Notes under the pieces: model-generated
Database searches by the model: none
The model's input: the letters and a program-made list of their open reading frames with translations, nothing else
What the model was told of the DNA's origin: nothing
In this document: one piece after another, positions 1-25,543 of the stretch
How the letters are laid out: each line of letters starts with the position of its first letter
How positions within the stretch are numbered: the stretch's first letter is position 1
Virus record (IMG/VR): IMGVR_UViG_3300043775_000062
Location: 1-25,543 of that record
Strand: one strand, 5' to 3'
Length of the DNA stretch: 25,543 nucleotides
Origin: a virus
Position numbers and translations under genes: made by a program

Positions 1-272
1 ACTGCCAGAACACTTATGATTAATTGCTCGATATTGTCGAGCGATGCTGGATTGCTGTTATAGGCAACCGCAACTGAAATAGTAAAATTGATCTTGGCTC
101 TGATATTGCTTTTGCTTATTGTTTCGAATTCTAAATATGGTGAATCAGGCACAACCACCACAGCTGGTGGAATTACTGTTTCAGGCACGAATGAATAAAC
201 ATTTCCTGCGACAACTGATAAAGCGGTTGCTAAAGGTGTCCGGATCTGTTGAAGAATTGTTTCATTTGGCAT
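1..272 (-). CDS. Tail terminator / head-tail joining protein, partial
   Basis: This is the N-terminal 90 residues of the same protein encoded complete at 14589-14978. The 3' end runs off the left edge. The start MPNETILQ matches the complete copy, and the ATG at 272 directly follows the TAA of the connector gene at 273-845. Nearly every residue agrees with the complete copy, with a few conservative changes. The small beta-rich protein and its position between the connector and the tail tube suggest the tail-terminator or completion role of HK97-like phages. That assignment is from gene order, not from a motif. Confidence 0.7.
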   Translation of the reverse strand, partial: MPNETILQQIRTPLATALSVVAGNVYSFVPETVIPPAVVVVPDSPYLEFETISKSNIRAKINFTISVAVAYNSNPASLDNIEQLIISVLA

Positions 273-845
273 TTAGAGAGCCATGCTTTCGGTGTCCATA
301 TATGAACCAAGCAAACCAACGCACTTATTGAAAAGTGATCGACCCATTCTAAATGGTGTTGGTGAAAAATCTACTCCTTCGATTTGTCCTCCGCCGGCAA
401 GTCTTGCTTGAAAGACTTCGACTGAAACTGTATAAACGGCTGACTGAACAGCTGCGTTTCCAACATAAGTTGATGCGCCAGAAAGGGTAGCAACTCCGGA
501 TGGGATGACATTAGCCTCGAGTATATCGGCGTTAGTGATCGATGCTGAAAAGGTATATTGTCCAAGATTGTCTGCCAGCACAACTCTTGTTCCGTTGTAA
601 GGTGATCCGCATCCTGTGATGACAACTGATTGCCCTTCGGTAAATTCATGAATTCCTAATGTGGTAAATGTAGCAACATTGTCTGACAATGAAGTTGCTT
701 GAATTGGTGCTTTGAATGTAACAAGCATTGGCAGAATAACAGTTTCTGCTGTGTCAATAATTTGGTTTAAATAAGTATCGTTATACAAGGCGGATGACAC
801 ACCAAGGACGGATCGCAACTCGGTGGCTGTAATTATGCTTGGCAT
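273..845 (-). CDS. Head-tail connector (adaptor) protein with beta insert
   Basis: 190 aa. The N-terminus (residues 1-45) is helical, with the pattern LRSVLGVSSALYNDTYLNQIIDTA typical of gp6-like adaptors that sit under the portal and seal the head. Residues about 55-100 form a compact beta segment (EFTEGQSVVITG, then SPYNGTRVV) that resembles the small Ig-like or decoration inserts of phage structural proteins. The C-terminal part (VYTVSVEVFQARLAGGG, then MGRSLFNKCVGLLGSY) returns to the adaptor pattern. It follows the capsid gene after a structured spacer and ends directly at the start of the tail-terminator gene. The second copy lies at 14979-15551. The connector role is strong from order and moderate from sequence. 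Confidence 0.75.
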   Translation of the reverse strand: MPSIITATELRSVLGVSSALYNDTYLNQIIDTAETVILPMLVTFKAPIQATSLSDNVATFTTLGIHEFTEGQSVVITGCGSPYNGTRVVLADNLGQYTFSASITNADILEANVIPSGVATLSGASTYVGNAAVQSAVYTVSVEVFQARLAGGGQIEGVDFSPTPFRMGRSLFNKCVGLLGSYMDTESMAL

Positions 846-857
846 GTCATCTCCTTA

Positions 858-899
858 CTCCCATTAATGGATGCCTAGGATCGGGAGCAACCCTAGGCA
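858..899 (-). promoter_or_regulatory. Pseudoknot-like RNA element between capsid and connector genes
   Basis: An 8-bp stem pairs 872-879 with 892-899 (TGCCTAGG with CCTAGGCA) around a 12-nt loop. The loop holds GGGAG at 883-887, which is complementary to CTCCC at 858-862, so an H-type pseudoknot is possible. In the second unit two stem pairs change in a compensatory way and the CTCCC/GGGAG pair is kept at the same 25-nt spacing. A perfect 10-bp palindrome, CCATTAATGG, sits at 861-870. No U-run follows the stem in the transcript, so an intrinsic terminator is unlikely. It lies 10 nt after the capsid stop and just before the connector ribosome site, so a role in mRNA stability or translation is plausible. 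Confidence 0.6.
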
Positions 900-1595
900 C
901 TCAGTTAAATTAGGCTACTGCTAGCTTGCGGAATGCGGTTGGGTAGCGATTAACTACGCAAACATATCCGTAGATACCAATTTCAATGCGTCCGTTTGCA
1001 ACGATATTGGCACGAAGTTCTACTGTGCCACTCTCGTGGAATCGCATTGCTTGTGATGGATAAACCAAAGCATGCTTGGCGTTAGCATCATCACCTGTGT
1101 AGTTAGGGCTTACAACTAAATCAAGTCCAGCAACTGTGCCGTTTGTTGATCCTTGTGTAATCACGCCGGCAGCATTTTGTGGTGCTGCTGCTGCAAATAG
1201 TGGACGGCTATCAGCTGTTGCTGCAAGTAATCCAGCAAAGTCAATTCCGTTTGTTCCACCTGAAGGAGCAACCAATAGTCGGTTAGGTGTAAAGCGCATT
1301 ACGCCATAGGAATCAGAAATTCCATCAACGATTGATGCGTAGATTGATGCGCCAGTTGATGCACTTGCATTCTGTGATGCAATTTGTGCAGCATATTGAT
1401 CGGTCTTTTGTGCATAAGATGCAGCTAACTCACGAACCAATAATTCTGCGAATGCTGGGTCTGAACGATCAAACAACTCAACATTTACAACATTTGCTCC
1501 AGCGAACTTGACGATTGTGTCCTCTTGGAATGTAACAGCGGTGTCAGTTGATGAAAACTCTGAACCTTCTGAAGTTACTGCAACAGTTGCTTGTG
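895..1595. repeat. Identity tract in capsid gene (first copy)
   Basis: By eye I find no mismatch between 895-1595 and 15604-16304, a 701-bp run. It covers the capsid-domain half of the protease-capsid gene and the bases just after its stop. Flanking sequence diverges quickly: silent changes begin at 1596 and become dense beyond about 1860. On the other side, the hairpin at 872-899 already differs. Neighbouring genes differ at many synonymous sites, so protein conservation alone does not explain the tract. Confidence 0.85.
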
Positions 1596-2445
1596 TGCCC
1601 AACTTAGGTGTGAAAATTTTCATTCCTGTTGCTGGTAGTGGTGCTCGCTCAATTGAATCGATAAATGGACGGCTTGAATCAATTATGCCGATGAGATCGC
1701 GCAAATAATTTGGTGGAACAGTTCCGGTGTTCTCAGTAACTGTTGCAATCTGTAATGCTGCAAGTAGGTCACGAGCATCATTGTCGCCACCTAGTGCTTT
1801 GATTTGTGCATTTAGATATTGTCCTGCTGTAACATTTGTATCAACGCGTGGCTTTGTGTATGCCATGTAGTTGGCTGTTACAACTGGAGCCTGTGTCGCT
1901 TCTACCGCTTCGGTTGCGATAGGAGCCTCAGAAGTAATTTCTGACACTATGTTCTCCTTTGTTGTGGTTTCCTCAGCGGTTGCTTCGGAATTCTCTGGTG
2001 TTTCACTAGCTGCAACCTCAGCTACTCTTGCGCTGTCAATTGCAGGATCTGTTACAAGTGAAACTTCCTGAAGTGTGCTTGATTTAATTCTTAGCACGCC
2101 TTCCTCATTTTTCCATTCATTAATTTTTACTCCCACGCTAAATCCATCACGAAGCCCAGTTGCAGCCTCCTCTAATGCATCATCTGCTGAAAATGTTTTA
2201 GCCAAACGAAATGTTGCCTCTAAGCCTGTATCTGTGGCAGTTATATCAACAAGTTTTCCAAGTGGCTTAGTTCTTTCATGCTCAAGCAATAATTTGACTG
2301 GCTTAGAGAAATCAATGCTGTCTTTTTCAAATACTGTTAATCCTGCGCTAGTTGAACCTTGCTCATCCCATGTAACTATCTTTCCTGAGATTGTGCGTTT
2401 GTTTGTATCGGCAGCTGTTATTTCTATTGGGAAATTAATCTTCAT
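910..2445 (-). CDS. Prohead protease fused to major capsid protein (HK97 fold)
   Basis: 511 aa. Residues 1-150 resemble the S78 prohead protease: LLLEH with H56, GLRDGFSVG with S103, and EVSLVTDPA near 127-135. Residues about 148-190 are a Glu/Thr/Ala-rich linker that may act as scaffold or delta domain and be cleaved. From about 195 the HK97-type capsid domain follows (ITENTGTVPPNYLRD, then SRPFIDSIERAPLPATGMKIFTP) and ends with a conserved beta tail. The ATG overlaps the portal stop by 4 nt (ATGA). No separate scaffold or protease gene exists in the unit, so one polypeptide supplies shell, protease and probably scaffold. Its capsid half is base-for-base identical to the second copy. Confidence 0.92.
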   Translation of the reverse strand: MKINFPIEITAADTNKRTISGKIVTWDEQGSTSAGLTVFEKDSIDFSKPVKLLLEHERTKPLGKLVDITATDTGLEATFRLAKTFSADDALEEAATGLRDGFSVGVKINEWKNEEGVLRIKSSTLQEVSLVTDPAIDSARVAEVAASETPENSEATAEETTTKENIVSEITSEAPIATEAVEATQAPVVTANYMAYTKPRVDTNVTAGQYLNAQIKALGGDNDARDLLAALQIATVTENTGTVPPNYLRDLIGIIDSSRPFIDSIERAPLPATGMKIFTPKLGTQATVAVTSEGSEFSSTDTAVTFQEDTIVKFAGANVVNVELFDRSDPAFAELLVRELAASYAQKTDQYAAQIASQNASASTGASIYASIVDGISDSYGVMRFTPNRLLVAPSGGTNGIDFAGLLAATADSRPLFAAAAPQNAAGVITQGSTNGTVAGLDLVVSPNYTGDDANAKHALVYPSQAMRFHESGTVELRANIVANGRIEIGIYGYVCVVNRYPTAFRKLAVA

Positions 2446-3545
2446 CGGATTAAGTCCTCCTCCTCTTGGATTTGCTCAATGCTCATTGCACCGATGCGAT
2501 TTAGGATTTCATAAACTTGAGCACGCTCTAATGCTGAACCTCTCAAGAAATCATCTATGTCAAATCTAGTTTCGATTCCGTTAGGGCAGAAATCCGCAGC
2601 GGACAGGCGTTGCTCAATGGCAGTTAAGATTGGTCGTAATGAAAAGTCAATAAGTGCTTTGCGTTCCATAACTGTTGTGCTATAAGTCATTGAGGTAACT
2701 TCTGCTGACACGAATGATGCAGGAATGCCAGCTGCGCGTGCAATTTCCAATGCAAGATATTGGCGTGCTTCATTTAATTGTAATTTAGCCGGATCAAAAC
2801 CTAATGCTTGTAATTCGACATCGGCATTTAAGAATGCGGTGGCTCTTGTTGATCTTGACACTCTCCATGATTCTAATAATTTTGTAATTCGCTCTGGAGT
2901 TAGATTTGTTCCATTTGATTTAAGAACCATTTGTGGCATTGGCTCTTTTGCATACATTTCAGCAGCTTGTTCCAATGCAGCAGCCGCTTTAATTGTGCGA
3001 CCTGCTCTGTTAAGTATTCCTTCATCTAATCCGTTAAATACAATTAAAGAACCAATTCCAAATGGTGGAACTCTTTTGCCATCTACTGTGTAGTATTCAA
3101 TTTCTGTGCTGTTGCCATTTAATGATGCAAATACTCTGTTTGGTGCAATTCTTGTCCATGCTCTAATTCTTGATGCATCAGTTGATGAGTAGGCATCCAT
3201 AATCATTCCATAACCAACTCCGTATAATAAAATATCTTCCGCCAACCATGCATAGATAGCAGAACCTGCAACTCTTGGATCTGGTTGCATAATTACACGA
3301 TTTGGTCTTATGTGTTCATTTGTAAAATGATTATATTGTTCAAGCGGTAAAGATCCGACTGTTGAGCAAATTATATTTCTTGCGCGTGCTCCGCTAGGAA
3401 TTGCCATGTACTGTTCACGAGTTGCAGTTGTTGTTCCAAATAAAATTCCGCCAACTAATTGTTGTGCGTTGTAAGGTGCAAGCGCAGCAGCAACATCTAC
3501 TGGTTGAATTGTCTGCTTTGTGGTAAAACGATCAAATAATCCCAT
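2442..3545 (-). CDS. Portal protein (HK97-type)
   Basis: 367 aa from the MGLFDRF start. An in-frame ATG 18 nt upstream (3563) would add MVYYVL. The body has typical phage portal sequence: a clip/stem region with PNRVIMQPDP and YAWLAEDILLYGVGYG, then FNGLDEGILNRAGRTIKAA, a helical crown after LEIARAAGIPASFV, and a C-terminus rich in acidic helices. It forms the dodecameric ring through which TerL pumps DNA. It lies between TerL and the protease-capsid gene, with a 4-nt ATGA overlap to the latter. No Shine-Dalgarno sequence precedes either start, unlike most neighbours. An extended -10-like TGGTATATT sits just upstream of the MGLF start, which would suit a leaderless message. Confidence 0.92.
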   Translation of the reverse strand: MGLFDRFTTKQTIQPVDVAAALAPYNAQQLVGGILFGTTTATREQYMAIPSGARARNIICSTVGSLPLEQYNHFTNEHIRPNRVIMQPDPRVAGSAIYAWLAEDILLYGVGYGMIMDAYSSTDASRIRAWTRIAPNRVFASLNGNSTEIEYYTVDGKRVPPFGIGSLIVFNGLDEGILNRAGRTIKAAAALEQAAEMYAKEPMPQMVLKSNGTNLTPERITKLLESWRVSRSTRATAFLNADVELQALGFDPAKLQLNEARQYLALEIARAAGIPASFVSAEVTSMTYSTTVMERKALIDFSLRPILTAIEQRLSAADFCPNGIETRFDIDDFLRGSALERAQVYEILNRIGAMSIEQIQEEEDLIR

Positions 3546-3553
3546 TAGCACAT

Positions 3554-3562
3554 AATATACCA
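3554..3562 (-). promoter_or_regulatory. Candidate extended -10 promoter before portal gene
   Basis: The minus strand reads TGG followed by TATATT, ending 8 nt before the MGLF ATG of the portal gene. The motif and the following bases are identical in the second unit (18269-18277), although the TerL-portal spacer just upstream differs. I see no good -35. With the usual spacing, transcription would start at or next to the ATG, giving a leaderless mRNA. These bases also encode the optional N-terminal MVYYVL, so protein constraint is an alternative explanation. Confidence 0.3.
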
Positions 3563-3572
3563 TATATGCTAA

Positions 3573-5048
3573 TTATCCGACTTGTATATCTATTTCCGTT
3601 TCAGGTTGTGTCGCAAAATAAGTAACTAGTGCTGAGGCAACTGATGCACAAACTGCAACCCTACTTGCTCGCCTTCCAATAATCCAAGATCCATCACCAA
3701 ATGGCAATTTAGCAGCTGATAATGTTTGTTGGGTCAATTCCTCTTGCCCCGAATGCTGAAGCCTGTGTGAGTTAATTGCACCGAGCCACCTGTCACACGA
3801 TTCTGCATAGATAGCCCCATCCATATCAGTAATTTGGATTCCGGCAGAATTTAGACGGCTAGCAACTGCCATGCTCGTTCTTTTGCTAAAAGCCACAGTT
3901 TGCGTGTTGTATTTTCTAACATAGGGCGCAATATCGTTTGCAACCGCTAAATCGTTTAAGCTGTAATCGTTTGACCAAGTATGAAGCAATTGAATATAAA
4001 ATCTTTCACCCGATAATCTTTGAGCAGCTACTAACGCACCAAATTTACGATCTGGACTTAAATCTAAACCAAGCCAAGTAGGTTGTTCAGGATCTAGGGG
4101 AATTGCATCTATCTGACACATTGCCCACTTTTGAGCATCAATTGCTGAGTTGATCGTATCTACCCATTGAGCCAATACTTCGGTTCTTACAATATCTGGA
4201 GGATCGTTAATAACTGCTTTTAAGTTATCTGGGTGAATTGTTATTCCTAATGATGGGTTGGCTTGAGCAAATGCACTCCAGTTCATCTCGCCTGACGGAA
4301 GCAAGATCGGAGCATCAGGTTCTGCACTCCACTCAAACCAACCTATCGGATCGTTGGTTGTAGCTGAAACCAACGCCCTCTCACGCAATTTGTTTAGGAT
4401 TACGGAATGCTGATCACCAGCTGAGGAATAAATCCATACCTGCGGATTTTTAGCAGCCATCATTGAGTAGCGCATTGATGACCAAGCATCCTCATCTTTG
4501 TATTCTCTCAACTCATCAAGATGGATTGTTTCAGGTTTGCTTAATCCTCTAGCTGCATTGTTTGCAGCCTTTACGACAAACCGCCTGTTACCAAATAATT
4601 CAATTTCTTCCGCGCCATGTTGCCACCGGATTTTCTTTACTTCCTTTTCCAACTTAGGATTAGTTTCAATTAAGCCAACAATCTGTCTAAATGTTTCAAG
4701 TGAAGTTGTAAGTCTGTGAGCTGATGCAAGCTGCAACCCTTCGCCCCACACAAACATTCCTGTCAAAATCCTCAGCATCATCAAAGTGGACTTACCTTGT
4801 TGGCGTGCCATAATTAAACCAAGTTCAGAATGAGCCCAGCGACCATCGGCTCGGACTTTGTGTCCATGAATGCACACGAATTTTTGCCATTCCATAAGAT
4901 TGATCTTAAGTTCGGCAGCAAGATCAATGATGTCTTGACCTTTAGACGGCAAATCACTAAGTTTTGAGTGAATACGCGGTGTTTGCACACCTCCTAATCC
5001 TGAATAAGCCTGATCTACGCTTATCTCGCCTGTTTCAAGGTTGATCAA
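3573..5048 (-). CDS. terL: Terminase large subunit
   Basis: 491 aa DNA-packaging motor. The ATPase domain has Walker A ARQQGKST at 81-88, Walker B TIHLDE at 174-179, and a coupling-like IYSSAGD near 206-212. The C-terminal nuclease domain carries GLDLSPDR with D329 and further acidic residues (TDMDGAIYAE at 407-416). Length and domain order are normal for HK97-like large terminases. Translation appears to begin at TTG (5048), which overlaps the HNH stop as TTGA; the second copy keeps the same TTG. No convincing small terminase was found upstream or elsewhere, so the HNH protein or an unrecognised small protein may take part in DNA recognition. Confidence 0.95.
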   Translation of the reverse strand: MINLETGEISVDQAYSGLGGVQTPRIHSKLSDLPSKGQDIIDLAAELKINLMEWQKFVCIHGHKVRADGRWAHSELGLIMARQQGKSTLMMLRILTGMFVWGEGLQLASAHRLTTSLETFRQIVGLIETNPKLEKEVKKIRWQHGAEEIELFGNRRFVVKAANNAARGLSKPETIHLDELREYKDEDAWSSMRYSMMAAKNPQVWIYSSAGDQHSVILNKLRERALVSATTNDPIGWFEWSAEPDAPILLPSGEMNWSAFAQANPSLGITIHPDNLKAVINDPPDIVRTEVLAQWVDTINSAIDAQKWAMCQIDAIPLDPEQPTWLGLDLSPDRKFGALVAAQRLSGERFYIQLLHTWSNDYSLNDLAVANDIAPYVRKYNTQTVAFSKRTSMAVASRLNSAGIQITDMDGAIYAESCDRWLGAINSHRLQHSGQEELTQQTLSAAKLPFGDGSWIIGRRASRVAVCASVASALVTYFATQPETEIDIQVG

Positions 5049-5356
5049 TCTGATCCAGTCTGATCGTGGCTGATCGAGGTGTTTTGTGGGTTAGAAAAGG
5101 AACGGGGGGTCGGTGGTGTCCTTGCGCCCACAAAAAAACGCCCACCCTTAGATAAATTACATCTTCGACAACTTGCAACTAAATTCTCATCACTATCATT
5201 TCCTCCAAGCCTGCGAGGAACTACATGATCAACAGTTGTAGCTTCTTGATTACAGTATTGGCAAATGAACTGATCGCGTCTTAGGATTCGACTGCGAATC
5301 GATCGCCAATGTCTGGTAGATCCAGTATCTCTTAAAGCTGATTTACTCAATACCAT
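5045..5356 (-). CDS. HNH endonuclease
   Basis: About 100 aa. Zinc ligands are CQYC (32-35) and CRRC (63-66), and the HNH core is DHVVPRRLGG at 43-52, with N58 and N67. HNH proteins next to TerL are common in cos-type phages and are needed for cos cleavage in several. The annotated ATG at 5356 overlaps the transglycosylase 3' end. The second copy's ATG aligns with a TTG 9 nt inside this frame (5347), so that TTG may be the true start. The last third (TPPTPRSFSNPQNTS) is a Pro/Ser tail encoded by a 51-bp tract that is invariant between copies. Confidence 0.88.
   Translation of the reverse strand: MVLSKSALRDTGSTRHWRSIRSRILRRDQFICQYCNQEATTVDHVVPRRLGGNDSDENLVASCRRCNLSKGGRFFVGARTPPTPRSFSNPQNTSISHDQTGSD
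5072..5122. other. 51-bp invariant block, candidate packaging (cos) site
   Basis: Bases 5072-5122 are identical to 19787-19837, with mismatches on both sides. The block contains a run of six G (six C in the coding sense) and lies in the 3' end of the HNH gene, directly before TerL. The flanking HNH sequence differs at many silent sites. Location and conservation would suit a terminase recognition or cleavage site. No overhang can be derived from the sequence alone. Confidence 0.35.
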
Positions 5357-5754
5357 CCCTTAATCTTATGATGAGCGAGCGCATTACATGGATTAGAGTA
5401 TCGCTTCTCAATGTATTTTAATTGCCAATCAATCTGTTTGTATCCATCAACTCTTGATAAGTATTTTGATCTACCTTGAGGAATACCATAATGACTACCA
5501 TTCTTGGCTTTTGGATTCCATCTTGATTCTTTGTAATTCAACTCATCTAAACAATAAAATTGATCTAAGTCGTTAAGTTGTATGAAAGCCCATTGTCTGT
5601 AATGATTTGTTTTGTCTAATGCAACGGAATCATTCTTTAGAAAGGCTGTTGTCATTACCAATGACAGAGATATCACCAAACCAAACCTTGCGATCTTTCT
5701 GCTTCGCAGATCGCCCTTTCGCTCTGAAAGCGAATTTGCGTTTAAGGGTAGCAT
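5347..5754 (-). CDS. Membrane-anchored lytic transglycosylase-like protein
   Basis: 135 aa. A basic N-terminus (residues 11-23, RKGDLRSRK) precedes one hydrophobic segment (about 24-39), so it is probably a signal anchor or signal peptide. The exported part has an SLT/lysozyme-like core: CLDELNYKESRWN with likely catalytic E76, YGIPQ at 89-93, then QIDWQLKYIEKRY and PCNALAHHKIKGWY. C68 and C123 could form a disulfide. The role would be cleavage of peptidoglycan glycan strands during lysis or entry. GGAG lies 5 nt before the ATG. The codons for residues 7-22 coincide with twin hairpins that are structurally conserved in the second copy. Confidence 0.75.
   Translation of the reverse strand: MLPLNANSLSERKGDLRSRKIARFGLVISLSLVMTTAFLKNDSVALDKTNHYRQWAFIQLNDLDQFYCLDELNYKESRWNPKAKNGSHYGIPQGRSKYLSRVDGYKQIDWQLKYIEKRYSNPCNALAHHKIKGWY
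5690..5734 (-). other. Twin covarying hairpins inside transglycosylase start region
   Basis: Hairpin 1 (5690-5714) has outer stem GCGAT/ATCGC, a 4-nt bulge CTTT, inner stem CTGC/GCAG and loop TTC, on the plus strand. After a 3-nt spacer, hairpin 2 (5718-5734) has stem TTCGCT/AGCGAA with a 5-nt loop. The second unit has the same geometry to the base at 20411-20455, with compensatory changes in four stem pairs. The encoded residues differ between copies, so structure appears more constrained than protein. Function unknown: translation control, a replication or packaging signal, or a protein-binding site. Confidence 0.65.
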
Positions 5755-5803
5755 ACGACTCCAAATTCATTAACATAACCGCAGGTCAGACGGCAAGTCC
5801 TAA

Positions 5804-6250
5804 TCATGTTTTAACCTTACCTAACTTTCTTAAAGCCTGTATATTTTCATCACCTATTGCAAATAAGGCACAACGCCATCTATGTTTGACTATATGACCA
5901 CTAGCTCCTACAAACCACATATTTGGCGGTAAGAAGAGGCAACCAGTATCAGCATCCCATAATTTATTAGCCCATTTTCCATTGCTACTAGTAGGAACTA
6001 AACAGAAACCATTTCCATGTTCCAACCATTTGTCTATCCAAGGCGTTACCTTGCTAAATGGTGGATTCATCCATATACGACCATACCAAGGCTTGCTTAG
6101 GGCATCGTCTTCAATGGTATATCTGTGTTTTGTGGGAACTTCGACTAAAGGGTGATAACTACTTGCAACATCTAAATCAAATTCTAAACCTAAAGCGTCA
6201 AATACCCATTTCGGCGTATAACACTCATCTTTACCAATTACAGTTTCCAT
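5804..6250 (-). CDS. DNA N6-adenine methyltransferase (phage Dam-like)
   Basis: 148 aa from METVIG. It belongs to the small phage DNA N-6-adenine methyltransferase family: an N-terminal YTPKWVFDALGLEFDLDVAS (11-30), where the acidic residues likely bind SAM, and the catalytic motif NPPF at 62-65 (MNPPFSK). It probably methylates adenine in phage DNA, protecting it from restriction or marking it. AAGGAG lies just before the ATG, which overlaps the previous gene's TAA (TAATG). An upstream in-frame ATG at 6313 has no ribosome site and is rejected. A 49-bp spacer follows before the transglycosylase gene. Confidence 0.85.
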   Translation of the reverse strand: METVIGKDECYTPKWVFDALGLEFDLDVASSYHPLVEVPTKHRYTIEDDALSKPWYGRIWMNPPFSKVTPWIDKWLEHGNGFCLVPTSSNGKWANKLWDADTGCLFLPPNMWFVGASGHIVKHRWRCALFAIGDENIQALRKLGKVKT

Positions 6251-6486
6251 TATTGCTCCTTTACTAAAATACAAGTATGACAAGCCTGATCTGTAAATTG
6301 CCAAGATCCACATTGATTACATCTAATTACAGGTTCTTGCGTGTCAGTGGATTCTGCTAGATTTTTTGTTCCAATAGCGCAACACTTGAGGCATTGATAG
6401 ACCCTAAATCCATCAGCTGTGTCGTAGCCATCCATCCAGATAAACTCTGAATTGGCTGAACAAAAGTTGCATCTAAACTTAACCAC
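6250..6486 (-). CDS. Four-knuckle zinc-ribbon protein
   Basis: 78 aa starting at GTG (6486). The second copy has ATG at the same place and an 8-nt overlap with the previous gene, which supports this start. Four CxxC knuckles are visible (CNFC, CLKC, CNQC, CHTC), enough for two zinc sites. The spacing resembles rubredoxin-like or zinc-ribbon folds used in nucleic-acid or protein binding. It is the third of three consecutive Cys-rich genes and directly precedes the methyltransferase. No specific function is recognised. Confidence 0.7.
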   Translation of the reverse strand: MVKFRCNFCSANSEFIWMDGYDTADGFRVYQCLKCCAIGTKNLAESTDTQEPVIRCNQCGSWQFTDQACHTCILVKEQ

Positions 6487-6649
6487 CTTTACCAGCCCAT
6501 CCTGTTCCCTTGAAAACTGCTGGAACTGCTGTGTAGACACGCGTTAATTCAAAGCCACATACTTGACAAAGAGGGATTTCGTGCTGCATCGGAAGATCCA
6601 ATACAATACTCGACCCCTCTCTATCACAAGCGTATTCGTAATTTGGCAC
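6479..6649 (-). CDS. FmdB-like small zinc-ribbon protein
   Basis: 56 aa starting at GTG (6649), which overlaps the TAG of the previous gene. The N-terminal PNYEYACDREG, central PLCQVCG and C-terminal FKGTGWAGKGG match the FmdB regulatory-protein family pattern, in which a short zinc ribbon is followed by the FKGxGWxG tail. An upstream ATG at 6685 in the same frame lies inside the neighbouring gene and is not conserved in the second copy. Such proteins are common in actinobacteria and their phages. The role is not established; regulation is only implied by the family name. Confidence 0.7.
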   Translation of the reverse strand: MPNYEYACDREGSSIVLDLPMQHEIPLCQVCGFELTRVYTAVPAVFKGTGWAGKGG

Positions 6650-6822
6650 TATGGAATTCGATTGATTGAATGACAGGAATAGCATCGAAGCAGATCGCCC
6701 TCATGAAGTAATCTGTCATCGTTGCAAGTATCACAAACAATTGTTGATGGTTCTACCTTAACTCCGTTATCTGTAAAAGTGGCAGTTAAACCAGAGCCAT
6801 CAATCATTATCATTTCGCCCAT
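6649..6822 (-). CDS. Small zinc-ribbon protein
   Basis: 57 aa. A beta-rich N-terminus (IDGSGLTATFTDNGVKVEP) leads into CDTC (30-33) and CYSC (47-50) followed by H51, a single zinc-ribbon site. The ATG follows the previous gene's TAA with no gap, and GAGAGGAGG lies just upstream within that gene's end. The homologue at 21452-21634 is 60 aa with the same Cys spacing. No function can be named; DNA or RNA contact is a guess from the fold. Confidence 0.72.
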   Translation of the reverse strand: MGEMIMIDGSGLTATFTDNGVKVEPSTIVCDTCNDDRLLHEGDLLRCYSCHSINRIP

Positions 6823-7470
6823 TTATTCCTCCTCTCTAAAGAACCAACTGCCATTTGCAGCTGTTACTGCCCACTTAGCATCGCATTGATTGCCTTTAGG
6901 TGCGCTGCATACATAACCATAATAAGGCTTACCAGTTTTAGCAGTTCCTTCTTTTAATATCATTAAGCCATGTGAGCATTCTTGCTGTTTAGGTTTGGTC
7001 GATAAGGCTTCTGCAACATCACCGACTGACCAAGTTGTCGGTTCGCTTGTTGGCGTAGCATCATCTGCAAATGATTTTCTGAGTGCCATTTCAATAACTT
7101 GCGAATTGCCACTTCTGCCATAAATGTTTTTAATTGGTGCATCATCAACCTTTCGCATGTCATCTTTTGTAGCTGTTTTGTCTGATCCTTTGAGAATAAT
7201 TATTGCCCTCCCAAGAGCTGATGTGGCGGTATCTTCAACATAAAACTTTTTCATGTTTTGGATATAACTCTCTCTTGCACCAAATGCAACATTGCTAACT
7301 GCCGGTGATGTGTCCTTGCTATCTCGCCACAATGTCGCTTGGATTAAAATATAACCATTGACTGCATCATGGCTTATTACAGATATATCAGATCTGCCGG
7401 ATGGAAAGTTAGATATAAACCATTTGTTTAGAGTAGCCACATCCTCATAATCGGCTAAGTTAAATGCCAT
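6823..7470 (-). CDS. ERF-like single-strand annealing/DNA-binding candidate
   Basis: 215 aa. Residues 1-110 carry the pattern YILIQATLWRDS, then KKFYVEDTATSALGRAIIILKGSDKTAT. The E-x4-TSALGRA motif recalls ERF/Sak-type single-strand annealing proteins, where (A/T)SAxGRA is a signature. The middle is low complexity. The C-terminus has a likely zinc site (CSHG at about 169-172, then KPYYGYVC, then C) and aromatic end residues. Its ribosome site GGGAGGA overlaps the stop of the DUF6378 gene. If correct, it is the only recombination or replication gene in the unit. A non-catalytic host-modifying protein is the alternative. Confidence 0.5.
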   Translation of the reverse strand: MAFNLADYEDVATLNKWFISNFPSGRSDISVISHDAVNGYILIQATLWRDSKDTSPAVSNVAFGARESYIQNMKKFYVEDTATSALGRAIIILKGSDKTATKDDMRKVDDAPIKNIYGRSGNSQVIEMALRKSFADDATPTSEPTTWSVGDVAEALSTKPKQQECSHGLMILKEGTAKTGKPYYGYVCSAPKGNQCDAKWAVTAANGSWFFREEE

Positions 7471-7473
7471 TAG

Positions 7474-7761
7474 TTAATCCTCCCAATTTTCATCTTTGAC
7501 GGCATCAAGCACAGTTTTATAGACAGATCCATAGGCAATAAAGTCTTTGATGCTGTCGTAATGATCTGGGGTTTCACTAAGCCTAGAAACCTTGACCAAC
7601 GCCATACATAAAGCAGCTTGGTGTGGTGTGATTGGGAAGTCGAGATAAGCAGACCATAAGCCTGCAATTCTTTTGTGGTTGTAGTATGGATGTCCATAGA
7701 CACTTCCACGCTGTTGGATCGTAGTAATGACCTCATCAAACAGGCTTTCAGTTTTTGTCAT
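7474..7761 (-). CDS. DUF6378-like phage protein
   Basis: 95 aa from MTKTESLF. The sequence RGSVYGHPYYNHKRIAGLWSAYLDFPITPHQAALCMALVKVSRL followed by DHYDSIKDFIAYGSVY is the DUF6378 pattern found in many actinobacteriophages. Function is unknown; the conserved His, Asp and Arg residues suggest a small metal or nucleotide-binding helical fold. The ATG lies inside the 3' end of the previous gene (14-nt overlap), so translation is probably coupled. It is one of the two best conserved genes between units: only a few residues near the ends differ and most base changes are silent. Confidence 0.8.
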   Translation of the reverse strand: MTKTESLFDEVITTIQQRGSVYGHPYYNHKRIAGLWSAYLDFPITPHQAALCMALVKVSRLSETPDHYDSIKDFIAYGSVYKTVLDAVKDENWED

Positions 7762-7942
7762 AATCAAATACCTGATCTCGCTTGGCATCTGTGATCCGGC
7801 GGTGCATGTCATAGCCGTCTTTACGACCTTTCCAGTAACCTGACTGAAAGGCGTTTTCTTTGATTGTTATTACAATCCCATAACCTATTACTATCCCAAG
7901 CATGCAATAAAGCCATAACCAAGGTGTTGTTGTTTCTATCAT
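7748..7942 (-). CDS. Small membrane protein
   Basis: 64 aa from MIETTTPW. GGGAG lies 5 nt upstream, which favours this ATG over the in-frame start at 7981. One strongly hydrophobic segment (about residues 7-25) is followed by a cytosolic-looking tail with YWKGRKDGYDMHRR and the C-terminal DYDKN. The second copy (22577-22765) has an unrelated hydrophobic segment but the same GRKDG-DMHRR tail, so the tail is the conserved functional part. It is the first gene after the conserved leader. Function unknown; it could be a membrane-tethered accessory or lysis-timing protein. Confidence 0.65.
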   Translation of the reverse strand: MIETTTPWLWLYCMLGIVIGYGIVITIKENAFQSGYWKGRKDGYDMHRRITDAKRDQVFDYDKN

Positions 7943-8039
7943 GTCGCTCCCTACATATACACAGGCGATCTGTGCATACATAAAGTATGACCTAAATCAA
8001 TGACCTTAGGTTAATTACTTTCGGCGTGTTTTATAACGA
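7943..8039 (-). promoter_or_regulatory. Conserved intergenic leader with hairpin
   Basis: This is the longest non-coding gap in the unit. It aligns well with 22909-23004, including a 25-bp stretch around TTGATTTAGGTCATAC that is the same in both. A 9-bp hairpin (7956-7964 with 7970-7978, 5-nt loop) ends four bases before the ribosome site of the membrane-protein gene. The second unit forms an equivalent hairpin with different stem bases. On this side only, ATGACCT is directly repeated 13 bp apart. I see TACTTT or TATGTA as possible -10 boxes but no spaced -35. Likely a promoter or leader for the early-type genes that follow. Confidence 0.45.
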
Positions 8040-8117
8040 TTAGATAACGCCAATATCCTCAAATTCATCGATATGGTCATCAATCGTGCGGTGCTTATAG
8101 TCTGTTTCAAGCCCCAT
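8040..8117 (-). CDS. 25-aa acidic microprotein
   Basis: ATG GGG CTT ... ATC TAA encodes 25 residues, MGLETDY, then RTIDDHIDEFEDIGVI, with many Asp/Glu. The ATG overlaps the last codons of the phosphoesterase gene. The second unit has an ORF of exactly the same length (23005-23082) with three silent third-position changes and four or five mostly conservative residue changes, and the frame is intact to the same stop codon. That pattern favours a translated peptide. Function unknown; an acidic helix could bind a basic host protein. Confidence 0.5.
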   Translation of the reverse strand: MGLETDYKHRTIDDHIDEFEDIGVI

Positions 8118-8865
8118 ACGACTTTCCAAGAGCTGTGAAACTGCCATCTTTATTGATTGGAATTAGAGTTGGCGTCATGTTTTTTCCGTTCCATTCAAGG
8201 ATTGCGATACCCATCTGCCAATTAGCCACAGTTCGCGTATAAGAGGCTTTTGCTTTATTCATGAGGTTTCCTACCTCAATGCCATATAAAGGTCTGTAAT
8301 GACCTCCTATGCCCTCTGAATAGGCACTCATGCCCAACCTGTGGGTGTGCCCAATAACGCAACTTTTGCCCGTTTTGCGACTAAGGTTCAATGCAGTCAT
8401 TCCAGCATTTGGATTGGCATTGCCTTCATCGCCATGAGCCAACACCCAACCCTTTTCAAATTCGTAGAATGTCTTATGAAATGTAATTCCTAAATTCTCA
8501 AAATCCATGAACTTTGCATATTGTAATTCTGGAAGGCTGATCAAGCCTGGCACTTTTAAGAGAGTGTTATATAAGCGATCAGTATGATTACTGCGGACAA
8601 TATGAGCCTCTTTAGCATTTTCAGTTAATGACCAAAGGATCTCTTGAGTAGCTGTGCGATCTTGGTCAAGAGTTTGTTGATAAGCCAAAGGTGTTTTCTC
8701 AGCCCATCGAGAAATGGTTTGGAAGTCAATTTCATCGCCAACACATAGAACGCTGTCAAACTTCTCACGCCTTGCAAGTTTGATGACATTCTTGACTGCT
8801 TGCTCATGATGGTAGGGTATTTGAAGATCGCTGATAACTAAATATCGCTTAATCGTCATCCTCAT
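8107..8865 (-). CDS. Calcineurin-like metallophosphoesterase
   Basis: 252 aa. Metal-site motifs appear in order: D13-L-Q15 (DxQ in place of DxH, common in phage members), GDEID at 43-47, SNHTDR with N93-H94, AHGD at 143-146 and GHTH at 172-175. The substrate is not known; relatives act on nucleotides, nucleic-acid ends or phosphoproteins. The ATG at 8865 overlaps the 3' end of the preceding gene by 17 nt. The C-terminus overlaps the start of the 25-aa microprotein. The homologue in the second unit lacks a normal start codon. Confidence 0.85.
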   Translation of the reverse strand: MRMTIKRYLVISDLQIPYHHEQAVKNVIKLARREKFDSVLCVGDEIDFQTISRWAEKTPLAYQQTLDQDRTATQEILWSLTENAKEAHIVRSNHTDRLYNTLLKVPGLISLPELQYAKFMDFENLGITFHKTFYEFEKGWVLAHGDEGNANPNAGMTALNLSRKTGKSCVIGHTHRLGMSAYSEGIGGHYRPLYGIEVGNLMNKAKASYTRTVANWQMGIAILEWNGKNMTPTLIPINKDGSFTALGKSYGA

Positions 8866-9103
8866 CGTCAGTTGGATCTATGGAAGGAATAATCCCACCA
8901 TCGCCTACGACCCAATCAGGGAAAGTCTTATGCTCTGTCATTAACCAGAATGCGTGCTCTGGAGTAAATCCTGCTTTACGAGCTGCTTTATAGCATTCGT
9001 GCAACGCAATGTAATGCGCATCAATCTTTGATGGATCAGGAGTGTGGCGAACTACGCGACGATTGATCTTTTTGCGTTTGATAGGTTTTCGTGTGTTCGC
9101 CAT
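8849..9103 (-). CDS. Conserved hypothetical protein, basic N-terminus and acidic tail
   Basis: 84 aa. Residues 4-19 are very basic (RKPIKRKKINRRVVR), the middle is helical (IALHECYKAARKAGFTPEHAFWLMTEHKTFPDW) and the end is DDEDDD. The helical core resembles small proteins seen beside lysis genes in actinobacteriophages, but no function is known to me. The polar charge layout could support binding to nucleic acid or self-association. The second copy at 23821-24078 is almost the same at protein level, including the polyacidic end whose codons overlap the phosphoesterase start. Confidence 0.7.
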   Translation of the reverse strand: MANTRKPIKRKKINRRVVRHTPDPSKIDAHYIALHECYKAARKAGFTPEHAFWLMTEHKTFPDWVVGDGGIIPSIDPTDDEDDD

Positions 9104-9110
9104 AAATAAA

Positions 9111-9305
9111 TTATCGCTTACTGATTAAGATAAACAGATCATCAACACGCGCTTCTAATCTGTTTAATTGATCCTTCATGCTTGAACCACCATTAGGTTT
9201 GAGTTCTTGCAAGTAGGATTTAATAACCCATCGCAGACCCACTAATAAACTTGTTGAGATGGCGCATACGCCAACGGCTATACCAACCCATTCGTTTGCG
9301 GTCAT
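9111..9305 (-). CDS. Membrane protein with coiled coil, possible holin partner
   Basis: 64 aa. MTANEWVG begins one transmembrane segment (about 6-28), followed by IKSYLQELKPNGGSSMKDQ and a short coiled coil (LNRLEARVDDLFILI). This N-in or N-out TM plus amphipathic tail is common in the lysis cassettes of actinophages, next to the holin. It overlaps the next upstream gene by 4 nt, so the two membrane proteins are translationally coupled. A second holin or antiholin, or a spanin-like linker, are options. Confidence 0.6.
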   Translation of the reverse strand: MTANEWVGIAVGVCAISTSLLVGLRWVIKSYLQELKPNGGSSMKDQLNRLEARVDDLFILISKR

Positions 9306-9505
9306 TTCGCATTTACGCCGTAATCAGCTTCTTTGCCTGAACTTGGATCAATTGCTTTAGCAACAGGCGCAACTATTGAACCAAGCAGAATTGCATACTC
9401 TGGTCGAATGTCGGCTGCGATTGCTAACAGGACAGTAATACCGGAAGCTGCAACAGCTCTTAGATATGACTTAATTGCTGCCTTGTGTTTGTTGGTCAGT
9501 TTCAT
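9302..9505 (-). CDS. Holin-like protein
   Basis: 67 aa. A basic amphipathic start (KLTNKHKAAIKSYLRAV) precedes a hydrophobic stretch (about 17-52) broken by IRPEY, which could form one or two membrane segments, and a polar tail with DPSSGKEADYG. Size, topology and position directly after the endolysin gene (1-nt overlap, TAATG type) fit a holin that releases the M15 endolysin. The second copy keeps the same pattern. No direct proof of pore function is visible. Confidence 0.65.
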   Translation of the reverse strand: MKLTNKHKAAIKSYLRAVAASGITVLLAIAADIRPEYAILLGSIVAPVAKAIDPSSGKEADYGVNAK

Positions 9506-9915
9506 TACTTGCCTCCTAGTAGTGGGATGTTAAAGAACTCGCCTTTTTGATTTGGTTTGAATGAGATATGAATATGTCGCGTGTGCTTATTAATCCCACG
9601 ATATTTGACAAAACGCCAAAATGACTTAGCACTAGCAATCTTGCCACAATGGATTATGTAACTAATCCGCTTATCGGTTTTTGCAGCAACCCTGATTTGC
9701 TCGGCTAAGTAAATGCTCATTTCAGGCTGATCACATAATTTGGCATCGACATCGATAGCACAAACTTCACCAGACGGCAAGGGATTGTGATCGCTCTTAG
9801 TGTTTTGGTGCTTTTCGTTTCCAATCCAACCATCAGACTTGCGTGATCTATCGGCAAAACTGTCGTCAATCTGCTCACGCATTTGAACAGCAGCTTTAGA
9901 TAACCAAGCCTTCAT
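9505..9915 (-). CDS. Endolysin, M15-like peptidase
   Basis: 136 aa. Likely zinc ligands are H43 (SDHNPLPSGEVCAIDVD, with D55 or D57) and the HIH at 114-116, the layout of M15/VanY-like DD- or LD-carboxypeptidases. N-terminal MREQIDDSFADRSRKSDGWIG is typical of short phage members. It has no signal peptide and no wall-binding domain, so release would need the adjacent holin. The target would be peptide bonds in peptidoglycan. The ATG overlaps the preceding stop by 1 nt. The region around residues 80-110 is the most diverged from the second copy. Confidence 0.8.
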   Translation of the reverse strand: MKAWLSKAAVQMREQIDDSFADRSRKSDGWIGNEKHQNTKSDHNPLPSGEVCAIDVDAKLCDQPEMSIYLAEQIRVAAKTDKRISYIIHCGKIASAKSFWRFVKYRGINKHTRHIHISFKPNQKGEFFNIPLLGGK

Positions 9916-10127
9916 TAGCCAAGTATCGTTTTAAGTTCATCAGCAGTTAAACCAATGCGATCAAGAATTGCTGCTCTAGCAGTTTCTTTTGCTTCGCGTT
10001 CGCCTTTACGGGTTGCTGCATTGGCAGCATCTATTTCCATTTGAGCAATTTCCTGAGCAGTTGCATCTCTGACAATTTCTTCGCCAGTTTCAACATTAAC
10101 TATTTTAATTTGTGGTTTTTTTGTCAT
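9915..10127 (-). CDS. Small tail-fibre-associated protein
   Basis: 70 aa. The N-terminal half (KPQIKIVNVETGEEIVRDATAQEIAQ) is beta then helical; the C-terminal half is a charged helix ending ILDRIGLTADELKTILG. Small proteins with a terminal LGLTxxELKxxL motif often follow tail-fibre genes, possibly as fibre chaperones or assembly factors. It starts 2 bases after the fibre stop. The second unit's counterpart (24891-25154) shares only the C-terminal motif and has a different N-terminal half, paralleling the swap in the fibre itself. Confidence 0.55.
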   Translation of the reverse strand: MTKKPQIKIVNVETGEEIVRDATAQEIAQMEIDAANAATRKGEREAKETARAAILDRIGLTADELKTILG

Positions 10128-10128
10128 T

Positions 10129-10866
10129 TTATGATACTCCGTAAAGTAGGGCTGTGCCTGATGTAAAATTGCCCGCCGATGGGGCTAAACGAATACTTGT
10201 GATAGCATCAATTTGATTATAAAAAAAGTTAAAACCACCATAATTGAAATTGGTGCTTGTAGTAGGATTATTGTTAAAAGCGTGACCCGCAGCAGTTTTC
10301 CAAGTCACAGCATTTGTATAATCATAAATATCTATAATGACTAAATCAGTTGCAACGCTGTTATCATTTTGCTCAGAAAACGTCATTGAAGTTGAAAGAA
10401 ACTCCGCATTTGTGCTTTGATTTACTGAAAGTGTTCTATATCTTGTACCAGAATCTCCGTTAAATCTTGCCGTAAGTTCAGGACCATCATCAGCAGGTTT
10501 ATAGTTTCTAACCACCAATTGTAAATTTTTATAAGTTTGTGGAATAGATGAAAGTGTTACAGATGCACCTGTTAATGTTGTTGTGCTAATTAAAGTCATA
10601 CCACCGCTTGAAGGTGCAGCAACCCATTCAGGTGCAGTTGCTCCAGAATTTACAGCAAGAATTTGTCCAGCTGTTCCAAGTGCTAATCTAGTTTTAACAT
10701 TTGCAGTTGATGAGCGATAAGCAAGATCGCCAAGAGTTGTTTCTGGGTTTAAGTTTTTAGTTGTTGTATCAACAGATGAACCAAGCGTGCGAATAGCAGC
10801 TGCGCCATCCTTGACCAGCGCGGTGTCGTCTGGTGTAGTCCAGCCATAATTGGTAGTGGTTGCCAT
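10129..10866 (-). CDS. Tail fibre / receptor-binding protein
   Basis: 245 aa. N-terminal MATTTNYGWTTPDDTALVKDGAAAIRTLG is a fibre attachment motif I associate with actinobacteriophage tail proteins, followed by LGDLAYRSS and GTAGQILAVNSGATAPEWV repeats. Residues about 90-245 are beta-rich and end in a short strand (SGTALLYGVS); this is the likely receptor-binding head. It is the last structural gene and starts 13 bases after the hub gene stop. The C-terminal head is unrelated in sequence to that of the second unit, as expected for a host-range determinant. Confidence 0.75.
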   Translation of the reverse strand: MATTTNYGWTTPDDTALVKDGAAAIRTLGSSVDTTTKNLNPETTLGDLAYRSSTANVKTRLALGTAGQILAVNSGATAPEWVAAPSSGGMTLISTTTLTGASVTLSSIPQTYKNLQLVVRNYKPADDGPELTARFNGDSGTRYRTLSVNQSTNAEFLSTSMTFSEQNDNSVATDLVIIDIYDYTNAVTWKTAAGHAFNNNPTTSTNFNYGGFNFFYNQIDAITSIRLAPSAGNFTSGTALLYGVS

Positions 10867-10879
10867 ATTGTCCTTTATC

Positions 10880-12127
10880 TCAGGCTACGATTGTAGCGTA
10901 TTCCCATGTTAAAGTTGGGCTTAAAGTGTTCCATGCCTCTGTGATTGGTGTTGTATTCCAACGCATCGCCACCTGACTAAATGCCACAGGCGACAAGTTA
11001 ACTGTCAGGAATAATTCGTTAAACCTAGTGCTCCATGACCAACCCTCGACATAACCCTCAAACTCCCCGTCTGATATTTGTGTCGGTAGGTTTTGTAGGT
11101 TGAGCGGTTGCCCAATAAACACGCCTAACAAATTATCGCGGTCTGCGTTATCTATCTCTGGGCTTGTTAGCGGAAATGTAATGCTCTGAAATGCCGGCAA
11201 GGGAAAAGCGCGTTGAGCAATGTATCTGTCTGCAACCTCTTGAGCATCTACAGCTGAATGAATTCTAGAGTTAATAGTTTCTGCTTTATAGCCATAAAGT
11301 GCAATTGATGCAGCTGATGTTGCTGTTTCCTGTGAGTTGTAATTGCTGCCATAATTTATATAAATATCATTTCGCACATCACCTGAACGCATGATTGTAG
11401 ATAGCCCTTGACCTAACGCATGATTAGCATCTAAATCAACATACCCATTGGCTAGTAAATAAGTCTGCCTATGGTCTGCATCTGCATAACCAATGTTGCC
11501 TTGATTGTCCTCGTAAATATAACCAAATGCTGAGTTAGCAATATCTGAAACGACATTGTAAATCGTATCTGTTGTGTTAGGTTGATGTTGCATTGTGTAA
11601 AGACCCGGCTGATCTATTTCGCCAAGTCCTAGATTTACAGCTTGCGCCCATGTTTCTGTTGGATCATAACCTGCCCATGTTTCAGCTGCCGGCACATCGT
11701 TCCAACTGCCAAGCAATACGCTAGACAATATGTCAAAAATTTGATTACCATCTTCATCTTGCGGAATGTTATCGTTCCAAATCTCTTTTGCTAATTTAAC
11801 AAGTGATCCCATTGCAAGAACTGTGTATTCAATAACAGTTGCAATTGAACCAGTTGAGCCAACACTTACAGTTATATCTGTTATATCACCGCCAAATATA
11901 TTTACATAAGTAGCTGATGTATTTTTAACCTGCAAACTTAAACTGTCGTTAATGTCAAATGGAAAAGTTTGACCAGACAACGCCACAAATGTAATCTGCA
12001 AATATGATGGGTTTGGTTGCTGGTAAATATCTGTGCGACCAGCCTCATGTTGAATGTCGCTTATTGCAATATTGGTGTAATCAACACCTGCAACTGTAAG
12101 TTTCCAATCGGGCGACCAAGCCGTCAT
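10880..12127 (-). CDS. Minor tail / baseplate hub protein
   Basis: 415 aa. The gene follows the tape measure with a TAATG overlap. The N-terminus (WSPDWKLTVAGVDYTNIAISDIQHEAGRTDIY) and middle (IFGGDITDITVSV, later YIYEDNQGNIGYADADHR) resemble gp27/Tal-like hub proteins that cap the tail tube and connect to the fibre. The C-terminus has repeated Trp motifs (WSWSTRFNELFLTVNLSP, then MRWNTTPITEAWNTLSPTLTWEYA). In this compact genome it probably combines the distal-tail and hub roles, as only one fibre gene follows. The family assignment is moderate; the position is clear. Confidence 0.75.
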   Translation of the reverse strand: MTAWSPDWKLTVAGVDYTNIAISDIQHEAGRTDIYQQPNPSYLQITFVALSGQTFPFDINDSLSLQVKNTSATYVNIFGGDITDITVSVGSTGSIATVIEYTVLAMGSLVKLAKEIWNDNIPQDEDGNQIFDILSSVLLGSWNDVPAAETWAGYDPTETWAQAVNLGLGEIDQPGLYTMQHQPNTTDTIYNVVSDIANSAFGYIYEDNQGNIGYADADHRQTYLLANGYVDLDANHALGQGLSTIMRSGDVRNDIYINYGSNYNSQETATSAASIALYGYKAETINSRIHSAVDAQEVADRYIAQRAFPLPAFQSITFPLTSPEIDNADRDNLLGVFIGQPLNLQNLPTQISDGEFEGYVEGWSWSTRFNELFLTVNLSPVAFSQVAMRWNTTPITEAWNTLSPTLTWEYATIVA

Positions 12128-13311
12128 TATCCTGCTGCTGCCCTAATTGCTTGATAACTTAATGCTGGAGTAGATCGGGCTGCGCTTTGATTAACTACCT
12201 TAGCCACAGCTCTTGCAGCACCTTCGCCATCTATTGCATTTACTGTGATATTAACTGGATTGCCTGAGCCATAAGTAAAGTTAGATCCGCCTTTAGGAAC
12301 TGATGGCAATGATGATCTACCTGCTGATGGTGCTGGGTTAGGTAATGCACCGATATTAACTCCGGGAATTATATTTACTGCTCGGATTAGTTCATTGGCA
12401 AGTGATACAACCAAGCCAATTGCTTCTCTTAAAAATGTAATAAATCCTGAAATGATGCCTGAAATACTTGCAATGGTTCTGCCAAAACTTGCAGCACCTT
12501 GTTGAGTTTGTGTCAATGCTGCATTTAATCCTGCATCGCCTGTAAGTCCTGCAATAAATCCATTTAGTGTTGGAATGCCTTTGTCGTTTAAGAAAGTGAT
12601 AAATTGCTCGACAAATGGCAACAATGCAGATCCTAGACTTTCCTTAGCCTCATCAAATGCAACAGTTAATCGATCAATCTTGCCTTGAAAAGTTTCTGCG
12701 TTTGTAGCAGCTGCGCCACCATAGAGTTCTGCAAGTTTGGCTTGCACCTCAGTAAATGACAATGTTGATAATTCTGCTTTAGATAAGCCAAGTCCTAATC
12801 TGCCTAAAGATGTAACATTGCCATCTTGCGCACGACCTAACGCGTTGGCTACCTGCTCTAAATCTTTACCAGATGCTTTGCTTATGTCTAACGCTAATGT
12901 TAATAATTTTTGTGCTTCCTCAGTATCTTTAGTAGATACAGCCAATCTTTGTAATGCCGGTCTAAGCTGATCATCGGCAACACCTGTGGCAAGTGATGTT
13001 TTGAGGATCATGTCCTCAGTTGCCTTTATTTGGGCATCAGTAGCACCTGTGGCAGCCCGTAATGCATTGGCTAACCTAAGTTGTGCAGCCTCATCCTCTA
13101 TTGCAGCTTTGACCCCATCAACGGCTAATTTAGTGCCATAAGCAACGGCAGCAGCAGCAGCAACTGCAAAAGCAGCAGCCGCCTTTTTTCCGAATGCTGA
13201 AATCTTTTGACTGTTACTTTCAACCGCATTGTCAGCTTGATCTAATTTCTTTTTTAAGTCATCAATATCCGCAAGGATTTTAAGCGATAAGGTTCTACTA
13301 TCTCTTGCCAT
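12127..13311 (-). CDS. Tape measure protein
   Basis: 394 aa from MARDSRTL; the ATG overlaps the previous TAA, so an in-frame GTG at 13320 is less likely. Sequence shows an N-terminal coiled coil (ADIDDLKKKLDQADNAVESNSQKI), an Ala-rich membrane-like helix (AAAAFAVAAAAAVAYG), long helical repeats (LRLANALRAATGATDAQIKA, and QLRPALQRLAVSTKDTEEAQKL), a second hydrophobic segment (IASISGIISGFITFLREAIGLVVSLANELI) and a Pro/Gly-rich tail. At about 0.15 nm per residue it would set a short tail near 60 nm, an inference from the usual rule. Short length fits the minimal genome. Confidence 0.88.
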   Translation of the reverse strand: MARDSRTLSLKILADIDDLKKKLDQADNAVESNSQKISAFGKKAAAAFAVAAAAAVAYGTKLAVDGVKAAIEDEAAQLRLANALRAATGATDAQIKATEDMILKTSLATGVADDQLRPALQRLAVSTKDTEEAQKLLTLALDISKASGKDLEQVANALGRAQDGNVTSLGRLGLGLSKAELSTLSFTEVQAKLAELYGGAAATNAETFQGKIDRLTVAFDEAKESLGSALLPFVEQFITFLNDKGIPTLNGFIAGLTGDAGLNAALTQTQQGAASFGRTIASISGIISGFITFLREAIGLVVSLANELIRAVNIIPGVNIGALPNPAPSAGRSSLPSVPKGGSNFTYGSGNPVNITVNAIDGEGAARAVAKVVNQSAARSTPALSYQAIRAAAG

Positions 13312-13772
13312 TATGACCACTTATCCAAAATACGATTGTATGCAGCTTCCCATCGGTTAATCAATTCAGGCTGAATTCTGCGAAGCGTTGGGTAGATAAA
13401 CCATCCACGCGAACCTCTGCCTTCCCGTCCTGAATATGCAGGAAACTGTTTGAACTTATTAGATCCAAACTCAACACCACCCCATAAGGTTTGCGTGTTA
13501 GCCCCACCTGAAAATTTCTGTCGTGCGAAACCATATTTGAACTCACCGATTTTGCTTGTCTTTGAGATGCTAACTCCGTCTGCAACTCTCTGCGCAACCT
13601 TGCCTGATTTTGTTCTGCCTCTAGCTGCCGTTTTAATTTCCTCAGCTGCATAAGTTGCCAAAAGATTAGACTGAATTCTAGCCTCTTCAGTCGCTTGCGC
13701 ATCCATAACTTTGAAAGCTTTGAGAATATCGCGTATGTCATTGCGATTGTAAGCAATTGTTTCACTTGCCAT
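13311..13772 (-). CDS. HK97 gp10-like tail/connector protein
   Basis: 153 aa. N-terminal helices (IRDILKAFKVMDAQATEEARIQSNLLATYAAEEIKTAARG) lead to a core with VEFGSNKFKQFPAY and GRGSRGWFIYPTLRR, a pattern of HK97 gp10 and related tail-completion proteins. Its usual place is between connector and tail tube; here it sits between the chaperone and the tape measure, which is less common. The ATG overlaps the end of the frameshifted chaperone reading frame (stop at 13762). Function is inferred: closing the tail tube or joining it to the head. Confidence 0.62.
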   Translation of the reverse strand: MASETIAYNRNDIRDILKAFKVMDAQATEEARIQSNLLATYAAEEIKTAARGRTKSGKVAQRVADGVSISKTSKIGEFKYGFARQKFSGGANTQTLWGGVEFGSNKFKQFPAYSGREGRGSRGWFIYPTLRRIQPELINRWEAAYNRILDKWS

Positions 13773-14150
13773 ACCTCGCCTCCAATACTTCGATCGCTGT
13801 TAATATGTCGTCTGCATCAACCCATTCACTCATTGGTATCTGTGTGGCAATTGCCAACTCAACCAATAATCTGCTTAGGCTTCCTGCTGCGTGGCTTTTG
13901 GGTCTGCATCACCGACTATTACATCGCTGACTGTTTCCATCCATGCATCAAATGGTTTGACTGGCTTTCCAGCAGCTTCACGCTTGTGTGCGTTGTATGC
14001 TAAAAACATCAGATCCCACATGCCAAGTTTTTCTTTTGCTTGGCTTATGGTGTTGCCAGTTGTCTTTTCCCATTTAGCCCACTCAGGCGGTTGGGCAATA
14101 TATGTTGCTTGCTCGCCTGAGTTATATTCAATTGTAATTGGTAACTTCAT
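13762..14150 (-). CDS. Tail assembly chaperone, -1 frameshift product (gpG-T type)
   Basis: Translation starts at 14150. A -1 slip on CCCAAAA (13896-13902) fuses 85 residues of the short form to 44 more, ending at the TGA at 13764-13762. The extension reads SHAAGSLSRLLVELAIATQI, then PMSEWVDADDILTAIEVLEARYGK, which resembles the T-domain of tail chaperones in other siphophages. Lambda G and GT show this expression mode. The extended protein binds the tape measure and recruits tail-tube subunits, while the short form is the abundant partner. No stop interrupts the extension, and it fills an otherwise empty 100-bp gap. Confidence 0.82.
13875..14150 (-). CDS. Tail assembly chaperone, short form (gpG type)
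   Basis: 91 aa, beta strands first (MKLPITIEYNSGEQATYIAQPPEW), then helices with WAKWEKTTG and MWDLMFLAYNAHKREAAGKPVKPFDAWMETVSDV, typical of G-type chaperones. The stop lies 19 nt beyond the slippery heptamer in the zero frame. It follows the tail tube gene. It is the main product unless ribosomes shift frame. Confidence 0.8.
   Translation of the reverse strand: MKLPITIEYNSGEQATYIAQPPEWAKWEKTTGNTISQAKEKLGMWDLMFLAYNAHKREAAGKPVKPFDAWMETVSDVIVGDADPKATQQEA
13896..13902 (-). other. -1 frameshift slippery heptamer CCCAAAA
   Basis: In the minus-strand frame the codons read GAC CCA AAA, so the heptamer is C CCA AAA with perfect X XXY YYZ phasing for simultaneous -1 slippage. It sits six codons before the zero-frame stop of the short chaperone. 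Confidence 0.85.
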
Positions 14151-14171
14151 TTTTGCTCCCGTTTCTATTTC

Positions 14172-14579
14172 TTAACTAAATGTTTCGGTTACTGCTCCAC
14201 CTGTAACTAGGAATTCGTAAGTAACTGTTTGTGCATCCATTCCTGATCCACCAACTGTTGGGTAACTTGGCTTAATTGGGAATGAAAATGATGCGCCTGT
14301 TGCACTTACTAAAGTGATTGTGATGTCTGTATCTGGTGCAGAATCGCATGCAGTCCATAGTGCCTCACATACGGAACTTGTCTTGCCCCAATCGGCTAAC
14401 ATTTCAAGTGCAAATGTAGCTGATACATTTGTGGTTTTGTAAGCCTCGCCATCAAGTGTTTGATAGGTCTGTCGCTCTAAAACCTTTGTTAAAACTGCGC
14501 TGGTTGCTTGTGCTTCGATGTCTGTTCCACCTGTGAAAGACAACGAAATATCGCGACCGGTGATTACTGTGGTTGCCAT
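14172..14579 (-). CDS. Major tail (tube) protein
   Basis: 135 aa, almost entirely beta: VITGRDISLSFTGGTDIEAQATSAVLTKVLERQTYQTLDGEAYKTTNVSATFALEM, then a loop and FSFPIKPSYPTVGGSGMDAQTVTYEFLVTGG. This matches the fold pattern of siphophage tail-tube subunits, and the gene stands just before the chaperone pair, its standard place. GGAGAAATC precedes the ATG. It would be one of the most abundant virion proteins. It occurs only once in the window. Confidence 0.82.
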   Translation of the reverse strand: MATTVITGRDISLSFTGGTDIEAQATSAVLTKVLERQTYQTLDGEAYKTTNVSATFALEMLADWGKTSSVCEALWTACDSAPDTDITITLVSATGASFSFPIKPSYPTVGGSGMDAQTVTYEFLVTGGAVTETFS

Positions 14580-14588
14580 GATTTCTCC

Positions 14589-14978
14589 TTAGACTGTGCG
14601 TGTGTAGTAGGTAGATACTCGAACATCTGCAATAAGCAAAGTCGATGCTCCGACTGTGGTAACTGTTGGTCTTTCGACCGAGCTGACAATATATCCTGCT
14701 GGAATTACTGCCAGAACGCTAATAACTAACTGCTCAATGTTATCAAGTGATGCAGGATTGCTGTTGTAAGCAACTGCAACTGATATTGTAAAATTAACTT
14801 TTGCTCTGATATTGCTTTTGTTTATTGTTTCAAATTCTAAATATGGGCTATCCGGAACAACTACTACAGCTGGAGGAATAACTGTTTCAGGCACAAACGC
14901 ATAAACATTTCCTGCAACACTAGATAAGGCAGTTGCTAAAGGTGTGCGGATCTGTTGAAGAATTGTTTCGTTAGGCAT
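14589..14978 (-). CDS. Tail terminator / head-tail joining protein
   Basis: 129 aa, small alpha/beta: MPNETILQQIRTPLATALSSVAGNVYAFVP, then PPAVVVVPDSPYLEFETINKSNIRAKVNFTISVAVAYNS, a helix (SLDNIEQLVISVL) and a final strand region (ADVRVSTYYTRTV). The pattern matches tail-terminator proteins that stop tube growth and dock to the connector. The ATG abuts the connector stop with no gap. Partial counterpart at 1-272. Assigned mainly by order and fold pattern. Confidence 0.72.
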   Translation of the reverse strand: MPNETILQQIRTPLATALSSVAGNVYAFVPETVIPPAVVVVPDSPYLEFETINKSNIRAKVNFTISVAVAYNSNPASLDNIEQLVISVLAVIPAGYIVSSVERPTVTTVGASTLLIADVRVSTYYTRTV

Positions 14979-15551
14979 TTATTGACACATGCTTTCGGTG
15001 TCTATGTAACTTCCCAATATGCCCACACATTTATTGAATAAACTTCTGCCCATTCTAAAAGGAGTTGCAGTAAAATCTACTCCTTCGATTTGTCCTCCGC
15101 CTGCAAGTCGGGCTTGAAAGACTTCGACTGAAACTGTATAGACGGCTGATTGAACAGCTGCGTTTCCAACATAAGTTGATGCGCCAGATAGGGCAGCAGT
15201 TCCGGATGGGATGACATTAGCTTCGAGTATATCGGCATTAGTGATCGATTGCGAAAAGGTATATTGTCCAAGATTATCTGCCAAGACTGCTCTTGTTCCG
15301 TTGTAAGGCGATCCGCATCCTGTGATAACAACTGATTGTCCTTCCGTAAATTCATGTATTCCCAATGTCGTAAATGTAGCAACATTGTCTGACAGCGATA
15401 CTTTCTCGATTGGTGCTTTGAATGTAACTAGCATTGGCAGAATAACTGTTTCTGCTGTGTCAATAATTTGATTTAGATAAGTGTCATCATAAAGAGCGGA
15501 ACTTACACCCAATACGGAACGCAATTGACTTGCGGTTATAATTGTAGGCAT
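14979..15551 (-). CDS. Head-tail connector protein, second copy
   Basis: 190 aa from MPTIITASQLRSVLG; GAGAGGAAC lies 4 nt upstream, which favours this ATG over the in-frame start 15 nt earlier. It is the homologue of 273-845 with the same length and the same internal beta insert. Differences cluster at the start, at residues 48-52 (PIEKVS here) and at the C-terminus (ESMCQ). It belongs with the tail module at 10880-14978, which is the complete structural set of the window. Confidence 0.78.
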   Translation of the reverse strand: MPTIITASQLRSVLGVSSALYDDTYLNQIIDTAETVILPMLVTFKAPIEKVSLSDNVATFTTLGIHEFTEGQSVVITGCGSPYNGTRAVLADNLGQYTFSQSITNADILEANVIPSGTAALSGASTYVGNAAVQSAVYTVSVEVFQARLAGGGQIEGVDFTATPFRMGRSLFNKCVGILGSYIDTESMCQ

Positions 15552-15566
15552 AAGTTCCTCTCTCAA

Positions 15567-15608
15567 CTCCCATTAATGGATGCCTGTGATCGGGAGCAAC
15601 CACAGGCA
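15567..15608 (-). promoter_or_regulatory. Pseudoknot-like RNA element, second copy
   Basis: The stem pairs 15581-15588 (TGCCTGTG) with 15601-15608 (CACAGGCA). Loop GGGAG at 15592-15596 can pair with CTCCC at 15567-15571. Compared with 858-899, stem pairs 6 and 7 change on both arms, while the loop, palindrome and spacing do not. Confidence 0.6.
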
Positions 15609-16304
15609 CTCAGTTAAATTAGGCTACTGCTAGCTTGCGGAATGCGGTTGGGTAGCGATTAACTACGCAAACATATCCGTAGATACCAATTTCAATGCGT
15701 CCGTTTGCAACGATATTGGCACGAAGTTCTACTGTGCCACTCTCGTGGAATCGCATTGCTTGTGATGGATAAACCAAAGCATGCTTGGCGTTAGCATCAT
15801 CACCTGTGTAGTTAGGGCTTACAACTAAATCAAGTCCAGCAACTGTGCCGTTTGTTGATCCTTGTGTAATCACGCCGGCAGCATTTTGTGGTGCTGCTGC
15901 TGCAAATAGTGGACGGCTATCAGCTGTTGCTGCAAGTAATCCAGCAAAGTCAATTCCGTTTGTTCCACCTGAAGGAGCAACCAATAGTCGGTTAGGTGTA
16001 AAGCGCATTACGCCATAGGAATCAGAAATTCCATCAACGATTGATGCGTAGATTGATGCGCCAGTTGATGCACTTGCATTCTGTGATGCAATTTGTGCAG
16101 CATATTGATCGGTCTTTTGTGCATAAGATGCAGCTAACTCACGAACCAATAATTCTGCGAATGCTGGGTCTGAACGATCAAACAACTCAACATTTACAAC
16201 ATTTGCTCCAGCGAACTTGACGATTGTGTCCTCTTGGAATGTAACAGCGGTGTCAGTTGATGAAAACTCTGAACCTTCTGAAGTTACTGCAACAGTTGCT
16301 TGTG
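15604..16304. repeat. Identity tract in capsid gene (second copy)
   Basis: This is the partner of the tract at 895-1595. The first difference on the right is a single C/T change at 16305 versus 1596. It marks either a recent homologous exchange between the two phage genomes or the overlap used to join them in assembly. Confidence 0.85.
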
Positions 16305-17154
16305 CGCCCAACTTAGGTGTGAAAATTTTCATTCCTGTTGCTGGTAGTGGTGCTCGCTCGATTGAATCGATAAATGGACGGCTTGAATCAATTATGCCGA
16401 TTAGATCACGCAAATAGTTTGGTGGAACAGTTCCAGTGTTTTCAGTAACTGTTGCAATCTGTAATGCTGCAAGTAGGTCACGAGCATCATTGTCGCCACC
16501 CAATGCTTTAATTTGTGCGTTTAGATATTGTCCTGCTGTAACATTTGTATCAACACGAGGCTTTGTATATGCCATGTATTGAGCAGTTACAACTGGAGCT
16601 TGTGATGCTTCTACCGCTTCGGTTGCGATAGGAGCTTCTGATGTTGTATCAGACACTTTGTCCTCCTGTGTTGTAGTTTCCTCAGCGGTTGCTTCGGAAT
16701 TCTCTGGTGTTTGACTTGCTGCGACCTCAGCCACTCTTGCGCTGTCGATTGCTGGATCAGTTACCAAACTGACCTCTTGCAAGGAACTTGACTGGATGCG
16801 TAACACGCCTTCCACATTTTTCCATTCATTAATCTTTACGCCCACGCTAAAACCATCACGAAGTCCGGTGGCTGCTTCCTCAAGAGCATCATCAGCTCTA
16901 AATGTTTTGGCTAAACGAAAAGTCGCTTCCAAGCCTGAATCTGTAGCAGTTATATCGATCAACTTGCCCAATGGCTTTGTTGTTTGGTGCTCAAGTAATA
17001 ATTTTACAGGCTTTGAAAAATCAATGCTGTCTTTTTCAAATACAGTTAATCCGGCACTTGTTGAACCTTGCTCATCCCAAGTTACGATCTTGCCTGAGAT
17101 AGTTCGCTTGTTTGTATCGGCAGCTGTTATTTCTATTGGGAAACTAATTTTCAT
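15619..17154 (-). CDS. Prohead protease-major capsid fusion, second copy
   Basis: 511 aa, the same length as the copy at 910-2445. Protease residues H56 (here LLLEHQTTK) and S103 (GLRDGFSVG) are kept. Changes lie almost only in the protease and the Glu/Thr linker (for example TTQEDKVSDTTSEAP); the capsid domain is the same except for one residue (LGAQATVA versus LGTQATVA). ATGA overlap with the portal gene is retained. A sharp step from diverged to identical DNA occurs within this gene. Confidence 0.92.
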   Translation of the reverse strand: MKISFPIEITAADTNKRTISGKIVTWDEQGSTSAGLTVFEKDSIDFSKPVKLLLEHQTTKPLGKLIDITATDSGLEATFRLAKTFRADDALEEAATGLRDGFSVGVKINEWKNVEGVLRIQSSSLQEVSLVTDPAIDSARVAEVAASQTPENSEATAEETTTQEDKVSDTTSEAPIATEAVEASQAPVVTAQYMAYTKPRVDTNVTAGQYLNAQIKALGGDNDARDLLAALQIATVTENTGTVPPNYLRDLIGIIDSSRPFIDSIERAPLPATGMKIFTPKLGAQATVAVTSEGSEFSSTDTAVTFQEDTIVKFAGANVVNVELFDRSDPAFAELLVRELAASYAQKTDQYAAQIASQNASASTGASIYASIVDGISDSYGVMRFTPNRLLVAPSGGTNGIDFAGLLAATADSRPLFAAAAPQNAAGVITQGSTNGTVAGLDLVVSPNYTGDDANAKHALVYPSQAMRFHESGTVELRANIVANGRIEIGIYGYVCVVNRYPTAFRKLAVA

Positions 17155-18260
17155 CGAATTAGATCCTCCTCCTCTTGGATTTGCTCAACGCTCATTGCGC
17201 CAATGCGGTTTAGGATTTCATAAACTTGCGCACGCTCTAAAGCAGATCCACGCAAGAAATCATCAATGTCAAATCGAGTTTCAATTCCGTTAGGGCAAAA
17301 ATCCGCAGCAGATAATCTTTGCTCAATGGCAGTTAGGATTGGACGAAGTGAAAAGTCAATCAACGCTTTTCTTTCGGCTAAAGTGTTGGTATAAGTCATG
17401 CTAGTTGTTTCAGCAGATACGAAACTTGCCGGAATGCCGCTCGCTCTCGAGATTTCTAGAGCAAGGTATTGACGGGCTTCATTGAGTTGAAGTTTGGCAG
17501 GATCGAAACCTAACGCTTGCAATTCAACATCAGCATTCAAGAATGCAGTTGCTCTTGTTGATCTTGACACTCTCCAAGATTCTAAAAGTTTTGTAATTCG
17601 CTCTGGAGTAAGGTTTGTGCCATTTGATTTCAATACCATTTGTGGCATTGGCTCTTTGGCATACATCTCAGCTGCTTTTTCTAACTCTGCTGCTGCTTTA
17701 ATTGTGCGACCTGCTCGATTTAAGATTCCCTCATCTAAACCATTAAATACAATTAAACTACCTAGACCAAATGGCGGAACTCGTTTTCCATCAACTGTGT
17801 AGTATTCGATTTCAGTTGAGTTTCCATTTAGTGAAGCAAAAACTCTATTTGGTGCAATTCTTGTCCATGCACGAATTCTTGAAGCATCGGTTGCAGCATA
17901 AGCATCCATAACCATTCCATACGCAACTCCGTATAAAAGCAAGTCCTCAGCGATCCACGCATATATTGCTGATCCTGCAACTCTTGGATCTGGTTGCATG
18001 ATTACTCTGTTTGGTCTTACATGCTCATTTGTAAAATGATTATATTGCTCAAGTGGTAATGAACCGATTGTTGAACAAATTATATTTCTTGCACGAGCAC
18101 CGGAAGGAATAGCCATGTATTGTTCACGAGTTGCGGTTGTAGTTCCAAATAGAATTCCGCCAACTAATTGCTGAGAGTTGTAAGGTGCTAATGCAGCTGC
18201 AACATCTACTGGATTTGCTTGCTGATTTGATCTTGCTGTAAATCGATCGAATAATCCCAT
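17151..18260 (-). CDS. Portal protein, second copy
   Basis: 369 aa from MGLFDRF (an upstream ATG at 18278 would add MVYYVL). It is the homologue of 2442-3545 with two extra residues near the N-terminus (TARSNQQANPVDVA). Other changes are scattered and conservative, with a local cluster in TTSMTYTNTLAERKALID, where the first copy has VTSMTYSTTVMERK. As in the first copy no ribosome site is seen and TGGTATATT lies upstream. Confidence 0.92.
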   Translation of the reverse strand: MGLFDRFTARSNQQANPVDVAAALAPYNSQQLVGGILFGTTTATREQYMAIPSGARARNIICSTIGSLPLEQYNHFTNEHVRPNRVIMQPDPRVAGSAIYAWIAEDLLLYGVAYGMVMDAYAATDASRIRAWTRIAPNRVFASLNGNSTEIEYYTVDGKRVPPFGLGSLIVFNGLDEGILNRAGRTIKAAAELEKAAEMYAKEPMPQMVLKSNGTNLTPERITKLLESWRVSRSTRATAFLNADVELQALGFDPAKLQLNEARQYLALEISRASGIPASFVSAETTSMTYTNTLAERKALIDFSLRPILTAIEQRLSAADFCPNGIETRFDIDDFLRGSALERAQVYEILNRIGAMSVEQIQEEEDLIR

Positions 18261-18268
18261 TAGCACAT

Positions 18269-18277
18269 AATATACCA
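18269..18277 (-). promoter_or_regulatory. Candidate extended -10 promoter, second copy
   Basis: TGG plus TATATT on the minus strand, at the same distance from the portal ATG as at 3554-3562. Bases upstream of the motif differ between copies while the motif and the six codons it covers do not. Confidence 0.3.
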
Positions 18278-18287
18278 TAAAGACAAA

Positions 18288-19763
18288 TTATCCGACTTGA
18301 ATATCAATCTCCGTTTCAGGTTGTGTCGCAAAATATGTTGCGAGACTAGAAGCCACCGCTGCACAGACGGCGACTCGACTAGCCCTTCTTCCAATAACCC
18401 AACTGCCATCCCCAAATGGCAACTTGGCTGCTGAAAGTGTTTGTTGGGTCAATTCCTCCTGACCCCCATGCTGTAATCGATGGGAATTTATTGCGCCCAG
18501 CCACCGATCACAACTTTCCGCATAGATTGCGCCATCCATGTCGGTTATGGGTATTCCAGCCGGAACTAGCCGACTTGCAACAGCTTGTGCAGTCCGTTTG
18601 GAATACGCCACAGTTTGAGTGTTATATCGTCTTACATAAGGAGCAATATCATTTGCAACCGCTAAATCATTTAGGCTGTAATCATTTGACCAAGTGTGAA
18701 GCAAAACTAAATTAAATCTTTCTCCTGGTAATTTCTGAGTTGCAACTAATGCGCCAAATTTTCTATCTGGAGATAAATCAAGTCCAAGCCAAGTTGGTGC
18801 TTCCGGATCTAAAGGTATTGGATCGGTCTGACACAATCCCCACTTTTGTGCATCAATTGCTGAATTGATTGTATCTACCCATTGCGCCAAAACCTCTGTG
18901 CGCACAATATCTGGAGGATCGTTAATAACTGCTTTTAAGTTGTCTGGATGAATTGTAATTCCTAATGACGGATTGGCTTGAGCGAATGCATCCCAATTTA
19001 TCTCACCTGACGGAAGCAAGATAGGTGCATCGGGTTCAGCACTCCACTCAAACCAACCAATCGGATCGTTAGTCGTGGCTGACGCTAACGCCCTCTCACG
19101 CAATTTGTTTAGGATTACGGAATGCTGATCTCCGGCTGATGAATAGATCCATACCTGCGGATTCTTAGCAGCCATCATGGAGTAACGCATTGATGACCAA
19201 GCATCCTCATCCTTATACTCACGCAACTCATCAAGATGAATCGTTTCGGGTTTGCTTAAACCTCTAGCTGCATTGTTGGCAGCCTTTACAACAAATCGCC
19301 TATTGCCAAACAATTCAATTTCCTCAGCACCGTGTTGCCATCGGATTTTCTTTACTTCTTTTTCAAGTCTTGGATTTGTTTCAATCAAGCCAACGATCTG
19401 TCTAAAAGTTTCAAGTGAGGTTGTAAGTCTATGAGCTGAGGCAAGTTGCAAACCTTCACCCCATACAAACATGCCAGTCAAGATCCGGAGCATCATCAGC
19501 GTGGACTTGCCTTGCTGCCTTGCCATGATGAGCCCTAGTTCAGAATGAGCCCACCTGCCATCCTCACGCACCTTGTGTCCATGAATGCAGACATACCGCT
19601 GCCATTCCATAAGGTTGATGCCCAGTTCGGTGGCAAGGTCGATCATGTCTTGACCTTTTGAAGGTAAATCAGTCAGTTTTGAATGAATTCGTGGAGTTTG
19701 CACACCTCCTAAACCTGAATAGGTCGGATCACTTAAGATCTCTCCTGTTTGTAAATTAATCAA
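18288..19763 (-). CDS. terL: Terminase large subunit, second copy
   Basis: 491 aa with all motor and nuclease motifs of the first copy: ARQQGKST, TIHLDE, GLDLSPDRK and TDMDGAIYAE. The ATPase domain is almost invariant; most substitutions fall in the nuclease half (for example ATQKLPGERFNLVLLHTW) and in the first 20 residues. TTG start overlapping the HNH stop as TTGA, as in the first copy. Two intact, functional-looking TerL genes in one window argue that neither unit is decaying. Confidence 0.95.
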   Translation of the reverse strand: MINLQTGEILSDPTYSGLGGVQTPRIHSKLTDLPSKGQDMIDLATELGINLMEWQRYVCIHGHKVREDGRWAHSELGLIMARQQGKSTLMMLRILTGMFVWGEGLQLASAHRLTTSLETFRQIVGLIETNPRLEKEVKKIRWQHGAEEIELFGNRRFVVKAANNAARGLSKPETIHLDELREYKDEDAWSSMRYSMMAAKNPQVWIYSSAGDQHSVILNKLRERALASATTNDPIGWFEWSAEPDAPILLPSGEINWDAFAQANPSLGITIHPDNLKAVINDPPDIVRTEVLAQWVDTINSAIDAQKWGLCQTDPIPLDPEAPTWLGLDLSPDRKFGALVATQKLPGERFNLVLLHTWSNDYSLNDLAVANDIAPYVRRYNTQTVAYSKRTAQAVASRLVPAGIPITDMDGAIYAESCDRWLGAINSHRLQHGGQEELTQQTLSAAKLPFGDGSWVIGRRASRVAVCAAVASSLATYFATQPETEIDIQVG

Positions 19764-20065
19764 AGCGATTCAGTCTGAGCGTGGGCGATCGAGGTGTTTT
19801 GTGGGTTAGAAAAGGAACGGGGGGTCGGTGGTGTCCTATCGCTCACAAAAAACCGCCCACCCTTAGATAAATTACATCTGGAACATGAAGCCACAAGGTT
19901 GTCATCACTATCAAGACCACCTAATCTCCTAGGTATCACATGATCCACAGTAGTGGCCTCTTGATTGCAATATTGGCAGATGAACCCATCACGCCTTAAC
20001 ACCCTACTGCGAATAGATCTCCAATGCCTAGTCGATCCAGTAGATCGTAGAGCTGACTTGCTCAT
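19760..20065 (-). CDS. HNH endonuclease, second copy
   Basis: 101 aa from MSKSALRS; its ATG overlaps the transglycosylase TAA (TAATG), with AAGGG 9 nt upstream. An earlier in-frame ATG at 20074 lies inside the previous gene. CQYC, DHVIPRRLGG and CSRCNLSKGG are intact. The C-terminal TPPTPRSFSNPQNTS tail is encoded by the invariant 51-bp block. Confidence 0.88.
   Translation of the reverse strand: MSKSALRSTGSTRHWRSIRSRVLRRDGFICQYCNQEATTVDHVIPRRLGGLDSDDNLVASCSRCNLSKGGRFFVSDRTPPTPRSFSNPQNTSIAHAQTESL
19787..19837. other. 51-bp invariant block, second copy
   Basis: Identical to 5072-5122 and bounded by mismatches at 19786 and 19838. It contains the six-G run. See the first copy for the packaging-site argument. 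Confidence 0.35.
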
Positions 20066-20475
20066 TAATACCAACCCTTAATTTTATGATGTTGTAATGC
20101 TTTACAAGGTTCATCATACCTGTGTTTAATATAAGCCAATCCTCTATCAATCTGTTTAATAGGATTCTTTTCTTTAAGCCCTAATATCTGTGGAATACCA
20201 AATGCACTTGATTTAGGATTCTTAGCCTTGTAGTTCCATCTACTCTCTTTATGCCATAACTCATCTAAACAATAGAATTCAGTAAATGAATGATTAAGCT
20301 CTATAAAAGCATATTGTTTTAATGTATTAATTGACCAAGATTTAGATTCAGCTCTTTCAAGGCTGTTAATTTGTGCTACAAATACAGCGATCCCAACTAG
20401 CGTGCACCTTGCGAGCCATCCCCTACGGGGCTCGCCTTTTCGCCTTGAGGGCGAATGCGAACTAGAGCGTATCAT
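20065..20475 (-). CDS. Membrane-anchored lytic transglycosylase-like protein, second copy
   Basis: 136 aa. A basic start (RRKGEPRRGWLAR) and one hydrophobic segment (about 24-36, CTLVGIAVFVAQI) precede the SLT-like core: CLDELWHKESRWN with E77, FGIPQ, then QIDRGLAYIKHRYDEPCKALQHHKIKGWY. The N-terminal half is strongly diverged from the copy at 5347-5754 while the catalytic half and C-terminus are conserved. The codons for residues 7-22 form the twin hairpins, in the same position as in the first copy. Confidence 0.75.
   Translation of the reverse strand: MIRSSSHSPSRRKGEPRRGWLARCTLVGIAVFVAQINSLERAESKSWSINTLKQYAFIELNHSFTEFYCLDELWHKESRWNYKAKNPKSSAFGIPQILGLKEKNPIKQIDRGLAYIKHRYDEPCKALQHHKIKGWY
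20411..20455 (-). other. Twin covarying hairpins, second copy
   Basis: Hairpin 1 (20411-20435): outer stem GCGAG/CTCGC, bulge CCAT, inner stem CCCC/GGGG, loop TAC. Three-nt spacer. Hairpin 2 (20439-20455): TTCGCC/GGCGAA with 5-nt loop. Every stem, bulge, loop and spacer length equals that at 5690-5734. Confidence 0.65.
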
Positions 20476-20527
20476 GCGCTACCAAATCCATCAGCAAAAC
20501 CGCAGGTCAGAGGGCGTGTCGTTTGCA

Positions 20528-20968
20528 TCATCTCACTTTACCTAACTCGCTGCGAACTAATGCTTGGCGACCTTGTAAGCCAATTGCATAGAGAATTACC
20601 GGCATAAATATACTGTTAGCCTTGCCATTTGGTTTTACAAACTTGAACTTGGGTGTTGGCATAAGGATACTTAAATCTTGCCTATTCCAAACATCGTAAA
20701 ACCAATAAGACTTAGACATTGGTGCTAAGCAAATACCATTGCCGTGTTGAATAAATTTATTGTGCCAAATCTTGCCTTCACTAAATGGTGGATTCATCCA
20801 TACAAACCCATCCCAATTTTGATTAAGGCTGTCATCAGCTAATGAGTAGTGCCTTTTGGCTGGAATGTAATCCACCCCCCCCTTTGGCGCACATACATCT
20901 AAATCGAATTCAACACCTAGTGCATCAAAGATCCATTTAGGAGTATATTGCTCATCGCTATCTCTCAT
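20528..20968 (-). CDS. DNA N6-adenine methyltransferase, second copy
   Basis: 146 aa from MRDSDEQYTPKW, whose ATG overlaps the stop of the 39-aa gene as ATGA. An ATG 12 nt upstream (20980) is the alternative. Motifs: YTPKWIFDALGVEFDLDVCAP and MNPPFSEGK. Downstream of the NPPF motif it differs strongly from the first copy (LAPMSKSYWFYDVWNRQ against LVPTSSNGKWANKLWDA), so the target-recognition part may recognise a different site. The codons for KGGV contain a run of eight G, a place where length errors could occur. Confidence 0.85.
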   Translation of the reverse strand: MRDSDEQYTPKWIFDALGVEFDLDVCAPKGGVDYIPAKRHYSLADDSLNQNWDGFVWMNPPFSEGKIWHNKFIQHGNGICLAPMSKSYWFYDVWNRQDLSILMPTPKFKFVKPNGKANSIFMPVILYAIGLQGRQALVRSELGKVR

Positions 20969-21084
20969 ATAGACATCCATCCTATGTATTGTGAATCAGG
21001 GTTATCAATTAGCCATTGTTTACGCAATTCATTCTGATAAGCCCAATCTATTTGGTGAGTTCCTTCATCGTGAGAATCGCACAT
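20965..21084 (-). CDS. 39-aa hypothetical protein, only in second unit
   Basis: MCDSHDEGTH, then QIDWAYQNELRKQWLIDNPD and SQYIGWMSI. AAGGAG lies 8 nt before the ATG. The gene starts inside the 3' end of the zinc-ribbon gene and ends in an ATGA overlap with the methyltransferase, so it exactly fills the gap between them. The first unit has no such gap or gene. Trp-rich and mildly amphipathic; no family recognised. The ribosome site plus coupling overlap is the main support. Confidence 0.6.
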   Translation of the reverse strand: MCDSHDEGTHQIDWAYQNELRKQWLIDNPDSQYIGWMSI

Positions 21085-21296
21085 GTAAAACACTCCTTGT
21101 CTGCAAACATCCATGATCCGCATTTACCACAGCGCATCACCGGCTCTTGAGTATCTATTGATTCAGCTTCATTCTTAACGCCAACAGCGCAGCATTTAAG
21201 GCACATATAGACCCTAAAACCCTCGCAAGATTCATATTCATCAAGCCATTGAAACTCGGTATTGGCCGAGCAAAAGTTGCATCTAAAACTAACCAT
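21048..21296 (-). CDS. Four-knuckle zinc-ribbon protein, second copy
   Basis: 82 aa from MVSFRCNFC; ATG here aligns with GTG in the first copy. Four CxxC knuckles (CNFC, CLKC, CGKC, and CFTC near the end) are kept, with SIDTQEPVMRC almost unchanged. It has a four-residue-longer C-terminus (MKELTK) whose codons overlap the 39-aa gene. Confidence 0.7.
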   Translation of the reverse strand: MVSFRCNFCSANTEFQWLDEYESCEGFRVYMCLKCCAVGVKNEAESIDTQEPVMRCGKCGSWMFADKECFTCAILTMKELTK

Positions 21297-21459
21297 CTTT
21301 GCCAGCCCATCCAGTTCCTTTAAAGATTGATGGCACAGCTGTAAAGACACGCCTTAAAGGTGCATTGCATACTTGACAATGAGGGATTTTATGATCCATT
21401 GGTAAATCCAATACAATCAGCAACCCCTCACCATCGCACATGTAATCGTAATTAGGCAT
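21289..21459 (-). CDS. FmdB-like small zinc-ribbon protein, second copy
   Basis: 56 aa, MPNYDYMCDGEG, then IPHCQVCNAPLRRVFTAV and FKGTGWAGKDG. Same length as the first copy, with ATG in place of GTG. It overlaps the previous gene by 8 nt and the next by 8 nt. Too short to stand out without comparison, but the frame, length and FKGTGWAG tail are conserved. Confidence 0.7.
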   Translation of the reverse strand: MPNYDYMCDGEGLLIVLDLPMDHKIPHCQVCNAPLRRVFTAVPSIFKGTGWAGKDG

Positions 21460-21634
21460 GATACGGAATTCGGTTTATGGCATGGCAGGAATAGCATCGA
21501 AGCAGATCGCCCTCATGAAGTAATCTGTCATCGTTGCATAGATCGCAAGTAACCATTGATGGCTCTACTTTTACTCCGTCATCCGTAAAGGTGGCAGTTA
21601 AGCCAGAGCCGTCAATTATTTGTAATTCACCCAT
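21452..21634 (-). CDS. Small zinc-ribbon protein, second copy
   Basis: 60 aa, MGELQIIDGSGLTATFTDD, then CDLC and CYSCH. Starts directly after the stop of the ERF-like gene. Its C-terminus is three residues longer than in the first copy (ends PYHA). Confidence 0.72.
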   Translation of the reverse strand: MGELQIIDGSGLTATFTDDGVKVEPSMVTCDLCNDDRLLHEGDLLRCYSCHAINRIPYHA

Positions 21635-22300
21635 TTATTCACCTCCTTTAAAATACCATTTTCCATTAGCCGTGAGAGTTGCCCAATTAGGTGGACATTC
21701 TTTGGCTTTACAAACATAACCATAGTAAGGCTTGCCTCCTTTAGAGATTCCTTCTTTCAAAATATGACCATGCTGACATGACGGTGGTTCATTAGGTATT
21801 GATGATCCAATCTGATCTACAACATCACCAACAGACCAAGCCACAGGTTCAGGCTCTTTTTTATCAGCTGCAAAACTATCTCTTAAAATTGTTTCGATTT
21901 GTGCTGATTTAGATCCTGCCTTGCCATACATATTTTGCCGGCTTTCTAACTTCTCCTTAAATGATGGATTGCTTTCGACCTTTTGCATATCATCCCTCGT
22001 AGCAGTTTTGTCAGATCCCTTAAGTAGAATAATTGCTCTACCCAATGCGCTTGTGGCAGTATCCTCAACATAAAACTTTTTCATGTTAGGAATGTAAGTT
22101 TCCCTAGATCCAAATGCAACATTAGAAACTGCCGGAAAAGCATCTTTACTATCTCGCCAAATTGTTGCTTGGATTAAGATATAACCCTTTTCCGGATCAT
22201 GGTTTATGACTGATAGATCTGATCGACCCATCGGATAGTTACTAATAAACCATTTGTTAAGGGTTGCCACATCCTCATAATCATCTAATTTAAATGCCAT
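21635..22300 (-). CDS. ERF-like annealing/DNA-binding candidate, second copy
   Basis: 221 aa. EDTATSALGRAIILLKGSDKTATRDDM matches the first copy closely. A six-residue-longer variable middle (SFKEKLESRQNMYGKAG) and a diverged linker lead to the C-terminal zinc-like segment (CQHGHILKEG, KPYYGYVC, ECPPNWA). Domain-wise conservation (N and C ends kept, linker free) suggests two functional parts, a core and a metal-binding tail. Confidence 0.5.
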   Translation of the reverse strand: MAFKLDDYEDVATLNKWFISNYPMGRSDLSVINHDPEKGYILIQATIWRDSKDAFPAVSNVAFGSRETYIPNMKKFYVEDTATSALGRAIILLKGSDKTATRDDMQKVESNPSFKEKLESRQNMYGKAGSKSAQIETILRDSFAADKKEPEPVAWSVGDVVDQIGSSIPNEPPSCQHGHILKEGISKGGKPYYGYVCKAKECPPNWATLTANGKWYFKGGE

Positions 22301-22302
22301 TG

Positions 22303-22590
22303 TTAATCCTCCCAGTTTTCATCTTGGACGGCATCAAGCACAGTTTTATAGACAGATCCATAAGCAATAAAGTCTTTGATGCTGTCGTAATGATCTGGGG
22401 TTTCACTAAGCCTAGAAACCTTGACCAATGCCATACATAATGCAGCTTGGTGTGGTGTGATTGGGAAGTCGAGATAAGCAGACCAAAGACCTGCAATTCT
22501 TTTGTGGTTGTAGTATGGATGTCCATAAACACTTCCACGCTGTTGGATTGTAGTAATGACCTCATCAAACAGCTGCTCAGTTTTTGTCAT
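22303..22590 (-). CDS. DUF6378-like phage protein, second copy
   Basis: 95 aa from MTKTEQLF. Only about two residues differ from the first copy (S/Q near the start and K/Q near the end), and most of the base differences are silent. Overlaps the preceding small membrane gene by 14 nt in the same way. Confidence 0.8.
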   Translation of the reverse strand: MTKTEQLFDEVITTIQQRGSVYGHPYYNHKRIAGLWSAYLDFPITPHQAALCMALVKVSRLSETPDHYDSIKDFIAYGSVYKTVLDAVQDENWED

Positions 22591-22765
22591 AATCAAAGAC
22601 TTCATCTGACTGCTGCTTAATGTTAATCATTCTGCGGTGCATATCCCACCCATCTTTACGGCCACGCCAATAGTGGGTTTGTTTTAAATCATCGATACGC
22701 ACCAATAGTGCCCAATAGGCAAAACTTAAACCAATAAATAGATAGATAGCCAGTTCAAGTGTCAT
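22577..22765 (-). CDS. Small membrane protein, second copy
   Basis: 62 aa. MTLELAIYLFIGLSFAYWALLV is one membrane segment; the tail HYWRGRKDGWDMHRRMI and FDYDKN match the first copy. The ATG overlaps the stop of the 48-aa zinc-ribbon gene (ATGA), so here it is the second, not the first, gene after the leader. Confidence 0.68.
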   Translation of the reverse strand: MTLELAIYLFIGLSFAYWALLVRIDDLKQTHYWRGRKDGWDMHRRMINIKQQSDEVFDYDKN

Positions 22766-22908
22766 GCGCTCACCAAGCTAGATGTGTGAATATCTGCACA
22801 CGTTACACACACTGATTCATAAAATTTTTCTCCGTTGTCATAACGGTATAACCTTAATATGGCCCTATCGGTGGTAGATCCACACATTGGACACTTTCGT
22901 AGCTTCAT
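22762..22908 (-). CDS. 48-aa zinc-ribbon protein, only in second unit
   Basis: MKLRKCPMCGSTTDRAI, then YDNGEKFYESVCVTCADIHT. CPMCG (6-10) and CVTC (34-37) make a clear two-knuckle zinc ribbon. GGGAG lies 5 nt before the ATG, and the stop overlaps the next ATG. The gene takes the ribosome site and leader that in the first unit serve the membrane protein directly, so it appears inserted between the leader and that gene. Resembles small zinc-ribbon proteins common in phages; function unknown. Confidence 0.7.
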   Translation of the reverse strand: MKLRKCPMCGSTTDRAILRLYRYDNGEKFYESVCVTCADIHTSSLVSA

Positions 22909-23004
22909 ATTGCTCCCTTACATATCCACAGCCTTTGCGGATACATAAAGTATGACCTAAATCAAGGACGCTTGGTTATTTTCTTTCGGAGTGTTGTATA
23001 ACGA
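22909..23004 (-). promoter_or_regulatory. Conserved intergenic leader with hairpin, second copy
   Basis: Aligns with 7943-8039. The hairpin pairs 22923-22930 (TATCCACA) with 22936-22943 (TGCGGATA), with one G-U pair in RNA and a 5-nt loop. Stem bases differ from the first copy at positions 4 to 6 yet still pair. The ATGACCT direct repeat of the first copy is not kept. Confidence 0.45.
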
Positions 23005-23082
23005 TTAGATAACGCTAATATCCTCAAAATCATCGATATGGTCATCAATCGTGCGTTCGTGATAATCGGTTTCAAGACCCAT
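23005..23082 (-). CDS. 25-aa acidic microprotein, second copy
   Basis: MGLETDYHERTIDDHIDD, then FEDISVI. Same start overlap with the phosphoesterase end, same length and same stop as at 8040-8117. Changes: two residues at 8-9 (KH to HE), E to D and G to S, plus three silent changes. Confidence 0.5.
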   Translation of the reverse strand: MGLETDYHERTIDDHIDDFEDISVI

Positions 23083-23821
23083 AAGTCCGTCTATTATAGG
23101 TAAATGATCCGTCATGATTGACCGGAATCAACTCAACTTGATGTCCTTTATTGCCAAAACTAAGCACCGTAAAACCCATGTTCCAATCGGCTGAGTTATA
23201 TTTTAGGTAGGTCGCCTTACGCATATCCATGAGATGACCGGCTTCTATGCCCCAAATCGTTGAATAACGCCCGTTTAAGCCAGTTTGGTGTCGGACGGCA
23301 CCCTGCCTATGGCTATGCCCACAAACTACGCTAGAATGCCACTTTTTACTAAGATTTAAGGCAGTTATACCGGCATGCTTAGACATGTTGCCTTCATCGC
23401 CATGAGCCAAGTGCCAGCCCTTTTCAAACTCGTAGGCTCTTTTATGAAATCTAATACCCAAGCTGCTGAAATCCATAAACTTGTCATAAGCCAATTCCGG
23501 CAATCCAATAAGTGATGGCGCACCCTTGAGCAAAGTTTGATAAATTCTATCGGTGTGATTCGATCTGACAATATCGGTCGTGCCTAGGTCATAAAGTATT
23601 TCCTGACCAAGTTTTCTTTCCTCGTCAAGTGTTTCTGCAAACTCTAGTTTTGTTCCTTTTGCCCAACGGCTTTGCGAACCAAGATCCATTTCATCACCAA
23701 CATTTAATACAAAATCAAACTTCTCATGCCTTGCCATTTTAATCAGATTTGAAACTGCCTTTGGATGGTGCAATGGAATCTGTAAATCTGGCGTTACAAG
23801 ATACCTGCGGTTGGCTTTAAT
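23072..23821 (-). CDS. Metallophosphoesterase, second copy, without canonical start
   Basis: The reading frame holds all metal motifs: PDLQ, GDEMD, SNHTDR, AHGD and GHSH. The first ATG/GTG/TTG in frame is the TTG at 23773, which lies after the DLQ motif and would remove it. Upstream the frame is open to codons reading IKANRRYLVTPDLQ; the frame's stop is TGA at 23830-23828. An ATT at 23821, with AGGA 9 nt before it, would give 249 aa, close to the 252 aa of the first copy. Relative to that copy, 13 extra bases next to the start shift the original ATG out of frame. It may use ATT, be 5'-truncated, or carry a sequencing indel. Confidence 0.7.
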   Translation of the reverse strand: MKANRRYLVTPDLQIPLHHPKAVSNLIKMARHEKFDFVLNVGDEMDLGSQSRWAKGTKLEFAETLDEERKLGQEILYDLGTTDIVRSNHTDRIYQTLLKGAPSLIGLPELAYDKFMDFSSLGIRFHKRAYEFEKGWHLAHGDEGNMSKHAGITALNLSKKWHSSVVCGHSHRQGAVRHQTGLNGRYSTIWGIEAGHLMDMRKATYLKYNSADWNMGFTVLSFGNKGHQVELIPVNHDGSFTYNRRTYGS

Positions 23822-24078
23822 TAATCGTCATCCTCATCGTCAGTTGGATCTATGGATGGGATGATCCCACCATCGCCCACAATCCAATCAGGGAATGTCT
23901 TATGTTCAGTCATCAACCAAAAAGCGTGCTCAGGTGTGAATCCTGCTTTTCTAGCTGCTTTGTAGCATTCGTGCAATGCGGTGTAATGCTGATCGATCTT
24001 TGATAATGGTTCAGGAGATTGGCGAACGACTCGACGATTGATCTTTTTGCGTTTGATAGGTTTTCGTGTGTTCGCCAT
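23821..24078 (-). CDS. Conserved hypothetical protein, second copy
   Basis: 85 aa. Basic start RKPIKRKKINRRVVR, helix LHECYKAARKAGFTPEHAFWLMTEHKTFPDW and acidic DDEDDD end, as in the first copy; one extra residue in the linker (SPEPLSKIDQHY). The first and last thirds are almost unchanged between units. Confidence 0.7.
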   Translation of the reverse strand: MANTRKPIKRKKINRRVVRQSPEPLSKIDQHYTALHECYKAARKAGFTPEHAFWLMTEHKTFPDWIVGDGGIIPSIDPTDDEDDD

Positions 24079-24086
24079 AATTAAAA

Positions 24087-24281
24087 TTATCGCTTACTGA
24101 TTAAGACAAACAGATCATCGACACGCTGTTCAAGCCTTGTAATTTGATCCTTAATACTGCTTCCAGAATTGGGTTTCAATTCTTGTAAGTAGGATTTAAT
24201 AACCCAGCGCAGACCCAGCAACAAACTTGTAGATACGGCGGATACGCCAACGGCTATACCAACCCATTCGTTGGCTGTCAT
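24087..24281 (-). CDS. Membrane protein with coiled coil, second copy
   Basis: 64 aa, the same length and topology as 9111-9305. One TM at about 6-28, KPNSGSSIKDQ hinge, then coiled coil ITRLEQRVDDLFVLI. Overlaps the holin-like gene by 4 nt. Confidence 0.6.
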   Translation of the reverse strand: MTANEWVGIAVGVSAVSTSLLLGLRWVIKSYLQELKPNSGSSIKDQITRLEQRVDDLFVLISKR

Positions 24282-24481
24282 TTCGCATTAAGTCCATAAT
24301 CAGCTTCTTTGCCGGACTTTGGATCTAATGCCTTGGCAAGAGGTGCAACCAATGCTCCAGCAAGGATTGCAAACTCTGGTCGGATGTCAGCAACAATTGC
24401 CAACAGCACAGTAATACCGGAAGCAGCCACAGCTCTTAAATATGACTTAATTGCTGCCTTGTGTTTATTTGATAGTTTCAT
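24278..24481 (-). CDS. Holin-like protein, second copy
   Basis: 67 aa. Same KLSNKHKAAIKSYLRAVAASGITVLL start as the first copy; the second hydrophobic part varies (FAILAGALVAPLAKALDP). Overlaps the endolysin end by 4 nt (ATGA), where the first copy has a 1-nt overlap. Confidence 0.65.
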   Translation of the reverse strand: MKLSNKHKAAIKSYLRAVAASGITVLLAIVADIRPEFAILAGALVAPLAKALDPKSGKEADYGLNAK

Positions 24482-24891
24482 GCGTTGCCTCCTAGTAGTG
24501 GGATGTTAAAGAACTCTCCTGTTTGTTTTGGGTGGAATGAAATATGAATATGTTTGGTGTGGGGATTGATACCCTTGTATCTACGCCAACGCCAATTTAA
24601 TAGTTTGCTGGCAATATGATGATTGTGAATTACATATTTGATCCGCTTATCTGTTTTGCCAGCAATTCGGATTTGATCGGCAAGGTAGGCAGATATGCCT
24701 TCGGCTTGACCTAGATCAGCTGTAATATCAATTGCACAAACCTCACCCGAAGGCAAGGCGTTGTGATCTGATTTTACTTTTTGATGCCTAGCGTCTGAAA
24801 TCCAACCATCCGATTTTCTAGATCTATCAGGAAAACAATCATCAATTTGCTCACGCAACTGAACTGCTGCTTTAGACAACCAAGGCTTCAT
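24478..24891 (-). CDS. M15-like endolysin, second copy
   Basis: 137 aa. KSDHNALPSGEVCAIDITADLG and HTKHIHISF carry the metal ligands. Middle residues 84-105 (YVIHNHHIASKLLNWRWRRYKG) differ from the first copy, consistent with substrate-cleft drift. ATG overlaps the preceding TAA by 1 nt. Confidence 0.8.
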   Translation of the reverse strand: MKPWLSKAAVQLREQIDDCFPDRSRKSDGWISDARHQKVKSDHNALPSGEVCAIDITADLGQAEGISAYLADQIRIAGKTDKRIKYVIHNHHIASKLLNWRWRRYKGINPHTKHIHISFHPKQTGEFFNIPLLGGNA

Positions 24892-25154
24892 TACAAACCG
24901 AGTGCTTTTAAGTCCTCAACAGTCAAACCAAGTGCTGCAAGTTTAGCCTGTGCTGCTGCTTTAGCATCTTTCTGTGCTTTAGCATCTGCAATCTCTTTTG
25001 CTTTAACAGCCTTAATCGCATCATCAATTTGTTTTTGAGTTGGTGCATCGCCTTCAAGAACATCCCATTTAATTGTTGAATAATCATTATCACTAAATGA
25101 AAATTCAGCCGTTGGTTTTAACAATCTAATTGCATCAAATAAATAATTATTCAT
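24891..25154 (-). CDS. Small tail-fibre-associated protein, second copy
   Basis: 87 aa. The N-terminal part (MNNYLFDAIRLLKPTAEFSF, then YSTIKWDVLEGDAPTQKQIDDAI) resembles XkdW-like small tail proteins and shares nothing obvious with the first copy. The Ala/Lys helix and end LAALGLTVEDLKALGL match the first copy's end. The swap happens where the fibre head also swaps, suggesting that fibre and helper move together. Confidence 0.55.
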   Translation of the reverse strand: MNNYLFDAIRLLKPTAEFSFSDNDYSTIKWDVLEGDAPTQKQIDDAIKAVKAKEIADAKAQKDAKAAAQAKLAALGLTVEDLKALGL

Positions 25155-25543
25155 TATGCACCTATTTCTAAAGCGATTATTGAACTTGTTACGCCATTTT
25201 CACCTTGACCCCACAATGCGGCACTGTCGGATGTTGTGCTAACTTTTAATTGTGTTTTATAAGTTGTTGCAGATGTTGTTGCAGGTGAATCTAAATAATT
25301 TAATGCGTAATATCCCTGCATCCAAGTTTGATTACCGGTTGCGCTAGTATTGGCTAAAATGAAAAAACCATCATTACCATTAAAAATTTCAGTAGCACCT
25401 CTCATTAAACGCCATCCACCTAATGCCCTATCAATATTTCTTTTTAACAACAATCCTTGACTAACTAAAATTAAAACTTTACTTGTACTTAATGTCGGAG
25501 TAATTGATACACTTAAACCGCTATCAGTCATTGTTGTGCTTGC
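25154..25543 (-). CDS. Tail fibre / receptor-binding protein, 5' part cut by window edge
   Basis: The C-terminal 129 residues of a fibre. The frame is open to the right edge (ASTT precedes the first Met, at 25531), so that Met is internal. VSITPTLSTSKVLILVSQGLLL, then LMRGATEIFNG and MQGYYALNYLDSPATTSATTYKTQLKV is a beta-rich phage tail tip domain seen in many fibres. It has no recognisable similarity to the head domain at 10129-10866, although it occupies the same place. Confidence 0.7.
   Translation of the reverse strand, partial: ASTTMTDSGLSVSITPTLSTSKVLILVSQGLLLKRNIDRALGGWRLMRGATEIFNGNDGFFILANTSATGNQTWMQGYYALNYLDSPATTSATTYKTQLKVSTTSDSAALWGQGENGVTSSIIALEIGA

Follow-up and report, generated by a model that had tools for sequence, protein, structure and literature searches.

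A 42-nt element that follows the capsid gene of a small phage, at positions 858–899 on the minus (mRNA) strand of the window (the whole 25,543-nt stretch of DNA analysed here), is very probably an mRNA control element. Its stem is supported very strongly by comparison among related phages, and the loop of that stem likely pairs with an invariant GGGAG further downstream, giving a proposed H-type pseudoknot in front of a putative head-to-tail adaptor (connector) gene. What stands at this capsid/adaptor junction is a structured RNA that comparison across hundreds of phage contigs strongly supports. The capsid protein is needed in hundreds of copies and the next protein in about a dozen, and the junction element offers a concrete handle on the post-transcriptional side of head-protein stoichiometry in dsDNA phages. 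A sequence-only reading had described a covarying, pseudoknot-like element here that could stabilise the capsid mRNA or damp connector translation, an interpretation that is partly supported by the present analysis.

The capsid–adaptor junction and its genomic setting

Two related small phage genomes lie head to tail in the record, about 14.7 kb apart, and are 76–87% identical in aligned pieces (85.6% for positions 1–5373 against 14707–20091); the arrangement may be genuinely tandem or an assembly chimera of two strains. The genes around the element all lie on the minus strand, and the gene order runs terminase, portal, capsid-protease fusion, 190-aa protein, tail-terminator-like protein and others. 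The fusion of major capsid and prohead protease (910..2445, stop codon TAA at 912-910) was recognised by matches to Pfam Peptidase_S78 (1.2e-9) and to PHROG 2263, major head protein (1.4e-65), and by a gene order as in cultured actinophages of about 15 kb. Matching order is found in cultured phages of Arthrobacter, Curtobacterium, Microbacterium and Exiguobacterium with genomes of about 15–18 kb, whose capsids are about 24–40% identical and in which the gene at the place of the 190-aa gene is annotated as head-to-tail adaptor (or connector). The family is one of ~15-kb siphophages whose nearest cultured relatives mostly infect actinobacteria, and it is known here from uncultured contigs.

The 190-aa gene itself (273..845, minus strand, start codon ATG at 845-843) gave no match in Pfam, PHROGs or PDB sequence searches, and profile comparison with the adaptors of two cultured phages showed no similarity. 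Its AlphaFold model (mean pLDDT 79) returned weak Foldseek matches (TM ~0.34) to Milano neck and PhiM1 adaptor chains, among many unrelated ones. Because sequence and profile matches are absent while gene order and weak fold matches point to a connector, we call the product a putative adaptor; the identity proposed from the sequence is supported by gene order and weakly by fold, and not by sequence homology. The second putative adaptor gene lies at 14979..15551 on the minus strand. Its conserved start is the ATG at 15551-15549, and the list of open reading frames begins it at a TTG (15566).

Adjacent structural genes abut or overlap, and the capsid–adaptor junction spans 64 nt. Read in mRNA order, with all parts on the minus strand, the capsid stop UAA is followed by a 10-nt spacer UUUAACUGAG (900..909), the 5′ arm of stem S1 UGCCUAGGGU (890..899), the apical loop UGCUCCCG (882..889, UG-CUCCC-G), the 3′ arm of S1 AUCCUAGGCA (872..881), a loop L3 UCCAUUAAU (863..871), GGGAG (858..862), a single U, the Shine-Dalgarno sequence AAGGAG of the downstream gene (851..856, assigned by sequence), AUGAC and the start codon AUG. 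The loop motif CUCCC (887-883) and GGGAG would be the 5′ and 3′ strands of a putative pseudoknot helix, S2. The second copy of the whole element (15567..15608, minus strand), in the second genome of the record, has the S1 arms UGCCUGUGGU/AUCACAGGCA and a Shine-Dalgarno sequence of the AGAGAGG type. Its stem differs solely by two compensated pairs, as first noticed from the sequence, and its loop and GGGAG are identical.

The earlier reading had given the stem 8 bp and had put GGGAG in the loop and CTCCC at a distance. The complementarity and invariance of the two motifs hold, but the RNA is read from the minus strand, so that CUCCC is the loop and GGGAG lies downstream; the stem reaches 10 bp around an 8-nt loop if the inner G.U and U-A pairs are included. 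A covariance model spans exactly 858–899, the place proposed for the element, and gives the two copies minus-strand scores of 70 and 69 bits, versus 9 bits on the plus strand; because both copies were used to train it, what informs here is the contrast between strands. The fold of the single sequence has a z of −3.4, beyond what chance would give.

Comparative evidence for the stem and the proposed pseudoknot

Loci for comparison came from a capsid search (the best 80 of 564 relatives were used), from a search with a second capsid type, which shares about 45% identity with the first (80 of 118 relatives), and from adaptor searches that gave two further sets of 80 relatives; the loci from capsid and adaptor searches were picked by protein and not by motif. 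There are 386 locus entries, 256 of them protein-chosen and with 130 distinct flanking contexts in that set, and some contigs were entered more than once. The canonical element is found in every locus that has an adaptor more than 45% identical to the query and its upstream region present, which covers the 386 entries. All 51 distinct elements keep 10/10 pairs in S1, the loop UGCUCCC and a GGGAG 8–10 nt after the stem. The distance from capsid stop to stem ranges from 7 to 18 nt (10 nt in 107 of 196 distinct pairs) and therefore sets no fixed reading frame, and, with one aberrant exception, 12–20 nt separate the end of GGGAG from the start codon. The Shine-Dalgarno sequence of the relatives comes in two types, AAGGAG and AGAGAGG, around an unchanging GGGAG, so that GGGAG is not simply the Shine-Dalgarno sequence. 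Two contigs among the relatives, L142 and L176, also carry an additional partial match, UUGCUCCCGAUCUCAGGC, elsewhere and without a paired stem.

Searches of Rfam 15 at gathering and permissive thresholds returned nothing credible, an exact-pattern search found the element absent from 84,980 prokaryote genomes, and neither BLASTn of the element against cultured phages nor the covariance model, run on nine cultured relatives and on six loci of the sister group, gave a match. A literature search found no published description of the element.

Support for S1 comes from covariation and is very strong. Across 44 distinct elements 440 of 440 cells are paired, six of the ten pairs vary, five change on both sides, and 50 cells are changed on both sides; the inner G.U and U-A pairs, which belong to the 10-bp core around the loop UGCUCCCR, also vary with pairing kept. 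The covariation test on related phages that had been suggested as a check gave a score of 0.403 for these 44 elements versus 0.132 ± 0.015 after shuffling (0 of 500 shuffles match it), and in slid controls 28–46% of cells are paired. When the 3′ arms of the 22 distinct stems are shuffled, on average 4.9 stay perfect. Pair 7 occurs in five types (UA, AU, GC, CG, GU), and the four outermost pairs, UGCC/GGCA, are constant. The covariation is not accounted for by common descent, since positions 6-7 change state at least 59 times on the adaptor tree and 61 times on the capsid tree with pairing always kept. The tolerance of G.U pairs and the strand contrast of the covariance model point to RNA rather than DNA, and the first stem covaries as that of an H-type pseudoknot should.

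For S2 the argument is one of invariance. CUCCC and GGGAG are exactly complementary, both are invariant, and the complement is kept in all relatives at an L3 length of 8–10 nt; as neither side varies, the pairing from loop to outside is likely on complementarity and invariance, covariation being unable to prove it. Loop variants with the third C changed were searched for and gave unrelated matches only, so covariation in S2 was not to be found. The motifs nevertheless stay constant while the flanks and the sequence between them diverge (L3 reads UCCAUUAAU, UCCAUUAA, GUUGCUCUA, GCUAUAAAU, GUCGAAUAU, UCUAAGAGU and more), which makes an H-type pseudoknot likely, with S1 of 10 bp, L1 of UG, S2 of 5 bp (CUCCC/GGGAG), L2 of one purine and L3 of 8–10 nt. 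A 10-bp palindrome, CCATTAATGG, had been counted as part of the element; it does lie in L3, but relatives read CCATTAAGGG, GTTGCTCTAGGG, GCTATAAATGGG and others there, and it was rejected for lack of conservation. A 5-mer complementary to the loop at 7–11 nt has a 4.5% chance in one shuffled sequence, so the weight rests on conservation: loss of the CTCCC/GGGAG complementarity, named beforehand as the result that would speak against the pairing, was sought in relatives, and none with a related adaptor gene lacks the GGGAG complement. The calculated energies are −14.7 kcal/mol for S1 with an open loop, −17.8 kcal/mol with two more inner pairs and −7.0 kcal/mol for the S2 duplex. Opening the two inner loop pairs costs 3.1 kcal/mol against the −7.0 kcal/mol gained, and the knot, with this modest advantage, could be switchable.

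A sister group with a type-2 capsid about 66–73% identical and an adaptor about 35% identical has a different conserved hairpin at the same place between capsid and adaptor (contigs L289–L332, e.g. L293 upstream of 4143). Its stems, GUGUGGGGGR/YCCCCCACAC or GUAGGGGYGG/CCRCCCCUAC, are GC-rich, 10 bp long and covarying, and its 12-nt loop, UGC[GU][AG]CCCUGUG, is near-invariant. In this group we found neither CUCCC in the loop nor GGGAG downstream, nor any other downstream complement; both halves of S2 are present together and absent together, which counts as one event in favour of S2. The cultured Arthrobacter phages Atraxa, MooKitty and Adaia have long, strong hairpins in the capsid–adaptor gap (L414:3091-3205, L417:3016-3095 and L418:3091-3166, respectively), which resemble our element in place, strength and lack of a U-tract but are unrelated in sequence and without CUCCC/GGGAG. 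MooKitty and Adaia belong to one genus and have no hairpin sequence in common. Six other cultured relatives have no capsid–adaptor gap at all. The hairpins of the three cultured phages make a laboratory test of the junction feasible although the present phages are uncultured.

Competing explanations for the junction

Capsids found with this knot share as little as 39% identity with one another, while its adaptors never fall below 67%, for which reason we first favoured the idea that the element travels with the adaptor. This idea was weakened because the L3 class tracks the capsid tree better, with 14 changes versus 26 on the adaptor tree; for the Shine-Dalgarno class the counts are 33 on the capsid tree and 25 on the adaptor tree, although trees of the adaptor are short and noisy. 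As the L3 class follows the capsid and the Shine-Dalgarno class the adaptor, a recombination boundary likely lies at the 3′ edge of the element (GGGAG/Shine-Dalgarno). The tree tests single out neither gene as the one to which the element belongs, and it is not clearly inherited with the adaptor. Such a boundary might suggest a DNA-level element, that is a recombination joint, a repressor site or a packaging site, which we regard as very improbable given that G.U pairs are tolerated, the loop is asymmetric, the score is strand-specific and the place is fixed between two genes. Still harder to credit is a recoding signal in which the pseudoknot stimulates readthrough of the capsid stop or frameshifting. 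The dimensions (S1 10 bp, L1 2 nt, S2 5 bp, L3 8–10 nt) do resemble those of pseudoknots that stimulate frameshifting or readthrough, and a stop codon lies 10 nt upstream. Against this, the spacing is not fixed and its 7–18 nt cover all frames, many relatives have TAATAA or more in-frame stops, and neither a slippery heptamer nor a conserved extension of the frame is found. We give no more credence to a conserved upstream mini-ORF starting from an RTG that overlaps the stem (RTG CCN NNN GNT GCT CCC ...). A purine (A or G) always precedes UGCC, so that ATG or GTG is present throughout, but the wobble bases of GCT and CCC are constant although synonymous changes would be free, the neighbouring codons vary while keeping S1 paired, the stop position is not conserved, and inspection of the sequence revealed no upstream Shine-Dalgarno; the mini-ORF was rejected on these grounds. 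Each of these three readings is weak, where it is not contradicted.

A partial transcription terminator would have a precedent in T-phi of phage T7, whose only terminator for the phage RNA polymerase lies immediately after the capsid gene 10 (PMC5592923), and strong hairpins recur in relatives and in the sister group. However, no U-tract follows the stem here, as was noted from the outset, or in any relative, the structure was not called terminator-like, and an invariant loop with an invariant GGGAG would not be needed, so termination appears improbable. A processing or 3′-end element, in which the knot acts as a barrier to 3′ exonucleases or as a mark for cleavage and lets the capsid mRNA outlive the adaptor mRNA, is unlikely, though worth keeping in view: it would sit directly after the most expressed gene, the L3 class follows the capsid tree, and the unrelated hairpins of Atraxa, MooKitty and Adaia are what a purely structural barrier would allow. 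Yet such a barrier needs no invariant loop and no invariant complement in the ribosome-binding region of the next gene. That region is where an enhancer of the repZ type would act, with a pseudoknot beside the Shine-Dalgarno sequence that is needed for adaptor translation and is gated by ribosomes terminating at the capsid stop. The layout is similar to that of repZ in plasmid ColIb-P9, where a leader ORF reportedly stops just before a hairpin whose loop is said to pair with a site just 5′ of the Shine-Dalgarno; here GGGAG lies next to the Shine-Dalgarno region, with AAGGAG or AGAGAGG after it, and would place the putative loop pairing likewise. We hold this to be quite unlikely nonetheless, as no competing structure was found for a terminating ribosome to melt and the distance from stop to stem is variable.

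Proposed role and known systems

In our judgement there is about an even chance that the element controls translation of the adaptor, a low-copy product, relative to that of the very abundant capsid, more likely by repression. The element would act in cis as an mRNA pseudoknot that begins 7–18 nt after the capsid stop and ends 12–20 nt before the adaptor start. With S2 formed, the knot would occupy the upstream part of the adaptor ribosome-binding region, and a 30S subunit could load once an incoming ribosome or the loss of a bound factor had opened it. The position of GGGAG falls inside a 30S footprint, which fits a role in connector translation. In tested gene pairs, gaps of about 20 nt already almost abolish termination-reinitiation coupling (PMC10666635). 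Since the 64-nt gap alone should do so, a plain insulator would need no invariant bases. Some bases are fixed beyond what pairing demands (the outer UGCC/GGCA, the loop UG and purine 18), which suggests that a specific partner binds the RNA, perhaps a head protein of the phage itself. More tentatively, the element may be a pseudoknot operator of a new phage structured-RNA class, universal in one large lineage of uncultured small phages, which senses a head protein or the ribosome traffic on the capsid gene and sets the capsid-to-adaptor ratio.

Among known systems, recoding pseudoknots of the IBV/MuLV type have the same stem and loop lengths, but here there is no slippery site and no conserved frame or extension downstream. 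Like T7 T-phi, the element is an RNA hairpin directly after a major capsid gene; unlike it, it has no U-tract, and it has a conserved loop and a pseudoknot complement. The ColIb-P9 repZ pseudoknot and the T4 gene 32 operator are offered as systems that the element may work like, with membership in either not claimed. For repZ to be translated, a pseudoknot has to form upstream of its ribosome-binding site (PMC8383071). The ColIb-P9 (IncI-alpha) arrangement would share with ours a pseudoknot just 5′ of that site; it differs in that no antisense RNA or small leader ORF was found here, and the pairs here are CUCCC/GGGAG. An upstream ORF that ends just before the pseudoknot is reportedly common to both. 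In T4, 67 nt separate the gene 32 pseudoknot from the start codon, and gp32 coats an A+U-rich run (PMC3014915), whereas our knot reaches to within 12–20 nt of the start and lies between two structural genes, with a purine-rich Shine-Dalgarno sequence in place of an A+U-rich run or UUAA repeats. What the element would share with the autogenous translational operator in the T4/T2 gene 32 leader is an H-type pseudoknot upstream of a phage ribosome-binding site, where it may regulate a gene with a stoichiometry-sensitive product.

Follow-up and report, generated by a model that had tools for sequence, protein, structure and literature searches.

The 25-codon open reading frame (ORF) that overlaps the end of a metallophosphoesterase (MPE) gene in the DNA analysed here, a 25,543-b linear virus record that we call the window, is on comparison with its relatives almost certainly a translated gene. 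Comparison showed a conserved ATG, selection on codons 5–18, a length that does not vary among close relatives and a recurring core, all of which argue for coding. By analogy with other short phage peptides, we slightly favour a product that acts in trans by binding a host protein.

Results

Two copies of the microgene

The window contains two related units of about 14.7 kb, which are 72–97% identical over long repeats. It is probably made of two different ~14.7-kb genomes lying head to tail, an assembly join of two related phages. Two differing microgene copies also occur near the ends of another record (G025, behind locus L149). Each unit of the window carries a microgene in the +1 frame relative to the MPE gene (Table 1).

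Table 1. Features of the microgene region in the window
Feature	Position	Strand	Remarks
Microgene A	8040..8117	-	25 aa, MGLETDYKHRTIDDHIDEFEDIGVI, then stop
Microgene B, second unit	23005..23082	-	25 aa, MGLETDYHERTIDDHIDDFEDISVI, then stop
MPE A	8107..8865	-	phrog_221, E 5e-58; last 11 nt overlap microgene A
MPE B	23072..23773	-	phrog_221, E 2e-53; listed from TTG start
MPE Tyr codon TAT	8116..8118	-	its last two bases and the next G form the microgene ATG
DNA element CGTTAT-CTAAT-CGTTAT (11-bp direct repeat)	8033..8049	-	overlaps codons 23–25 and stop of microgene A
DNA element CGTTAT-N5-CGTTAT, microgene B	22998..23014	-	as at microgene A
Second conserved intergenic block, TTGATTTAGGTCATACTTTATG	7979..8000, also 22944-22965	-	conservation
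Hairpin-forming sequence	7949..7985	-	around Shine-Dalgarno region of next gene

The first-pass annotation had stated that both units keep frame, length, start and stop, with synonymous changes among their differences, and both statements were confirmed. The two copies share an ATG start, 25 codons, a TAA stop and the same 11-nt overlap with the MPE stop, and three of the seven codons that differ do so synonymously (codons 2, 5 and 6). Since the remaining four (8, 9, 18 and 23) are non-synonymous, the pair alone is insufficient to prove coding. The peptide is acidic, as it has eight D/E residues against two K/R.

Conservation of the ORF in close relatives

In contrast to the comparison of the two units, the homologues prove coding, since the ORF was retained across loci chosen by their MPE. 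Two MPE similarity searches, in which the peptide was not used for the choice, gathered 160 viral loci (L005–L164). Eight contigs end before or inside the ORF and were left out as not testable. The exact 25-aa ORF was kept in all 152 loci whose contig covers it; these sequences are related, and the counts are not independent events. The 151 ORFs found by pattern all start with ATG and end with TAA (150) or TAG (1), and the 152nd, in L123, has one substitution outside the pattern. Loci outside the strict motif carry substitutions (RTIDNHID, RTIDTHID, NTIDEQID) and no breaks. The motif-anchored set described below overlaps this MPE-anchored set, some contigs being the same (e.g. L169, L085).

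These results bear out the acidic 25-aa microprotein over the phosphoesterase end that had been reported from the window. The frameshifts or stops in related phages that were to count against it occurred in none of the 152 testable MPE-anchored loci, and the stop-conservation test proposed at the time found length and stop kept in every one of them.

The start codon inside the MPE tyrosine codon

Because the microgene ATG is formed by the last two bases of an MPE tyrosine codon and the following G, it exists only with TAT, not with TAC. Core-bearing loci were detected without requiring an ATG. The tyrosine codon was TAT in all 221 unique core-bearing MPE genes and in all 201 unique core-bearing stretches, and both codons occur in every one of the 15 other MPE tyrosine columns that hold 40 or more sequences. 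Where the core is missing (59 unique loci), the codon was TAC in 43 and TAT in 16; all of these 16 have another ORF of at least 20 codons in the slot, 12 of which were counted as acidic. The coding claim thus passed an independent start-codon test.

Selection along the codons

Changes were counted by parsimony in 139 unique sequences on a tree of the upstream MPE gene. Codons 5–18 showed 132 synonymous and 103 non-synonymous changes, an N/S of 0.25 of the neutral expectation; in the two other frames the ratio was 1.92 and 1.42 of expectation. A pairwise count over codons 5–24 gave a pN/pS of 0.42 in frame versus 0.81 and 0.98 in the others. The dN/dS test that had been suggested for this gene therefore indicates purifying selection on codons 5–18. 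Within the close clade there is little variation at the third positions of core codons 12, 13, 15 and 16.

The end of the ORF behaves differently. Conservation of the C-terminus and the stop is poor evidence for coding, because codons 23–25 overlap the DNA element and because codons 19–25 showed 9 synonymous and 91 non-synonymous changes (3.9 times expectation). Coding was thus upheld, but the conserved C-terminus and stop were not upheld as evidence for it, the last seven codons being unselected as this peptide. Read in frame +1, the same codons showed 35 synonymous and 32 non-synonymous changes (0.38 of expectation). In codons 19–22 (window positions 8052-8063) first positions vary and third positions are nearly fixed, a pattern that the CGTTAT repeat, with its start at codon 23, does not account for. 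As far as sequence comparison goes, the ORF evolves as a protein over its first two thirds, but not as this protein over its last third.

The DNA element and the intergenic region

The peptide tail is conserved from codon 23 on because the CGTTAT-N5-CGTTAT element overlaps it. The exact element occurs 211 times in the window and the loci then collected, and 206 of these copies lie no more than 160 nt 3' of a microgene core. A loose form, YGTTAY-N5-YGTTAY, was present in 238 of the 265 unique regions that follow MPE and in none of the block-shuffled controls, and 237 successive spacings of this loose repeat equal 11. The element is present with or without the microgene (L302-L460); it persists without the peptide, for example, in L343-L364, where the MPE end (YGRPR or similar) runs into it. 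Its frame shifts relative to the peptide, giving the tails GVI-stop, FVMKSLS and LPFRYQN. We infer that the C-terminal residues of the peptide mostly reflect the overlapping element, which probably serves the next transcription unit as a control site.

The hairpin around the next Shine-Dalgarno region reaches up to about 15 pairs in the close group. Arm changes that keep pairing were seen in ATTCACAG/CTGTGGAT and ATGCACAG/CTGTGTAT, the covariation being judged by eye. RNA structure as the cause of ORF conservation was rejected, as no Rfam family matched: the best hit was sR084 (E 0.76, 18.5 bits versus a gathering score of 95), and no described RNA family was found. A DnaA-box or origin reading of the intergenic region was also rejected, at 0.06 boxes per region. 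Two of 299 loci, L209 and L236, share an identical 20-nt stretch, GGCACAATCCCTCAAGATAG, just upstream of the microgene and are otherwise different.

Occurrence in distant MPE phages

With the MPEs of two divergent loci as new queries, 159 further loci were obtained, 3 of which were truncated and 156 usable. An ORF with the pattern R-[TSD]-[ITL]-D-x-x-[IVMLA]-[DN] in the same place after MPE was present in 93 of the 156; the core types were RTIDDHID (28), RTIDDHVD (16), RDIDVQMD (25) and others. The other 63 lacked the core by this pattern, four of them (L318, L375, L390 and L391) resembling near variants. The gene is therefore accessory in MPE phages. In 18 MPE phages without it (G001-G018), profile A1 found no microgene elsewhere in the genome, a weak negative because this profile also missed the RDID-type members (G022, G023).

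Some of the coreless loci hold different, mostly acidic ORFs, for example, MADSFCGEEWLGFEEDFVIKSLSK (L338), MAEPAIANPYFEDEDVATIVIKPLPK (L401) and MEGFARPDFGDENPDEFVIVSLSK (L400). We also observed that L336-L342, L398-L405 and L411 have unrelated-looking, mostly acidic small ORFs after MPE, with TAT kept, as if this place were a slot for microgenes.

Occurrence away from MPE

When DNA was scanned for TIDDHID in every possible codon spelling, at least 120 stretches matched. Among the matches listed, 119 of 120 lay in ORFs of fewer than 130 codons, as against 2 of 40 for a scrambled TDIHDID control of equal degeneracy, in which 36 of the 40 ORFs fell in one length class and the matches may mostly be one gene. 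When the MPE-anchored loci were included, 266 motif-bearing loci comprised 247 with MPE upstream, 3 at contig edges and 16 without MPE upstream. One of the 16 (L166) was chance-like and was set aside, leaving 15 loci between other genes. No MPE was found in any of these 15 records, several of which are partial and which include no positive control. In nine of the loci, examined closely, the neighbours were structural (tail-like), integrase-like, glycosyltransferase-like, holin-like or endolysin-like, as judged by eye from the translations, and the last codons of the non-MPE microgenes often form the Shine-Dalgarno sequence of the next gene. A search anchored on a holin-like protein found the strict core upstream of 12 of 76 testable holin-like genes.

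A relaxed pattern that allows D/E and H/Q returned IDEHID, IDEQID and IDDQID in tiny ORFs, and RTIE forms in large ORFs, except for one short ORF (L297). The residue before the searched pattern was R in 32 and K in 2 of 34 unique non-ETDY members (the contig-edge case L182 included as found). In these members position +2 was F/Y/W in 31 and position +3 was D/E in 33, and the conserved arginine is spelled by all six Arg codons. The core consensus R-[TSD]-I-D-x-x-[IVM]-D thus recurs in tiny ORFs with different gene neighbourhoods. The reported overlap with the phosphoesterase end is correct for the window, but a tie to MPE does not hold. The microgene is not essential to the group, since it is absent by pattern from 63 of 156 distant MPE loci and its strict core precedes 12 of 76 holin-like genes.

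Searches against known families

None of 29 family members had a significant match to Pfam or PHROG profiles (best E 0.13 and 0.017), nor did any of 14 members to NCBIfam (best E 0.044). The RelB-like antitoxin model NF048017 gave a weak, non-significant match to one of 14 members (E 0.12) and none to the other 13. The PDB gave no matches at E up to 10, either by sequence or by profile. When five members were compared by tblastn with 50,697 phage records, two had no match and three had chance-level matches only; HubbaBubba gp6 (MSETPDEHIDHLDNLG..., E 5) was inspected and judged to be chance. Root and Atraxa, two of the closest named small actinophages, have no such motif, and none was seen in the frames inspected after the MPE of Mycobacterium phage Twister. 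One pattern scan of cellular genome contigs returned two stretches, one in a 200-codon frame and the other in a 22-codon frame without ATG before the motif; both were judged to be chance. A full-text literature search for RTIDDHID found no paper.

The family may already be listed in published small-gene catalogues of phage genomes. The survey of Fremin et al. 2022 (Cell Reports), which by its title reportedly predicts small genes in global phage genomes, possibly lists it, judging from that title.

Predicted structure

For a 31-aa relative (L189), an AlphaFold2 model from 14 rows predicted one helix at residues 14–24 (block pLDDT 85), within a model of mean pLDDT 73 and pTM 0.34. In the predicted helix I, I, F and I lie on one face with the acids beside them, and the T before I-D-D may be its N-cap. 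The model suggests that the peptide consists of an extended N-terminus and one N-capped, amphipathic, acidic helix (T-I-D-D-H-I-D-x-F-E-x-I). The helix may recall the sigma-binding helix of RbpA and the N-terminus of omega, a likeness that we do not claim.

Discussion

Our study provides evidence from three separate comparisons that the microgene is coding, including a start codon that is fixed by an otherwise free synonymous choice in MPE. It also shows that a DNA site can shape a peptide tail, and that C-terminal conservation is no proof of coding. That such tiny genes are normally missed, as the first-pass annotation remarked, agrees with the routine omission of genes of this size from annotation.

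Among the other explanations, the one that survives best is a cis-acting leader or nascent-chain peptide, whose translation would regulate the downstream gene by ribosome stalling or coupling; we regard it as unlikely. The ORF does stand directly before another gene, in the LLKEK group the Shine-Dalgarno sequence of that gene lies within the last codons of the ORF, and the hairpin of the Shine-Dalgarno region follows it in the MPE group. However, the downstream genes differ between groups, the core-to-stop distance varies, the conserved residues lie in mid-peptide with variable tails, and in the MPE group the DNA element and an intergenic stretch stand before the next gene. A leader would be expected to hold its conserved residues in a constant relation to the gene that it regulates, and this was not found. 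It is less probable still that the peptide is co-translated with the phosphoesterase and acts as its partner or regulator. Coupling is made likely by the overlapping start in MPE-associated loci, yet the microgene is absent from many MPE-bearing relatives and present where no MPE was found (several of these records being partial), the 15 non-MPE loci departing from the constant association expected of an accessory subunit.

It is very improbable that the stretch is no gene but a conserved DNA or RNA element whose reading frame is open by chance. The overlap of the C-terminal codons with the conserved repeat and the nearly fixed third positions of some core codons in the close clade would agree with this explanation. 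It is largely refuted by codon-level selection in one frame (codons 5–18), by the invariant TAT and by the mutual independence of core and element, as non-MPE loci have the core and lack the element, and other loci have the element and lack the core; the use of all six Arg codons at one position also argues against it. We give no more credence to a second coded frame overlapping in +1 (MTISMNLRILALSNRYKTRRK in unit A). This frame is open in 138 of 139 sequences, and the ratio over codons 19–25 is low in it, but codons 5–18 run at 1.9 times expectation, the variable bases past the microgene stop fall on second codon positions (judged by eye), and most non-MPE members have a TAG in it, formed by the core Ile codon ATA and the following GAY (judged by eye). 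Extension of the MPE C-terminus by +1 frameshifting at its stop, as the +1 frame and the 11-nt overlap with that stop might suggest, is hardly credible, since the invariant ATG-creating codon is not needed for a frameshift and the core occurs without MPE.

We therefore return to a translated microgene whose product acts in trans. Because the peptide is selected as a protein, portable, accessory, short, acidic and predicted to be helical, it would fit a trans-acting binder of a host protein. Ribosomes that finish MPE would start the microgene by overlap or coupling, and the acidic helix of the peptide might then dock on a host protein that the phages need to modulate, as with short phage peptides like T4 Stp. 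We put forward more tentatively that small phages which otherwise differ share R-[TSD]-I-D-x-x-[IVM]-D as a portable motif for host targeting, carried by mobile microgenes and aimed at one conserved host protein. In the MPE phages this place would be a slot able to take peptides that are unrelated and mostly acidic, and each of them would end in the one 17-bp DNA element, read in all three frames.

The best named relatives of the capsid protein are mostly Arthrobacter, Curtobacterium and Microbacterium phages with genomes of about 15–18 kb, and those of MPE are mostly actinophages. Excerpts of a freshwater study describe a peak of about 15-kb phages and many predicted actinophages (PMC6802176). 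The host is presumably a freshwater actinobacterium. That the microgene is kept in ~15-kb genomes suggests that it is important to the phage. The motif could serve as bait for a host protein that small phages of (probably) freshwater Actinobacteria must modulate.

On sequence grounds, the microgene joins an already known kind, the phage microproteins, as a member for which no significant relative emerged from Pfam, PHROG, NCBIfam, the PDB or the named phages. The mark of this kind, selection at the protein level on a very short ORF, was found here (N/S 0.25 of expectation over codons 5–18; TAT in 221 of 221). T4 Stp, according to excerpts of PMC3014915, has 26 residues, inhibits EcoprrI restriction and activates PrrC; its N-terminal 18 residues are strongly conserved and the rest variable, and it belongs to the delayed early set. 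To that extent Stp is a precedent for so short a peptide acting in trans on a host complex, and we liken the microgene product, a phage peptide of near-equal length with one part conserved and the rest variable, to it by length and conservation pattern only. Unlike the delayed early Stp, the microgene lies after MPE or beside tail or lysis genes, in different phages and hosts. Small phage proteins that bind host regulators also include TraR-like proteins, Aqs1, Prx and others, with quoted lengths of 51–79 aa in the part of PMC11323111 drawn on here. The microgene product may resemble them in being small, phage-encoded and a presumed binder of a host protein, and it differs from those quoted proteins in that its family spans roughly 22–50 aa and has one predicted helix.
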